A DNA stretch of 64,000 nt from NCBI GenBank assembly GCA_029624815.1, contig JARSSH010000057.1, positions 110,611 to 174,610 of the forward strand, read 5' to 3'. Origin of the DNA: Candidatus Competibacter sp. (lineage in GTDB: Bacteria; Pseudomonadota; Gammaproteobacteria; Competibacterales; Competibacteraceae). Position 1 is the stretch's first letter; each line of letters starts with the position of its first letter. Below, in pieces: positions 1 to 64,000 of this stretch. Position numbers and translations under genes: made by a program. A model generated the notes under the pieces. The model did no database searches and was not told the DNA's origin. It saw only the letters and a program-made list of their open reading frames with translations.

Positions 1-59
1 CCGCGCCCGCCGCATCGGTGTCCACGCCCGCCGCATCGGTGTCCACGCCCGCCGCCCCG
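1..59 (+). repeat. 21-bp in-frame tandem repeat
   Basis: The unit beginning GTGTCCACGCCCGCC recurs at 18 and 39, with the end of a further copy at 1-17, so the array continues left of the window. It encodes the heptad V-S-T-P-A-A-S/P. The period is a multiple of three, so copy-number change would alter linker length without frameshift. Confidence 0.8.
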
Positions 60-698
60 GTGTCCGCGCCTGTCGTGTTGCCGGGGGCGAGTGCGGGCGC
101 GGGTGCGGGAGCGCCCACCACGGCGGCGGTCCCAGTCGAGGCCCCGAACGACTATTTCATCGGCCCACAGGATTTGTTGAAAGTCGAGGTGTTCGGCATC
201 GAGAGCCTGAACCGCTCGGTTCGGGTCAACTCCCGGGGTCAGATCGCTTTGCCGCTGGTCGGATTGGTGCAGGCGGGAGGCCGGACCGGCGAGCAACTGG
301 CGGCCGATATCGCCGCCCGGCTGGCCAAGGATTACCTACAGAATCCTCAAGTCACCATTTTCATCGAGGAATTTACCAGCCAGCGGGCCACGGTGGTGGG
401 CGCGGTCAAGACTCCGGGCGTGTTTCCGCTCAAGGGGCGGACCACCCTGATGCAGGTGGTGGCCAGCGCCGGCGGTCCGACCAGCGTGGCGGCCGGGACG
501 GTCGTGGTGCTGCGCCCCGCGGTGGACGGCACGCGCAAAATGCTGCAATACGACTTGGTGGCGATTCGCGATGGCGAGGCGCCGGACCCCGAAGTGCTCG
601 GCGAGGACGTCCTCCATGTCGAAACGTCGGGAGTGAGATCCACCGTCAAGGAAATTCTGGAATTTGTCCTGCCGTTCCGAGTGCTTTCCGCGTTCTAA
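3..698 (+). CDS. Polysaccharide export outer-membrane protein (Wza/EpsE-like), 5' partial
   Basis: Forms or contributes to the outer-membrane channel for an exopolysaccharide. The reading frame is open to the left edge, so the true start, and any signal peptide and lipobox, lie outside the window; a GTG at 18 is available but lies inside a 21-bp tandem repeat coding for an Ala/Pro/Ser/Thr/Val-rich segment. After this low-complexity stretch come a Poly_export domain (begins DYFIGPQDLLKVEVFG) and a SLBB-type beta-grasp segment (TVVGAVKTPGVFPL). A Wzc-like kinase follows 30 bp downstream, the usual partner. Function class is secure; the polymer exported is unknown. Confidence 0.88.
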   Translation, partial: APAASVSTPAASVSTPAAPVSAPVVLPGASAGAGAGAPTTAAVPVEAPNDYFIGPQDLLKVEVFGIESLNRSVRVNSRGQIALPLVGLVQAGGRTGEQLAADIAARLAKDYLQNPQVTIFIEEFTSQRATVVGAVKTPGVFPLKGRTTLMQVVASAGGPTSVAAGTVVVLRPAVDGTRKMLQYDLVAIRDGEAPDPEVLGEDVLHVETSGVRSTVKEILEFVLPFRVLSAF

Positions 699-728
699 CC
701 TGTATTTCGTCATCGGTACCCTTGATTA

Positions 729-3041
729 ATGACCATTCCCGAATTGCCTCAACCCCCAGACTCCAATTCGCCACCGCCCGGCCGGGTCTTGGCGGAGCGC
801 CAAAACAGCGTTCCCATGTTAGCCCAGCCGCGTGAAAAACCCCTGTTCGAGGAAGGGTCGGAAGAGGATACCATCGACCTCCGCGAGTTGTGGCAGGTCA
901 TCCTCAAGCGGCGCTGGACCATCCTCGTCTTCACGCTGATCGTGGTGACCGCCGTGGTGACCGCCACCTACCTGATGACGCCGATCTATCGCGCCAGCCT
1001 GACCTTGCAGATCGATCGCGAGGACATCAAGATCATGCAGGTGGGGGAAGTGTCGCCGGCTGAAGGAGGAGGATGGAGCAGCCAGGATTATTATCAAACC
1101 CAGTACGAACTGCTGAAGAGCCGCAGTTTGGCGCTGCGCGTGATCAACCAGTTGGGGCTGGCCGATCTTCCGCCGCCGCCGCCCTCGCCGCTGGCCCAGT
1201 TCAAGCAATGGCTGGCGGATTGGTTGCCGAAAGCCGACGACGCGAAACCGGAACCGCCCTCGGAAAACGCGCGGATCGAAGGCGTGATCAACGGATTCCT
1301 GGGCGATTTGACCGTCGAGCCGGTACGCAACTCGCGGCTGGTCAAACTGCATTACAACAGCCCCGATCCCAAGCAGGCGGCCGCCGTCCTCAACGCCGTG
1401 GCCAAGAGTTATATCAACCTGAACCTGGAGCGGCGCTTCGACGCGACCACATACGCCCGCAAATTCCTGCAAGAACGCTTGCAACAGGTCAAGCTCAAAC
1501 TGGAAGAGTCCGAGCGCGGACTGGTCGAATTTTCCCGTCAGGAGCAGATTTTCACCGTCGGCGATAAGGAGGGCATCGTCGGTCAGAGCCTGGAGGCCAC
1601 CAACGTCGCCTTGGGCGAGGCGGAAAAGCGGCGGGTCGCCGCCGAGGCGGTGTATCGGCAGATGCTGGCTACCCGCGGCCAGGGACTGAGTCAGGTGCTG
1701 GACAGCAAGATCATCCAGGATCTCAAACAGAGCAAGGCCAAGCTGGATGCCCAATACCAGGACAACCTCAGCATCTACAAGCCGGCTTATCCCACCATGG
1801 TGCAGCTACGCAACCAGATCAGCCAGATCGACAGCATGATCGAGCAGGAGATTGGCAACATTCGGGCGGCGATTACCGCCAACTACGAGGCAGCCAAGGC
1901 CGAGGAGACACTGTTGCACGCCAAGCTCGATCAGTTCAAACAGGAGGTGCTGGCCCTGCAGGATCGCAGTATCCAGTTCAATATCCTGCGTCGCGAGGTG
2001 GATACCAATCGCCAGCTCTATGACGGTCTGCTACAGCGCTTCAAGGAAGTCGGGGTGGCGGCCGGCGTCGGCACCAACAACATCTCGATCGTGGACGAGG
2101 CCAAGGCGCCCAGTTTCCCCTACAAGCCCAACTTGCGCCTGAACGCCCTGCTGGCGTTGGTGCTGGGCCTGCTGGGGGGAATCGGTCTGGCTTTTCTATT
2201 CGAGCATCTCGACGATACCTTCCGCAAACCCGAGGATTTGGAGAAACTGTTGGGGTTGCCGGTGCTGGGCATGATCCCGACGACCAAACGGGAGCGCGGC
2301 GACGAGCGCGCCATCGCCCTGATCGGCCACGACGACCCGCGCTCGGCCTTCGCCGAGGCTTACCGCTCGGTGCGCACCGCGCTGCAATTTTCCACCGTCA
2401 GCGGTGTGCCCCGGCTGCTGACCGTGACCAGCGCCATGCCCGGCGAAGGCAAGACCACCACCTCGTTGAGCCTGGCCATCCAGTTCGCCCAGGCGGGCAA
2501 ACGGACGCTGCTGATTGAGGCCGATCTGCGCAAACCCTCGCTCCACCAGGCCTTGAAACTCGACAACCAAACCGGGTTGACCAACTATCTGGCCGGCGGC
2601 GAGGTGCATCCGGCCGATATTACCCGCCCCACGCTCGTCGCCAACCTGTTCGCCATTCCGTCCGGACCGTTGCCGCCCAATCCCGCCGAGCTGTTGTCGT
2701 CCGGCCGGATGGTGGAGTTGCTGACGCTGGCCGCCGAGAAATTCGATCAGGTGGTGGTGGACAGTCCGCCGTTGCTGGGATTGGCCGACGGGCTGATCAT
2801 CGGCAATCTTTGCGAAGGCACTTTATTGACCGTGGAAATGGGCAGTACGCCGCGTGGTTACGTGCAAGGCGCCTTCAAACGGCTGCGAGAGGCGCGGGTG
2901 CCAGTGCTGGGCGCCCTCCTGACCAAGCTGGAGGCCCAACTCGGCTATCACAGCTATTACTACTACCATACCAGTTACTACGGTGAAGCCGCGTCCTCCG
3001 CCAAAAAGCTGCCATTCGAGGGAACGAAGGCGGAAGCATGA
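729..3041 (+). CDS. Polysaccharide co-polymerase with BY-kinase domain (Wzc/EpsB-like tyrosine autokinase)
   Basis: Inner-membrane protein that sets chain length and couples polymerisation to export of EPS. It is 770 aa, normal for a fused Wzc. Order of parts: cytosolic N-terminus, TM1 around residues 60-80, a Wzz-type periplasmic region with long coiled coils and a GNVR-like segment, TM2 (LNALLALVLGLLGGIGLAFL), then a BY-kinase. The kinase shows Walker A (GEGKTTT, Lys575), Walker A' (LIEADLRKP), Walker B (VVVDSPP, Asp678) and a C-terminal tyrosine cluster with seven Tyr between residues 740 and 751, the autophosphorylation tail. It follows the export gene and precedes other EPS genes, all on the + strand. 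Confidence 0.93.
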   Translation: MTIPELPQPPDSNSPPPGRVLAERQNSVPMLAQPREKPLFEEGSEEDTIDLRELWQVILKRRWTILVFTLIVVTAVVTATYLMTPIYRASLTLQIDREDIKIMQVGEVSPAEGGGWSSQDYYQTQYELLKSRSLALRVINQLGLADLPPPPPSPLAQFKQWLADWLPKADDAKPEPPSENARIEGVINGFLGDLTVEPVRNSRLVKLHYNSPDPKQAAAVLNAVAKSYINLNLERRFDATTYARKFLQERLQQVKLKLEESERGLVEFSRQEQIFTVGDKEGIVGQSLEATNVALGEAEKRRVAAEAVYRQMLATRGQGLSQVLDSKIIQDLKQSKAKLDAQYQDNLSIYKPAYPTMVQLRNQISQIDSMIEQEIGNIRAAITANYEAAKAEETLLHAKLDQFKQEVLALQDRSIQFNILRREVDTNRQLYDGLLQRFKEVGVAAGVGTNNISIVDEAKAPSFPYKPNLRLNALLALVLGLLGGIGLAFLFEHLDDTFRKPEDLEKLLGLPVLGMIPTTKRERGDERAIALIGHDDPRSAFAEAYRSVRTALQFSTVSGVPRLLTVTSAMPGEGKTTTSLSLAIQFAQAGKRTLLIEADLRKPSLHQALKLDNQTGLTNYLAGGEVHPADITRPTLVANLFAIPSGPLPPNPAELLSSGRMVELLTLAAEKFDQVVVDSPPLLGLADGLIIGNLCEGTLLTVEMGSTPRGYVQGAFKRLREARVPVLGALLTKLEAQLGYHSYYYYHTSYYGEAASSAKKLPFEGTKAEA

Positions 3042-3051
3042 GGCCTGAGGC

Positions 3052-4686
3052 GTGACCGATCCGGGTTCCGACATCTTCGAACTGGCGCTGGCCTGCTATC
3101 GCACCCCACTGGCCCATCAAAACCGAATGAGTCTCGCCGCGCCGTTGCCGCGAGACATGAACCGGCTGCTGTGGTTGGCCAACGGTTCGTCGGAGATGCT
3201 GGAGAGCGCCACCCGCCAGACCGGAACCAAGGCCGACGAACTGCGGGACGCCGCCCGATTTCTGGTCCAGCAGCTTTGCTTCGCCCGTGGCGCCAGCCAT
3301 TACCGTGTGCTGGGGCTGGAGCCCGACGCGACAGCCGAACAGCTTAAGGAACACCACCGCTTGCTGATGCGGTTGTTTCACCCAGACCGGGCGGGCGGCG
3401 GCGAAAGTTGGACCGATCACTTTGCCAGCCGGGCCAACGAGGCATGGACCGTGCTGTCCCGCGCGCAGCCCCGCGCGGCTTACGATGCGGGTCGGTCGTC
3501 GTCGCCGTCATGGGTCGTTGCCCCGGTCGCCGCCGATTCAACCGTCCCCCTCGCCGCGGATCCGATTCACGCCCCGCGTCCGCGCAACACTGTTTTTTCT
3601 CGCGCCCGAAGCCCCGCGCCGCGCCGCGGGATGCCTGCTTTGGTGTTGGGCGGCTTCGCTTTGGCGGCGGTGCTGGGGGTCTGGGGCGTTTACGAAACCA
3701 GACCGCCCGTCAGCATGCCCGCCGCGCCCGCTCGTCCCGCGCCCGAATCCGAATCCGAATCCGAATCGTCGTCCGCCGACCCGGCCGATCGCAGCGCCAT
3801 CGCCGCGCTGCTGGCCGCGCCGGACTGGCAGGCTTTGGGGCAACGCGAGCGCCAGGCCCGCCAGCGGGCCAGCGCAAGCCACACGGCCAGGGAAGAGTTG
3901 GAACAGGCGCACCGGGAGCGGCTGGCCGCCGATGCGGTGCTGCTGGATCGGATTCGCGCGGAGCGTACCCAGTTGGAAGAACGGTTGCGCACCGAGCAGT
4001 TGCGCGCCGAACGGACCTGGAGCGAACGGCTGGCCGCCGAGCAGGCCAAGCTGGAGCGCTTGAAGGCCGAACAGCTTCAAGCGGAGCGGGCGCGGGACGA
4101 GCGGCTGGCGGCCGAGCAGGCGAAACTGGCGCAGTTGAAGGCCGAACAGGCCAAAGCCGAGCAGATGGCCGAGGCCTTGCGAGCCGAGCGGGAACAGCTT
4201 GAGCGAAGCCGGCTGAAGCGGACCGAGGCGACGCCGGCACGGCAGGCGCGACCCGACCCGCCGACGGAACAGCCGAGCGAATCGCGCCGGGGTGTCGCCG
4301 CTCCGGATGCCGAGACCTTGGCCAGCGAGGAGTTGAGCGGACTGATCAAGCGCTATACCGATGCCTACCGGCGTGGCGATCTCGATGGCCTGATGAGTCT
4401 GTTCTCGGCCGATGCCCGCGGCAAGGGAGGAGTTGGCCGTGACCGCATTCGCCAGGATTACGACACGCTGTTCGGCACGCACCAGGTCCGGCGGATGCAG
4501 TTGCGCGATGTGAGTTGGGCGCGCAACGGCGGCTCCGCCAGCGCTGTCGGCCGCTATGAAGTGTGGTTGCAGCGGCGCGACAATGGCGATTTGATTCAAT
4601 TGGCGGGCGATATCCACTTCAAAGTGCGCAAGCAGGACGGGTGGCTATCCATCGTGGCCATCGATTACGCCTGGCCGGAACATTGA
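3052..4686 (+). CDS. J-domain membrane protein with coiled coil and C-terminal NTF2/SnoaL-like domain
   Basis: Role unknown; probably an accessory factor of the EPS machinery. The GTG start is 10 bp after the kinase gene. Residues about 80-145 form a J-domain with the diagnostic HPD at 110-112 (LFHPDRAGG), implying DnaK recruitment on the cytosolic side. One TM helix starts near 194 (MPALVLGGFALAAVLGVWG), followed by an acidic Glu-Ser repeat, an Ala/Glu/Arg/Leu coiled coil (about 255-395) and a C-terminal NTF2/SnoaL-like domain (LIKRYTDAYRRGDLDGLMSL). Each domain call comes from motif recognition; no experimentally studied protein with this order is known to me. Confidence 0.75.
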   Translation: MTDPGSDIFELALACYRTPLAHQNRMSLAAPLPRDMNRLLWLANGSSEMLESATRQTGTKADELRDAARFLVQQLCFARGASHYRVLGLEPDATAEQLKEHHRLLMRLFHPDRAGGGESWTDHFASRANEAWTVLSRAQPRAAYDAGRSSSPSWVVAPVAADSTVPLAADPIHAPRPRNTVFSRARSPAPRRGMPALVLGGFALAAVLGVWGVYETRPPVSMPAAPARPAPESESESESSSADPADRSAIAALLAAPDWQALGQRERQARQRASASHTAREELEQAHRERLAADAVLLDRIRAERTQLEERLRTEQLRAERTWSERLAAEQAKLERLKAEQLQAERARDERLAAEQAKLAQLKAEQAKAEQMAEALRAEREQLERSRLKRTEATPARQARPDPPTEQPSESRRGVAAPDAETLASEELSGLIKRYTDAYRRGDLDGLMSLFSADARGKGGVGRDRIRQDYDTLFGTHQVRRMQLRDVSWARNGGSASAVGRYEVWLQRRDNGDLIQLAGDIHFKVRKQDGWLSIVAIDYAWPEH

Positions 4687-4731
4687 GTGGGGTGGAAATT
4701 GCAACCCGCGACGGCCGAAAGAGCCCAAAAC

Positions 4732-5973
4732 ATGGCGGTGACGAACATTAAAAGGATCGGGACGGTGGGTTTGACCTTGCTGGGCGTGGTATTGGCTTGG
4801 CGGGTGCTGGTGACCGGTCTGGCCGAGTACTACGCCGCCCAGGACACACCGGAGGCCGACGCCGGCGCGCTGCGCTGGCAAAGTGCTCAGCCGGCCGCGT
4901 TGTACCGGCAGGGTCTGGCGCTGGCCGGGCGCGATCCAGCCGCCGCCAAGCGGCTGTATCAGGCGGCGGCCTGGGCCAATCCCACCGACGCGCTGGTCTA
5001 TTTGGCGCTGGCCGAACTGCAAGCGAGCGCCGGCCAGCCATCCGCCGCGGTCGCGCTGGCGGAAATAGCCGATGCGCTGGGGCCGATGCGTACGCCGGTA
5101 CTGGCGCGTTCGGCGGCGTTCTGGTTGGCCCAGGGCCGACCGGACCGGACATTGGCGCGTTGGGACATGTTGCTGCGGAACCGGTCGGGAATCGCCGCTC
5201 AATTGTATCCGTTGCTATTGCGCTGGGCCGAGAGCGCCGAGGCCCGGCCGCTATTGCGGCCGTTGCTGGCCGATCCGCCGCCATGGTGGGACGCGTTCTT
5301 CGCCTACGTCGCGGCCAAGGCGGCGCGCTTGGAAGCGGTGGCCTTTCTGTATGGTAACCGCGAACGGGGCGGAAAACCGCCTGAGGCCGCCGAACAAAAG
5401 GTTTATCTGGAGCGGTTATGGCGGGAAGGTCACTGGCTGGAGACGTATCTGGCTTGGTTGAGCGGGCTGGACGAACGCCAGCAACAGGGCTTGGGTAACC
5501 TCTACAACGGCGGTTTTGAGTTACCGATCACTGGACTGGGTTTCGATTGGCGGATCTCGGCGCCGCGCGGGGCGCTGGTCGAAATCGCCGAGACCTACGG
5601 CACTCACGGTGGCAAAGCCCTGCATGTCACTTTCAACGGCCAGCGAGTGCGTTTCCGGCATGTTCGTCAGCCTCTGTATCTGGAGCCGGGTCGCTACCGC
5701 TTGCAGGGGCGAGCGCGCCCGGACGGTCTGCGGGCGGAACGGGGTTTGCACTGGACGGTGCGCTGTGGCGAGTCGAATGAGCGACGGTTGGTGGCGGGCC
5801 CATCCTTTATCGGTTCCGGCGACTGGCAGCTTTTTACCCAGGATTTCACGGTGCCGGAGGCGGATTGTCCGGTGCAATGGCTGGAGCTGGAGCTGGAGGG
5901 TCGGGCGGAATTGGATTTCGAGGTTCAGGGCGAGATCTGGTTCGACGATCTGGCCATCAACCGGCAGGGTTAG
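4732..5973 (+). CDS. EPS-locus TPR-like protein with C-terminal jelly-roll-like domain
   Basis: Function unknown. The frame is open from a GTG at 4687 that abuts the previous stop, but the ATG at 4732 gives a cleaner membrane anchor (TVGLTLLGVVLAWRVLVTGL) and is preferred. Residues about 40-190 are Ala/Leu-rich helical hairpins of TPR type (LYRQGLALAGRDPAAAKRL). The last 150 residues look like an all-beta, carbohydrate-binding-like fold (NLYNGGFELPITGLGFDWRI, then YLEPGRYRLQGRARPDG). Placement between the kinase block and the polymerase suggests a scaffold in polymer synthesis, by inference from position. Confidence 0.7.
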   Translation: MAVTNIKRIGTVGLTLLGVVLAWRVLVTGLAEYYAAQDTPEADAGALRWQSAQPAALYRQGLALAGRDPAAAKRLYQAAAWANPTDALVYLALAELQASAGQPSAAVALAEIADALGPMRTPVLARSAAFWLAQGRPDRTLARWDMLLRNRSGIAAQLYPLLLRWAESAEARPLLRPLLADPPPWWDAFFAYVAAKAARLEAVAFLYGNRERGGKPPEAAEQKVYLERLWREGHWLETYLAWLSGLDERQQQGLGNLYNGGFELPITGLGFDWRISAPRGALVEIAETYGTHGGKALHVTFNGQRVRFRHVRQPLYLEPGRYRLQGRARPDGLRAERGLHWTVRCGESNERRLVAGPSFIGSGDWQLFTQDFTVPEADCPVQWLELELEGRAELDFEVQGEIWFDDLAINRQG

Positions 5974-6053
5974 GTGGACGGCATTCCTCCCGGCGAGCGT
6001 TCGTCCGCTTGACGGTCGCCGGTTTATTGATCTGATCGAGCCTTATGCCAGTA

Positions 6054-6119
6054 TATAGCCATCCTATTCGGATTATGGACGCCCGGGTAAGCAACCACAA
6101 TTGGTTCAGGATTGCTATA
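6054..6119. mobile_element. Short MITE-like element (66 bp)
   Basis: Ends are near-perfect inverted repeats: TATAGCCATCCT at 6054-6065 and AGGATTGCTATA at 6108-6119, embedded in TATATAGC...GCTATATA. The interior carries GGACGCCC and GCAACCACAA, which also occur in the longer elements at 55020-55310, so this is probably an internally deleted copy of the same family. It lies in the 250-bp gap between two EPS genes, where no coding sequence is seen. Confidence 0.7.
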
Positions 6120-6223
6120 TATGGTTTATTTTATTGTATGCTTATACTGATGCTTAACGAAGTGCTTGTGCCGCCTCTCGGGCGGGGTTGATGGTGGTGG
6201 TCGGAAGCGAGAGGGTTGATGAA

Positions 6224-7231
6224 ATGAAAATACGAGCGATGAGTGCGAGTTTGGCGCTGGCCCTGGCGGGATATGCCGCCGGCGCCAATGCATTGGAGCC
6301 GTCCGCCGTGCTGCGGCAGATGCAAGGGCGGGTGTTCGCCGACCAAGCCACGACGGTGGGGCTGGCTCGGGATGGCCTGCCTTTGTACGCCGGCAACCGG
6401 GTGGTGGCGGTCGCTGGCGGCCGGGCGGAAGTGGTCTATCCGGATGGCTGCACGGTGGCGGTGCCCGAGAACAGCCTGCTGGCCATCGGAGCCCCGGAAC
6501 AGTGCCGCCAAGGGCGGGCCCGCGTTCGGACCATCGATGGGTTTCAGGACACCCGCATCGGCCAAGCAGGTCCGCTGCCGGCGTCGGGATCCAGTGGGGG
6601 CGACAGGTGGGACGCGCGCTTGGAACAACCGAAGGGTAGCACCTTTGTGGAGGAAAACGGTGTCCGGGCGCCGGCCAAACAGAACATGGGCGTCGAGAAC
6701 GACACCCGGTTGATCACCCAAAAGAACAGCGAAGTTACGGTCGTTTTCAAAGGCTGCGAGGTGGAGGTCGGTCCCGGCGAGAGCGTCAAGGTCGAAGACT
6801 TGAGAGCCCGCTGCAATGAGGGCGTCCTGGATGGCGGCAAGACCGGAAAAGAGCTGGTCGCGGGGCTGAAGCAGCCGAGAGGCGAGGTGTTCGTTGGTGA
6901 GGGGAGCGGCCGGGCGGCGGTGAGTTCAAGAAGGCCCGTCGTTGGCGACGACCTGATCGTTACCGGCGCGAACAGCCGGGTTGTTGTCGTGTTCGACGGT
7001 TGCCAGACCCGAGTGGGAGAGGATAAGGATGTGCTGGTCAAGGATCTGTCGAGCCTTTGCGTGGCGGGTTTCTTGGCAGGGACAGGCGCTGCCGCCGGAG
7101 CGGCGGGCGTCACCGGAGCCGCTGGATTTATCGCCGGACCGACCATCATTGCCGTGGCGGGCGCGGCGACGGTCGCGGGGGCCATTGCATCGACTAACGA
7201 TGACGACGATGGGCCTGCCAGCCCTCAGTAA
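6224..7231 (+). CDS. Secreted protein with three tandem FecR-like repeats
   Basis: Function unknown; found in an EPS locus. The frame extends to a TTG at 6188, but the ATG at 6224 has GAGAGGG nine bases upstream and begins a typical signal peptide (MKIRAMSASLALALAGYAAG). The mature part holds three repeats of roughly 70-100 residues, each with an R-V-F/T-F-V strand, a hydrophobic V-V-V/F-x-G-C strand and a second Cys: DGCTVAVP...QC, KGCEVEVGPGESVKV...C, DGCQTRVGEDKDVLV...C. This resembles the FecR periplasmic fold without a sensor context. The C-terminus is a Gly/Ala hydrophobic helix ending in an acidic tail (TNDDDDGPASPQ). Confidence 0.7.
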   Translation: MKIRAMSASLALALAGYAAGANALEPSAVLRQMQGRVFADQATTVGLARDGLPLYAGNRVVAVAGGRAEVVYPDGCTVAVPENSLLAIGAPEQCRQGRARVRTIDGFQDTRIGQAGPLPASGSSGGDRWDARLEQPKGSTFVEENGVRAPAKQNMGVENDTRLITQKNSEVTVVFKGCEVEVGPGESVKVEDLRARCNEGVLDGGKTGKELVAGLKQPRGEVFVGEGSGRAAVSSRRPVVGDDLIVTGANSRVVVVFDGCQTRVGEDKDVLVKDLSSLCVAGFLAGTGAAAGAAGVTGAAGFIAGPTIIAVAGAATVAGAIASTNDDDDGPASPQ

Positions 7232-7263
7232 TCGCCCTTGATGTTGTTGCCTTGGAGTCGAGC

Positions 7264-8799
7264 GTGCCTGTGAGTTCTGGCACAAACCGCGCCGCCGAAA
7301 GCGGCGCGGTTTTATTTTATGGCTTGGCGGCCCTGCTGGTGTTCGCGCCGCTGTACTGGGGCGGCAGCCGACCCCTACCGCTGCTGGTCATGGAACTGGC
7401 GGCGCTGGTGCTGCTGGTCGGCTTGGCTTGGAGGGGATCGGGATTGGTTCGGTCTTCGGTGCTGTCCAAGCCGGTGAAGGCCTTTCTCGTTGCGCTCTTT
7501 CTGCTGCCGCTACCGCAGTTGTTGCCGGCGCCACTGGTGCTTTGGAGCCATTTGCCCGGACGGGAGTTTTACGCCGGAGCACTGCGCTTGGCTGGTGTGG
7601 GCGACGCCGGTTTCGACTGGCGCGCGATTTCGCTGGCGCCGTCCTCGACCGAGGCCGCTTGGCTGGCGTTGTTGCCGCCGCTGACGGTGTTCGTGGCGGC
7701 GAGCTTTTTGTCGGGCCAACGACTGTTGGCGCTGGCGCAAGTGTTTCTGGGAATCGCCGTGGGCCAGGCGCTGCTGGGTTTGATTCAATACGGCGATGGC
7801 GCGGATAGCGCATTCCGGTTTGGCAGTACGCTGATGGACGGTAGCGCCTCGGGCACCTACACCAACCGCAATCATTTGGCGGGCCTGCTGGAAATGGCGC
7901 TGCCCCTTGCCCTGGCGCTGCTGGCGGGCACGGTCGGTCACGGCGTGCCCCGATATCGCGGCCATGGCCATCGCAAGCGGACCTTGCGGCAATGGTTGGC
8001 GCGCTTTAGCGTGGACCGGATCAACCAGGCGACGCTGTATGGCGCGGCGGCGCTAGCGATCCTGCTGGGGCTGGTGTTCACGCGCTCTCGCGCCGGGGTC
8101 AGCCTGGCGATGTTGGGTATTCTGCTATGCACCGCGATGTTTTCGACCCGATTGGGCGGACGCAACGTCTATGGGCTGATGGGGAGTTTCACCGCCGTTG
8201 GGGTCGGACTGGCCGGGTTGATCGGATTGGCGCCGGTCTGGAGCCGCTTTGCCTATACGGATCCGATCGAGGACGGGCGTTGGCGGATCTTCGACGCCAC
8301 CCTCCAGGCGGCTGGCGAATTCTTTCCGCTGGGCAGCGGAGGGGGCACCTTCGAGGATGTCTTGCGGCGGTTTCACCCAGCGGATTTCTTGGGAGCGACC
8401 ATCAACCGGGCCCACAACGATTACCTGGAATGGTTGTTGGAATTCGGACTGGCCGCGGCCCTGCTCATTGTGGTCTGGCTGGTCTTTTACATGCGCCAGT
8501 GGGGGCGGGTATGGAAGCGCGGCGAGTGGACGCCGCTGCGCTTCGCTCAGGCCGGGGCCGGGATTGCGCTGCTGTTGATGATGTTGCATACACTGGTGGA
8601 TTTTAATCTGCGGATACCGGCCAACGCCGTATTCACGGCCTTGCTGGCGGCATTGTTTTTCCACCGCCCAATCGGGGAAAAGCGGCAACCCACGCCGCGG
8701 ATGTCGGCGGACGCTGACGGAGAGGAAGCGCCCGCCGCCGTGCCGGTTCGTGCCTATGAAATTCCGCCGGAGAATCGCACCAACCCATTTGCAGTGTGA
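7264..8799 (+). CDS. O-antigen ligase / Wzy-type polysaccharide polymerase family membrane protein
   Basis: Polytopic inner-membrane protein joining lipid-linked glycan units, most likely the EPS polymerase of this locus. GTG at 7264 is chosen because GGAG lies at 7254-7257; a TTG at 7252 is in frame but overlaps that site. About eleven hydrophobic helices are visible, with the large loop of the Wzy_C family between them and its signatures PLGSGGGTFEDV and NRAHNDYLEWLLEFG. The C-terminal 50 residues are polar. The codons just after the start overlap a terminator-like hairpin at 7285-7320. Polymerase versus ligase cannot be decided from sequence alone. Confidence 0.85.
   Translation: MPVSSGTNRAAESGAVLFYGLAALLVFAPLYWGGSRPLPLLVMELAALVLLVGLAWRGSGLVRSSVLSKPVKAFLVALFLLPLPQLLPAPLVLWSHLPGREFYAGALRLAGVGDAGFDWRAISLAPSSTEAAWLALLPPLTVFVAASFLSGQRLLALAQVFLGIAVGQALLGLIQYGDGADSAFRFGSTLMDGSASGTYTNRNHLAGLLEMALPLALALLAGTVGHGVPRYRGHGHRKRTLRQWLARFSVDRINQATLYGAAALAILLGLVFTRSRAGVSLAMLGILLCTAMFSTRLGGRNVYGLMGSFTAVGVGLAGLIGLAPVWSRFAYTDPIEDGRWRIFDATLQAAGEFFPLGSGGGTFEDVLRRFHPADFLGATINRAHNDYLEWLLEFGLAAALLIVVWLVFYMRQWGRVWKRGEWTPLRFAQAGAGIALLLMMLHTLVDFNLRIPANAVFTALLAALFFHRPIGEKRQPTPRMSADADGEEAPAAVPVRAYEIPPENRTNPFAV
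7285..7320 (+). terminator. Intrinsic-terminator-like hairpin inside the 5' end of the polymerase gene
   Basis: An 11-bp perfect stem (AACCGCGCCGC / GCGGCGCGGTT) closes a CGAAA loop and is followed by TTATTTTAT. It covers about codons 8-19 of the polymerase frame. It could end transcription from the FecR-like gene or attenuate the polymerase. Confidence 0.6.
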
Positions 8800-8805
8800 G
8801 GCGGA

Positions 8806-9288
8806 TTACCAGCGTAGCGCCCGCCGGGCGTGGGGTAGCTCCGCCACCGGCAACCGGCCTCGAAGCGTTGCGCCGCCGATAAATGTCTTCAGTGTACAGA
8901 CTTGGCAGCGCAAGCCCATGTCCAGCACCCAGCGACCGTCCACCAGCAGCGCGGCGTGGGTTACCCGCAATGGTGGGCCAGCGATCAGCACGTATTCCAA
9001 CCGGTCTGGGTAGTACCCCAGGCGGATCAGGTGGGCGGCCTTGGCGACGGCGTAGGCTTTGCAGTCCCAGGCGGTCAGCCGGTCGAGGTCTGCGGCGTCC
9101 GGCCAGTCGCTCAGGCAAAGATCGCCGGGACAAGGCCGGCCCCGCCGATTCACGACGGTGTTGACCTGCGTCAGTTCGTCCGGCGCGACGGGCGGTGGCG
9201 GCGAGCTTGGCGTTGTCTGACAGCCACTCGCGAGCAGCGCGGCAAGCAGGAGTGAACGGCGATGGAAGCAGGGCATGGACGCTAGCAT
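8806..9288 (-). CDS. Transglutaminase-like cysteine peptidase lipoprotein (BTLCP family)
   Basis: Small predicted lipoprotein: LLLAALLASGC is a good lipobox after the basic MPCFHRR. The mature domain carries the papain-like triad pattern of bacterial transglutaminase-like cysteine peptidases: Cys in AWDCKAYAVAK, His in RVTHAALLVDG and Asp in RWVLDMG. At 160 aa it is close to a minimal BTLCP domain. It converges on the polymerase with a 6-bp gap. Members of this family recur beside EPS export genes in Proteobacteria, so a maturation role is plausible. The start could also be the second Met (MPCFHRR). Confidence 0.8.
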   Translation of the reverse strand: MLASMPCFHRRSLLLAALLASGCQTTPSSPPPPVAPDELTQVNTVVNRRGRPCPGDLCLSDWPDAADLDRLTAWDCKAYAVAKAAHLIRLGYYPDRLEYVLIAGPPLRVTHAALLVDGRWVLDMGLRCQVCTLKTFIGGATLRGRLPVAELPHARRALRW

Positions 9289-9391
9289 AACAAGTCGATC
9301 GTATTTCCCGATACCTTCCCCCGCTCAGTCCCCGCGCGAGACTGTTTTTGCCTCATTGGCAAAAGGGCATCACGCAACAGGAGAAATTTCC

Positions 9392-10147
9392 ATGCCCCAG
9401 CTTGCTTTCATCACCGGCGCCACCTCCGGGTTCGGCGCCGCCTGCGCCCGCCGCTTCGCCGTTGCCGGCTGGTCGTTGGTGCTGTGCGGTCGACGCCGGG
9501 ATCGCCTGGATGCCCTGCGCGCCGAGTTGGCTGGCATTCCGGTATACGCCCTCCCGCTCGATGTGCGCGACGGCTCTGCTGTCAAGACGGCGGTTGCCGG
9601 ACTGCCGCCGGAATTCGCCGAGATCGATCTGTTGGTGAACAACGCCGGTCTGGCGCTGGGGCTGGAGCCGGCGCACCGTTCCGACATGGAGGATTGGGAG
9701 CGGATGGTGGACACCAACATCAAGGGACTGCTGTATTGCACCCGCGCCATCCTGCCTGGAATGGTGGAGCGTGATCGCGGCCATGTGATCAATATCGGTT
9801 CGGTGGCCGGCAGCTATCCCTATCCGGGGGGCAATACCTACGGCGGCACCAAGGCGTTCGTCAAACAGTTTTCCTTGAACCTGCGCGCCGACCTGTTGGG
9901 CACTCGGGTGCGGGTGACCAACATTGAGCCGGGCCTGGCGGAAAGCGAATTTTCCCTGGTGCGTTTCAAAGGCGACGACGCCCAGGCCGCCAAGATTTAT
10001 CAGGGTACCCAACCGTTGCGGCCGGAGGACATCGCCGATATTGCGTACTGGGCGGTGAGTCGTCCGGCGCACGTCAACCTCAACAGCATCGAAGTAATGC
10101 CCGTGTGTCAATCGTTCGCGCCGTTTGCGATCAGTCGCGAGGCTTAA
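9392..10147 (+). CDS. ydfG: YdfG-type NADP-dependent 3-hydroxy acid dehydrogenase (SDR)
   Basis: Short-chain dehydrogenase acting on 3-hydroxy acids such as serine or 3-hydroxypropionate, cytosolic. The ATG at 9392 follows AGGAG; the longer frame to 9275 lacks a ribosome site. It shows the Rossmann motif TGATSGFG, NNAGLALG, catalytic YGGTK and the YdfG-typical tail (FVKQFSLNLRADL, then VTNIEPGLAESEFSLVRFKG). 251 aa is the normal size. Divergent from the lipoprotein gene and convergent with the wecA-like gene. Confidence 0.9.
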   Translation: MPQLAFITGATSGFGAACARRFAVAGWSLVLCGRRRDRLDALRAELAGIPVYALPLDVRDGSAVKTAVAGLPPEFAEIDLLVNNAGLALGLEPAHRSDMEDWERMVDTNIKGLLYCTRAILPGMVERDRGHVINIGSVAGSYPYPGGNTYGGTKAFVKQFSLNLRADLLGTRVRVTNIEPGLAESEFSLVRFKGDDAQAAKIYQGTQPLRPEDIADIAYWAVSRPAHVNLNSIEVMPVCQSFAPFAISREA

Positions 10148-10200
10148 ACGGGCGTCGAGTAGCGCCGCGGTTGCGGGTAGCCAGGCAGGCTGCGTGCCGG

Positions 10201-11319
10201 TTAGGCCACATCCACTGCGGTGTTGTCTCCGTCCGATTCGAAATTGGCCCTGGCGCTGACGGTGGCCTGTTGCCGGGCCCAGAGCCGGCTGGTGAACCGG
10301 TAGTACAGCGCGAACGCGGCAAGGAAGGCATAAAACTGCCAGGATTCGGGTACTCCCAGCCACCAGGCCAGAACTCCGGCGGCGGCGGCAAGCGCGGCGG
10401 CGACCAACAGGATCGCGCCGACTCGGCCATCCGTCAGGCCGAGACCGAGCAGCAGGTGGTGCAGATGCTGGCGGTCGGCGGTGAACGGGCTGTGGCCAGC
10501 GCGGATGCGGCGGGTCATCACCGCAATGGTATCCATCAACGGCAAGGCCATGATCCAGATCGCGGTGACCGGCGCCATCGCCGCCTCCCGACCTTGTGAC
10601 AGATCCACCAGGAACCAGCCCAGAACGAAACCGAGCATGGTGCTGCCAGCGTCGCCCATGAATACCCCGGCGCGGGCCCGCCAGGGATGACGCAAGTTGA
10701 AGCAGAGGAAGCCGGTGATCGCCAAGGCCAGCACCGACAGGACGCCGATGCTCGCACCTCCGGTTGGTGCGAGCAGGTTCAGGACGATCATGCAAAGGGT
10801 GGCGAGCAGCGCCAATCCGCCCGCCAGCCCGTCGAGTCCGTCGATCATATTGAACGCGTTGATAATCCCAACCATGGCGAAAACGGTGAACGGAATCGTG
10901 AAATCGCCGAGCAGGACGTTACCCCACCCGAATAAATTGCCCAGGCTGGCCAAGGTTACGTTTCCCTCCAGCGCCATCAGCAGGATGGCGCCGATCTGGA
11001 ATAAAAAGCGCGAAGCAGGGCGTAGAGAATGCAGGTCGTCGTAAAGGCCAATCAGGGTTAGCAGGGTCATGCCGGCTAGTAGCACGGGAAGGGCATGTGG
11101 CCACTCCGCCAGCAGCAGTATGCTTGCGCAGAACGCTGCATACATCGCCACTCCGCCAACCATGGGGACCGGATCTCGATGGTGCTTACGGGCGTCCGGC
11201 CGATCGACCAAGCCCAGAATGCGTGCTGGTTGGATCAATAAGGCGATGAGTCCGACGCTGCACAGGAACGCGCTCGGTAGCGATGCATACTCCCATATTC
11301 GATCCATTGCGGTATTCAC
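10201..11319 (-). CDS. wecA: Undecaprenyl-phosphate sugar-1-phosphate transferase (WecA/MraY family)
   Basis: Integral membrane enzyme that moves a sugar-1-phosphate, typically GlcNAc-1-P, from a UDP-sugar to undecaprenyl phosphate, the priming step for EPS or O-antigen. Family signatures are present in order: RKHHRDPVPMVGG, the catalytic GLYDDLHSL, INAFNMIDGLDGLAGG, GDAGSTMLGF and the cytosolic HHLLLGLGLTDG. About ten TM helices over 372 aa, as expected. It is the only priming transferase visible in the window, so it is the candidate initiator for the EPS made by the genes at 1-8799. Sugar specificity is inferred. Confidence 0.88.
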   Translation of the reverse strand: MNTAMDRIWEYASLPSAFLCSVGLIALLIQPARILGLVDRPDARKHHRDPVPMVGGVAMYAAFCASILLLAEWPHALPVLLAGMTLLTLIGLYDDLHSLRPASRFLFQIGAILLMALEGNVTLASLGNLFGWGNVLLGDFTIPFTVFAMVGIINAFNMIDGLDGLAGGLALLATLCMIVLNLLAPTGGASIGVLSVLALAITGFLCFNLRHPWRARAGVFMGDAGSTMLGFVLGWFLVDLSQGREAAMAPVTAIWIMALPLMDTIAVMTRRIRAGHSPFTADRQHLHHLLLGLGLTDGRVGAILLVAAALAAAAGVLAWWLGVPESWQFYAFLAAFALYYRFTSRLWARQQATVSARANFESDGDNTAVDVA

Positions 11320-11497
11320 TCAAGTTCGTACAAACGGTTCATCGGACGCATTCAATGCTTCCGTGCGAAAGAGCGCTATCTATATAGAAGTAAATTTAGA
11401 GCAGCGATCCACGGATTGTTGAATATTATAGGGACATAGCTATGGAGCAACATGTTTCCCTGCCTTGAGAACCATGCGAACCCTTCGTGCGGTGTGG

Positions 11498-11950
11498 TTA
11501 TGGTTCGATCACCCCCTTCAGCATGACTCCCTCCACTCCGACGACACGTAGCCGAGTTCCTGCCGGACAGTCTTGGTCCACCAAGACCTTCCAGGTACTG
11601 TCGTCGACGCGGATCTTGCCGTGGCCGTTGACCACCGGCGCATCCAGGGTGAATACCCGACCGACGTACTGATGGCCTCGGCGATTGAGCAGCGGATCCT
11701 CGGTACGGGTCGGATGTCGTCGCAGCCGTAGTCGCCAGGCGACGATGGATCCGACCGACAGTAGCGTGAACAGCAACACCTGATAGGTCCACGCCAGCTC
11801 CGGCAGCGCGGTTAGCGCCAGCCCCACCAGCAGCGCCGCTATCCCCATCCACAGAAAGAAGAAGCCGGGAACGACGGCTTCGACCGCCATCAACACCACG
11901 CCCAGCAGCCACCAGTTCCAGTAAACCGGCTCCAGCAGCCAGCCGCTCAC
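11498..11950 (-). CDS. nfeD: NfeD-family membrane protein
   Basis: Short NfeD: two or three TM helices ([52 protein letters not shown]) followed by a soluble OB-fold ([20 protein letters not shown]). The GTG start at 11950 overlaps the stop of the upstream qmcA in a GTGA arrangement, so the two are co-translated. NfeD proteins pair with SPFH proteins in membrane quality control. The longer frame on this strand to 12421 is only a shadow of qmcA. Confidence 0.88.
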
Positions 11951-12879
11951 GGGCGTGTCTCCGCCTTGCTCAACGCCTCCCGCGTCAGTTCGGCCACTCC
12001 GGCCAACGTGCCGATCAATCCCGAAGTGTCCAGTGGCATCAGTAGCACTTTCTGGTTCGGCGCCGCCGCCAGTTTCGTCACCGCCTCTACGTATTTCTGC
12101 GCCACGAAATAGTTGATGGCCTGGACGTCGCCCTTGCCGATGGCTTCCGACAACATCAGGGTGGCGCGGGCTTCGGCCTGGGCCAGTCGTTCGCGGGCCT
12201 CGGCGTCGCGGAAGGCGGATTCCTTGCGGCCCTCGGCTTCGAGAATAGCCGCCTGTTTGAGTCCTTCCGCTTCGAGAATAGCCGCCTGGCGCGCGCCTTC
12301 GGCGGCGAGAATCGACGCCCGCTTGTCCCGCTCGGCCTTCATCTGTCGCGCCATCGAATCGACCAGATCCTTGGGCGGGGCGATATCCTTGATTTCGATG
12401 CGAGTAACCTTGAGTCCCCACGGTGTGGTGGCTTCATCGACCACGGTGAGCAGTCGGGCGTTAATGTCGTCGCGTTTGGACAGCAGTTCGTCCAGATCCA
12501 TCGAGCCCATCACCGTGCGGATATTGGTCATGGTGAGGTTGAGGACGGCGAATTCCAGGTTGTTGACTTCGTAGGCGGCCTTGGCGGCGTCCAATACTTG
12601 GTAGAACACCACGCCGTCCACCTGAACCATGGCGTTGTCCTTGGTGATGATCTCTTGCGAGGGGACGTCCAGCACCGTTTCCATCATATTGATTTTATGG
12701 CCGATGCGGTCGATGATTGGGACGATCAGGTTCAGACCGGGCCGCAGGGTTTCGGTGTAGCGGCCAAAGCGTTCGACCGTGTATTCCATGCCTTGCTGCA
12801 CCGACTTGACGCCCAGCAGGATCAGGATGACCGCCAGCACCGCCAGCGCCACCACAAATGCAGAAAAACCTTCCAGCAT
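11947..12879 (-). CDS. qmcA: QmcA-type SPFH/stomatin-like membrane protease regulator
   Basis: An N-terminal hydrophobic helix ([18 protein letters not shown]) is followed by the SPFH domain with the characteristic [18 protein letters not shown] and [14 protein letters not shown]. An Ala/Glu coiled coil of AILEAEG repeats and the C-terminal oligomerisation segment ([17 protein letters not shown]) follow. Sequence order and 310-aa length match E. coli QmcA, a membrane-microdomain scaffold linked to FtsH-type proteolysis. It is translationally coupled to nfeD. Confidence 0.93.
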
Positions 12880-12994
12880 GATTGTTTCTCCAGCATGAGT
12901 ATGATTGAAGCTTAGTGCTTAAAGGATGGAGAGAAAAGAACCGAATCCCGCCGTTGGTCGACGGCCCGTCCCTACGGTTCGCTCCCGATCTCCG

Positions 12995-14431
12995 CTACCC
13001 GTTGCTTTCGTCTTGTATCGAACCCGAACGCGCGTCCACCACCACATGCAAGGGGCGATCCTCGTGATCCCAGGCGATCACCTGCCAGCGCGTTGCGCTG
13101 TTCGCGTCCATATAGAGCGAAGCCGAATCCAGGGCGAAGGCGCCGGCGCCGGTGGCCAGCGCCGCCTGGGCTATCGGTAGTATGCGGTCGAGATCGTACA
13201 GCCAAGATCCCAATACCAGCGAAGCCGGCGGTATGGCGGCAATCAGCTCGTCCCATTCGGTCTCGGTGGTCGCCTGCTCGAATTCTCGGTCCGTGGCGGT
13301 GACCGCAAGCTGGCCGGCGACCGGATCGACCAGGATGTCGAAGCGGTGCCAGCGTCGGATGCGCCGTTGCGGTTGGTCCTCGTGGCCCCGGAAGGTGTAG
13401 CGCAGTTCCCGGACGTGCGCCGGGCCTTCGATGCCGCCGTCCAGTTCCGCCACCACGGCTTCCAGTACCGCGCGCGGGCTGATGCGTTGAGCCAGTGGCC
13501 GCGCCACTTGATAGCCGGAGTGGGCGGTGGCGATCGCGGCGCCATCCGGCAACGACTGACGGTCGACCAGGATGGCGGTGGCGGCGCCGGCGAAGGCGGA
13601 TGCATCGATGCCGTGGCTGGCCAGCATGCGGCGGGCATGACGGTCGGCGGCGCGCAGGTAAAGACCGGCCAGTGGCCAAGCTTGACGCCAGGCTCCCACC
13701 AGTGCGGCCCACGGTCGCAGCCGGGTCGCGTGGCGGTCCCGATCCATCCGCAACCAGCCCTGCTCAATCAGAGCCTGGATTTGGCGACGGTGGATGTCGA
13801 TCAGCAAACCGGCGGGATCGCGAGCGGCCCGAGCGGCGGGATTCGGGTCCGCTGCCTGTCCCAAGGCGGTGAATAGTGCGTTGTGCAGGGTATAAAGAGC
13901 GCGCGGATCCCAAACATCCTTTAATTGCAAGCGCGCCATATAAGCGGGTGGGGGCAGACTGTACGGCAGATCGAAGTTGTTGGTGGCCAGTACCCGACCG
14001 TCTTGCAATTGGGTCGAGAACTCGACGAAATCGTGTTGCGCGCCCGCGCCCGCCACGAACCGAATGTGGGCGATTAGAGCGCCGTTGCCCTGTTCCGGCT
14101 GCGCCAGCAGCCGCAACCACAGCACCGCTCCCTGGATCAACTCGTCATTGCGTAAATCGTCGTAGTGGACGAAGCCGGCGGCGGTCAGCGTTTCGGTGGC
14201 GTCGATGAAGCTCAGCCAGGCGGCGTCGGGCAGTTCCGGTTCCCGAACCGGATCGAAACGGGGGTGCAGCGGCTGATGGACGCGCCACAACGCCAGCGGT
14301 GTTCCGATCAGCAGTTGCAAGAGCAGGGCAGGTGGGGCGATCAGCCATTTGACCAAGCGAATCAGCAAGACCAATGTGTACGATGGCAGCAGTACGATAG
14401 CGCGCAGCAAGGACAGCAGTACCTGACGCAC
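12995..14431 (-). CDS. Conserved hypothetical membrane-anchored protein
   Basis: Not recognised. The GTG at 14431 has GAGGA seven bases upstream and lies 14 bp after the DUF1285 stop; a longer frame to 14500 overlaps that gene. The N-terminus has two closely spaced hydrophobic stretches (LLRAIVLLPSYTLVLLIRLV, IAPPALLLQLLIGTPLAL), then about 400 soluble residues. The soluble part is mixed alpha/beta with an all-beta look near the C-terminus (HRFDILVDPVAGQLAVTATD). Transcribed with the DUF1285 gene. It may act at the envelope; no catalytic motif is visible. Confidence 0.7.
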   Translation of the reverse strand: MRQVLLSLLRAIVLLPSYTLVLLIRLVKWLIAPPALLLQLLIGTPLALWRVHQPLHPRFDPVREPELPDAAWLSFIDATETLTAAGFVHYDDLRNDELIQGAVLWLRLLAQPEQGNGALIAHIRFVAGAGAQHDFVEFSTQLQDGRVLATNNFDLPYSLPPPAYMARLQLKDVWDPRALYTLHNALFTALGQAADPNPAARAARDPAGLLIDIHRRQIQALIEQGWLRMDRDRHATRLRPWAALVGAWRQAWPLAGLYLRAADRHARRMLASHGIDASAFAGAATAILVDRQSLPDGAAIATAHSGYQVARPLAQRISPRAVLEAVVAELDGGIEGPAHVRELRYTFRGHEDQPQRRIRRWHRFDILVDPVAGQLAVTATDREFEQATTETEWDELIAAIPPASLVLGSWLYDLDRILPIAQAALATGAGAFALDSASLYMDANSATRWQVIAWDHEDRPLHVVVDARSGSIQDESNG

Positions 14432-14445
14432 CCATGGTCCTCGCT

Positions 14446-15027
14446 TTAGCCGCTCTCGTCGTCCAGCCGGCCGAGGCTGAAGAACATGCCCTCGCTCCAT
14501 ACTCCATAATCGCCGTTACCGTTGGTTGTCGGGCGCTCCTCGCCCAGTTCGACCAGTTCCAGAAACACCGCGCGGGTCAGCAGGGCGCGCAACCGGCCGC
14601 GCACATGGATGTACGGCGAGGGTTCGCCGCCGGGGCCGAGGTATTCGACCGTCAGCGGATGCGTGGGGCCGGTGCTGACCCGATCGCCCAGGTTGGTGGT
14701 GAAAAGCAGTCGCTGCCCGTGGCCGATGCCGTCGGCATCCAGCCGCACCGCCAGGAACGGTGCGTCATCGACTTGAATGCGCCATTTTTCCACTGGCGTG
14801 ACCAAGTAGTGATGACCATCCGCATCGCATCGCAGGATGGAGGCGAACAGCCGGACCAGGGCCTCGCGCTGGATGGGTGTGCCTTCGTGATGCCAGACGC
14901 CATCGCGAGTGATGCGCAGATCCATTTCGCCATTCAGTGGCGGGTTCCAGTGCTCCACCGGCGGCAGCGACGGAGCGGATGACAGTTGGGAGGCCAGAGT
15001 TTCCGGGTCGAGAGTGGAGTGACGCAT
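14446..15027 (-). CDS. DUF1285 domain protein
   Basis: A 193-aa soluble protein matching DUF1285: an N-terminal PPVEHWNPPLNGEMDLRI segment, the central EGTPIQREALVRLFASIL and the C-terminal LVELGEE and YGVWSEGMFFSLG. DUF1285 members have a double PH-like fold of unknown function. Located just upstream of, and likely co-transcribed with, the membrane-anchored hypothetical gene. Confidence 0.8.
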   Translation of the reverse strand: MRHSTLDPETLASQLSSAPSLPPVEHWNPPLNGEMDLRITRDGVWHHEGTPIQREALVRLFASILRCDADGHHYLVTPVEKWRIQVDDAPFLAVRLDADGIGHGQRLLFTTNLGDRVSTGPTHPLTVEYLGPGGEPSPYIHVRGRLRALLTRAVFLELVELGEERPTTNGNGDYGVWSEGMFFSLGRLDDESG

Positions 15028-15166
15028 GACTGGGTCGGAGATCGAAATGTGGTTTCCCGTTCGCGTTTATTATTATGAAGGATGGATGGCCACGCGGTGA
15101 ATCCTCGCTGGCTGGAATCGCTGTTTGGCCCCGCTTGAGGCGAGGACTGGCGAGCCAAACATGCAC

Positions 15167-15195
15167 GCCCCCTCTCCCAGTTTGGGAAAGGGGGC
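15167..15195. repeat. GC-rich hairpin between two minus-strand genes
   Basis: GCCCCCTCTCCCA (15167-15179) pairs with TGGGAAAGGGGGC (15183-15195) with one mismatch around a 3-nt loop. There is no T-tract on either side, so it resembles the CCCTCTCCC-type palindromes elsewhere in the window more than a classical terminator. Confidence 0.5.
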
Positions 15196-15240
15196 GCGGC
15201 GAATCCCCATATATTTAAGGAGTGCGAAACGGATTCCGTT

Positions 15241-15897
15241 TCAGCCCTCGACGGTGGCCCGTTGCAGCTTACGGTAGATCCGGATGACCTTGTCCGGAAA
15301 AGACGAACGCGTGCCTAGGCTGCCGTTGTAGTTGAGCAGCGCCCGGCGCAGGTTGCCAGAATGGTCTTCGAGATACTCCACCAGGATTTGCGAGCCGGTA
15401 TGGATGTTCTTGGCGGGGTCGAATAGCGCACGGGCGCCGCCGATTCGCCGAACCTTACCCTTGTGGGAACCCGGCATGACTTGCATCAGGCCGCGAGCAC
15501 CGACCCGGCTGACGGCATGCTCCTTGAACGTCGATTCGACGGCGATAACGGCGAGGATAAGTTCCGGATCCACATCGTGGCGCTTGCCATTGCGAACCGC
15601 TTCGCGAACGATCCGCCGCGCCCTGGTTTCTGGAACCCGATACTTGCTCTGGATATGCCTGGAAAGGCGGGCAACTTTCCCGTGGTCGTCCGGCTCGACA
15701 TCGACATCGGCATCGGCATCGGCATCGGCGTCGGTGCTGGAATCGGGATTGATGGCCGCAATGGGGTTGAGCTCCTCGCCACGGACTGTCTCCGGCGATT
15801 GAGCCAGCGCTGCGACAGGCATGAGAAAGGCCGCGCATAGCAGTCCTGACTTCAGGGTCAGAGTGAGCCTTTCCTTGACGCATTCCGTGAATTCCAT
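15241..15897 (-). CDS. Lytic transglycosylase (SLT domain), exported
   Basis: Cleaves peptidoglycan glycan strands in the periplasm. ATG at 15897 is preceded by GGAGG; the frame upstream to 16167 is non-coding. A signal peptide (TLKSGLLCAAFLMPVAALAQ) precedes an Asp-Ala linker of four to five DA pairs (about residues 56-66). The SLT domain has the catalytic Glu121 in AVIAVESTF, the GARGLMQVMP motif and the LLNYNGSLG segment. At 218 aa it is a compact single-domain enzyme. Stand-alone, with an AT-rich gap upstream. Confidence 0.87.
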   Translation of the reverse strand: MEFTECVKERLTLTLKSGLLCAAFLMPVAALAQSPETVRGEELNPIAAINPDSSTDADADADADVDVEPDDHGKVARLSRHIQSKYRVPETRARRIVREAVRNGKRHDVDPELILAVIAVESTFKEHAVSRVGARGLMQVMPGSHKGKVRRIGGARALFDPAKNIHTGSQILVEYLEDHSGNLRRALLNYNGSLGTRSSFPDKVIRIYRKLQRATVEG

Positions 15898-16772
15898 AAA
15901 AAACCTCCGTCGTTGATCAGCACGAACTGACAGTGCTCGATAGGTCCGTGTCCTGGATCGGCGCCGGTCCTCCCTGGACCCAACCGGATCGCTCCGGCCA
16001 CCGCGGGCCCGACTAAGCAACTCCGGAGATGTGGCCTGCCAGCCTGATTTCCGGTGTCGCCTGATGTTCCTAGGCCGGTATCGGATGACGATGCTTGGCC
16101 TATGGCAGGAACATATTGCAATACAACATTGGTAACTATGAAAGCATGGGGCTGAAATGTTTTGCAAGTATCAGATTGCCAAATAAATAATTTTCATTCA
16201 TTGGAGAATTCTTTTCTGATCGCCGTTTATTTATAAAATAAATCTTATAAAACAATGCGTTATATTGATTATAGTTTTTACGGCAAATTCATAAAATATA
16301 TATATAAAACAATGAGTTGAAATTTTTTTGTAAATTGACGAAAAAGAACGTTTGTCAAACGAGAGCCATTGTTTTTCAGTAACGAAGGTTGTTTGGCAAT
16401 AGCACCTCATATTTATAATATTTTTATGTAAAATCAGCATGTTAAATAAAAATCGCAATAAAAGTTAACTATATGAATTTTTTTATTAACTATATGAAAA
16501 ATATATTTTTTGATGAAAATACACCGAACCCGGTCCACGCCCGGTATGAAACGGGACTGTTGGTGAACGAATCCTGAACCGGTTGTTTGCGACGAGGGAA
16601 AGGTACAATGAGGGCCGGTTTCCAGCCCGGGGCTCAGGTGCGTTTAGCGGATCGAAGCAGGAGGCTGACGCGCTCCGAGTAGATGGAAGAGCGGGGTTCG
16701 CGAAACCGGGGATCAGCCAATTTTGGCCGCGAATTATTTTGTGCGAACGACTGACAGAACAGAGGGGTGACG
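15898..16772. other. Long intergenic region with AT-rich island
   Basis: 875 bp without a convincing gene. From about 16130 to 16520 base composition falls sharply to AT-rich DNA with poly-A/T runs, unlike the flanks. Visible structure: TATAAAACAATG at 16246-16257 and again at 16303-16314; TTAACTATATGAA at 16465-16477 and again at 16486-16498 (21-bp period). A 75-codon minus-strand frame at 16231-16458 has no ribosome site and a biased composition, so it is not called. No cobalamin-riboswitch core was recognised upstream of the adenosyltransferase. Confidence 0.7.
16583..16609 (+). promoter_or_regulatory. Possible sigma70 promoter for the adenosyltransferase
   Basis: TTGTTT at 16583-16588 and TACAAT at 16604-16609, with a short 15-bp spacer. 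It is positioned about 160 bp before the start codon. Weak evidence because of the spacing. Confidence 0.3.
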
Positions 16773-17324
16773 ATGGGCAACCGACTTTCCAAGATCTACA
16801 CGCGCACTGGGGACAAGGGGACGACCGGTTTGGGCAACGGGGATCGGGTTGCCAAGGATTGCCCACGGATCGAGGCGATCGGTGCGGTCGACGAATTGAA
16901 CTGCATTATTGGCCGGGTGCTGGTGCATGACCTGCGGGAGCCCATTCGCGACTGCTTGCAGGAGGCGCAGCATAAGCTGTTCGATCTGGGAGGGGAATTG
17001 AGCGTTCCGGGCTATCGGGCCATCAAGGAGGAAGACGTGGCGCGGCTGGAAGCAGCGCTGAACGAGTTCAACAGCCAGTTGCCGCCGCTCAAGGAGTTCA
17101 TACTACCTGGCGGCGGGCGGGCGGCGGCGGATTGTCACATGGCGCGGGCGATCTGCCGGCGCGCCGAGCGGCGGGTGGTATCGCTGGCGCGGGAGGAAGA
17201 TATCAATACGGACGTGCAAGTTTTTCTGAACCGGTTGTCGGACTTGCTGTTTGTGCTGTGCCGGCTTCTCGCCCGGGATGAAGGAGGTGTTGAAGTACTG
17301 TGGCGCAATCCGGGGCGAGGTTGA
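16773..17324 (+). CDS. Cob(I)alamin adenosyltransferase, PduO type
   Basis: Transfers the 5'-deoxyadenosyl group of ATP to cob(I)alamin to make coenzyme B12. The signature N-terminus IYTRTGDKGTTGLGNG binds ATP; RIEAIGAVDELNC and RRAERRVVSLAREEDIN are the other conserved blocks, and FLNRLSDLLFVLCRLL closes the four-helix bundle. The start is either GTG 16767 or ATG 16773; the ATG is favoured by AGAGGGG upstream. About 183 aa, standard for the family. Adenosylcobalamin would serve methylmalonyl-CoA mutase, relevant to the propionyl-CoA chemistry proposed for 26891-32409. Confidence 0.92.
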   Translation: MGNRLSKIYTRTGDKGTTGLGNGDRVAKDCPRIEAIGAVDELNCIIGRVLVHDLREPIRDCLQEAQHKLFDLGGELSVPGYRAIKEEDVARLEAALNEFNSQLPPLKEFILPGGGRAAADCHMARAICRRAERRVVSLAREEDINTDVQVFLNRLSDLLFVLCRLLARDEGGVEVLWRNPGRG

Positions 17325-17355
17325 GCTTGAAGCCTGAAATCCTTGATCTTTCCCT

Positions 17356-19065
17356 TCATTTTTCCAGCACGTATCGACCGGGCGCCGCTTCCAGGGGCGG
17401 GTAAGCGGCGCTGCCCGGAGCCGGTGCGTCGACCAACGGCCCGCAGCGTTCGCCAAGCCAGCGGCTCCAGTCGTCCCACCACGACCCCGCGACCTTGGCG
17501 GTGTTTTCCCGCCAAACCTCCGGATCGTGCAGGCCGCTGGCGTCTCCAACCCAGTAGCGCCGCTTGGGTGGCGTCGCCGGTGGATTGATGATGCCGAGAA
17601 TATGTCCGGAAGTAGCCAGGACATAGCGCGCCGGGCCGCCGGTCAGCCCGCAGAGCCGGAAGGTTTGGCGCCAGGGCGCGATGTGGTCCTGTTCGGCGCC
17701 AACCGCGTACAACGGTTGGTCGATCAAGCTCAAATCAAGCCGGCGTCCGCCGATCTCCAGTTCGCCCGGCCGTGCCAGCCGGTTGTTCAGATAAAGCTCT
17801 CTCAAGTAAAATTCGTGCATCGCCGCCGGCATGCGTGTGGTATCGCAATTCCAGAACAGTACGTCGCTGGGCGGCAGTTCCTCACCGTACAGGTAGCTGT
17901 GAATCGCGTAGTGCCAGATCAGGCTGTTGGGCCGCAGCAGCCGGAAAGCGCTGGCCATGTCGGCGCCATCCAGGTAGCCGTCGGCGTTCATGCGCTTGCG
18001 CAGGAATTCGAAGCTGTCCTCGCTCAGGAAGGCGCCGATTTCACCGGGATCCTGAAAGTCCACCAGCGTGGTGAAGGTCGTCCAGTGGGCGACCGGGCTG
18101 GCGGCGCGGTCGCCGGGATCGGCGTTGAGCCAGGCCAGCAACATCGCCAGCGCGGTGCCGCCCAGGCAATAGCCGGTGGCATGAACCTGGGGAACGCCGC
18201 AAATGGCGCGGGCCGTTTCCAACGCCGGCCTTACCCCATGCAGCAGATAGTCGTCCAGCGTTGTCGCCCGCGCTCCTGGAGCCGGGTTCTTCCAACTGGT
18301 GACGAACACGGTAAAGCCTCGCTCAACCAGATAACGCGCCAGACTGTTGCGCGGGCCGAGATCCATGATGTAGTACTTGTTGATCCACGGCGCGATCAGA
18401 ACCATGGGTATGGCATGGACTCGTTCGGTGGCGGGTGCGTATTGAATCAGCTCCAGCAGGTCGTTGCGCAGCACCACCTGACCGGGGGTGGCGGCCAGGT
18501 CGCGCCCGACCTTAAAGGCGTCCGGCTCCACCATCCGCACTTCGCCGGCGGCGGCGTCGCGCAGCCAGTTTTGCAGTCCCCATAACACGCTATGGCCATG
18601 GCTGGCGATACCGCGCCGCAGAGCTTCGGGATTGGTCCAGAAAAAGTTGCTGGGCGCGATGGCGTCCAGCCACTGCCGAATCCAGAAAGCGGCCCGTTGC
18701 CGGCGCGGTGGCTCGATGCCTTCGGTAGCGTAGATGGCGTTTTCCAGCCAGCGGCTATACAGCAGGTACATCTCTTTCAGATAAGCAAAGCCGGGTTGTT
18801 CGCTCCAGGCCGAGTCTTGAAAGCGTTCGTCGCGGAGAACGGGGGTCACCGCCGGGTCACTGGGAATGCCCAGGCCGGTTTGAGCGAAACGCTCGTGAAC
18901 GCGGTGGCCGTCCAATGCCAACCCTTGCAAACTGGCGGCCAAGCGTTCGGGCTGCCGCAGCCAGGCCTGCTGCACCGCCAGGCTGGAACCGATTATATCG
19001 AACGGGTCGAGCATGGATCCGGATCGGGGGGAAGCAGCCGGTTTGCTGGATATTTGAGCATTCAT
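17356..19065 (-). CDS. phaC: Poly(3-hydroxyalkanoate) synthase, class I-like
   Basis: Polymerises 3-hydroxyacyl-CoA into PHA storage granules. ATG 19065 follows GGAG; the 637-aa longer frame has no ribosome site. At 569 aa it fits class I. The lipase-like box is GYCLGGT with nucleophile Cys300; the Asp lies in YAVGAEQDHIAPW and the His in ATSGHILGI. Other PhaC blocks are VLIAPWINKYYIMDL and VFVTSWKNP. No phaA, phaB or phasin gene lies beside it, so precursor supply is encoded elsewhere. Confidence 0.93.
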   Translation of the reverse strand: MNAQISSKPAASPRSGSMLDPFDIIGSSLAVQQAWLRQPERLAASLQGLALDGHRVHERFAQTGLGIPSDPAVTPVLRDERFQDSAWSEQPGFAYLKEMYLLYSRWLENAIYATEGIEPPRRQRAAFWIRQWLDAIAPSNFFWTNPEALRRGIASHGHSVLWGLQNWLRDAAAGEVRMVEPDAFKVGRDLAATPGQVVLRNDLLELIQYAPATERVHAIPMVLIAPWINKYYIMDLGPRNSLARYLVERGFTVFVTSWKNPAPGARATTLDDYLLHGVRPALETARAICGVPQVHATGYCLGGTALAMLLAWLNADPGDRAASPVAHWTTFTTLVDFQDPGEIGAFLSEDSFEFLRKRMNADGYLDGADMASAFRLLRPNSLIWHYAIHSYLYGEELPPSDVLFWNCDTTRMPAAMHEFYLRELYLNNRLARPGELEIGGRRLDLSLIDQPLYAVGAEQDHIAPWRQTFRLCGLTGGPARYVLATSGHILGIINPPATPPKRRYWVGDASGLHDPEVWRENTAKVAGSWWDDWSRWLGERCGPLVDAPAPGSAAYPPLEAAPGRYVLEK

Positions 19066-19141
19066 GTCGGTTCTCCTTCGCCGCGTCTCAGACATTACAC
19101 ATATTATTATAGTGCCTTTTGTGGCGGACAGTTCCGCCATT

Positions 19142-21298
19142 TCACCGCCGCGCGATCCGCCAGCAATGATGGATTTTGGGCTGGCGGGCAAAATCGGGCG
19201 GCAGTGTGCGCCGGCTCCAGTCTTCGATCCACAGATCGGCCAAGGCCTCCCGGTCCAGCCGGAACGCACGACGGTTGGTGGAGAAAATCAGCACGCCGTC
19301 CGGCGCCAGCAGCCGTAGCGCTTGGCGCAGCAGGTCGACGTGATCCCGCTGCGCATCGAACGATTCCACGAGCCGCCTGGAGTTGGAAAAAGTCGGTGGG
19401 TCGAGAAAAATCAAGTCGTAGCATTCCCGCGCCTGGTCCAGCCATTGTCGGCAGTCGGCCCGAATCAGTGCGTGGCGAGGGCCAGCGATGCCGTTCAGCG
19501 CCAGATTGCGCTGGGCCCAGTCCAGATAGGTTGCCGACAGATCCACGGTGGTGGTGCTGGCCGCGCCACCCAGCGCGGCGCAAACGGTCGCCGTGCCGGT
19601 ATAACCGAACAGGTTGAGGAAACGCCGCCCGGCCGCCAGTTCGGCCAACCGCCGCCGGGTGATGCGGTGATCGAGGAACAGCCCGGTATCCAGGTAATCG
19701 GTGAAGTTCACCCAGAAACGGGCTGCTCCTTCGCGAACTTCATGGAAGCGTCCCTGTTCGGCCCGCTTCTGGTACTGGCTGGCGCCCCGCTGTCGCTGCC
19801 GGATCTTGAGGAAGAGCTGTTCCGGCGGTAGCTCCAGCAGCGCCGGCAGCACCGTCAGCACCTGTTCCAGTCGTGTGCGCGCCTTGGCGGGATCAATGCT
19901 GGATGGCGGTGCGTATTCCTGTACGTGCAGCCATTGTTCGTAACGGTCCACCGCCACCGCGTATTCCGGCAGGTCGGCGTCGTACAAACGGTAGCAGCGC
20001 ACGCCTTCCCGCTCCGCCCAGTGGCCAAGATGCCGCAGATTTTTGCGCAGTCGGTTGATGAAGCCCTCGGCGCCGTTTTCGATCGCCCGCTCCAAAATCC
20101 GGGTTCGGGCGCGCTGGTCGGCGGTGTCCCGGTCGACGAAGAAGGCCGGTTCGACCCGAAAGCGCAGCAACCGGCATTCCAGCGGGCCGTTGTAAAAGAC
20201 ATGGGTTTTTTCGGCGCGCAGCCCCATGCGCTTGCCGAGTTCGGGGTTGCCGGTGAGGATCGCGGCCCGCCAGCCGCCAAAACGGGCTTTCAGCCGCTCG
20301 CCGATTTGGCGGTATAACTCGGCCAGATCGTCTTGTTCGCCCAAGCGTTCGCCGTAGGGCGGGTTGGCGATCAACAATCCCGGCGAATCCTTCGGCGGAT
20401 CGACATCGATCAGTTCTCGCTGCTCGATGTCGATTCGGTTCGCCACCCCGGCGTGGCCGGCGTTGATCCGTGCGGCCCGCACGGCTTTGGGATCGCGATC
20501 GCTGGCCAGAATCGGCGGGATGCGGGCCAGACCAGCCTCCCGACGTTGCCGCGCTTCGGCCAGCAGTCGGTTCCACAACACCGGCACATGGCCCAGCCAG
20601 CCGCTGAACCCCCAGCGCTCGCGCGACAGGCCGGGCGCCCGGTCGCCGGCGATCCAGGCGGCTTCGATGGCCAGCGTGCCCGAGCCGCACAGCGGATCGA
20701 GCAAGGGGCCGCCGGCCGCGGCGATGACCGGCCAGCCGGCTTTTAGCAGCAGAGCGGCAGCCAGGGTTTCCTTGAGAGGCGCTAGCACCGTGGCCGCGCG
20801 GTAACCGCGTCGGTGCAAGCTGTCGCCGGACAAGTCGAGGCCGATGGTGGCGTGGCCATCGCGGGCCTGAACCTGAATGCGCAGGTCCGGTCTCAGCCGG
20901 TCGACACCTGGCCGTCGGCCACAATGCGCCCGAAACCGGTCGACGATGGCGTCCTTGACCCGCTGCGCACCGTAATGGCCGTGATCGATGCCGGCGCAGG
21001 CGCCGCCAAAATCCACGGCGAGCGTGCCGTCCGGGTCCAGATGCTCCTCCCAGGACTGCTCGTAAACCCCACTGTAAAGTTCGTCGGCATCGGCGGCGGG
21101 GATTTCGGCCAGCACCAGCACCACCCGGCTGGCGGTCCGCGACCACAGGCAGGCGCGGTAAGCGAGTTCCAGCGGTCCCTGAAAACGGATGCCGCCGCGA
21201 ACGGGTTTGATCTCCGCCGCGCCCAGTCCAGACAGTTCCATCGCCAATAACGGTTCGACGCTGGCCGGCGCGGTGGCGATAAAGCTTGGTTCGTCCAT
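19142..21298 (-). CDS. rlmL: Bifunctional 23S rRNA methyltransferase RlmKL
   Basis: Modifies 23S rRNA at G2445 (m2G, N-terminal RlmL) and G2069 (m7G, C-terminal RlmK). The 718-aa length matches the fused gammaproteobacterial enzyme. Visible blocks: THUMP-like N-terminus, SAM motif DPLCGSGTLAIEAAW, catalytic ANPPYGERLG, then in the second half FLNLFGYTGTATVCAALGGA and DPPTFSNSRR. Four bases separate its start from the upstream deacylase stop, indicating an operon. Confidence 0.95.
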   Translation of the reverse strand: MDEPSFIATAPASVEPLLAMELSGLGAAEIKPVRGGIRFQGPLELAYRACLWSRTASRVVLVLAEIPAADADELYSGVYEQSWEEHLDPDGTLAVDFGGACAGIDHGHYGAQRVKDAIVDRFRAHCGRRPGVDRLRPDLRIQVQARDGHATIGLDLSGDSLHRRGYRAATVLAPLKETLAAALLLKAGWPVIAAAGGPLLDPLCGSGTLAIEAAWIAGDRAPGLSRERWGFSGWLGHVPVLWNRLLAEARQRREAGLARIPPILASDRDPKAVRAARINAGHAGVANRIDIEQRELIDVDPPKDSPGLLIANPPYGERLGEQDDLAELYRQIGERLKARFGGWRAAILTGNPELGKRMGLRAEKTHVFYNGPLECRLLRFRVEPAFFVDRDTADQRARTRILERAIENGAEGFINRLRKNLRHLGHWAEREGVRCYRLYDADLPEYAVAVDRYEQWLHVQEYAPPSSIDPAKARTRLEQVLTVLPALLELPPEQLFLKIRQRQRGASQYQKRAEQGRFHEVREGAARFWVNFTDYLDTGLFLDHRITRRRLAELAAGRRFLNLFGYTGTATVCAALGGAASTTTVDLSATYLDWAQRNLALNGIAGPRHALIRADCRQWLDQARECYDLIFLDPPTFSNSRRLVESFDAQRDHVDLLRQALRLLAPDGVLIFSTNRRAFRLDREALADLWIEDWSRRTLPPDFARQPKIHHCWRIARR

Positions 21299-21301
21299 GC
21301 G

Positions 21302-21790
21302 TTAATCCTCGATGGCAACGTTGACCAATACCGGTTGGAGCAATCGCCGGACGTCGGTTGGCGTCAGACCGACCAGCAGGCCGCGCCGGCCGCCGTTGAG
21401 ATAAATCAGTGGCAATTCCAGGATGCTGGCTTCCAGGTAGACCGGCATGGGCTTGCGGGTACCGAAGGGCGAGGTGCCGCCAACCGGATAACCGCTGTGT
21501 TTGTGAGCCACGGTCGGGTCGCAGGGATGGACGGTCTTGACGCCCAACTGCCGGGCCAGCTCGCGGGTGGATATCTTGCGGTCGCCGTGCATCAGCACAA
21601 TCAGCGGTTGTCGCCGGTCGTCTTCCATGATCAGGGTTTTAATTACGCAATGTTCATTTACCCCTAGGCAGCGCGCACCGTGAGCGGTGCCGCCACGCTC
21701 TTCATAAGCGTACGGATATACACCGAAGACAATTTGGTGGTTCCGCAGGAATCGGATTGCGGGGGTCATTGAAAATTTAATTTTGCTCAT
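21302..21790 (-). CDS. YbaK/EbsC-type aminoacyl-tRNA deacylase
   Basis: Predicted trans-editing deacylase, likely hydrolysing Cys-tRNA(Pro). 162 aa, usual for YbaK. Conserved features: N-terminal TPAIRFLRNHQIVFGVYPY, the substrate-site HPCDPTVAHKHSGYPVGG and the tail LVGLTPTDVRRLLQPV. First gene of a two-gene unit with rlmKL; upstream lies an AT-rich, palindrome-containing gap. Confidence 0.85.
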   Translation of the reverse strand: MSKIKFSMTPAIRFLRNHQIVFGVYPYAYEERGGTAHGARCLGVNEHCVIKTLIMEDDRRQPLIVLMHGDRKISTRELARQLGVKTVHPCDPTVAHKHSGYPVGGTSPFGTRKPMPVYLEASILELPLIYLNGGRRGLLVGLTPTDVRRLLQPVLVNVAIED

Positions 21791-22141
21791 TGCATTTTTT
21801 CAGGAGGCTTGTTGTTTATTTGCCTAATTGATAATTGTCGCAAATAAAATAAAAATATTATCATTTATGATAATATCCAGCGCAAAGAAATGGTAATATT
21901 AAAATATGTATATGTAAAATAATATTTTTTAAATAGAACTGTTTCAATTCGAGATGAGATCCTCACTGGAGCGATTATTTAGCAAGGGTATTTGAATATT
22001 CGGGTAAATGCCGGGAAATCAATTTTTGTTGTTCAATGGCAAAAAAATAGTGGTATGTCTGATTCTTGATTTGGCAAACTTGATTTGCTTAGATGAAGCG
22101 AAAGCTCACCATAAGCTCGTTGCTGGGAGGATTTTACGACA
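21791..22141. other. AT-rich divergent intergenic region
   Basis: 351 bp without a gene, markedly AT-rich from about 21800 to 22100. It holds a perfect inverted repeat at 21855-21876 and lies between the divergent deacylase and DUF882 genes, so promoters for both are expected. A good ribosome site (GGGAGG) precedes the DUF882 start. Confidence 0.7.
21855..21876. promoter_or_regulatory. Perfect AT-rich palindrome, possible operator
   Basis: ATATTATCAT and ATGATAATAT flank a TT loop with no mismatch. It contains ATTATC/GATAAT hexamers as in Fur-type sites but in a different arrangement, so a regulator cannot be named. Confidence 0.5.
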
Positions 22142-22738
22142 ATGAGAACAGACGTAGCGCTTCAATCGGGCGGCAATAACAACGAAGAGCGTCGGCCGGA
22201 GCCAGGCAGGCGAGGATTCCTGAAACTGGCGGTGGGCGGGCTTGGGATCCTGGCTTTGACGCCGACGCTGCTGGAGGCGGCTATCCGGCGCGACCGCTAC
22301 CTTCTGTTCTACAACCCCAATACCGGCGAGAGTGTCCGCCAGGTCTACTGGACTCCCCGGGACGGTTATATCCGCGAAGCCATCGGCGAGGTGAGCTGGG
22401 GGCTGCGCGACCATCATAACGACCAGGTCAAGCTGTTCGATTCCAATGTCCTGGATCAGCTTTACGCCTTGCAAGTGCAAGTCAGCCCCGGCCGGCCGGT
22501 GCATGTCATCAGTGGCTACCGCTCGCCAAGCACCAACAGCATGCTGCGCGAGCACAGCCGGCGCGTGGCCCGCAACAGCTACCATATCCAGGCCATGGCG
22601 CTCGATATCCGCCTGCCGGAAGGCCGGCTATCGGATCTCTATCAGGCGGCCCGTTCGCTGGGCGCGGGAGGGGTCGGCTACTACCCCCGTTCCAACTTCA
22701 TTCACGTCGACAGCGGCCCGGTGCGTTACTGGAGCTGA
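22142..22738 (+). CDS. Tat-exported DUF882 / YcbK-like M15 peptidase family protein
   Basis: Likely acts on peptidoglycan peptides in the periplasm. A twin-arginine signal (RRGFLKLAVGGLGILAL) is clear. The domain shows VISGYRSPSTNSML, the metal-ligand segment SYHIQAMALDIRLP and FIHVDSGPVRYW, the pattern of the zinc D-Ala-D-Ala-peptidase-like fold (YcbK/DUF882). 198 aa is typical. Transcribed alone; a G/C-rich inverted repeat follows before the convergent TRAP genes. Confidence 0.85.
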   Translation: MRTDVALQSGGNNNEERRPEPGRRGFLKLAVGGLGILALTPTLLEAAIRRDRYLLFYNPNTGESVRQVYWTPRDGYIREAIGEVSWGLRDHHNDQVKLFDSNVLDQLYALQVQVSPGRPVHVISGYRSPSTNSMLREHSRRVARNSYHIQAMALDIRLPEGRLSDLYQAARSLGAGGVGYYPRSNFIHVDSGPVRYWS

Positions 22739-22754
22739 GAGGGCGCACCGAGAA

Positions 22755-22816
22755 CCCTTTTCCCCTTGGAACCCTTCCCCCTTTGGGGAAAGGTTTGGAG
22801 GGAAGGGGAGAAAAGG
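22755..22816. repeat. Nested inverted repeats between convergent genes
   Basis: CCTTTTCCCCTT (22756-22767) pairs imperfectly with AAGGGGAGAAAAGG (22803-22816), enclosing TTCCCC/GGGGAA at 22775-22790. It lies in the gap between two convergent stop codons, so it may serve as a two-way terminator, or be a REP-like element. Confidence 0.5.
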
Positions 22817-22831
22817 CTCGGAGAGGGAAGG

Positions 22832-24109
22832 CTAGAACAACAACCGCGGCAGGAACAGGCTGACTTGCGGGATATAGGTGACGATGATCAGGAAGCTCAG
22901 CATCACCATCAGCCAGGGCATCGCGGCTTTCACCACTTCCCACAGCGGCATGCCGGTCACCCCGGCGGTGACGAACAGATTCAAGCCCACCGGCGGCGTG
23001 ATCATGCCGATTTCCATGTTGACCGTCATGATGATGCCCAGGTGGATCGGATCGATGCCCAACTGGACGGCGATGGGGAAAAAGATCGGCGCCAGGATCA
23101 GCAGGATCGACGACGGCTCCATGAAGTTGCCGGCGATCAGCAGCACGATGTTGACCACGATCAGGAATTGCCAGCCCGACAGTCCCCAGCCGACGATGGT
23201 TTCCGCCATGACCTGCGGGATGCGCTCGGTGGTCAACACATGGGCGAACAGCATGGCGTTGGAGATGATGAACAGCAGCATCACCGTAACCTTGCCGGCG
23301 TCCGCGAACACCCGCGGCACGTCGCGGAAGCCCATGTCGCGATGGATGAACAGGGCGACCACGAAAGCGTAAACCGCGGCGACCGCCGCTGCTTCGGTAG
23401 CGGTGAAGAAGCCGCCGTAGATGCCGCCCAGCACCACGATGATCAAACCCAAGCCCCAAATCGCCTCCCGGGTCGCCACCAGCAACTCCTTCAGCGATAC
23501 CCGTTCCTGCAGCGGAATTTTCATCTTCTTGGCGCTGATATAAATCGCCAACATGAGCATCAGGCCCAGCACGATGCCGGGTATCACTCCCGCCATGAAC
23601 AACTGACCGACCGAGGTTTCGGTGGCGGCGGCGTAGACCACCATCACAATCGACGGTGGAATCAAAATCCCCAAGGTGCCGGCGTTACAGATAATACCGG
23701 CGGCGTATTTCTGCGGGTAGCCGCCCTTGACCATGGCGCCGATGACGATGGAGCCGATTGCGGCCACGGTGGCCGGCGACGAGCCCGACACCGCCGCGAA
23801 CAACATGCAGGCCAGCACCGAAGCGATGGCCATGCCGCCGGTGATATGGCCGACGGCGGCGATGGCGAAGCGAATCAGCCGCTTGGCCACTCCGCCCGTG
23901 GTCAGAAAGGCCGAGGCCAGCACGAAATACGGAATCGCCAACAGCGTGTAATGCTCCATGGTGTCGAACAGCTTGAGCGACATGGAGGCCAGCGAGTCGG
24001 TGGTGAAGAACAGGATGGTCAGGATACTGGCCAGTCCCAGGGAAAAGGCAATGGGGATGCCCATCAACAGGAAGACGAACAGCACGGTAAACAGGAACAG
24101 CGAGGTCAT
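22832..24109 (-). CDS. dctM: TRAP transporter large permease (DctM)
   Basis: Ion-coupled transport subunit of a tripartite carboxylate importer. 425 aa with about twelve TM helices. DctM signatures: FLLMGIPIAFSLGLASIL, SGSSPATVAAIGSIVIGAM, GILIPPSIVMVVYAAATETS and MITPPVGLNLFV. Its start overlaps the dctQ stop by 4 bp (ATGA). Substrate is set mainly by DctP; the neighbouring CoA-ester genes suggest a C4 or C5 dicarboxylate. Confidence 0.95.
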   Translation of the reverse strand: MTSLFLFTVLFVFLLMGIPIAFSLGLASILTILFFTTDSLASMSLKLFDTMEHYTLLAIPYFVLASAFLTTGGVAKRLIRFAIAAVGHITGGMAIASVLACMLFAAVSGSSPATVAAIGSIVIGAMVKGGYPQKYAAGIICNAGTLGILIPPSIVMVVYAAATETSVGQLFMAGVIPGIVLGLMLMLAIYISAKKMKIPLQERVSLKELLVATREAIWGLGLIIVVLGGIYGGFFTATEAAAVAAVYAFVVALFIHRDMGFRDVPRVFADAGKVTVMLLFIISNAMLFAHVLTTERIPQVMAETIVGWGLSGWQFLIVVNIVLLIAGNFMEPSSILLILAPIFFPIAVQLGIDPIHLGIIMTVNMEIGMITPPVGLNLFVTAGVTGMPLWEVVKAAMPWLMVMLSFLIIVTYIPQVSLFLPRLLF

Positions 24110-24696
24110 GGCGCTTTCTCCTGACGGGCAGGGCCGCCGGCCGGATGCAGGATTTCAACCGCCTCGACCACTTCGACGCCTTCAACCGCCTCGATGGCTT
24201 CGCGGGCCTCGTCAGCCAGTTGCAGTCCCTCCTGCTGACCGAGCACGGTGCGCCAGCCGACTTGCAGCAGCCGCAGCAGCGCCAGGGAAAGACCGATGGG
24301 CAGCATGATGAAGGGCACCCAGCGCGGAACCGGCAAATCCTGGGCTTCGATGCCCAGTTCGTAAAGCTTGTAGACGTAACCGGCTGAGCCGACCAGCATG
24401 ATGATGCAATAGACGCAACAGGCCAGTACCCCAAGCAGGCCGATGGCGCGACGCATCTGGTGCGGAAACTGGCGCACCAGCACGTCGATGCCGATGTGGG
24501 CGCCGGTCTTGATCCCATAGGAAACACCGAACAGCACGAGCCAGGCGAACAGGTAGGTGACCAGTTCCAGCGCCCAGGTAAAGCCGGTGCCCAAGATGTA
24601 GCGGTTGATCACCTGAACGAAGGAAATGGTGACCATCAGCGCCAGTAGCAGGGCGATGAACCCTTCTTCCAGATGATGGACGATGCGGGCAAACAT
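24106..24696 (-). CDS. dctQ: TRAP transporter small permease (DctQ) with charged C-terminal tail
   Basis: Four-helix membrane subunit: ALLLALMVTISFVQVINRYI, ELVTYLFAWLVLFGVSYGIK, and GLLGVLACCVYCIIMLVGS are clear, with FIMLPIGLSLALLRLL last. At 196 aa it is longer than a minimal DctQ because of about 40 extra residues rich in Glu/Val/Ala (AIEAVEGVEVVEAVEI). The function of this tail is unknown. Overlaps dctM. Confidence 0.9.
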   Translation of the reverse strand: MFARIVHHLEEGFIALLLALMVTISFVQVINRYILGTGFTWALELVTYLFAWLVLFGVSYGIKTGAHIGIDVLVRQFPHQMRRAIGLLGVLACCVYCIIMLVGSAGYVYKLYELGIEAQDLPVPRWVPFIMLPIGLSLALLRLLQVGWRTVLGQQEGLQLADEAREAIEAVEGVEVVEAVEILHPAGGPARQEKAP

Positions 24697-24774
24697 GGAA
24701 AACCCTCCAAACGAAAGCTTGGAAAGCGCTTTCCCGACATTTGGGACAACGCCGGGAAAGCGGCCGACGAAGGA

Positions 24775-25835
<1,061 letters not shown>

Positions 25836-25955
25836 AATCGTTCAGGTTCGCGGCGGAACCGGAACCCTAGGGACTAAGCATAGAAAAAAAATAGCGTAAT
25901 GCGCGGACAGGGCGCACAAGGGCGGGTTGTTGCGCCTCGACGCGCAGTGGGGAAA

Positions 25956-26729
25956 TCAACCGCGGATGCCGGTACCCCGGCGCAGCAGCCACAGGCTGTA
26001 ACCGAACAGGACGGCGACGAACAACAGGATGATGGCGAAGGCGAAGCGGATGTCGATGTCCGACACACCCAGGATGCCGTAACGGAAGGCGTTGATCATG
26101 TACAGGATGGGGTTGAGCAGCGACACATCCTGCCAGAATGGCGGCAGCATCTTGATGGAGTAGAAGATGCCGCCCAGATAGATCAGCGGAGTGAGCACGA
26201 ACGTCGGAACCACCGAGATGTCGTCGAAGCTCTTGGCGTAAATGCCGTTGATCAATCCAGCCAGGGCGAACAGCACCGAAGTCAGGACGATCACCGCCAG
26301 CGTGACCAGCGGATGCCGCCACGGCAGTTCGGCGAAAAACAGCGAGATCGCCGCGACCGCGCCGCCCACCGCCAGGCCCCGCGCCACCCCGCCGCCGACG
26401 AAGCCCAGCACGATGATGGTGTTGGGCAGGGGCGAGACCAGCATCTCCTCGATGTGCCGCTGAAACTTGGCGCTGAAGAACGAAGACACCACGTTCGAAT
26501 AGGCGTTGGTGATCACCGCCATCATGATCAGCCCCGGCGCGATGTACTGGGGATAGCCCAATCCTTCCACCGGCCCGATTTGGGCCCCGATCAGCTTGCC
26601 GAAAATGATGAAATACAGGGCGGTGGTCACCGCCGGCGGCAGGATGGTCTGGATCCAGATGCGCAGGAAACGCAGGATTTCCTTGATCAAAATGGTTTGC
26701 AGGGCAATGGACTGGGTGCGAATGTTCAT
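25956..26729 (-). CDS. yadH: ABC-2 type permease, YadH-like
   Basis: Membrane subunit of an ABC exporter. 257 aa with six TM helices; the sequence TILIKEILRFLRIWIQTILP, GLIMMAVITNAYSNVVSSFF and FQRHIEEMLVSPLPNT matches YadH. Its ATPase partner is not adjacent: the YadG-like gene lies at 32429-33361 on the same strand, with a five-gene plus-strand operon in between. Confidence 0.9.
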   Translation of the reverse strand: MNIRTQSIALQTILIKEILRFLRIWIQTILPPAVTTALYFIIFGKLIGAQIGPVEGLGYPQYIAPGLIMMAVITNAYSNVVSSFFSAKFQRHIEEMLVSPLPNTIIVLGFVGGGVARGLAVGGAVAAISLFFAELPWRHPLVTLAVIVLTSVLFALAGLINGIYAKSFDDISVVPTFVLTPLIYLGGIFYSIKMLPPFWQDVSLLNPILYMINAFRYGILGVSDIDIRFAFAIILLFVAVLFGYSLWLLRRGTGIRG

Positions 26730-26890
26730 GGGGGATGGTCGGTTCCGAATCGCTGACGCCGGTTCCTGCTGGCAACAGCGCCATACTCTACTAATATTTC
26801 AATCAGTTTTCATGGCTCGAATAGCGAGGCGCAAACGTGGCGAAAACGGGGCGTCGGGTGAAAACCGTCAAACAACAGGAGGAGGCTGGT

Positions 26891-28174
26891 ATGTCGGACG
26901 AGAACGCGCAAACCGCAACGGAGACGCCTGAGAATTCCGAACGCGCGCCTTCCCAGGAGCACGATCCCCACACCGCGAAATTGCCGATGAGCGGCATTCG
27001 CGTCATCGACGTGGGCACCTTTTTGGCCGGTCCCTACGCGGCTTCGGTGTTGGGCGAGTTCGGCGCCGAGGTGCTCAAGGTCGAGCATCCGCTGGCGGGC
27101 GATCCGATGCGGCGCTTCGGCACGGCGACCAAGCGTCACGACGCCACCCTCGCGTGGCTCAGCGAAGGGCGCAATAAAAAATCGGTGCTGATCGATCTGC
27201 GGCAGAAAGAAGGGGTGCGACTGTTCCTCAGGCTGGTCGAAAAATCCGACGTGCTCATCGAAAATTTTCGGCCGGGGACGATGGAGGAATGGGGCATCGG
27301 CTGGAAAGAACTGAGCGAGGTCAATCCCGGCCTGATTTTTTTGCGGGTGTCGGGCTACGGTCAAACCGGACCCTACCGCCACCGCTCCGGTTTTGCCCAC
27401 ATCGCCCACGCTTTCGGTGGGTTGTCGTATCTGGCCGGTTTTCCGGGCGAGACGCCGGTGGTGCCCGGCACCGCGCCGCTGGGCGATTACCTGTCGAGTC
27501 TGTACGGCGCCATCGGCATCCTGCTGGCGCTGCGCCACCGGGAAAAAACCGGACGCGGCCAAATTGTCGATATCGGCATTTACGAAGCCGTATTCCGCCA
27601 TCTGGATGAAATCGCCGCCTCCTACGGCCTGTTCGGCAAGGTCCGGGAACGCGAGGGCGCCGGCAGTTTCGTCGCGGTGCCGCACGGTCATTTCCGCACC
27701 CGGGACGATAAATGGATCGCCATCGCCTGCACCACCGACAAGATGTTCGAGCGCTTGTCCGAAGCGATGGAACGCCCGGAGCTGGCCTCTTCCCGGTTGT
27801 ACGGCGAACAGCGCAAGCGGCTGGCGGCGCGCGATGAAGTCAACCGGATCGTCATCGAGTGGGTGGGTTCCCTCAGCCGGGAGGAGGTGCTGAGCCGCTG
27901 TCTTGACAAGGAAGTGCCGATCGGCAAGGTCAACAGCATCGCCGATATCTTCGAGGACGAGCATTTCCAGGCGCGTGAAAATCTGGCTCGACTGGAAGAG
28001 CCGGGTTTGGGCGAGGTGGTGGTGCCCGGCGTGACGCCTCGGTTGTCGCTGACACCCGGTCAGATCGGCAACCTCGGGCCGCCGATGGGCAACGCGACCT
28101 ACGAGGTCATGCGCGAGTTACTCGGTTTGTCGGCCGACGAAATCAAGCAACTGCGCCAGCGCAAAATCATCTAG
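26891..28174 (+). CDS. Family III (CaiB/BaiF) CoA-transferase, SmtA-like
   Basis: Moves CoA between acyl-CoA and a free carboxylic acid. ATG 26891 has a strong AGGAGGAGG; the first 30 residues are a polar extension before [20 protein letters not shown]. Family marks: [30 protein letters not shown] and [14 protein letters not shown]. The tandem pair of this 427-aa protein with the following 407-aa paralogue resembles SmtA/SmtB, the two-subunit succinyl-CoA:malate (citramalate) CoA-transferase of the 3-hydroxypropionate bicycle. Exact substrates are inferred from the operon. Confidence 0.8.
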
Positions 28175-28188
28175 CGAACGAAAGCACC

Positions 28189-29412
28189 ATGACGACCATA
28201 ACCCCTCAGACTGAACTGCCGCTCGCCGGTATCCGGGTCATCGATGTGGCCACGGTAATCGCGGCGCCCTACTGCGCGACCATCCTCGGCGAATTCGGCG
28301 CCGAAGTGCTCAAGGTCGAACACCCAATGGGTGGGGACGTGTGCCGCAAGTTCGGTACGCCGACCCATCGCGGCGACACGCTGGCCTGGCTCGGCGAGGC
28401 TCGCAACAAGAAGTCGGTGACCATCGACCTGCACCGCCCCGACGGCGTCGAGCTGTTCAAGCGCCTGATCGAAAAGGCGGATGTGCTGTGCGAAAACTTC
28501 CGGACCGGCACGCTGGAAAAATGGGGCCTGGGCTGGGAGGTGCTGCAACGGATCAACCCCGGTCTGATCATGCTGCGAGTGACCGGCTACGGCCAGACCG
28601 GCCCGTACCGGGACCGGCCCGGCTTCGCGCGCATCGCGCACGCCGTCGGCGGCATCGCCTATCTGTCCGGCATGCCCAAGGGGACTCCGGTCACGCCGGG
28701 TTCGACCACGCTGGGCGATTATCTGACCGGCCTGTACGGCTGCGTGGGCGTGCTGATGGCGTTGCGCTACCGTGAGGAAACCGGCCTGGGTCAGTATGTC
28801 GATGCCGCGCTGTACGAGTCGGTGTTTCGCTGCACCGACGAGCTGGCGCCGGCCTTTGCCATGTTCGGCACCGTGCGCGAGCGGCACGGACCGACCCATA
28901 ACGATTTTGCCTGTCCCTACGGTCATTTCCCGACCAAGGACGGCAAATGGGTGGCCCTGGCCTGTGCGACCGACAAGCTGTTCGGACGGCTGGCCGAAGC
29001 GATGGGGCGGCCGGAGTTGGCGTCTTCCGGACTTTATGGCGAACAGAAAACCCGACTGGAGAACCGTCATGACGTTAACGAAATCGTGCGGGACTGGTGC
29101 GGTTCCCTGCCCCGGGAGGAATTGCTCAAGCGCTGCTATGCGACCGGCGCTCCGGCCGGCCCGCTGAACAATATCGCCGATATTTACGGTGACCGTCAGT
29201 TTCATGCCCGGCGCAATCTGGTGGCCATCGACGACGAGGATTTGGGCGAGACCATCGTCGTGCCCTCGGTGATTCCCCGGTTGTCGGAAACGCCGGGGCA
29301 AATCCGTCATCTCGGTCCCAAACTCGGGCAGCATACCGAGGAGGTGCTCGGCGAATTGCTGGGAATGAGCCAAGAAGAAATCGGCGAGTTGAAGAAGAAG
29401 CGGGTGATATGA
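28189..29412 (+). CDS. Family III (CaiB/BaiF) CoA-transferase, SmtB-like
   Basis: 407-aa paralogue of the preceding gene, 14 bp downstream. Shows [60 protein letters not shown] and [15 protein letters not shown]. The catalytic carboxylate expected for this family falls in the [11 protein letters not shown] region. Its stop overlaps the hydratase start (ATGA), so it is translationally coupled. Probably the second subunit of a heteromeric malate/citramalate CoA-transferase; independent activity on mesaconate or itaconate is an alternative. Confidence 0.8.
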
Positions 29413-30251
29413 GCGACGCGAACTTGCAGGATTGGGTGGGGAAAAAGGAAGAAATCCGGGATTGCGTTTATCCCACGCCAGCCAGAGCGCTGGCCCTAAC
29501 CTTGAATGATCGGGATTTTGTGGGCAAGGAAGGCGATCCACTACCTGAGCTTTGGCATTGGCTGTATTTTTTGCCGCTGGTTGCCCGCGCGGAAATAGGC
29601 CCGGATGGCCATCCGAAACGTGGTGGCTTTTTGCCGCCAGTTTCCCTGGAGCGGCGGATGTGGGCCAGCGGCCAATTGACGTTTCACCAGGATCTGCGGA
29701 TCGGCGAGGCGGTTACGAAAACCTCCGAAATCCTCAAGGTGGCGGAAAAGGAAGGCAAAGCCGGTCGTATGGTGTTTGTCACCGTCCGGCACTTGATCGG
29801 TTCCGTCAGAGGGATCGCCATCGAGGAACAACAGGATATCGTGTATTTGCCAATGCCCAAGGCATTCGTTGCGGCGGCTCCCAACCCGGTTCCTGGGGAT
29901 CTTGCATGGAAGGAGGCGTATCCCGTCGATCCGGTGCTGCTGTTCCGTTTCTCGGCGTTGACCTTCAATTCCCACAAAATCCACTACGACATCAAATACG
30001 CCACCGAGGTGGAAAAGTATCCCGGCCTGGTGGTGCATGGTCCCTTGCAGGCTGTCCTGTTACTGGAATCGGCGAAGCGCAACAACCCGGATCGGCGACC
30101 GGCCAGCTACCGCTTTCGCGCGCTGCGGCCCCTTTTCGATTTTGACCAAGTGTCTGTTTGCGGCCGGCCCAGCCCGGATGGCGGCCATGAGTTATATACG
30201 GCCAATACCGGCAACGATGTTGGCATGCAGGCCACCGTATCCTGGAGGTGA
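29409..30251 (+). CDS. meh: Mesaconyl-C4-CoA / itaconyl-CoA hydratase-type double hot-dog protein
   Basis: Predicted to hydrate mesaconyl-C4-CoA (or itaconyl-CoA) to citramalyl-CoA. At 280 aa it is a double hot-dog, HTD2/FAS1-like dehydratase. The N-terminal half carries [12 protein letters not shown] and [19 protein letters not shown]; the C-terminal half has the MaoC-type motif [18 protein letters not shown] followed by [12 protein letters not shown]. This combination is typical of Meh of the 3-hydroxypropionate bicycle and of Ich of itaconate breakdown, which are homologous. It is flanked by CoA-transferases and a CitE-like lyase, which supports either role. Confidence 0.75.
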
Positions 30252-30256
30252 AGTCG

Positions 30257-31177
30257 ATGGCGGAGAGATTGGAGCGTTCGATATTGCTGGTTCCGGCTTC
30301 CAACTGGAACATGATTCAAAAGACCGCCGCCGCCGGCGCGGATGCCGTTTGCATCGATCTGGAAGACGCGGTGACGGTGGACGAAAAGGAGGCGAGCCGG
30401 GCCAACGTGGTGCGTGCGTACAAGGAACTGGATTTCGGCAACAAGCTGAGGATGTACCGGATCAATGGACTGGACACTCATTATGCCTACCGGGATCTGA
30501 TCGAAGTGGTGGAAGCCGCCGGGGATGGCATCGATTTGATCGTGGTGCCCAAGGTGAACCGCCCGGAAGATATCTATGTGGTGGAAACGCTGCTGACGCA
30601 AATCGAGAGCTACCGGCAATTCTCGCGCCCCATCGGCATCGAGGCGCTGATCGAGACGGCGGCCGGTTGCGTCAACATTCGGGAAATCGCGGCTTGTTCC
30701 ACCCGACTGGAAGGGTTCGTGTACGGACCCGGCGATTACGCGGCGTCGGTACGGATGCCGATGGAATCGATCGGAGAACTGGACGAAAACGACGCGGCTT
30801 ATCCCGGTCACCGCTGGCACCACATCATGCATTCGATCGTCAGCGCCGCCCGCGCCTACAATAAGCGCGCCATCGACGGACCTTTCGCCGGCATCAAGAA
30901 TCCCGAGGGCTTGACGCAGGCGTGTAAAATCGGGCGGGCCATGGGCTTCGACGGCAAATGGTGCATTCACCCGAGCCAGATCGAAACGGTCAACCGTACC
31001 TATGTTCCGTCGGCAAAGGATATCGAATGGGCGCAAACCGTGCTGCGCGAGTACGAAATCGCGCGACAAGAGGGCAGGGGCGCGCTCAGCGTCAAGGGAA
31101 AAATGATCGATGTCGCTTCGCTCAGAATCTGCCACACCCTGGTTGAAAGGGCTAAACTGGCGGGATTACTCCACTGA
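30257..31177 (+). CDS. Malyl-CoA/(S)-citramalyl-CoA lyase family protein (CitE/HpcH superfamily)
   Basis: Predicted to cleave citramalyl-CoA to acetyl-CoA and pyruvate, or malyl-CoA to acetyl-CoA and glyoxylate. ATG 30257 is preceded by GGAGG eight bases upstream; a GTG at 30248 overlaps the hydratase stop. TIM-barrel motifs: ADAVCIDLEDAVTVDEKE (Mg site), IGIEALIETAAGCVNIREI (catalytic Glu) and GFVYGPGDYAASVRMP. The C-terminus has GFDGKWCIHPSQIETVN and the lid. Substrate range is inferred from the operon. Confidence 0.85.
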   Translation: MAERLERSILLVPASNWNMIQKTAAAGADAVCIDLEDAVTVDEKEASRANVVRAYKELDFGNKLRMYRINGLDTHYAYRDLIEVVEAAGDGIDLIVVPKVNRPEDIYVVETLLTQIESYRQFSRPIGIEALIETAAGCVNIREIAACSTRLEGFVYGPGDYAASVRMPMESIGELDENDAAYPGHRWHHIMHSIVSAARAYNKRAIDGPFAGIKNPEGLTQACKIGRAMGFDGKWCIHPSQIETVNRTYVPSAKDIEWAQTVLREYEIARQEGRGALSVKGKMIDVASLRICHTLVERAKLAGLLH

Positions 31178-31188
31178 GACGATATGTC

Positions 31189-32409
31189 ATGGCGAAAATA
31201 TTGGAAGGACTGCGAGTGGTCGAGGGAACCGCCTTCGTGGCCGCGCCGCTGGCGGGTATGACGCTAGCGCAGATGGGCGCGGATGTGATCCGCTTCGACC
31301 GCCTCCGGGGCGGTCTGGACCATCACCGCTGGCCGGTCACCCACGACAACAAAAGCCTGTTCTGGGCCGGCTTGAACAAGGGCAAGCGCTCCCTGGCCGT
31401 GGATGTGGGCACGCCGCGCGGGCAGGAGATCGTCACCCGGTTGATCTGCGCCCCCGGGCCGGAAGCAGGCATTTTTCTGACCAATCTTCGGGTGCGCGGC
31501 TGGATGGATTACGAGCATCTGAAGCAACACCGCGAAGACCTGATCATGCTGACCGTGCTCGGCAATCGGCAGGGTGGCCCAGCGGTCGATTACACGGTCA
31601 ACCCCGGAGTGGGCTTTCCCCATGCCACCGGGCCGGAAGGTTCCGCCGACCCGGTCTGTCATGTGCTGCCGGCCTGGGATTGCATCACCGGGCAGATGGC
31701 GGCGCTGGGCCTGCTGGCGGCCGAGCGGCATCGGCGGCTGACCGGGCAGGGGCAGTCGGTGGAGATTGCCTTGAAGGATGTCGCCCTGGCCATGCTGGGA
31801 AACCTGGGCATCATCGGCGAAGTGATGGTCAACGATTTCGACCGGCCCAAGTACGGCAATTATCTGTACGGCGCCTACGGCAACGAATTCGATACCGCCG
31901 ATGGCCGCAAGGTGATGGTGGTCGGCCTGACCCGCCGGCAGTGGGACGGGTTGTGCAAGACCACCGGCCTGAAGACGGCATTCGACGCCCTGGGCGAGAA
32001 GTTGGGGCTGAATCTGAATCGGGAAGGTGATCGCTTCAAGGCCCGCGCCGAGATTACCGCGCTGTTGGCGCCCTGGTTTCGGGCCAGGAAAGTGGAGGAT
32101 TTCGCTCAAGCTTTCGACGAGAACGGAGTGACTTGGTCGGTGTTCCGCGGCTTCAAGCAGGCGGTCCAGGAGGAACCCGATCTGTCGACGCGGCATCCGA
32201 TGTTCAGCCTGCTCGAACAGCCGGGGATTGGGGAGTATCTGGTGCCGGGTTCTCCGTTCGAGTTCGGCGAATTCGAGCGTACTCCCCCCAAGCGGGCCGC
32301 CGTGCTGGGCGAACACACCGACGAAATCCTGTCGGGGATTCTCGGCATGAGCGACACCGAGATTTCCCGCCTGCACGAGGACAAAGTGGTGGCGGGACCG
32401 CGTCTTTGA
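31189..32409 (+). CDS. mct: Mesaconyl-CoA C1-C4 CoA-transferase-like (family III)
   Basis: Predicted to move CoA within mesaconyl-CoA from C1 to C4. 406 aa, divergent from the two upstream family III proteins. Signature-like blocks: LEGLRVVEGTAFVAAPLAGM, SLFWAGLNKGKRSLAVDV, DYTVNPGVGFPHATGP, VLPAWDCITGQMAALGLLAA and GNYLYGAYGNEFDTADGR. These follow closely what I recall of Chloroflexus Mct, so the call is stronger than for a generic CaiB protein. Eleven bases separate it from the lyase gene. No Mch-type mesaconyl-C1-CoA hydratase is seen in the window. Confidence 0.75.
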   Translation: MAKILEGLRVVEGTAFVAAPLAGMTLAQMGADVIRFDRLRGGLDHHRWPVTHDNKSLFWAGLNKGKRSLAVDVGTPRGQEIVTRLICAPGPEAGIFLTNLRVRGWMDYEHLKQHREDLIMLTVLGNRQGGPAVDYTVNPGVGFPHATGPEGSADPVCHVLPAWDCITGQMAALGLLAAERHRRLTGQGQSVEIALKDVALAMLGNLGIIGEVMVNDFDRPKYGNYLYGAYGNEFDTADGRKVMVVGLTRRQWDGLCKTTGLKTAFDALGEKLGLNLNREGDRFKARAEITALLAPWFRARKVEDFAQAFDENGVTWSVFRGFKQAVQEEPDLSTRHPMFSLLEQPGIGEYLVPGSPFEFGEFERTPPKRAAVLGEHTDEILSGILGMSDTEISRLHEDKVVAGPRL

Positions 32410-32428
32410 AGGTTGTCGCGCCGCCGGT

Positions 32429-33361
32429 TCAGGCGGCGACGTGCCCGTTCTTGTTCACCAGCCGCACGAACAGTTCTTCCAGCCGATTGGCTTTGTTGCG
32501 CAGGCTGACCACCTCGATGCCCCGCGCCGTCAGATCCCGAAACAGACCGTTCAGGCCGCAATCCTTGGACACGTCGGCCTCCAGGGTCCAGTCGTCCACC
32601 CGTCGCAGTACGTAGCCGGCCACGACCGGAGGGTCGGCCAGCGGCCGGCGCAGGTTCAGCACGAAGGTTTCCAGATGCAGCCGGCCGAGCAGGGCGCTCA
32701 TCCGGTCGTTCTCGACGATCCGGCCCCGGTCGATGATGGCGATGTGCCGACACAGGGTTTCGGCTTCCTCCAGGTAATGCGTGGTCAGAATGATGGTGGT
32801 GCCGCGCGCGTTGATGGCGCGCAGGAACTCCCAGGTCGAGCGGCGGATCTCGATGTCCACCCCGGCGGTCGGTTCGTCCAGGATCAGCAGCTTCGGTTCG
32901 TGAACCAGGGCGCGGGCGATCATCAGACGGCGCTTCATGCCGCCCGACAGCTCCCGCGCCATCATCCGCCGTTTTTCCCACAAACCCAGTTGTTTCAGGT
33001 AGATTTCGGCCCGCTGGCGAGCCAGCTCGCGCGGAATGCCGTAATAGCCGGCCTGATTGACGACGATCTCGATGACGGGTTCGAACTGATTGAAATTGAA
33101 CTCCTGCGGCACCAGCCCAATGCAGGCTTTCGCCGCGTTCAGTTCGCGGTCGAGATCGTGGCCGAAGACCTGTACGGAACCGGCGGATTTGCGCACCAGC
33201 GAGCAGACGATGCCGATGGTGGTGGATTTGCCGGCGCCGTTGGGGCCGAGCAAGGCGAAGAACTCCCCTTCCGCGACCTCCAGATCGATGCCGCGCAGAG
33301 CCTCAAGGCCGTTGCCGTAGGTCTTGCGCAACTGGTGCAGGGTCAGGGCGGGAGTGGTCAT
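32429..33361 (-). CDS. yadG: ABC transporter ATPase, YadG-like
   Basis: ATPase for the YadH-type exporter. ATG 33361 (MTTPALTLHQLRKTYGNG) is the family start; the longer frame to 33418 overlaps apbE. Walker A GPNGAGKST, Q-loop VPQEFNFNQF (the NFN motif typical of YadG), ABC signature LSGGMKRRL, Walker B LLILDEP and H-loop TTHYLEEAE are all intact. 310 aa. Partner permease lies 5.7 kb away at 25956-26729. Confidence 0.93.
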   Translation of the reverse strand: MTTPALTLHQLRKTYGNGLEALRGIDLEVAEGEFFALLGPNGAGKSTTIGIVCSLVRKSAGSVQVFGHDLDRELNAAKACIGLVPQEFNFNQFEPVIEIVVNQAGYYGIPRELARQRAEIYLKQLGLWEKRRMMARELSGGMKRRLMIARALVHEPKLLILDEPTAGVDIEIRRSTWEFLRAINARGTTIILTTHYLEEAETLCRHIAIIDRGRIVENDRMSALLGRLHLETFVLNLRRPLADPPVVAGYVLRRVDDWTLEADVSKDCGLNGLFRDLTARGIEVVSLRNKANRLEELFVRLVNKNGHVAA

Positions 33362-33386
33362 GGCGCGGTCGGAATCCGATGGAAAA

Positions 33387-34451
33387 TCAGGGTTGTTGGG
33401 GAAGCAGATACGGCCCAAATTCGGGCGTGAACCGTTCCCGAAAGCCGCCGTCCGATCCGATCAGCACGAAAAACGCGGCCAGATGATGTTCGCTGGCCAA
33501 TTGAAAACCCGATTCCGGACCGGCGGCCATCAAGGCGGTGGCGGTGGCGTCGGCCACCATGGAGCGATCGCCGATCACCGTCACCGAGGCCAGGGTATGC
33601 GGGACTGGCCAGCCAGTCCGGGGGTTGATGATGTGCGAGTAACGTTGGCCGTTCTGTTCGAAGAAATTGCGGTAATCACCCGAGGTGGAAACCGCGCGGT
33701 CGCCGGGTCGGATCAATCGTTCGACCGAGCGCTGGCCTGCCTCCGGTTTTTCGATGGCGATGGTCCAGGGTTCGCCGCGACCGTTGTGGCCCCGAGCACG
33801 GATTTCGCCGCCGATCGAAGCCAGGTAGTTTTCGATCGGAATGCCATCGATCAAGGCGGCCATCCGGTCCACGCCGTAGCCTTTGGCCACAGCGGAAAGA
33901 TCGACGTACAGGTCGGCGCGATCCTTTTTCAACGCCGGCGGATCGGCGCGGGCGTGCAAGCGCTGGTGGCCGACCCGCTCGCGGGCCTGGGCGATGGCGG
34001 TTTCCGAGGGAACGTCGTCGCGGCGCGGGTCCGGCCCAAAGCCCCAGAGGTTGACCAGCGGGCCGACGGTGATATCGAACGCGCCGCCGCTGAGTTCGCC
34101 GATTCGCAGACTCTCGGCGACCACCTGTTGCAGTTCGGAAGAAACCGGCACCCAGTCGGTGCTGGGGTTGCGGTTGAAACGCGACAGTTCCGAATCGGGA
34201 TCGTAGGTGGACATTTGCCGGTTGACGTGGATCAACATCTCCTCGATCCGCGCCTGAAGATCGGCGGGGACGGTCTGTCCGGGCGCCGGCGCCAACTTGA
34301 GTTCGTAGCTGGTGCCCATGGTGGCGCCGGTCAGGCGCACGGTGGGGTCTGGCGGGGCGCTGTCGCAGGCGGCCAGCACCAGTCCGACCAGCAATGGCAA
34401 GACTTGGGTTGGCCACCGACGGCGCGGCAGTCTGCAAGGGCGGTTCGGCAT
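33387..34451 (-). CDS. apbE: FAD:protein FMN transferase, ApbE lipoprotein
   Basis: Attaches FMN covalently to threonine of target flavoproteins such as NqrB/NqrC or RnfG/RnfD. Lipobox VGLVLAAC gives a periplasmic lipoprotein. Conserved ApbE blocks: TGATMGTSYELKL, NRQMSTYDPDSELSRFN, FDITVGPLVNLWGFGP, DLSAVAKGYGVDRMAALID, RAVSTSGDYRNFFEQNGQRY with HIINPRTG, and the DATATALM helix. 354 aa, normal length. Ends 25 bp before yadG; no target flavoprotein gene is nearby. Confidence 0.95.
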   Translation of the reverse strand: MPNRPCRLPRRRWPTQVLPLLVGLVLAACDSAPPDPTVRLTGATMGTSYELKLAPAPGQTVPADLQARIEEMLIHVNRQMSTYDPDSELSRFNRNPSTDWVPVSSELQQVVAESLRIGELSGGAFDITVGPLVNLWGFGPDPRRDDVPSETAIAQARERVGHQRLHARADPPALKKDRADLYVDLSAVAKGYGVDRMAALIDGIPIENYLASIGGEIRARGHNGRGEPWTIAIEKPEAGQRSVERLIRPGDRAVSTSGDYRNFFEQNGQRYSHIINPRTGWPVPHTLASVTVIGDRSMVADATATALMAAGPESGFQLASEHHLAAFFVLIGSDGGFRERFTPEFGPYLLPQQP

Positions 34452-34547
34452 GATGGCGCTATGAAGGTCGGTGGGCCGGCGTGCGTGGGCCGAATAAAAC
34501 CGGCGGCGCCAGACAGGCGCCGCCGGTCGTTACGGAGAGGGTATCGT

Positions 34548-35438
34548 TCAGACGCCGGTCGCCGCCGCTTCCATCGCGGTGATGGCGTCGGCCATGCTCA
34601 CCACGCGGCGAGCGCTCTCGACATGAAGGTTTTCGACCAGCCGGCCGTTCACCACCACCACGCCCTCGCCGCGCGCCGCCGCTGCCGCGTGGGCTTCGAT
34701 GATTTGCCGCGACCAGGCCACATCTTCCGGCTTCGGGGTGAAGACCTCGTTGCAGGGGCCCACCTGCTTGGGATGGATCAGCGTCTTGCCGTCGAAGCCG
34801 AACTCGCTGCCCTGGCGGCAGGCGAATTCGAAGCCGGCGTCGTCGTTGAGATCGAGATACACGCCGTCGAGGATGGCCAGTCCGGCGGCGCGGGCGGCCA
34901 GCAGACACAGGCCGAGCGAGGTGACGAACGGCAGGCGTTCGTGGGTATGGGCGCAGTCCAGTTCCTTGGCCAGGTCGGAGGTGCCCATGACCAGACATTC
35001 CATGCGCGACGAGGCGCGGGCGATCCATTGCGATTCGAGAATGCTGCGCGGAGTTTCCATCATCGCCCAGATCGTCATGCTGGCCGGCGCGCCGTTGGCT
35101 TCCATGATCGCTTCCATATGGTGGATGGCGTCGGCGCTTTCCACCTTGGGCAGCAGCAGGGCGTCGGCGCCCGATTTCGAGGCCATGGCGATGTCTTCGT
35201 AGCCCCAGCGGGTGGACAGGGCGTTGACGCGAACGATGGTTTCGCGCATACCGAAACCGCCGGCGGCGACCGCCTCGCACACCTGCTTGCGAGCCAGTTC
35301 CTTGGCGTCGGGCGCAACGGCGTCTTCCAGGTCGAGGATCAGGCCATCGGCCGGCAGGGCGCGGGCTTTTTCCAGGGCGCGGGCGTTGGAGCCCGGCATG
35401 TACAGCACGCTGCGGCGGGGACGCGCGGATTTGGGCAT
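34548..35438 (-). CDS. CitE-like CoA-ester lyase (malyl/citramalyl-CoA lyase family), second copy
   Basis: HpcH/HpaI aldolase-CitE superfamily, 296 aa. ATG 35438 follows AAGGAG. Blocks: RRSVLYMPGSNARALEKA, ADGLILDLEDAVAPDAKE (Mg site), IWAMMETPRSILESQWIA, GTSDLAKEL and GFDGKTLIHPKQVGPCNEVF. It differs from the operon lyase at 30257 and looks closer to single-gene malyl-CoA/beta-methylmalyl-CoA lyases. Nearness to the operon suggests related chemistry; stand-alone transcription is likely. Confidence 0.85.
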   Translation of the reverse strand: MPKSARPRRSVLYMPGSNARALEKARALPADGLILDLEDAVAPDAKELARKQVCEAVAAGGFGMRETIVRVNALSTRWGYEDIAMASKSGADALLLPKVESADAIHHMEAIMEANGAPASMTIWAMMETPRSILESQWIARASSRMECLVMGTSDLAKELDCAHTHERLPFVTSLGLCLLAARAAGLAILDGVYLDLNDDAGFEFACRQGSEFGFDGKTLIHPKQVGPCNEVFTPKPEDVAWSRQIIEAHAAAAARGEGVVVVNGRLVENLHVESARRVVSMADAITAMEAAATGV

Positions 35439-35550
35439 AATGGTTCTCCTTGTGGGGTTTGGGGGCGCGGGCTTGGAGCGCCCGCGAAATTTAGTAGAGA
35501 TTAGCGCAACCGGGACGCGGCCGAAAGCCTGTAAAGTTTATATTGTTTTC

Positions 35551-35568
35551 TTTCGCCCAAGGGCGAAA
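35551..35568. promoter_or_regulatory. 18-bp palindrome in the lyase/uspA divergent gap
   Basis: TTTCGCCC and GGGCGAAA flank AA without mismatch. AAGGAGG at 35568-35574 follows on the plus strand, yet no start codon sits at the right distance. An operator or stable RNA hairpin is possible. Confidence 0.45.
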
Positions 35569-35705
35569 AGGAGGTTCTCGTTAGTCTTTTTTCCGCGAAT
35601 TCCGTAATCTACTGTCCTTGTCTTCTTGCGCGTCGTCGACCGTGAACCCGATACGGCGGCTTGGGCGGCAAGGCGTTTCAACTCTCGGTAGTCGGAGCAA
35701 AATTC

Positions 35706-36227
35706 ATGATTCCCCAAGTCAAGACCATTTTGTATACCACGGCCCTGGGCAGCCACACGCGGCCGGTGTTCCGGTTCACCGTGGGCTTGGCCAAGCAACT
35801 CGGGGCCAGAATCATTCTGCTGCATGTGGTCGAGCCGCTGAGTAATTCGGTGCGGTTTCTGATCGACTCCTATCTGAAGCCGGACACGGCGAAGGATCTG
35901 CATCATCAGGCCAGTGAAGGTATTTTGCAGAAGATCCACCAGCGGATGGAGGCATTTTGCGCGGAGGAACTCGGCGCCACACTCGAACAGACGGAAGTGA
36001 TCGCGGAAGTTCGCGTGGCCAGCGGCTTGGCTTGCGAAGTGATTCTGTCCGAGGCCGACCGGCACAACGCCGATCTGATCGTCATGGGCACGCACACCGG
36101 TTCAGGGGTGCGAACCGATTTGCTAGGCTCGACCACCCGCCGGATCACCCTGACCTCGAAGCGCCCGGTGTTGGTTGTCCCGGTGGCGGACAGCAACAGC
36201 AACGAATGGTCTAAACCTCTGATTTAA
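35706..36227 (+). CDS. Universal stress protein, UspA family
   Basis: Single Usp domain, 173 aa. ATG 35706 is preceded by GGAG; upstream frame to 35661 is not needed. The ATP-binding pattern G-2x-G-9x-G-S/T is met by GTHTGSGVRTDLLGST near the C-terminus, and the N-terminus (MIPQVKTILYTTALGS) is the usual first strand. ATP binding is therefore predicted. It converges on trxB, with a shared hairpin between the stops. Confidence 0.9.
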   Translation: MIPQVKTILYTTALGSHTRPVFRFTVGLAKQLGARIILLHVVEPLSNSVRFLIDSYLKPDTAKDLHHQASEGILQKIHQRMEAFCAEELGATLEQTEVIAEVRVASGLACEVILSEADRHNADLIVMGTHTGSGVRTDLLGSTTRRITLTSKRPVLVVPVADSNSNEWSKPLI

Positions 36228-36241
36228 AATCCATAATGCTG

Positions 36242-36274
36242 GCGGGCAGGGCGAGATTTTCCCGCCTTGCCCGC
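36242..36274. terminator. Hairpin between convergent uspA and trxB
   Basis: GCGGGCAGGGCG (36242-36253) pairs with CGCCTTGCCCGC (36263-36274) with one mismatch; the loop contains TTTT. It lies exactly between the two stop codons and probably ends transcription from both sides. Confidence 0.6.
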
Positions 36275-36278
36275 ATGC

Positions 36279-37995
<1,717 letters not shown>

Positions 37996-38128
37996 GTGAC
38001 GTAGCTCCTTGAGGGTTGCTGAAGGTTGGTATCGGTGAATTGGAACTTAGCTTAAGCGAGGATTGCTCATTATGGAAATTGAATCATACAAATATATCGA
38101 TAGCTATTTACTAATTTATCCGCCGGGC

Positions 38129-38146
38129 TTGTCACGTTCCTGTCAT
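38129..38146 (+). promoter_or_regulatory. Pho box upstream of phoB
   Basis: TTGTCAC (38129-38135), a 4-bp spacer and CTGTCAT (38140-38146) reproduce the 7-4-7 architecture of the PhoB-binding site, 79 bases upstream of the phoB start. This predicts auto-activation under phosphate limitation. Confidence 0.75.
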
Positions 38147-38224
38147 GAAAGTTCCTTAATAAGGGAGCCGCGGTGATCGCTCCGCGAAGAGTTTGGGATG
38201 GTTCGAGTAAATTCAAGGGGATTC

Positions 38225-38917
38225 ATGAACGCAAAGCACATTTTAATCGTGGAGGACGAGCAGCCGATCCGGGAGATGATCACTTTCGCCTTGGCCGGGG
38301 TTGGCTACGAGGTGCGGGAAGCCGCCGACGCTCGTCAGGCGCAGGCCGCTATCTCCGAACGCCTGCCCGACCTGATCCTGCTGGATTGGATGCTGCCCGG
38401 CATCAGCGGCATCGATTTCGCCAGGCGCTTGAAGAAGGAAGATTTAACACGCGAGCTGCCGATCATCATGCTAACCGCCCGCGCCGAGGAGGAAGACAAG
38501 GTGCAGGGTCTGGAAAGCGGCGCCGACGATTATGTCACCAAGCCCTTTTCCCCGCGCGAGCTGGTGGCCCGCATCCGGGCGGTGTTGCGGCGGGGCGGGC
38601 CGGCGGCGGAGGATGAAATTCTGCGCGCCAATGGGTTGTCCCTGGATCTGGCCAGTCATCGGGTGAGCGCCGGCGACGCGCTACTGGAGGTGGGGCCGAC
38701 CGAATACCGGCTGCTGGAGTTTTTCATGTCCCATCCGGAGCGGGTTTACAGTCGCGGCCAGTTGCTGGATCGCGTGTGGGGCAGCAACGTCTATGTCGAG
38801 GAGCGCACCGTGGACGTGCACATCCGCCGGCTGCGCAAGGTGTTGGAGCCTTTCGGTTATGAGGCGCTGATCCAGACGGTGCGCGGGGCCGGTTACCGGT
38901 TCTCGACCCGGATTTAG
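38225..38917 (+). CDS. phoB: Phosphate regulon response regulator PhoB
   Basis: OmpR/PhoB-family transcription factor for phosphate limitation. ATG 38225 has AAGGGG upstream, giving 230 aa, the standard size. Receiver: acidic pair VEDEQ, phospho-acceptor Asp54 in [10 protein letters not shown], the [20 protein letters not shown] segment and [11 protein letters not shown]-binding winged helix: [20 protein letters not shown] and [17 protein letters not shown]. Its own promoter carries a Pho box; phoR follows after one base. Confidence 0.96.
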
Positions 38918-38918
38918 C

Positions 38919-40259
38919 GTGTCCCGTTCCTGGTGGTCATTGCTCCGGCGGCAGGCGCTGATCCTGCTGGGTGCTGCGTGGATCGGCTGGTTGGCGGGGT
39001 ATCCGCTGGCCGTTCCGTTGTTGGCCACGCTGGGCTGTCTGGCCTGGCAGATGTGGAAGTTGCGACAAGTGGATCGCTGGCTGCGCGAGGGACGGGACGC
39101 CGGTCCGGCGCCGTTCGGCGGGCTGGTGTGGTCGGATATCGGCGTCCATGTCGCGCGCCTGCGCCGGCAGAGCCGCAAGCGCAAACGCAAGCTCAGCCGG
39201 TTGCTGAAACAATTCCAGCAGGCCACCGCCGCGTTGCCGGACGCCGCCGTGGTGTTGAGCGAAGACGACCGGATGCTGTGGTGCAATGGCGCTGCCCACA
39301 CCTTGCTTGGACTGTCGCCGCACCGGGATGTCGGATTGCCGATCGCGCACCTGCTGCGTCATCCTGGCTTCGTGGCGTTTTTGACCCAGCGGCGTTGCCG
39401 CGACAGCGTGGAATTTCCGGCGCCGGTGGATGACGGCGTGCTGCTCAGCGCTCGCGTCGTGCCTTACGGCAAGAAGCAGCGGCTGTTGCTGGCGGCGGAC
39501 ATCACCCGGGTCCGCCAGTTGGAGCAGATGCGGCGCGATTTCGTCGCCAACGTTTCGCACGAATTGCGCACGCCGCTGACGGTGATCGCCGGCTATCTGG
39601 AGACGCTGCTCGACAGCGAAAGCCCGGCGCTGGCGGCATGGCGGCAGCCATTGTCGGGTATGCAGCAGCAGTCCAGGCGCATGCTGCACATCGTCGAGGA
39701 TCTGTTGATGCTGGCGCGATTGGAAACCCAGCGCGAGCGACCGCCGCGCAAGCCGGTGGCGGTGCCGGCGCTGCTGGCGGATATCGCCGGGGACGCCATC
39801 GCCCTCAGCGGCGAGCAGGGCCATCAGGTCGAGGTCGATGCCGATCCCAGATTATGGCTGCTTGGCTGCGAGAAGGAGTTGCGCAGCGCGTTTTCCAATC
39901 TGGCGTTCAACGCGGTGCGCCATACGCCGGCCGGAGGGTGGGTTCGGATCCGCTGGTTCGTCGACGCCGGCGGCCTGCATCTGGTGGTGGAGGACAACGG
40001 CGAGGGGATTGCCTCCCAGCACATTTCGCGGCTGACCGAGCGCTTCTACCGAGTCAACCGCGACCGCTCGCGCGGCGGTGGCGGCACTGGGCTGGGGCTA
40101 TCCATCGTCAAGCACGTTCTGAACAATCATGGCGGTCAGTTGCGGATCGCCAGCGAATTGGGCGTCGGTAGCACATTTAGCTGCGATTTTCCCACGGAAC
40201 TACGGGCGGAGCCGGCCGCCGTTGCGCCGGCATGTGGCGGACCCGCCGCCCGATGTTAA
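38919..40259 (+). CDS. phoR: Phosphate regulon sensor kinase PhoR
   Basis: Membrane histidine kinase partnering PhoB. The GTG start is one base after the phoB stop. The N-terminus has two hydrophobic segments (LILLGAAWIGWLAGYPLAVP, LLATLGCLAWQMW) with almost no periplasmic loop, as in E. coli PhoR. A PAS domain follows (DAAVVLSEDDRMLWCNGAA), then HisKA with His214 in FVANVSHELRTPLTVIAGYL, N-box FNAVRHTP, and the ATP lid DNGEGI and GGTGLGLSIVK. 446 aa. Confidence 0.95.
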   Translation: MSRSWWSLLRRQALILLGAAWIGWLAGYPLAVPLLATLGCLAWQMWKLRQVDRWLREGRDAGPAPFGGLVWSDIGVHVARLRRQSRKRKRKLSRLLKQFQQATAALPDAAVVLSEDDRMLWCNGAAHTLLGLSPHRDVGLPIAHLLRHPGFVAFLTQRRCRDSVEFPAPVDDGVLLSARVVPYGKKQRLLLAADITRVRQLEQMRRDFVANVSHELRTPLTVIAGYLETLLDSESPALAAWRQPLSGMQQQSRRMLHIVEDLLMLARLETQRERPPRKPVAVPALLADIAGDAIALSGEQGHQVEVDADPRLWLLGCEKELRSAFSNLAFNAVRHTPAGGWVRIRWFVDAGGLHLVVEDNGEGIASQHISRLTERFYRVNRDRSRGGGGTGLGLSIVKHVLNNHGGQLRIASELGVGSTFSCDFPTELRAEPAAVAPACGGPAARC

Positions 40260-40289
40260 ACTGACGGCGTTTTTGCCGAGGAGCACCCG

Positions 40290-40796
40290 ATGAAATTACT
40301 GCTGGTCCGCCATGCCATCGCCGAGGATGCGGAACCGTCCGCCGCTGGAGGCGCCGACGCGCTGCGACCGCTGACCGAAGTCGGTCGCAAGAAGATGCGC
40401 AAGGGCGCCAACCGCCTGCGTTCCCAAGTGGACAGGATCGATGTATTGGCATGTAGCCCCCGGGTGCGGGCGCGCGAAACCGCCGGAATCATCGCCCGCG
40501 CGTTTGGCGACTTGCCGGTGCTGGAGCGTCCCGAGCTGGATTTTACCGATCCGCCCGAAGCGGCGGCGGCGTGGTTAAGGCAGTATCCGGCCGAGACGGT
40601 GCTGGCGGCGGTGGGCCACGAACCCCATCTGAGTTTGCTGTCCGGCCTGCTGCTGACGGCTGTATCCTGTCCCCTGATCGCCTTTCGCAAGGGCGGGGTG
40701 GCGCTGCTCGAATTTCCCGGCCGCGCCACGCCGGGCGAGGGTGTGTTGCACTGGGTGTTGACCGCCGGCCAGTTGCGCGGCCTCAAGCAGGATTGA
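40290..40796 (+). CDS. sixA: SixA-type phosphohistidine phosphatase
   Basis: Histidine-phosphatase-superfamily protein of 168 aa. RHG-type motif LLVRHAIAED, the second-site VLACSPRVRARETA and AAVGHEPHLS are conserved. SixA in E. coli dephosphorylates phosphohistidine proteins (ArcB, PtsN relay). Here it lies between phoR and ppx on the same strand, with a GAGGAG ribosome site, hinting at a role linked to phosphate signalling; that link is positional only. Confidence 0.88.
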   Translation: MKLLLVRHAIAEDAEPSAAGGADALRPLTEVGRKKMRKGANRLRSQVDRIDVLACSPRVRARETAGIIARAFGDLPVLERPELDFTDPPEAAAAWLRQYPAETVLAAVGHEPHLSLLSGLLLTAVSCPLIAFRKGGVALLEFPGRATPGEGVLHWVLTAGQLRGLKQD

Positions 40797-40809
40797 AAGG
40801 GAAGCCGTT

Positions 40810-42300
40810 GTGTCCACCGACGTCGTCGCCGCCATCGATCTGGGTTCCAACAGCTTTCATCTGATCGTCGCCCGGATCGCCAACGGCCATGTGCAGGTGC
40901 TGGACCGGTTGCGCGAGATGGTGCAGTTGGCCGCTGGCCTGGACAACCGCAATCGCTTGTCCGAGGAATCGCAGCAGCGTGCTTTGGACTGCCTGGCGCG
41001 CTTCGGCCAGCGCCTGCGTCATCTCGCGCCCGAACAATTGCGCATCGTCGGCACCAACACCTTGCGCCAGGCTCGCAACAGCACCGGGTTTCTAAGCCGC
41101 GCCGAGCAGGTGCTGGGGCACAACATCGAGATCGTCAGCGGTCAGGAAGAGGCGCGGCTGATCTATCTGGGCGTCGCCCACAGCGTCGCCGACGTGGCCG
41201 GCCAACGGCTGGTGGTGGATATCGGCGGCGGCAGCACCGAACTGATCGTCGGCGAGAAGTTCGAAACCCGCTCCCTGACCAGCCTCAAGATGGGCTGCGT
41301 CAGTCTGAGCCGGGCCTGCTTCGACGACGGGCGGATCAGCGAATCCCGCCTGCGCGAGGCGGAATTGCAAGTGCGCTTGAAGCTGGAACCGGTTTGCGAG
41401 GAATTCCTGGCGCTGGGCTGGCGGGTGGCGACCGGCGCTTCGGGTTCGATCAAGGCCATCCACGAAGTGATCATGAAGGAAGGATGGAGCCGCGACGGGA
41501 TTACGCTGGAGGCATTGCGCCGTCTGCGCGCCGCGCTGCTGGAAAGCGGACAGACGGCGGCCATTGCCGCGCGTTGGCAACTGGAGCCGGCCCGCGCCCG
41601 GGTGTTTACCGGCGGATTCGTAGTGCTGCATGGTTTGTGCGAGGCGCTGGGCGTGACCCGAATGGAGGTGTCCGACGGCGCGTTGCGGGAAGGGGTCATT
41701 TACGACTTGCTGGGTCGCATCCGCCACGAGGACGTGCGCGATCGCACCATCGCCGCGGTCATCGACCGTTACGGTCTGGATCGAGCACAGGCCGAACGGG
41801 TCAGCGCGACCGCGCGGGCGCTGTTGAGTCGGATAGAGGATCGCTGGGGTCTGGCGGCGGAAGAGTGGGCGCACAATCTGGATTGGGCGGCCCGCCTGCA
41901 TGAGATCGGTTTGCTGCTGACGCATGATCGCCACCACAAACACGGTGCCTATATTTTGCAACATGCCGAACTGCCGGGCTTCTCGACCAGCGATCAGACG
42001 CTGCTGGCGGCGCTGGTCCGTCGTCACCGGCGGGGATTTTCGGCAAGCGCGTTCAAACACCTGCCCAAGGAGGTGGCGCCGCTGACCCAGCGCTTGGGCG
42101 TGGTGCTGCGACTGGCGGTGGTGCTGCATCGCAGCCGCAGCCGCCAGCCCTTGCCGCCGCTGGAATTGCGCGCCAACCGGCGCCGCCTGGATTTACGCTT
42201 CCCAGCGGGCTGGTTGGACAATCATCCGCTGACGCGAGCCGACCTGACGGCGGAGGCGCGTTATCTGAAAAAGGCGGGGTTTCGGTTGGAGTTTGGTTGA
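40810..42300 (+). CDS. ppx: Exopolyphosphatase (Ppx/GppA family)
   Basis: Releases phosphate from polyphosphate ends. GTG 40810 follows AAGGGAAG, 13 bp after sixA. ASKHA-fold motifs: AIDLGSNSFHLIVARI (phosphate 1), IGTNTLRQA-like IVGTNTLRQARN, SGQEEARLIYLG and VVDIGGGSTELIVG (phosphate 2). The C-terminal half has the HD-type helical region (AARLHEIGLLLTHDRHHKHG). 496 aa. With phoBR it forms a phosphate module consistent with polyphosphate turnover. Confidence 0.93.
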   Translation: MSTDVVAAIDLGSNSFHLIVARIANGHVQVLDRLREMVQLAAGLDNRNRLSEESQQRALDCLARFGQRLRHLAPEQLRIVGTNTLRQARNSTGFLSRAEQVLGHNIEIVSGQEEARLIYLGVAHSVADVAGQRLVVDIGGGSTELIVGEKFETRSLTSLKMGCVSLSRACFDDGRISESRLREAELQVRLKLEPVCEEFLALGWRVATGASGSIKAIHEVIMKEGWSRDGITLEALRRLRAALLESGQTAAIAARWQLEPARARVFTGGFVVLHGLCEALGVTRMEVSDGALREGVIYDLLGRIRHEDVRDRTIAAVIDRYGLDRAQAERVSATARALLSRIEDRWGLAAEEWAHNLDWAARLHEIGLLLTHDRHHKHGAYILQHAELPGFSTSDQTLLAALVRRHRRGFSASAFKHLPKEVAPLTQRLGVVLRLAVVLHRSRSRQPLPPLELRANRRRLDLRFPAGWLDNHPLTRADLTAEARYLKKAGFRLEFG

Positions 42301-42350
42301 GGGGATGGAGGATGCTGTACGAAATTCATTCCGGATGGGGTAAGGTCTTT

Positions 42351-43961
42351 TTAAAGCCCATCCGCGCCGACGAGGAAAGAGTGCTCGAGTAGCCTATCCC
42401 GATAAGCCGACTGCCCCTCTTCATCCTCGTGGCACGGCCAAGACCGAACATCGAAGCGATTTTGCAGGAAGTCGGTCAATTCGCGGCGGAAGGCGCTGAG
42501 GAATTCATCGGTTTCCACGACCCCGGCGGTGCGTACCGCATTCTCCCAACGATCGAGAACGGCGACGATGAGCCGACCCTCACCGCAGGCATGGGCAACA
42601 ATGCGCGCCTCGGAACCTTCTTCGTCAATGGCGACGCCGATCGGCAGGTCGCCAGTGGCCAAAAACCGCAACCACTCCAGCAATTCAGGAAATGGATCAT
42701 TGATTTCCGAGAAAAGAATCTTGGCGGTTCGTTCGCCAAAGGTCAGTAGTAGTTGATATGGCTCCAAGCGCACCCTCAATCGATCCAACTGGATGTCGCG
42801 ATTGGGAGTCGTGGCGCCCGCCCAATACTCCAGGGGACGGAACAATCGCTCGCGCTCCCGTGTATCCGTACACAATTCGGAACGTGTGGAAAGGGCGGAG
42901 ACCATATAAAGTCGAAAGGGAATGATTGACGCATCTTCTCCGCTATCGAGTTGGCACCTGTCGAGCAGGTCGCCGTGTGACGTCCAGCGAAAGGCTTCGT
43001 GTTCGAGGATACGGATGGCTTGACCGGGACCGTCCTCAACCGCCGTGACGTAGTCGAACTCGCACAGGACCGATTGGGTGGCTTCAAGAGTGAAGTGGAA
43101 ACGGGTCCAGCGGGTTACCGACTCTTTGTCGACCATTTTCAGACAACCCAGTCCTGCTTCGTCCAACCAGGTTTGTAGAGCGAGGCGACGCCCCCTGGCG
43201 CCCGGTGGCGGTTGGGGCGTGATCTCGTCCCGGACAGGTACTCCGACAGGCCACAGCAGCAGCCTTGCGAAAGTCTCGAGGCTCTTTCTCAAGCGTGCAT
43301 TGCGGCATAGCGAGAGGGGGAGGATGAAACCGCTGTAGTCGTGAACATGGCGGCGGTCGGCGCCGAGATCGCCGAAATCGAAGATTCCCTGGGGTATCTT
43401 TCCGGCGGCCCAGTGCCCCTGATAGCGGGTTGTTTTGCCTGATCGGACCAGCAGCAGGCATGGAGTCAGGCCATCAAATCGACCGCGCAGGACGCCGCTT
43501 TCGATCCGGCACAGGCCAAACTGAGGGGTGGATGTATCGGGTTTGGTGAGTTTACCCACGAATGTCTCGGCATCCGCCAGCCACGCCATTGCCTGTCGGC
43601 GCCAGGTATCCAGAGTTGGATTATCAACGGCTACTTGGTCGAGGCGATCCACGCCGAGGATATCGAGCAGATCGCTTGCAAGCTGCGTCACGTCCCCCGC
43701 TACCCGCAGATACTCGTCCTGAAGTGCTGGTGGCGCGATGCGCAGGAAACGGGCTTCCTGGTCGTGCCACCCCGAGCGGCATCTTTCCCCTCGCAGGCAG
43801 AGCCAGGCATCGACCGCCCAATGAAGTGCGTTCTGCATGTGGTCGAAAAACGATCCGAGGTACCTACGGCCCCCACCGAGGGCATAACGCACGCCACCGA
43901 GATCGTTGCTGGCGAATCGCCTTGCCTGCTCAGCCCAGATCTCGTCGCTATCTTCGGTCAT
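42351..43961 (-). CDS. Unknown protein A of a two-gene system
   Basis: Not recognised; 536 aa from ATG 43961, which overlaps the stop of the upstream unknown gene by 14 bp. A longer frame reaches 44000. The N-terminal 120 residues are helical and contain DAWLCLRGE at 51-59, a motif shared with its partner. The rest is mixed alpha/beta with many Trp, Arg and Glu residues and no signal peptide or TM helix, so it is cytosolic. The C-terminal third (FTLEATQSVLCEFDYVTAVE, then LRVRLEPYQLLLTFGERTAK) is predicted beta-rich. Convergent with ppx. Base use is less GC-rich than its neighbours, a possible sign of transfer. Confidence 0.75.
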   Translation of the reverse strand: MTEDSDEIWAEQARRFASNDLGGVRYALGGGRRYLGSFFDHMQNALHWAVDAWLCLRGERCRSGWHDQEARFLRIAPPALQDEYLRVAGDVTQLASDLLDILGVDRLDQVAVDNPTLDTWRRQAMAWLADAETFVGKLTKPDTSTPQFGLCRIESGVLRGRFDGLTPCLLLVRSGKTTRYQGHWAAGKIPQGIFDFGDLGADRRHVHDYSGFILPLSLCRNARLRKSLETFARLLLWPVGVPVRDEITPQPPPGARGRRLALQTWLDEAGLGCLKMVDKESVTRWTRFHFTLEATQSVLCEFDYVTAVEDGPGQAIRILEHEAFRWTSHGDLLDRCQLDSGEDASIIPFRLYMVSALSTRSELCTDTRERERLFRPLEYWAGATTPNRDIQLDRLRVRLEPYQLLLTFGERTAKILFSEINDPFPELLEWLRFLATGDLPIGVAIDEEGSEARIVAHACGEGRLIVAVLDRWENAVRTAGVVETDEFLSAFRRELTDFLQNRFDVRSWPCHEDEEGQSAYRDRLLEHSFLVGADGL

Positions 43962-45681
43962 GGTCTGGCATTTCCTCTTCAGAGCGGGGCGCAGAGCCAA
44001 GCAGGGCCTCGTATTCGATCCATAGCGTTTCGATCCGATCCAGTCGCTCCGAGTCTTCCGCCGTATCGTCGTTCACCAGCACGTCGAGCGCCGCGATCAG
44101 TCGCCGCTTGCGAACCAGGGCCAAGGGATCGCGCCAGGCGGGCCAGCCGGCTTCGACATTTGGCAGGGCGGCGTAGCCGAGCGCCTCGAAACGGCGGCGT
44201 CCCAAGGCGAGAGTCAGGTCGTCGTGGATTGCGCTCAGACGTTCCGGGTCGAAATCCCCACCATCATGGCGCCAGCCACAGAGTCGGCAAGGCTCCTCGC
44301 GGTTTTCCCGTATCCCCGGCAACCCGCAGCAGGAACAGATTTGGCGGGTTCCCCTGGCTTCGGGATGGCAGGCGAACCACAGCCAACGTCGATGCCAGGG
44401 TTGAGAGACAGCAATAGCCGCATCGACGGGAGCGGGAATGCGCTGAACGAACGGGTGAAATAGAGTGGCTTCCAGAATGCCCTGTTGGCCCCTATCGATG
44501 ACCAGTTTCGCGCCCTGACGCTGGACGATGCGGCCTTGTCCAACATTGGGAGACACGGCAACCCAGTCGCCTTCATAAAGATCGATCTCCGGCGCAACCA
44601 ACGCTTCGAGTGCGGCCAGCGCCTGCTCGAATTGGTGAAGAATCGCGGTAATTCCCGGTTCCCATCCCGTCAGTTGCTTCGGCAGCGCCCGAACACAGGC
44701 CATGCTGAATTCGCTATAAAAATGCAGGCAGTCGTTGAGCGGATCGGCGATGGACGGCGGCGCCCTGCCCTGTAATTTACGGATATGGCGCTCGGAAGGG
44801 TCGCGCCAATACACGCAGTCGTTCACCGGTGCGAAGGTGATCCACCATGCCTTTGCGGCGGCATCCAAGGTCTCGAGCAGCATGTTGCTGACATTCCCCA
44901 CGCCGAGCAGACCGGCGTTCTCAATCGAACGCTGGGTCTCGCAAAGGTTGTCATGGGCCTGCACCAGCCAGTAATACCCAGGTGCGGAGATGGGCGGAGT
45001 CCGTGGGCGCTCGATACGTTCGATCCGGGCGATTCGAAGGCTGTACCCCTTTACCAAGTCTTCCAAGGTGGCTGTCGGCACGATGATCCGCGCGATCAGA
45101 CCTCTCACGGTGAGAACCCGGCCTATCGATCTATCGTGAAGACGCACCCACTCGCCGGGATGCAGATTCACGTAGCGCTCTGCAACGACATCCTCGACCG
45201 CGAGCTGTAGCTCGTGAAGAGCCTTCTTATAATGGTTCTGCCTGTCGATACCCGCATAGAGCAGCTTTCGGTGCTCGTCGGAGAGCGGTGTAAACAAGTT
45301 CGTCGGAAAAGGTTCCGCGCGAATGGCTTGCTCGGCCGTCGCGAGTTCGGTCAGAGCAGCCGCTATCGATTCGGTTACCTCCGGTCGCGACCAAACCTGC
45401 AAACGTTGCTGCAAAACGTCCTTTTTCAGGTAACGCTCCAGGGGTAGCGGTTGAACGGGCTCGCCGCGCAACCACAACCATGCTTCGGCCAAGCGCGCCT
45501 TGGCCTGGTCGCCCGACCAGAAACCACGGTCGGTTTCGTACCAAAGTTTTCTTCCGGCGGCATTGATGTGGCCATCGGTTTTCTCCAGGCGAGCCTTCAA
45601 TTCCTCCGGCAAGACGCATACCGGTGTTGGCTCCTGGCTCTGGTTTTCCCGGCGATCATCCGGCGGATTGCTCATTTTCAT
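43948..45681 (-). CDS. Unknown protein B with CPCC-like zinc knuckle
   Basis: Not recognised; 577 aa from ATG 45681 (MKMSNPPDD). The frame runs open to 46665 but that part is antisense to the hydroxylase gene. Order: helical N-terminus with AWLWLRGE at 67-74, shared with protein A; a small beta-barrel-like segment (GEWVRLHDRSIGRVLTVRG); a second one (GDWVAVSPNVGQGRIVQRQG); then a Cys4 knuckle CSCCGLPG...CRLCGW at about 450-470, followed by LGRRRFEALGYA, which recalls the CPCC domain. The barrels look KOW/S1-like, so nucleic-acid contact is possible but unproven. Translationally coupled to gene A. Confidence 0.75.
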   Translation of the reverse strand: MKMSNPPDDRRENQSQEPTPVCVLPEELKARLEKTDGHINAAGRKLWYETDRGFWSGDQAKARLAEAWLWLRGEPVQPLPLERYLKKDVLQQRLQVWSRPEVTESIAAALTELATAEQAIRAEPFPTNLFTPLSDEHRKLLYAGIDRQNHYKKALHELQLAVEDVVAERYVNLHPGEWVRLHDRSIGRVLTVRGLIARIIVPTATLEDLVKGYSLRIARIERIERPRTPPISAPGYYWLVQAHDNLCETQRSIENAGLLGVGNVSNMLLETLDAAAKAWWITFAPVNDCVYWRDPSERHIRKLQGRAPPSIADPLNDCLHFYSEFSMACVRALPKQLTGWEPGITAILHQFEQALAALEALVAPEIDLYEGDWVAVSPNVGQGRIVQRQGAKLVIDRGQQGILEATLFHPFVQRIPAPVDAAIAVSQPWHRRWLWFACHPEARGTRQICSCCGLPGIRENREEPCRLCGWRHDGGDFDPERLSAIHDDLTLALGRRRFEALGYAALPNVEAGWPAWRDPLALVRKRRLIAALDVLVNDDTAEDSERLDRIETLWIEYEALLGSAPRSEEEMPDHDRR

Positions 45682-45746
45682 AGTGTAAGTAGTATCGTAA
45701 CCGTTCACCCCCACCCCAGCCTTCCCCCACAGGGGTGGAGGGAGTC

Positions 45747-46562
45747 TCACGAAACAAAGGATGCCGGGTTCAGAAACGGTTGCAGCAACAATCCGTGCAG
45801 GCGGGTGGCTCGCCAGTCCCGGAAGTACTCCAGCCCGACGGTCATGCCGGCATGGCCGTCGCGCGGCTGGTCGCGGTAGGTGCCGAACAGTCGATCCCAC
45901 CAGGGCAGGTTGAAGCCGAAATTGCTGTCGGTTTCCTCCGGCCGGATCGAGTGGTGAACCCGATGCATGTCGGGCGTGACCAAGACCCAGCGTAAGGCTC
46001 GATCCAGCCGTCGCGGCAGACCCACGTTGCCGTGATTGAACATCGCGGTGGCGTTCAGGATCACCTCGAACAGCAGGACGGCTACCGGCGGCGTGCCGAG
46101 CAGCACGACCAGCGCCAGCTTGATCAGCATCGACAGCACGATTTCCAGTGGGTGGAAGCGCAGGGCGGTGGTAACGTCGAAATCCAGGTCGGTGTGATGC
46201 ATCCGGTGCAACCGCCAGAGCACCGGTATCTTGTGGAAGACGACGTGCTGGGTGTAGATCGCCAGATCCAGTATCAGCAGGGAGGCGACCAGCGCCAGCC
46301 AGAACGGCGCATTCAGCCCGTGGAACAAACCCCAGCCTCGCGCCGCCGCCAGTTCGGCCGCCCCGACCGCCAGCACCGGGAACACCAGCCGCAACACGAG
46401 ACTGTCCACCACGATGATGCCGAGATTGGCCGGCCAGCGCCGCGCTCGCGGCAGACTCAAGGCGCGGCGCGGTTTCCGCCATTCCCACAGCATCATCGCC
46501 AGCAGGACGGCGAAGAAGCAAGCCAATCGGATGATGGATTCGTTGTGGCGCAGCTCGGTCAT
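45747..46562 (-). CDS. Sterol desaturase / fatty acid hydroxylase family protein
   Basis: Membrane di-iron oxygenase acting on lipids. ATG 46562 (MTELRHNES) is the likely start; the longer frame to 47273 is antisense to hemB. 271 aa with four to five TM helices. The histidine clusters are complete: QHVVFHKIPVLWRLHRMHHT, FRFH-like ALRFHPLE, NHGNVG and PDMHRVHHS. The lipid substrate (hopanoid, fatty acid or carotenoid) cannot be told. Confidence 0.9.
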   Translation of the reverse strand: MTELRHNESIIRLACFFAVLLAMMLWEWRKPRRALSLPRARRWPANLGIIVVDSLVLRLVFPVLAVGAAELAAARGWGLFHGLNAPFWLALVASLLILDLAIYTQHVVFHKIPVLWRLHRMHHTDLDFDVTTALRFHPLEIVLSMLIKLALVVLLGTPPVAVLLFEVILNATAMFNHGNVGLPRRLDRALRWVLVTPDMHRVHHSIRPEETDSNFGFNLPWWDRLFGTYRDQPRDGHAGMTVGLEYFRDWRATRLHGLLLQPFLNPASFVS

Positions 46563-46595
46563 GGAAACGGCTCCATTGGATACCCATGCTCTTGA

Positions 46596-48384
<1,789 letters not shown>

Positions 48385-48388
<4 letters not shown>

Positions 48389-49209
48389 CTGCGTTACCGG
48401 ACCAATACGCCGTGATGGGCAACCCCATCGCCCACAGCAAATCCCCGCGAATTCATGCGCTGTTTGCCGCCCAGACCGGCCAGAATCTGGAATACCGCGC
48501 CATTCTGGTTGAACCGGACGGCTTCGCGGCGGCGGCGCGGGCGTTTCGGGAAGCTGGCGGCAAGGGGCTGAACGTGACCGTACCGTTCAAACAGAATGCC
48601 TGGGTATTCGCCGACCTGCTTAGCGCGCGCGCCGAGCGGGCCGGGGCGGTGAATACGCTGATTTTCGATCCGGCCGGGGTGCGCGGCGACAACACCGACG
48701 GACCGGGACTGGTGCGCGATCTGGCCGTCAATCACGGCTGTCCGCTGGCGGATAAAAGGATTTTGCTGTTGGGGGCGGGCGGCGCGGCGCGCGGGGTATT
48801 GCAGCCGTTGCTGGCCGAACGGCCGGCGCTGCTGGCGATCGCCAACCGCACGGTGGATAAGGCGGTGGAACTGATGCTGCGTTTCAGTGACTTGGGACAG
48901 GTGTCCGGCTGCGGCTTCGCCGATCTGGCCGGGCGCCAATTCGACCTGATCGTGAACGCCACGGCGGCGGGTCTGCACGATGCCGCGCCGCCGTTGCCGG
49001 AGGGTGTGCTGGCGGCGGACGGCTGGTGCTACGACCTGATGTACGGTCGGGAACCGACCGCCTTCGTGCGCTGGGGATGGGCGCATGGCGCCGCCCATTC
49101 CCTGGACGGGTTGGGGATGCTGGTGGAGCAGGCGGCGGAGTCGTTCCATCTCTGGCGCGGAATCTGGCCGGAGACGAAACCGGTGATCGAGGCGTTGCGG
49201 GCGGCGTGA
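48385..49209 (+). CDS. aroE: Shikimate dehydrogenase
   Basis: Reduces 3-dehydroshikimate with NADPH in aromatic amino-acid synthesis. 274 aa. Substrate site YAVMGNPIAHSKSPRIHALF, catalytic Lys in NVTVPFKQNAW, NTLIFDPAGVRGDNTDGPG, NADP motif LLGAGGAARGVL with NRTVDKAVEL, and C-terminal DGLGMLVEQAAESFHLWRG are all present. Start overlaps the preceding gene. Confidence 0.96.
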
Positions 49210-49299
49210 GAACGCCGGAGCGGCAAACACGCTTCAAGACAAGCCGTGGCGAGCTTGACGGGGCGTCCGCCCGTCTCCGGTTCCGGTGGAACGCGCGGC

Positions 49300-50823
49300 C
49301 TATTCCCGCCACCCTCCCGCCAGCGCCGCCGGAGGATCGGCCAGCGACTGGAACCGCGCCAGCCGGACCGCGTTGCGCTGGCGGTGACCCAGCAGCGGCA
49401 TGATGCCCCGCGCCAGCAGCGCCTGCATGGCCCGTTCGCCCAGCAGCACCTCGGCGCCTAGCTGCATCAGCCGTTCCTCGGCTTCTCCGTACACATGCGC
49501 CGGCAGATCGTCCAGTTCCAGCACATCGCCGGGGCTGAAGTCCCAGCCGTTCTCCGCGAACGCCGCCGCGATCAGCCGCGCGCAGGCGAAGGCCGGATTG
49601 CCCCATAGATAGGCATCGGGATCGCGGCCCAGCGGCATTTCCTCGAATTCCAGTTGCTCGACCGGTTCGGTCTTGCGGCCGTAGGGCAGTCGCAGCAGCA
49701 CCCGCGGCAGCGTCAGCCCGAGCCAGGGCGCGACCTCGGTTTGGCGCAGCGCCCGCCAGTCTTGTTCGGCGGCGGCGGGCAGTGGCGCCCATTGCGCGGG
49801 GTCGGCCAGATCGGCGGTGGACGCGCAGCCCAGCACGCTCGGGTCGGCCGCCGCCAGGAACGGACCGCCGGCGTGAGCGGCCACCGATCCCAGCGCCGCC
49901 AGCAGGGCGATGTCATCCGGCGTGGCGCCAAACGCGTAGTCTCCCACCAACAGCGACCAGGGTTGGCTGTCGGGCAACTGGACTTCCCGGTCGATCAACA
50001 GGGTGTAGAGGCTGGTGGCGCGTGGTTGGCCAGCGGCGGTGCGCAGGTCGGCGAGCAGTTCCTGCTTGGTGACATCGAGCAGGTCGACGCGCAGCACATC
50101 GCTATCGAGACTGGCGACCAGCCCCTGCACGCCGCGCCAGGCCGCTTCCAGCGCCTGGAACGCCGGTTGGTGCAGGATCGCCCGCAACTGCTCGCCGATC
50201 GCCGCGTCCACCGCCTCGACCCAGGCCTCCTGCCGAGGGTCGGTCCGCACGATATGCGGTTGGACCACGGCTTGCAGCAGGGTGTTGATGGCCGCCGCTC
50301 CGACATCGGCCGGCCGCGCCGGCGGTGGCTGATCGGGCGTTTTGCCCAATAGCCGTTCGAGCAGGGCGGAATCGTTTTCCTCGGTGGCCGGTTCCGGCTT
50401 GGCGGATTCCTGGGGCGGCGTGGGGCTCAGTTCGGCGACGGCCTGGGCGAAACTGGCCGGATTGAGCAGGCGGGCGCGGCTGCGGCGCAGGGACTGAAAC
50501 AACTCCAGCCGCTGGTAAAGCGCATCGGGATGAAAGTCGTCGATCTGGGCGAAGCCGATGGTCAGCGCCGCGCCACCGCTTCCCCCATTCATCGCGAGTC
50601 GCAGTTTGGGGGTCAGCCGGGCCATGATGGCGTCAAGGTTGTCGGCGTTGACCGTCAGCAGCGCCCTGCTGGCCAAATCCAGGAGGGCGGCGGGAGTTTC
50701 CCGCTGCGCGCGTCCGCTGAAGTCGGCCATGACCAGCACGCGCAGCGGAGCATCGGAATCGCGGCGGCGGGGTCGCGAAGCGGAGCGGGGTAGTTCGAAC
50801 TGAAATTCCATTCGGCCTGGCAT
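49300..50823 (-). CDS. Type VI secretion sheath-like protein, TssB-TssC fusion
   Basis: 507 aa. Residues 1-130 match TssB/VipA (LRVLVMADFSGRAQR, INRDN-like LTVNADNLDAIMARLTPKL, IDDFHPDALYQRLE). After a Pro/Glu linker the rest matches TssC/VipB (QEAWVEAVDAAIGEQLRAIL, FQALEAAWRGVQGLV, VLLRLPYGRKTEPVEQLEFE, YLWGNPAFACARLIAAAFAE). In canonical systems these are two genes whose products build the contractile sheath. No baseplate, TssM or ClpV gene is within the window. Divergent from vgrG. Confidence 0.8.
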   Translation of the reverse strand: MPGRMEFQFELPRSASRPRRRDSDAPLRVLVMADFSGRAQRETPAALLDLASRALLTVNADNLDAIMARLTPKLRLAMNGGSGGAALTIGFAQIDDFHPDALYQRLELFQSLRRSRARLLNPASFAQAVAELSPTPPQESAKPEPATEENDSALLERLLGKTPDQPPPARPADVGAAAINTLLQAVVQPHIVRTDPRQEAWVEAVDAAIGEQLRAILHQPAFQALEAAWRGVQGLVASLDSDVLRVDLLDVTKQELLADLRTAAGQPRATSLYTLLIDREVQLPDSQPWSLLVGDYAFGATPDDIALLAALGSVAAHAGGPFLAAADPSVLGCASTADLADPAQWAPLPAAAEQDWRALRQTEVAPWLGLTLPRVLLRLPYGRKTEPVEQLEFEEMPLGRDPDAYLWGNPAFACARLIAAAFAENGWDFSPGDVLELDDLPAHVYGEAEERLMQLGAEVLLGERAMQALLARGIMPLLGHRQRNAVRLARFQSLADPPAALAGGWRE

Positions 50824-50977
50824 GGCGCGGGCTCTCCAAAGAGGTAGCTGACAAGGTTAAGTTTAATGCGGTTTTAGCAGCTTTGACGATGAGTTGCCCA
50901 CTGCTTTTTTGCCCCGGTTTTGCTGCTACACTCAGTAGCAGGGCTGCATCGCGCAGCAGGCTTCTGGAGTTGAGGGT

Positions 50978-53335
50978 ATGGCCACCGCCACGCAAAAACA
51001 CCGGATGATCGCCGTCAACAGCGTCCTGGGCGAGGATGTCCTGCTGTTCGGACGCATGACTGTCACCGAACAAATGGGTCGATTGTTCGAGTGCGAGCTG
51101 GAACTGTTCAGCGAGAAAACCGACATCAAGCTGGCGGACGTGTTGGGCACCAACATGACGGTCCGCCTGGAACTGCCCTACAAGCAGGGCACCCGCTACT
51201 TCAATGGTCTGGTGACCCGTTTTAGTTATATCGGAACCCGCGGTTTGCGCTACGGGGCCTACCGCGCCACGCTGAGCCCATGGCTGTGGTTTCTGACCCG
51301 CACCGCCGACTGTCGGATTTTTCAGAACAAGAAGGTGCCCGACATCATCAAGGACGTGTTCCGGGAGCAGGGTTTCACCGATTTCAAGGATGCCCTGAGC
51401 GGCACTTACCGCGAATGGGAGTATTGCGTGCAGTACCGGGAGACCGATTTCAATTTCGTCTGCCGGTTGATGGAGCAGGAGGGCATGTACTGCTTTTTCA
51501 CGCACCAAAACGGCAAGCATGTGCTGGTGTTGGCCGACAATTACGGTTCTCACGAAAAATTCCCGAAATACGAAACCGTGCCCTATTTTCCGCCGGACAT
51601 CCACGAGCACCGCGAGCGGGACCATTTGTACGAATGGCACATTGTCCAGAACGTACAACCCGGCGCCTGCGCCTTGAACGATTACGATTTCACCGCCCCG
51701 CGCAAGAATTTGCGCTCGGTGTTGAACAAGCCCAAAGGCCATGCCTTGGCGGACTTCGAGATTTACGACTATCCGGGCGAATATGTCGACCCCGGCGATG
51801 GCAGCAACTATTCCAAGATCCGGCTGGAGGAATTTCTGGCCCAGCACGAAGTCGCCCGGGGAGAGGGCAACGCCGCCGGGTTGGCGGCCGGTTACCTGTT
51901 CAGTCTGAGCAACTGCTCGCGCGAGGACCAGAACCGGGAGTATTTGATCGTGTCGGCGATGCATCAGATCGAATCGGACGAATTCGAGTCCTTCCTGGAG
52001 GGGGGGATTTCCGGAAAGCCTTACCGGGGCGAGATTAGCGCGATCGAGGCCAAGCAACAGTATCGCGCACCGCGCGTCACCCCCAAGCCGGTGGTGCAGG
52101 GGCCGCAAACCGCCACCGTGGTCGGCCCCAGCGGCGAGGAAATCCACACCGATCAGTACGGGCGGGTGAAATGCCAGTTCCACTGGGATCGCTACGGCCG
52201 GGCCGACGAAAACAGCTCCTGCTGGATTCGCGTCTCGCAACTGTGGGCGGGCAAGCAGTGGGGCGCGATGAACATTCCGCGCATCGGCCAGGAAGTGATC
52301 GTGGATTTTCTGGAGGGCGATCCCGACCAGCCGATCGTGACCGGACGGGTCTACAACGGCATCAACATGCCGCCCTACGGTCTGCCGGCCAAGGCCACCA
52401 TGTCCACGCTCAAGAGCAATTCCAGCAAGGGCGGCAACGGTTTCAACGAAATTCGCCTGGAGGATGCCAAGGACAGCGAGCAGATGTTCATCCACGCTCA
52501 ACGCAACCAGGACATCCGGGTCAAGAAGGACGCCTTCGAGTGGATCGGCAACGAACGGCATCTGATTGTCAAGGCCGACCAGTTGGAAAAAGTGGAAGGC
52601 AATCAGCATCTGACCGTCAAGGGCGACCAGAAGGCCAAGATCGATGGCACGGCCTCGCTGAAAATCGGCGGCGATCAGAAGGAGGAAATCGGCGGCGATC
52701 AGCACCTCAAGGTCGGCAGCCGACAGAACATCAAAGCCGGCGGTACGATTTCGGTCGATGCCGGCATGGATTTGCAGCAGAAGGCGGGCATGAAGTGCGC
52801 CGTGGACGCCGGGATGGAGGTCCACATCAAAGGCGGCATGACCGTGGTGATCGAGGCCGGCATGTCGCTGACCATCAAGGTCGGCGGCAATTTCATCAAC
52901 ATCAATTCGGTGGGCGTGTTCATTCAGGGCTCGCTCGTCATGATCAACAGCGGCGGCGCGGCCGGCTCCGGCGCCGGGTGCTCGCCGGCCGCGCCGTCGC
53001 CGCCGGCCGCGCCCACGGAGCCCAAGGAAGCGGCCACCGCCGAATCCGGCCAGGCCAGCGACGCCCAGGCCGGACCCCAGGCCCAGCAGAAAAGTCAAAG
53101 TCTCGACTCGGCCAGTGTCGGCAACGTCGAACTGCTGGATGATGGGTTGCCGACCGGGAGCGGATCGTCGTCCCCGCCGCCGGCCGCCGCTTCCAATCCG
53201 CCGTCGCCGACGCCGCAAGCGCAGCAGCAGGCCGCGCAAGCCCAGACGGCCCGGAACGCCAGTGACAGCGCTAAACCTTTTGTTGAACCGCCGCCGCCGG
53301 CCCCGCCGCGAGGGGGGAGAACCACTCATGACTGA
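50978..53335 (+). CDS. vgrG: Type VI secretion spike protein VgrG (TssI) with Pro/Ala-rich tail
   Basis: Trimeric puncturing tip and effector carrier of T6SS. 785 aa. gp27-like N-terminus (LFGRMTVTEQMGRLFECELE), the base-hub YRETDFNFVCRLMEQEGMYC, gp5-OB region VKCQFHWDRYGRADENSSCW and VDFLEGDPDQPIVTGRVYN, and a long beta-helix of GGDQ-type repeats (about residues 515-660). The last 130 residues are Pro/Ala/Ser/Gln-rich low complexity, probably a flexible effector-docking extension, not an enzyme. DUF4123 adaptor follows. Confidence 0.95.
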   Translation: MATATQKHRMIAVNSVLGEDVLLFGRMTVTEQMGRLFECELELFSEKTDIKLADVLGTNMTVRLELPYKQGTRYFNGLVTRFSYIGTRGLRYGAYRATLSPWLWFLTRTADCRIFQNKKVPDIIKDVFREQGFTDFKDALSGTYREWEYCVQYRETDFNFVCRLMEQEGMYCFFTHQNGKHVLVLADNYGSHEKFPKYETVPYFPPDIHEHRERDHLYEWHIVQNVQPGACALNDYDFTAPRKNLRSVLNKPKGHALADFEIYDYPGEYVDPGDGSNYSKIRLEEFLAQHEVARGEGNAAGLAAGYLFSLSNCSREDQNREYLIVSAMHQIESDEFESFLEGGISGKPYRGEISAIEAKQQYRAPRVTPKPVVQGPQTATVVGPSGEEIHTDQYGRVKCQFHWDRYGRADENSSCWIRVSQLWAGKQWGAMNIPRIGQEVIVDFLEGDPDQPIVTGRVYNGINMPPYGLPAKATMSTLKSNSSKGGNGFNEIRLEDAKDSEQMFIHAQRNQDIRVKKDAFEWIGNERHLIVKADQLEKVEGNQHLTVKGDQKAKIDGTASLKIGGDQKEEIGGDQHLKVGSRQNIKAGGTISVDAGMDLQQKAGMKCAVDAGMEVHIKGGMTVVIEAGMSLTIKVGGNFININSVGVFIQGSLVMINSGGAAGSGAGCSPAAPSPPAAPTEPKEAATAESGQASDAQAGPQAQQKSQSLDSASVGNVELLDDGLPTGSGSSSPPPAAASNPPSPTPQAQQQAAQAQTARNASDSAKPFVEPPPPAPPRGGRTTHD

Positions 53336-53442
53336 TGGCATGACCCTGTTTTCCTGGTGGCTGACCGGCCGTCGCCATTGCTGGTGTCGCGCTCCATCCG
53401 GTAGTGACCGGAACGACTGATCGTTGCCCGGAGACAGCACGC

Positions 53443-54024
53443 ATGGCCATCTCGAATCCCCTCGATGTGTTGACCCGGCACCTGTTTGCCGACCCCGGCG
53501 CGCGGGTCTACGCGGTGCTGGACGGCGCGGCCATCCCCGATTTGCCGCAGGCGTTGCGAGAGCATCGAGTGGAGGCGGTGTGCCTCTATCGCGGCGATCT
53601 GATCCCCGAACTGGCCCAGGCGGCGCCGTATCAGGCGATCCTGGAACGGGAATCGCCGTTCACGGCTTGGCTGCTCCAGCAGGGCTGGGGACGGCACTGG
53701 GGTATTTTTGCCCTCGGCGCGGCGGAATGGCGACCGATGCGCGAGCACTTGTGCGGTCTGACCATGGCGTACGATCCGGATTTTCAGCCGCTGTATTTCC
53801 GCTACTACGATCCTCGGGTGCTGCGCGTCTATCTGCCGACCTGCGACGCCGACGAGTTGCGGACGCTGTTCGGCCCGATTTCCCGTCTGCTGTGCGAGGA
53901 CGAGGACGGCGGCCTGCTGAAGTTCTGGGTTGCGGGCGGTCAGCTTGGCAAGGATCGGGTCGAACTGGAGATCCCGGCGCGGCCCCAAGCCGGTGGGCCG
54001 GGTCGGGATGCGGGGAAGGAGTGA
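53443..54024 (+). CDS. DUF4123 (Tap/TEC) T6SS effector chaperone
   Basis: Adaptor that loads an effector onto VgrG. ATG 53443 has GGAG ten bases upstream; a frame to 53404 is open but less likely. 193 aa. DUF4123 blocks: VYAVLDGAAIPDL, ESPFTAWLLQQGWGRHWGIF, FRYYDPRVLRVYLPTCDADE and LFGPISRLLCEDED. Three bases before the next gene, so co-expressed with it. Confidence 0.85.
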   Translation: MAISNPLDVLTRHLFADPGARVYAVLDGAAIPDLPQALREHRVEAVCLYRGDLIPELAQAAPYQAILERESPFTAWLLQQGWGRHWGIFALGAAEWRPMREHLCGLTMAYDPDFQPLYFRYYDPRVLRVYLPTCDADELRTLFGPISRLLCEDEDGGLLKFWVAGGQLGKDRVELEIPARPQAGGPGRDAGKE

Positions 54025-54027
54025 GCG

Positions 54028-55008
54028 ATGCTGGTGATACGCAGGTCGCAGATGAAGGTTTTCGAGCAGATCGCGGCGCAACGCTTCGAAGCCGGCCTGC
54101 TGGATCATCTGCGGACTTTTTTCCCGGAACAGGCCGCCGCGCTGGGTTCCACCCAGTTGGGTCGGGTGGTGCGCTACGGTATGCAGCGGGCCGAAAGCCG
54201 GGGCGTGCACACCGAGCGCGGCCTGTACCTGTACCTCGCCCTGATGTTCATGCTGGGCAGCGCCTTCGACGAGGATCCGCAACTGGCCTGGATGCCGCCG
54301 CTGCAACCGCCCGCGCCGCCGCCCGCCGAGGAGCCGCGACAGCCGGAGCCCCAAGTCGGGACGGCTCCGGCTCCGGCCCCCACGCCGCCACCGGAGGAAA
54401 CCGAGCCCGCGCCGCCGCCGGAAACGCCCGATACCCGCATCGTGCCGTTGTACGAGCAGGCAATGGCGTTCCTGGATCGGACGGTGGGGCCGGACAACGA
54501 ATTTTTGCGGCAGACGCTGAACGTGTTGCGCCATCCGCGGGTATTCGAGGGGCTGCCGGGTGCGCCCAGTTTCGGCCATCGCGTGCTGTTGCTGCTGCAA
54601 ACGCTGGCCCCGGAGAAGTACAAGGCGCTCGGCGATGGGGCGCTGCGCGCTTTGGTGCGCTCCGGTTACGAAGCCGCCAAGTACCACGGCGTCACCACCG
54701 AATCCGGCATGATGAATTACCTGGCCTTGGCCTTCGTGCTGGGCAGTGGTTTCGATCGAGATCCGCTCTATCCCTGGGCGGCGGCGGTACTGAGCGATCC
54801 GGCGTTGGCCGATCCGGCGCAAAGAGGGTCGGCCCTGCGGGAAAATGCTTTGAAGGCTCTGGAAAAATGTTTGCCCGGTTGCCCCCGCCGGGCCGAACAG
54901 AGCGCCGCCGCTCTGGCCAAACCCGCCAAATCCTACCGGCGGATCGTCGAGGAACCGCCCGATTTTTCCGCGCCGCCCGTCACACCCATGCCTGCCGACA
55001 AGATGTAA
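54028..55008 (+). CDS. T6SS-associated protein with internal domain duplication
   Basis: Function not known. 326 aa, no signal or TM. Two copies of one alpha-helical domain: residues about 11-88 (LRTFFPEQAAALG, VVRYGMQRAESRGVHTERGL, YLALMFMLGSAFDEDP) and about 168-250 (LQTLAPEKYKALG, LVRSGYEAAKYHGVTTESGM, YLALAFVLGSGFDRDP). They are joined by a Pro/Glu-rich linker of about 50 residues. Position after the DUF4123 chaperone fits the effector slot, but no catalytic or toxin motif is seen; an accessory or immunity-type role is also possible. Confidence 0.72.
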   Translation: MLVIRRSQMKVFEQIAAQRFEAGLLDHLRTFFPEQAAALGSTQLGRVVRYGMQRAESRGVHTERGLYLYLALMFMLGSAFDEDPQLAWMPPLQPPAPPPAEEPRQPEPQVGTAPAPAPTPPPEETEPAPPPETPDTRIVPLYEQAMAFLDRTVGPDNEFLRQTLNVLRHPRVFEGLPGAPSFGHRVLLLLQTLAPEKYKALGDGALRALVRSGYEAAKYHGVTTESGMMNYLALAFVLGSGFDRDPLYPWAAAVLSDPALADPAQRGSALRENALKALEKCLPGCPRRAEQSAAALAKPAKSYRRIVEEPPDFSAPPVTPMPADKM

Positions 55009-55019
55009 AGCAGCAGTCA

Positions 55020-55167
55020 TATAGCCATCCTCTGTGAGTTGTGGATTGATCGGTGATAACGGACGCCCTCACCCCCGACCCCTCTCCCGCCGGCGGGAGA
55101 GGGGAGCGCGTCAGCGCGGGGTGAGGGCGTGGCGGGCGGCAACCACAACTAATCTGGGATCGCTATA
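55020..55167. mobile_element. MITE-like palindromic element, copy 1
   Basis: 148 bp between TATAGCCATCC (55020-55030) and GGATCGCTATA (55157-55167). The core holds CGCCCTCACCCC...GGGGTGAGGGCG around a perfect palindrome CCCCTCTCCCGCC/GGCGGGAGAGGGG at 55079-55104. Non-coding; no transposase, so it would need one supplied in trans. Confidence 0.8.
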
Positions 55168-55310
55168 GCAATCCTCTTTAAGTTGCTGATTGATAGGCGA
55201 TGACAGACGCCCTCACCCCCGACCCCTCTCCCGCCGGCGGGAGAGGGGAGTGCGTCAGCGCGGGGTGAGGGCGTGACGAGTGGCGACCACAGCTTATCTG
55301 GGATAACTCG
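55164..55310. mobile_element. MITE-like palindromic element, copy 2 (tandem)
   Basis: Starts at the TATA shared with copy 1 (TATAGCAATCC) and repeats its sequence with scattered changes; palindrome core at 55223-55248. Right end (GGGATAACTC) is degraded. Both copies fill the 328-bp gap between the T6SS gene and the DUF2721 gene, where nothing else is seen. Confidence 0.8.
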
Positions 55311-55336
55311 ATGATTGAGGGTAGAGACCCCGCACC

Positions 55337-55774
55337 GTGATGGAAACGCACCTCAGCGACATTACCCGCGTCATTCAGCTCTCGGTTGCCCCGGCGTTCC
55401 TCTTGGTGGCCATGGGGACGCTGATCAACATTCTGGCGACCCGGTTGGCGCGGATCGTTGATCGTCGGCGCGTGGTTCAAGAACGATTGTGTACGCGGGT
55501 GAACGGGTCGGCGGCGGAACAGCAGCAGGAAATGGCGCAATTGATCCGCCGGGGCAATCTGATCTATTTCGCCATTCTGTTCGCCGTGCTGGGCGCGCTG
55601 CTGGTGTGCCTGGTGGTGGCGGGGACGTTTCTGGGCGCGCTGCTGTCGGTCGAGTTGGCTCAGGTCGTCGCCGGCCTGTTCGTGCTGGCGATGGTGGCGA
55701 TGGTGGTTGCCTGGAGCCTGTTTCTATACGAGGTCTCCCTGGCCGTCTGGGCGGGTACTCATAATCGCCGCTAA
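55337..55774 (+). CDS. DUF2721 membrane protein
   Basis: 145 aa with three TM helices: VIQLSVAPAFLLVAMGTLIN, YFAILFAVLGALLVCLVVAG and VAGLFVLAMVAMVVAWSLFL. The loop LATRLARIVDRRR is typical of DUF2721. GTG 55337 or ATG 55340 may start it. Function unknown. Confidence 0.82.
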   Translation: MMETHLSDITRVIQLSVAPAFLLVAMGTLINILATRLARIVDRRRVVQERLCTRVNGSAAEQQQEMAQLIRRGNLIYFAILFAVLGALLVCLVVAGTFLGALLSVELAQVVAGLFVLAMVAMVVAWSLFLYEVSLAVWAGTHNRR

Positions 55775-55814
55775 GCGGGTTCGTTGACGGGTTGCAAAAA
55801 AACCCTGCCGCCGG

Positions 55815-58745
55815 TCAGCGTGTGGCCCGCGCCAGATTCAGCTCCAGTAATCGCCGTAGAATTTGGTCGTCGCCGAGATCCGCCGGCCAGCCGTAGGCGG
55901 CGGCGACGGCTTCATCCAGGGCGCGATGGGCGTTGGCCAGCCACGCCGGGCGCTGGTTGTAGAGGTTGGTCAGGGTGCGCTTCTTGAGTTCGGCGGCGTG
56001 TTCGGGCCTGGGGATCAGCCGGTCGGGGTAGGCCCTCACCCCCGGCCCCTCTCCCGCGGGGAGAGGGGAGATTTCCGGGATGCGCTCCACCCATGGCGAG
56101 GGGTTGAGCCAGTTCTCGCGCAGTTCGTTGAGGGTCCGGGCGGCGGCGGCGATGGCTTGGGCGCGCGGGTCGGCGGCGTAGGCGCTGGCCGGGATGTTCG
56201 GGGTCAGGCCGGCGGGGAAGGGGAAGGTCTCGAAGGTCATGGTCGAGTTGTAGCGGGGACGATCTTCCAGCGTTCCCCCTTTCGCTAAAGCCCAAACGAT
56301 ATGAAACCGCGACGACAGCACGCCAAAGGTCGCGTCGTCCTCGCGGGGAATCACGATCAGACTGTGTTCGGGCGCGGCGCTGATCGGAAACCAAACAAAG
56401 AAGCGATGCTTGGCGGTTTCCGGCGTGGCGATGTAGCGCGTCAGGCCCGCCAGTTTACGGCGCAACTCTGGGCGTGGGCGACCATGCCGCCACCAGTACT
56501 CAACCCGCGATTTCTCGCGGTTGTTCATCCGCACTGGTTTCACCTTCGCCAAGACATGAGCGAAAGGCATTTCGTAAAGGGCCGCTTCGCCCTCGCTCAA
56601 GTCGGCGCCGAAGTCGATGACCCAGCGGCCCTTCCAACCCTGGGTGACATCCACGCCGTTCCAGATCGGGCGCAGCACTTCGCTGTTCGATCGGCCATGC
56701 GGATTGGGTTGGCCCAACCAGCGTCGCGCCGTGTCGCCATCCACCGCGAATGCGCCCGCCAGACACAGGCCGAAAAACGAGCAACCGGCATTTTCCGGCA
56801 ACGGGCGCGCTTGCGTTAAATCCAGTGCGCCGGTGGTCTCGTTCGATCCGGTCAAATCGGCGTGAATCGCGGCGACGGGCTGGCCGTTCAGAAAAATCCC
56901 CCCGGCTTCGCCACCCCCCTTTTTCAAAGGGGGGTCAAGGGAGGCGTGGCTCCCCCCTTTGAAAAAGGGGGGCTGGGGGGGATTCCCAAACGCCACCAGC
57001 GACACCCGCACCGCCGCGCCTTCGTTGATCCATTCCAGATCGGACCAGGCGTGAAAGATCACGCCGCTCGCCCGGATGCGTTCCAGCACCGGTCGGTTGC
57101 GCTTCTGACGGATCGAGTTGGTCGCGACCAGTCCGGCCCGCTGCGCCAGTCCGGCTTCGATGTGCGCCCGCGCCTTCTCGAACCAGTAGCACACCAAATC
57201 GGCGCCGCCTGGAACCCGCCCCTGATAGGTCTGGCGTAGCGCCTCCACATACGCCGCCCCCAATTCGGATAATTGCTTCTTGTCCCCCAGGAACGGCGGG
57301 TTGCCGACGATGGCGTCCGCCGCCGGCCAGCTCGCCTCGCGGTCCCCGTCGAGCAGCGCGTCCCGGCACTCGATGGTGTCCAGCGGCTTGAGAATGGGCT
57401 GATCGTTGAGGCTGTAGCCGTGCCCCAGCATCCATTGAATCTCCCCGATCCACACCGTCAGCCGCGCCAGTTCCGCCGCGTAGGGATTGAGTTCGATCCC
57501 GAGCACCGCCTCCGGGCCGACCGCCGGGAAGCCGCGTTGCAAGCCCAGCGTTTCCGCCTCCAGCATCGCCTGGTGTTCGATGTCCTTGAGGGTCCGCAGC
57601 GCCAGGTACAGGAAATTACCCGAGCCACAGGCGGGATCGAGGACGCGGAAGGTGCGCAGCCGTTCCAGGAAGCCGTGCAGCCGGTCCGCGCCCTGCTGGC
57701 GGACTTTCGGGCCGGTTTTGCTCGTCCGGCCGGCGATGTCCGCCTTGACCGCCGCCCACTCCGCCAGCAGCGGCTCGCGGATGCTTGGATCGACCAGCCG
57801 GCGGATGGACCCGGCGTCGGTGTAGTGCGCGCCCAACTGGCCGCGCTTGTCCGGGTCGAGGCCGCGCTCGAACAGGGTGCCGAAGATCGCCGGTTCGATG
57901 GCGGACCAGTCCAGCGCCGCCGCCGAGTGCAGGAGATCCAGGTCGGCGCGCTCCAGCGGCAGGCAAGCGTCGTCGTCGAACAGCCCGCCGTTGAACCAGG
58001 CGATGCGGGTCAGGCCGAACCGGCCGCCGCTTTGCATGGCGCGAAACAACCCGCCGGCCAGGGCGGGGAATTCGGCCGGGTTGCGGCGGGCCTCGGCCAG
58101 CAGGTCGCCGAACAGGCGATCCGGCAACAGCCCGATATCCTCGGCGAACAGACAAAACAGCAGGCGGGTGATGAAGTGCGCCACCGGTTGGGGCGGGTGG
58201 CCGCGCTGGCGCAGGCGCTGCGCCAGGTCGCCCAGCAGGCGCGCCGCCACCTCGGTGACCGCTTCCCGCGTCTGGCCGGGCTTGAGCCGCTCGGGCTCGA
58301 CGAACGCCCAGCGTAGCTTTTGCAACTGGTCCGGGTCGGCCAGGTCGGCCAGCGCCAGCCGGTGGACGACGTTGACCGTGTTGGAAAAGTGGGTGTGGAT
58401 CTCGATCGTTTCCATGTCGGACGCGATCAGCAGCGGCGGGTTTTCCAGCGCCAGGGCGTATTGCCGCAATTGCCGCAGGGCCGCGTTCAAGTCCTTGTGC
58501 TTGCCCTTGTATTCCCAGGCGAAGCAGTGCCGCCGCCAGACATCGGCCCAACCATCGCCGCCGCCGGTCTTCTTCGCGCCCTTCTCGAAAGTGAACCACT
58601 CGCCGCGCGGGTCGGCCTCGGCGGGCGGTTCAAGGTCGAGCAGCCGGCAAAGACCGATGAAATGCTGTTGAGCGCCGCTGCGCTCGTTAAGCGTGCTGTC
58701 GCGCCAAGTGCGGATAAAGGATTCGGTCTGATCCGGGGCGGGCAT
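55815..58745 (-). CDS. Type IIL (MmeI-like) restriction-modification enzyme, single chain
   Basis: Combines endonuclease, N6-adenine methyltransferase and target recognition in one 976-aa polypeptide, for host defence. ATG 58745 is preferred to a TTG at 58754. Nuclease: Asp68-x9-Glu78-Tyr-Lys80, exactly the D-x9-ExK spacing of MmeI. A helical connector follows. Methyltransferase: motif I DPACGSGNFL (about 370) and catalytic NPPF (about 481). Target-recognition domain in the C-terminal third. Two palindromic elements sit in frame: 56895-56984 (about residues 588-617) and near 56033-56072 (about 892-905). The second lies beyond the target-recognition core. Whether the enzyme is active with these inserts is unknown. 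Confidence 0.88.
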   Translation of the reverse strand: MPAPDQTESFIRTWRDSTLNERSGAQQHFIGLCRLLDLEPPAEADPRGEWFTFEKGAKKTGGGDGWADVWRRHCFAWEYKGKHKDLNAALRQLRQYALALENPPLLIASDMETIEIHTHFSNTVNVVHRLALADLADPDQLQKLRWAFVEPERLKPGQTREAVTEVAARLLGDLAQRLRQRGHPPQPVAHFITRLLFCLFAEDIGLLPDRLFGDLLAEARRNPAEFPALAGGLFRAMQSGGRFGLTRIAWFNGGLFDDDACLPLERADLDLLHSAAALDWSAIEPAIFGTLFERGLDPDKRGQLGAHYTDAGSIRRLVDPSIREPLLAEWAAVKADIAGRTSKTGPKVRQQGADRLHGFLERLRTFRVLDPACGSGNFLYLALRTLKDIEHQAMLEAETLGLQRGFPAVGPEAVLGIELNPYAAELARLTVWIGEIQWMLGHGYSLNDQPILKPLDTIECRDALLDGDREASWPAADAIVGNPPFLGDKKQLSELGAAYVEALRQTYQGRVPGGADLVCYWFEKARAHIEAGLAQRAGLVATNSIRQKRNRPVLERIRASGVIFHAWSDLEWINEGAAVRVSLVAFGNPPQPPFFKGGSHASLDPPLKKGGGEAGGIFLNGQPVAAIHADLTGSNETTGALDLTQARPLPENAGCSFFGLCLAGAFAVDGDTARRWLGQPNPHGRSNSEVLRPIWNGVDVTQGWKGRWVIDFGADLSEGEAALYEMPFAHVLAKVKPVRMNNREKSRVEYWWRHGRPRPELRRKLAGLTRYIATPETAKHRFFVWFPISAAPEHSLIVIPREDDATFGVLSSRFHIVWALAKGGTLEDRPRYNSTMTFETFPFPAGLTPNIPASAYAADPRAQAIAAAARTLNELRENWLNPSPWVERIPEISPLPAGEGPGVRAYPDRLIPRPEHAAELKKRTLTNLYNQRPAWLANAHRALDEAVAAAYGWPADLGDDQILRRLLELNLARATR
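56046..56068. repeat. CCCCTCTCCCG palindrome core inside the restriction gene
   Basis: CCCCTCTCCCGCGGGGAGAGGGG is the same core as in the elements at 55079, 55223 and 58870, here flanked by GCCCTCACCCCCGG on one side. Read on the minus strand it codes SPLPAGEGPGVRA in frame. Confidence 0.75.
56895..56984. repeat. 90-bp in-frame inverted-repeat insert inside the restriction gene
   Basis: Outer AATCCCCCC (56895) and GGGGGGATT (56976-56984) enclose two 21-bp arms at 56914-56934 and 56952-56972 that are exact reverse complements. The unit is 90 bp, exactly 30 codons, and codes the low-complexity NPPQPPFFKGG...PPLKKGGGEAGGI segment. Confidence 0.8.
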
Positions 58746-58805
58746 GGCGTTCAATCCGTGACGACGGCGGGCGAGGTTTAAAGGCGTCGAAATATTGATG
58801 CAAAA

Positions 58806-58953
58806 TATAGCAATTCTGGATCAATGGTGGTTGCTTGCTCGCCGCGCCCTCACCCCGCGCTGACGCGCTCCCCTCTCCCGCAAGCGGGAGAGGGGTCGGG
58901 GATGAGGGGAGTTGAATCATCCGGGCGTCCACAACCCGAATGGGATGGTTATA
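58806..58953. mobile_element. MITE-like palindromic element, copy 3 (inverted)
   Basis: 148 bp from TATAGCAATTC (58806) to GGATGGTTATA (58943-58953). The core is the reverse complement of copies 1 and 2 with palindrome at 58870-58895. It lies between the restriction gene and the PLP decarboxylase gene, so the restriction gene is bracketed by opposed copies. Confidence 0.8.
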
Positions 58954-58988
58954 GTCAACGTGGGCGAGCGGGGTTTACGGTCCACCCG

Positions 58989-60224
58989 TCACACCAAGAC
59001 CTCCACACAGGGCGGATGGCCGAGAAACGCGGTCGGACTGGCGGTCAGCCCATAAGCGCCGGACTGGAACACCACGATCAAGTCGCCGACATCGGCTTTC
59101 GCCAGCTCCATCCGGTCGGCCAGAATATCCAGCGGCGTGCACAGCGGCCCGACCACCGTCACGACTTCCCGTTCGGTTCCGACGACCCGGTTGCCGACCA
59201 CGACCGGATAATTCTTGCGGAGCACCTGGCCAAAGTTGCCGGACGCCGCCAAGTGATGATGCAAACCACCGTTGGTAATCAGGAAAGTGTGGCCGCGCGA
59301 CACCTTGCGATCCACCACCTCGGCGACGTAGAGGCCGGCTTCGCCGACCAGATAGCGGCCCAGTTCCAGCACCACTTGCGCCTGGGGTAGTCGTGCCTCA
59401 ACCACCGGCAGCCAGCGTTCCAGATTGACGGCGATCGGCGTCAGATCGAGCGGCTGGTCGCCAGGGAAGTAGGGAATGCCGAAACCGCCGCCGATGTTGA
59501 GCAGGCGCACCGGTCCCGGCGCGTCGGCCGCCAGCCGCAGCGCCAGCTCGAACGTGCGGTCGTGCGCTTCGACAATGGCCTCGGCGCGCAGATTCTGCGA
59601 GCCGGTGAAGATGTGAAAGCCCTCAAAATCCAGTTCCAGCTCGCCGATCCGTCGCAGCAGCGCCGGAACCTGCTCGGCGTCCACCCCGAACGGTTTGGGG
59701 CCGCCGCCCATCTTCATCCCGGAGGCTTTCAGCTCGAAATCCGGGTTGACCCGCACCGCCGTTCGGGGTCGCTGCCCCTGTTCCCGGCCCAGGCGGGCCG
59801 CCGTTTCCAGTTCCCGGACCGACTCCAGATTGATCGTAATGCCGGCGGCGATGGCGGCGGCCAGTTCCGGTGGCCGTTTTCCCGGACCGGCGAAGCTGAT
59901 CTCGGCGGGACTCATGCCGGCGTCCAGCGCGACGCGCAATTCGCCCAGCGAGGCGACATCCAGTCCATCCACCAATCCGGCCATGTGCCGGACCAGCGCC
60001 GGCATCGGATTGGCCTTGATCGCATAATGTAGCTTGATGGCGGTTGGTAGTTCGCCGCGCAGCAGCGCGACTTTTCGATCCAACAGGCGGCGGTCGTAGG
60101 CGTAAAACGGGGTTTGTCCGACCCGCGCCGCCAGTTGGGTCAGCGGAATGCCGCCCACCCGCAAACAGTCGTCGATGGTCGGAAACTGATCCATCGGCCA
60201 GTGGGCGGGGCGGGTTGTACCCAT
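58989..60224 (-). CDS. PLP-dependent decarboxylase, exosortase-A-system associated
   Basis: Type III fold ornithine/diaminopimelate decarboxylase family, 411 aa. PLP Lys in KLHYAIKANPMPALVRHM, GLDVASLGELRVALDAG, phosphate loop LNIGGGFGIPYFPGD, and GPLCTPLDILADRMEL with the catalytic Cys. The sequence follows the family that accompanies exosortase-A/EPS loci (TIGR03099 type) more than true LysA. It lies 3' of the acyl-CoA ligase on the same strand, the usual order. Substrate unknown. Confidence 0.85.
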   Translation of the reverse strand: MGTTRPAHWPMDQFPTIDDCLRVGGIPLTQLAARVGQTPFYAYDRRLLDRKVALLRGELPTAIKLHYAIKANPMPALVRHMAGLVDGLDVASLGELRVALDAGMSPAEISFAGPGKRPPELAAAIAAGITINLESVRELETAARLGREQGQRPRTAVRVNPDFELKASGMKMGGGPKPFGVDAEQVPALLRRIGELELDFEGFHIFTGSQNLRAEAIVEAHDRTFELALRLAADAPGPVRLLNIGGGFGIPYFPGDQPLDLTPIAVNLERWLPVVEARLPQAQVVLELGRYLVGEAGLYVAEVVDRKVSRGHTFLITNGGLHHHLAASGNFGQVLRKNYPVVVGNRVVGTEREVVTVVGPLCTPLDILADRMELAKADVGDLIVVFQSGAYGLTASPTAFLGHPPCVEVLV

Positions 60225-60245
60225 CGGCGTATACCTTATTAACCC

Positions 60246-61838
60246 TCAAACAAGCGATTCCGGAAATAGCGTGCGAAACTCCTCGACCAGGTTTTTGCGG
60301 TCGATCTTGCCGTTGGGGTTGCGCGGCAGGTCGGCACGGCGGACGATCACCCGCAAGGGCGTCATGAAGTTGGGCAAGTGTTGTTTGCAGCGGGCGATCA
60401 GCGCGCTTTCGTTGAAATCGTCGCACAGCGGCTTGACCACGGCGACCACCGCCTGGCCGAGCATCGGATGCGGAATGCCCAGCGCCGCCGCTTCGGCCAC
60501 CTGGCCGCTGCCGTACAGCACTTCTTCGATCTCGGTTGGGCTGACCCGATAGCCGGAGGTCTTGATCATGTCGTCCTTGCGGCCGATGAAATACAGGAAC
60601 CCCTCCTCGTCGGCGCGCACCGTATCGCCGGACCAGACCGCCGGTTCGGTCAAGGGCAGGCCGGGGTTCTGGCCGGGCGCCGGGCGGAAGCGTTCGACGG
60701 TCTTGATCGGATCGTTCCAGTAACCCAGCGCCACCAGCGCGCCGCGATGCACCAGTTCGCCCGGTTCGCCGGGCGCGCAGGGCGAGCCATCCTCGCGCAC
60801 CACCAGAACCTCGGCATTGGGAATAGCCTTGCCGATGGAGTCCGGCCGGCGCTCGATTTCCGTCGGCGGCAGATAGGTGGAGCGGAAGGCTTCGGTCAGG
60901 CCGTACATCAGGAACGGGGTGGTTTTCGGCAAGACTCGGCGCAGGGCCGTCAGGGTGGCGCGCGGCATGGCCCCGCCGGAGTTGGTGAAATAGCGCAGGC
61001 TGTCCACCGCCGCCGCCGGCCATTCCAACTGCGCCAGTTGCACCCACATCGGCGGCACCGCCGCCAGTCCGGTGATCCGCTCGCGGGCGACCGTGTTGAT
61101 CGCGTCGCGCGGCAGCAGATAATCCATCAGCACGACGCGCGCGCCGACCGCGAAAGCGGTGGTCATCTGGCTGAGGCCGTAATCGAAGCTGAACGGCAGC
61201 AGCGCCAGAATGCGGTCGTCGGCCCGGTTGTCGAGGTATTCGGCGACGCTGAAAGCGCCAGCCAGCATGTTGCGATGCGATAGAATCACGCCCTTGGGTT
61301 TGCCGGTGCTGCCCGAGGTGTACAGAATGGCGGCCATGTCGATGTCGATCGTTCGCGCCGCCGCCCGGCCGGCGTCCGCTTCCAGCAGTTCGGACCAGTC
61401 GATGACTTGGATGTGGTGCATGCGGCGGCCGATGGACGATATTCCATCGGCCAGCACCAGGCTGTGCAGGTCCGGGCAGTCGGCCAGCACGGGTTTCAGC
61501 AACTCCGCTCGGTCGCGCGCGGTGATCAGAACCCGAACGTTGCAGTCGCGCAGGATATAGGCCACCTGCTCGGCTTTTAATAAGGGATTGATCGGCACGA
61601 ACGCGCCGCCGGCCAGCGCGGCGCCAAACAGGGTGACGACGGTTTCCAAGCGCTTCGGCAGGTAGACGGCGACCCGCTCGGTTCGATTCAGGTCGAGCGC
61701 CAGCAAGCCGCGGGCCGCGGCCTGAATCAGACTGGCGAGAGTGGCGTAATCCAGGCTGGTTCGCCGGTGAACGACCGCGATGGCGGTGGGCGTGCGCTCC
61801 GCCTGTTCGAGAATGAGTTCGTGCAGCAGTTTGACCAT
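60246..61838 (-). CDS. AMP-forming acyl-CoA ligase, exosortase-A-system associated
   Basis: Activates a carboxylate by adenylation. 530 aa from ATG 61838 (MVKLLHELILEQAERTP), the family start, although no ribosome site is visible before it; the frame is open to 62411. ANL motifs: AAILYTSGSTGKPKGVILSH (P-loop), MYGLTEAFRSTYLPP, SGDTVRADEEGFLYFIGRKD and PRNPNGKIDRKNL with the catalytic Lys. Matches the ligase family paired with the decarboxylase above (TIGR03098 type). Probably part of EPS or surface-modification chemistry together with the genes at 1-8799. Confidence 0.87.
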   Translation of the reverse strand: MVKLLHELILEQAERTPTAIAVVHRRTSLDYATLASLIQAAARGLLALDLNRTERVAVYLPKRLETVVTLFGAALAGGAFVPINPLLKAEQVAYILRDCNVRVLITARDRAELLKPVLADCPDLHSLVLADGISSIGRRMHHIQVIDWSELLEADAGRAAARTIDIDMAAILYTSGSTGKPKGVILSHRNMLAGAFSVAEYLDNRADDRILALLPFSFDYGLSQMTTAFAVGARVVLMDYLLPRDAINTVARERITGLAAVPPMWVQLAQLEWPAAAVDSLRYFTNSGGAMPRATLTALRRVLPKTTPFLMYGLTEAFRSTYLPPTEIERRPDSIGKAIPNAEVLVVREDGSPCAPGEPGELVHRGALVALGYWNDPIKTVERFRPAPGQNPGLPLTEPAVWSGDTVRADEEGFLYFIGRKDDMIKTSGYRVSPTEIEEVLYGSGQVAEAAALGIPHPMLGQAVVAVVKPLCDDFNESALIARCKQHLPNFMTPLRVIVRRADLPRNPNGKIDRKNLVEEFRTLFPESLV

Positions 61839-61954
61839 GCGTGGAGGAGGAAGGAATCCGGTAGGCGAATGATGAATATAATTATGAACGATAATGGCCG
61901 GCGCGGTGACGGACGCCGGCGGGATAATTTCCCGGCTGGCTTGGAGGGAGGCGC

Positions 61955-62212
61955 ATGAAATCCCAGTGGGTCGAACCGATCCTGGTGCTGTATACGACCA
62001 GTGGCTGTCACCTGTGCGAACAAGCCGAAGCGTTGGTCCGGCGGCAAACCACCGGGGTCGGCACGGTCGAAATCGTCGACGATGAGGAGTTGCTGGAACG
62101 GTACGGTGTCCGCATCCCGGTCCTGCGCCGCCTGGACACTGGGAACGAGCTGGATTGGCCTTTCGACGCGGACGGGGTCCGGCGTCTGCTGGGTAGCCAT
62201 CAGCCCGTTTGA
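61955..62212 (+). CDS. Glutaredoxin-like (DUF836) thiol protein
   Basis: 85-aa thioredoxin-fold protein. The redox site is CHLC in LVLYTTSGCHLCEQAEAL; a cis-Pro follows in GVRIPVLRR. ATG 61955 has GGAGG upstream. Divergent from the ligase; followed by an intrinsic terminator. Confidence 0.85.
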   Translation: MKSQWVEPILVLYTTSGCHLCEQAEALVRRQTTGVGTVEIVDDEELLERYGVRIPVLRRLDTGNELDWPFDADGVRRLLGSHQPV

Positions 62213-62298
62213 GCGGATTTTGCACGTTTTGGAATGGGTGTGCCCGATGATCGTGCAAATCACTCCGCGACCCGGCGACGACGCCGCCCATTCGAAAC

Positions 62299-62330
62299 AG
62301 CCGGGACGCCGTTCCCGGCTTTGTTTTTTT
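62299..62330 (+). terminator. Rho-independent terminator after the glutaredoxin-like gene
   Basis: AGCCGGGA (62299-62306) and TCCCGGCT (62313-62320) form a perfect 8-bp stem with a 6-nt loop, followed by TTGTTTTTTT. The clearest intrinsic terminator in the window. Confidence 0.85.
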
Positions 62331-62419
62331 AGCGTGACCGCCCGCCCCCTCTTTCCATGGAGGGTGGAGGAATTTGGGAGAAAGGGGCGCTTCGATAGCC
62401 TGAGAGGACATCCACGATT

Positions 62420-64000
62420 ATGAATAACGCAGCAGCGATTCGCCGGGTGGCGGTTCTGGGCGCGGGCGTGATGGGGGCGCAGATCGCCGCCCATCTGGCC
62501 AATGCCGACGTGCCGGTGGTGTTGTTCGACCTGCCGGCCAGGGACGGCGATCCCAACGGGGTCGTGACCCAAGCCATCGCCAACACGATCAAGCTCAGTC
62601 CGGCCCCATTCGCCGTCAGGGAGCGGGCCGACCTGATCCATCCCGCCAACTACGATCAGCGCCTGGAGGAGCTGCGGAGTTGCGATCTGCTGATCGAAGC
62701 CATCGCCGAGCGTGCGGATTGGAAGGCCGACCTGTACCGGCGGATCGCGCCCTATCTCAACGAGCGGGCGATTCTGGCCACCAATACCTCCGGCCTACCG
62801 CTGAGCGTGCTGGCCGAGTCGGTGCCAGAGGCCGTGCGCCCGCGCTTTTGTGGCATCCATTTCTTCAATCCGCCGCGCTACATGGCGCTGGTGGAGCTGA
62901 CTCCCTGCCAAGCCACCGATCCGGCCATTCTCGATTTGCTGGAAACCTTCCTGGTCAGCACCTTGGGCAAGGGCGTGGTCCGCGCCAAGGACACGCCGAA
63001 CTTCGTCGCCAACCGCATCGGCGTGTTTTCCATGGCGGCGACCATCCATCACACCCGGATGTTTGGATTGGGGCTGGATTTGGTGGACGCGCTGACCGGT
63101 CCGGCCATCGGCCGGCCCAGGAGCGCCACCTACCGCACCGCCGACATTGTCGGCCTGGATACCATGGGCCATGTGTTCGAGGGCTCGGCGCTGGCGTTGC
63201 GCGATGATCCGTGGCAGCGCTATTTCAACCCGCCCGCGTGGCTGGCCGCGCTGATCGACAAGGGTGCGCTGGGTCAGAAAACCAGGGCCGGCATCTACGC
63301 CAACAAGGGCAAGCAGGTGCTGGATACGGCCACCGGCAACTATCGGGACGCCGGCGCCCAGCCCGACGAAGCGGTGCAAGCCCTCCTCAAGATCGAAAAT
63401 CCCGCCGAAAAATTCGCCGCCCTACGCGCCAGCGCACATCCGCAGGCCCAATTCCTGTGGGCGATCCAGCGCGACGTGTTCCACTACGCGGCGGTGCTGC
63501 TGGCGGAAATCGCCGATACCGCCCGCGATGTGGATTTTGCCATTCGCTGGGGTTTCGGCTGGAGCATGGGACCGTTCGAGATCTGGCAAACGGTGGGTTG
63601 GAAACAGGTGGCGGCCTGGATCGAGGAGGACATCGCCGCCGGCAAGGCCATGACCGCGACACCGCTGCCGGCCTGGGTCAAGCAAGTGGATGGCGCGCAT
63701 CGGCCCGAGGGTTCCTATTCGGCGCTGGAGGGCGTCTACAAGCCGCGCTCCACGCTGCCGGTTTACCGGCGCCAGCTTTATCCCGAGCGGGTGCTGGGCG
63801 AAGCGCTGCCTCGTTACGGCGAGACCACGTTCGAGAATAGCGGCGTGCGACTGTGGAGCAGCGGCGACGGCATCGGCGTGCTGAGCTTCAAGAGCAAGAT
63901 GCACACGATCGGCGACGAGGTGCTGGACGGGGTGCTGGAGGCGTTGCGGATCGCCGAACAGCGCTTCGACGGTCTGGTGCTGTGGCAAACCGAAGCGCCG
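62420..64000 (+). CDS. 3-hydroxyacyl-CoA dehydrogenase / enoyl-CoA hydratase family protein, 3' partial
   Basis: Beta-oxidation enzyme oxidising 3-hydroxyacyl-CoA with NAD. ATG 62420 follows GAGAGGA; the frame is open to the window end (527 codons). Rossmann VAVLGAGVMGAQIAAHLANA, LIEAIAERADWKADLY, ATNTSGLPLS, catalytic His-Glu segment FCGIHFFNPPRYMALVEL and PNFVANRIGVF are present. A second HAD-C-like half follows (RDVDFAIRWGFGWSMGPFEI), then the first strands of a crotonase-like domain (GVLSFKSKMHTIGDEVLDGV). This order, dehydrogenase before hydratase, is that of the FadN-type protein, not FadB. Confidence 0.9.
   Translation, partial: MNNAAAIRRVAVLGAGVMGAQIAAHLANADVPVVLFDLPARDGDPNGVVTQAIANTIKLSPAPFAVRERADLIHPANYDQRLEELRSCDLLIEAIAERADWKADLYRRIAPYLNERAILATNTSGLPLSVLAESVPEAVRPRFCGIHFFNPPRYMALVELTPCQATDPAILDLLETFLVSTLGKGVVRAKDTPNFVANRIGVFSMAATIHHTRMFGLGLDLVDALTGPAIGRPRSATYRTADIVGLDTMGHVFEGSALALRDDPWQRYFNPPAWLAALIDKGALGQKTRAGIYANKGKQVLDTATGNYRDAGAQPDEAVQALLKIENPAEKFAALRASAHPQAQFLWAIQRDVFHYAAVLLAEIADTARDVDFAIRWGFGWSMGPFEIWQTVGWKQVAAWIEEDIAAGKAMTATPLPAWVKQVDGAHRPEGSYSALEGVYKPRSTLPVYRRQLYPERVLGEALPRYGETTFENSGVRLWSSGDGIGVLSFKSKMHTIGDEVLDGVLEALRIAEQRFDGLVLWQTEAP

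Follow-up and report, generated by a model that had tools for sequence, protein, structure and literature searches.

A conserved, overlapping gene pair in Candidatus Competibacter, a probable new accessory of anti-phage defense

Type I restriction-modification (RM) operons with accessory genes are the described systems with which the gene pair reported here invites comparison at the level of the locus. At the level of single domains, the comparisons lie with the HEPN superfamily and its HepT toxins, the Cys_rich_CPCC family (PF14206), the C-terminal Tudor-like barrel of UvrD, and the PURA/Whirly-like fold. In the open-licence papers searched, we found nothing relevant on CPCC domains or on gene pairs of this kind, and no description of this pair. 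The two genes, A and B, lie in a 64,000-nucleotide stretch of a Candidatus Competibacter sp. genome (assembly GCA_029624815.1, contig JARSSH010000057.1, forward-strand positions 110,611 to 174,610), the whole of which is referred to as the window. On our analysis, the two genes probably assist anti-phage defense in a way not described so far.

The overlapping gene pair and its insertion site

Gene B (45681-43948, minus strand) and gene A (43961-42351, minus strand) each begin with ATG and encode 577 and 536 amino acids, respectively. Both are supported by their ORFs and by orthologs, 42% identical for B in Azospirillum RU38E and 41% identical for A in Azospirillum and Niveispirillum. An ORF check gave an overlap of 14 nt between the two minus-strand reading frames, and the two overlapping genes proposed in the preliminary description are therefore real. 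In Azospirillum sp. RU38E and Niveispirillum sp. SYP-B3756, B and A occur in the same order, again overlapping and with about 41 to 43% identity, the Niveispirillum B being incomplete near a contig end. The proposed co-translation and the conservation of the pair are supported. Only short adjacent pieces of B and A, a decayed remnant, are left in a third relative, another genome of that taxonomic order (G529:C1:1240811-1241141), where they are located upstream of a LexA-like gene. The preliminary description would have counted unpaired homologs as a refutation, and this is half the case: short homologs of A do occur without B, although both genes are present in all four of the cases found that are full-length or remnants. 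One apparent B without A, in G405, was a weak match to the CPCC region in which no gene was resolved, and it was set aside. The dN/dS of ortholog pairs is 0.17 to 0.26, which corresponds to purifying selection; the A proteins of Azospirillum and Niveispirillum give 0.17, and the A protein is therefore under selection.

Profile searches placed neither protein in a Pfam or NCBIfam family apart from a weak, sub-threshold CPCC zinc domain in B, and no PADLOC model matched A or B up to E 10, in agreement with the earlier statement that neither has a nameable family. Sequence searches of the PDB likewise yielded no known family beyond CPCC. An NCBIfam match of A to trans-aconitate methyltransferase scored 18 bits against a cut-off of 320 and was treated as chance. 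In the collections searched, relatives of A and B were absent from viral contigs and plasmids, and relatives of B also from phages.

A less GC-rich, foreign-looking composition had been noted for the pair. The GC content of A and B is 0.59 to 0.60, and their GC3 (0.65 for A, 0.68 for B) lies below the 0.78 to 0.85 of the immediate flanking genes, as had been described. Local mobility is likewise supported. The site is empty in a sister species (G001), where the exopolyphosphatase-sterol desaturase junction measures 58 bp and lacks the pair. Alignment of the window to the sister species stops at 42304 and 45764. The gap between exopolyphosphatase and sterol desaturase is a variable insertion site, holding 58 bp in G001, 7 kb in G003, and 1.3 kb in G023; the 7 kb in G003 consist of other, unrelated genes. 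B was absent from all 58 relatives of the window genome (0/58 at E 0.001). Given presence in one species and absence in its sister at a variable site, the pair was either gained here or lost in the sister species. From the composition of the genes, we infer that gain is more likely than loss, and A and B were probably transferred. A G-rich sequence resembling an inverted repeat (45707-45744) lies in the gap from the stop codon of the sterol desaturase gene to the B start, and no second copy of it was found within the window. A promoter scan of the region was uninformative and found no promoter.

Predicted domains of A and B

The AlphaFold model of B (mean pLDDT 57) places a small barrel after each of two helical segments and ends with the CPCC domain followed by helices at the C terminus (all domain coordinates are on the minus strand). 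The N-terminal helical segment (aa 26-171; 45169..45606) is mostly modeled at low confidence. It is followed by predicted barrel 1 (aa 172-225; 45007..45168), a second helical bundle of HEPN-like fold (aa 231-367; 44581..44991), and predicted barrel 2 (aa 368-420; 44422..44580). The barrels, which the preliminary description had picked out as barrel-like segments, are repeats of each other, aligning in hhalign with a score of 24.8 versus 15.4 for the best of 60 shuffles. Structural matches of B to talin, a GPCR, and designed bundles were treated as generic matches of helical bundles.

The Cys knuckle described earlier in B corresponds to a real Cys cluster, within a CPCC-type zinc domain (aa 449-503; 44173..44337) that reads CSCC...CRLC here. 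PF14206 matches the window B with E 8e-5 and 22.8 bits, under the gathering score of 24.5, and matches the B orthologs better (best E 1.2e-6). C449, C451, C452, C465, and C468 are invariant across three sequences and are putative zinc ligands. B resembles Cys_rich_CPCC in how its Cys pairs are spaced and in the helix region after them; it differs in being a 577-aa protein with this as one domain, in its CSCC motif, and in a score below the gathering cut-off.

The model of A has a mean pLDDT of 63. Its N-terminal helical bundle, predicted to be HEPN-like (aa 3-139; 43545..43955), is modeled at a pLDDT of about 57 to 87 per 10-residue block, and 6 of its top 11 VIA matches are labeled HEPN or HepT complexes. 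The middle region (aa 150-385; 42807..43514), poorly modeled and delimited by alignments, is common to the short forms of A. The C-terminal domain (aa 394-502; 42456..42782), predicted as beta-beta-beta-alpha/beta4-alpha with a pLDDT mostly of 70 to 90, is supported by the family alignment and a weak PURA match, and its DxEG motif is invariant in ten aligned family members.

The preliminary description had read a shared AWLxLRGE motif as a mark of common ancestry or a shared surface. The sequence does occur in both proteins, as AWLCLRGE at residues 52-59 of A and AWLWLRGE at residues 67-74 of B, within the N-terminal helical segment; it is not, however, a conserved shared motif, since the Azospirillum ortholog of A has CWLRQQSE at this position. 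The 10-residue AWLxLRGE stretch was the sole BLASTP match between A and B, with E 0.79. A 7/8 match was reached in 16 of 1500 shuffles, a marginal value for a motif chosen after the fact, and the N-terminal segments of A and B compare at chance level (8/40 shuffles equally good). Common ancestry by way of this motif was rejected on these grounds. The better correspondence is that of the A N-terminal bundle with the second bundle of B, both modeled as HEPN-like, rather than of the two N termini; its score was reached by 0/40 shuffles.

A HEPN-like fold would fit the view that the pair is a complete stand-alone defense or abortive-infection module, with a HEPN-like bundle as RNase effector and the B barrels and zinc domain as sensor. 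Such folds are predicted for the A N terminus, whose model aligns with 2hsb at Z 11.2 (rmsd 3.6, 117 aligned), and for the second bundle of B (Z 10.4, rmsd 4.2, 124 aligned). HEPN chains are prominent in the structural match lists, although Z values of 9 to 11 are in the chance range for helical bundles. For the second bundle of B, Foldseek ranks 1 and 2 are a single HEPN protein, 4nqf, and the VIA list is mixed. Within the window the pair also stands by itself, and its two genes move together. Against an RNase effector, the A bundle and the second bundle of B have no conserved Rx4-6H: in comparison with orthologs, R60/H66 of the A bundle is not kept, nor is R293 of the second bundle of B. R31-x6-H38 of B is retained in its ortholog; it sits, however, in a low-confidence stretch ahead of the bundle and outside a confident domain. 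A search of the whole genome with the HEPN profile PF05168 at E 0.01 found nothing, and hhalign comparison of the A N terminus with five HEPN proteins gave a probability of 0.5%. No enzyme active site was recognized in A or B. We consider a stand-alone effector unlikely.

Other structural likenesses are to binding folds. The C-terminal Tudor-like barrel of UvrD (7egt_B) aligns with the B model over 48 columns (TM 0.81 on target, rmsd 1.8) and shares, by eye, a GDWV...GR pattern; the Foldseek E is 0.44, B has no helicase, and the match is not assigned to either barrel. Residues 391-503 of A align with PURA 8cht_B (Z 7.1, rmsd 3.0, 105 aligned), and MRP1/MRP2 entries are among the Foldseek matches of A; this Z is below 8, there is no sequence match, and the first half of A's domain has three strands, not four. 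No Foldseek match of the A or B models reached E 0.001, and helical bundles fit many folds. A viral structure library also yielded nothing at E 0.001, the entries concerned being mostly short phage proteins. Together, the modeled barrels, the zinc domain, and the weakly PURA-like fold suggest binding of nucleic acid or protein.

Genomic neighborhoods of the A family

Proteins of the A family recur beside defense genes in unrelated loci, comprising type I RM, type III RM, I-F-like CRISPR, and Vsr/C5-methyltransferase loci, an association that is fairly well supported. Short A proteins lack the N-terminal bundle and occur without B. In three related genomes, a short A comes directly after hsdR-hsdM-hsdS, and the genes behind it are a small one and one for an Mrr-type endonuclease. 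In one genome from the class to which the window belongs, a short A adjoins cas1 and cas2-3 (type I-F), not far from a WYL regulator. Proteins consisting of the last A domain only adjoin type III mod/res in some loci and lie near Vsr and C5-methyltransferase genes in others. In the type III RM loci, the gene behind that for the A domain is a conserved one of ImmA/IrrE type. Two further small A-family matches have no clear defense neighbor, and the short forms of A have no PADLOC match. The Azospirillum B-A pair is divergent from a WYL regulator with hsdM/S/R alongside; RM genes were not seen in the visible stretch around the Niveispirillum copy. Marker proteins were found in 0/20 control stretches (16 kb each, same genome set), a contrast that is biased and overstated because the markers were taken from the positive loci. 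By eye, one locus carried a SIR2-like gene; it gave no match to Pfam at 1e-5 and was left out of the evidence.

Within the window, no defense gene adjoins the pair, and the nearest is MmeI-like, at 10 kb. This gene (55815-58754, minus strand) encodes an MmeI-type IIG RM enzyme. Other genes on the same side include one in which the type VI sheath parts VipA/TssB and VipB/TssC are fused in one protein (49300-50823, minus strand), a VgrG gene beside it (50978-53335), and exosortase A-associated acyl-CoA ligase and PLP decarboxylase genes (58989-62411, minus strand). The earlier proposal of an accessory, defense-related system therefore stands in part: the A-family neighborhoods favor it, whereas the copy in the window has no adjacent defense gene.

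These neighborhoods could also arise by hitch-hiking on genomic islands, the pair then being accessory cargo whose role, be it housekeeping or metabolic, has nothing to do with phages. Islands mix functions, and unrelated cargo occupies the same insertion site in a sister species. Hitch-hiking would, however, hardly account for four kinds of defense locus with short A directly behind RM genes, and we regard unrelated cargo as improbable. Least likely is a protective module akin to immunity proteins or antitoxins, which would restrain a toxic partner such as a secreted toxin or a restriction enzyme. In its favor, A-domain proteins are small, diverse, and adjoin potentially self-toxic enzymes, and type VI secretion genes (VgrG, fused sheath) lie 4 to 8 kb off. 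Against it, neither the window nor Azospirillum has a toxin gene next to the pair, and the size and multi-domain build of A and B are unusual for immunity proteins.

An accessory role and its relation to known systems

The suggested binding of nucleic acid or protein leads us to favor an accessory complex whose task would be to sense or modulate how restriction-type systems target DNA, a reading that we rank above the stand-alone effector, the unrelated cargo, and the protective module. Our tentative reading is that B-A is a co-translated, small, non-enzymatic accessory complex of restriction-type defense, acting on DNA targeting in trans. The pair itself, its conservation, its presence here and absence from a sister species, and the neighborhoods of the A family are observed; complex formation, nucleic-acid binding, and any effect on restriction are what we infer from them. 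A and B would be translated together and assemble; B, with its two barrels and zinc domain, would bind nucleic acid or partner proteins, and A would join B via its HEPN-like bundle and contribute the conserved C-terminal domain. In short A proteins, the C-terminal domain may cooperate directly with the restriction or CRISPR machinery. In this genome, the complex would sense or modulate targeting in trans, with the type IIG enzyme 10 kb off.

A broader possibility, which we hold to be rather doubtful, is that the A family is a plug-in module common to type I RM, type III RM, and CRISPR I-F, and that B-A is its free-standing form, acting without a resident RM system. If one accessory family does serve all three, these systems would have a step of DNA immunity in common that has been overlooked in bacteria because A-family proteins match no profile; sensing, targeting control, or self-protection would be candidates for that step. 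The B-A pair would then be a compact, testable form of such a family.

Compared with type I RM operons that carry accessory genes, A and B differ in having no R, M, or S domain, and in the window no RM operon adjoins them. They resemble these operons in the placement of their relatives: short A follows hsdR-hsdM-hsdS, and the Azospirillum pair stands divergent from WYL-hsdMSR.
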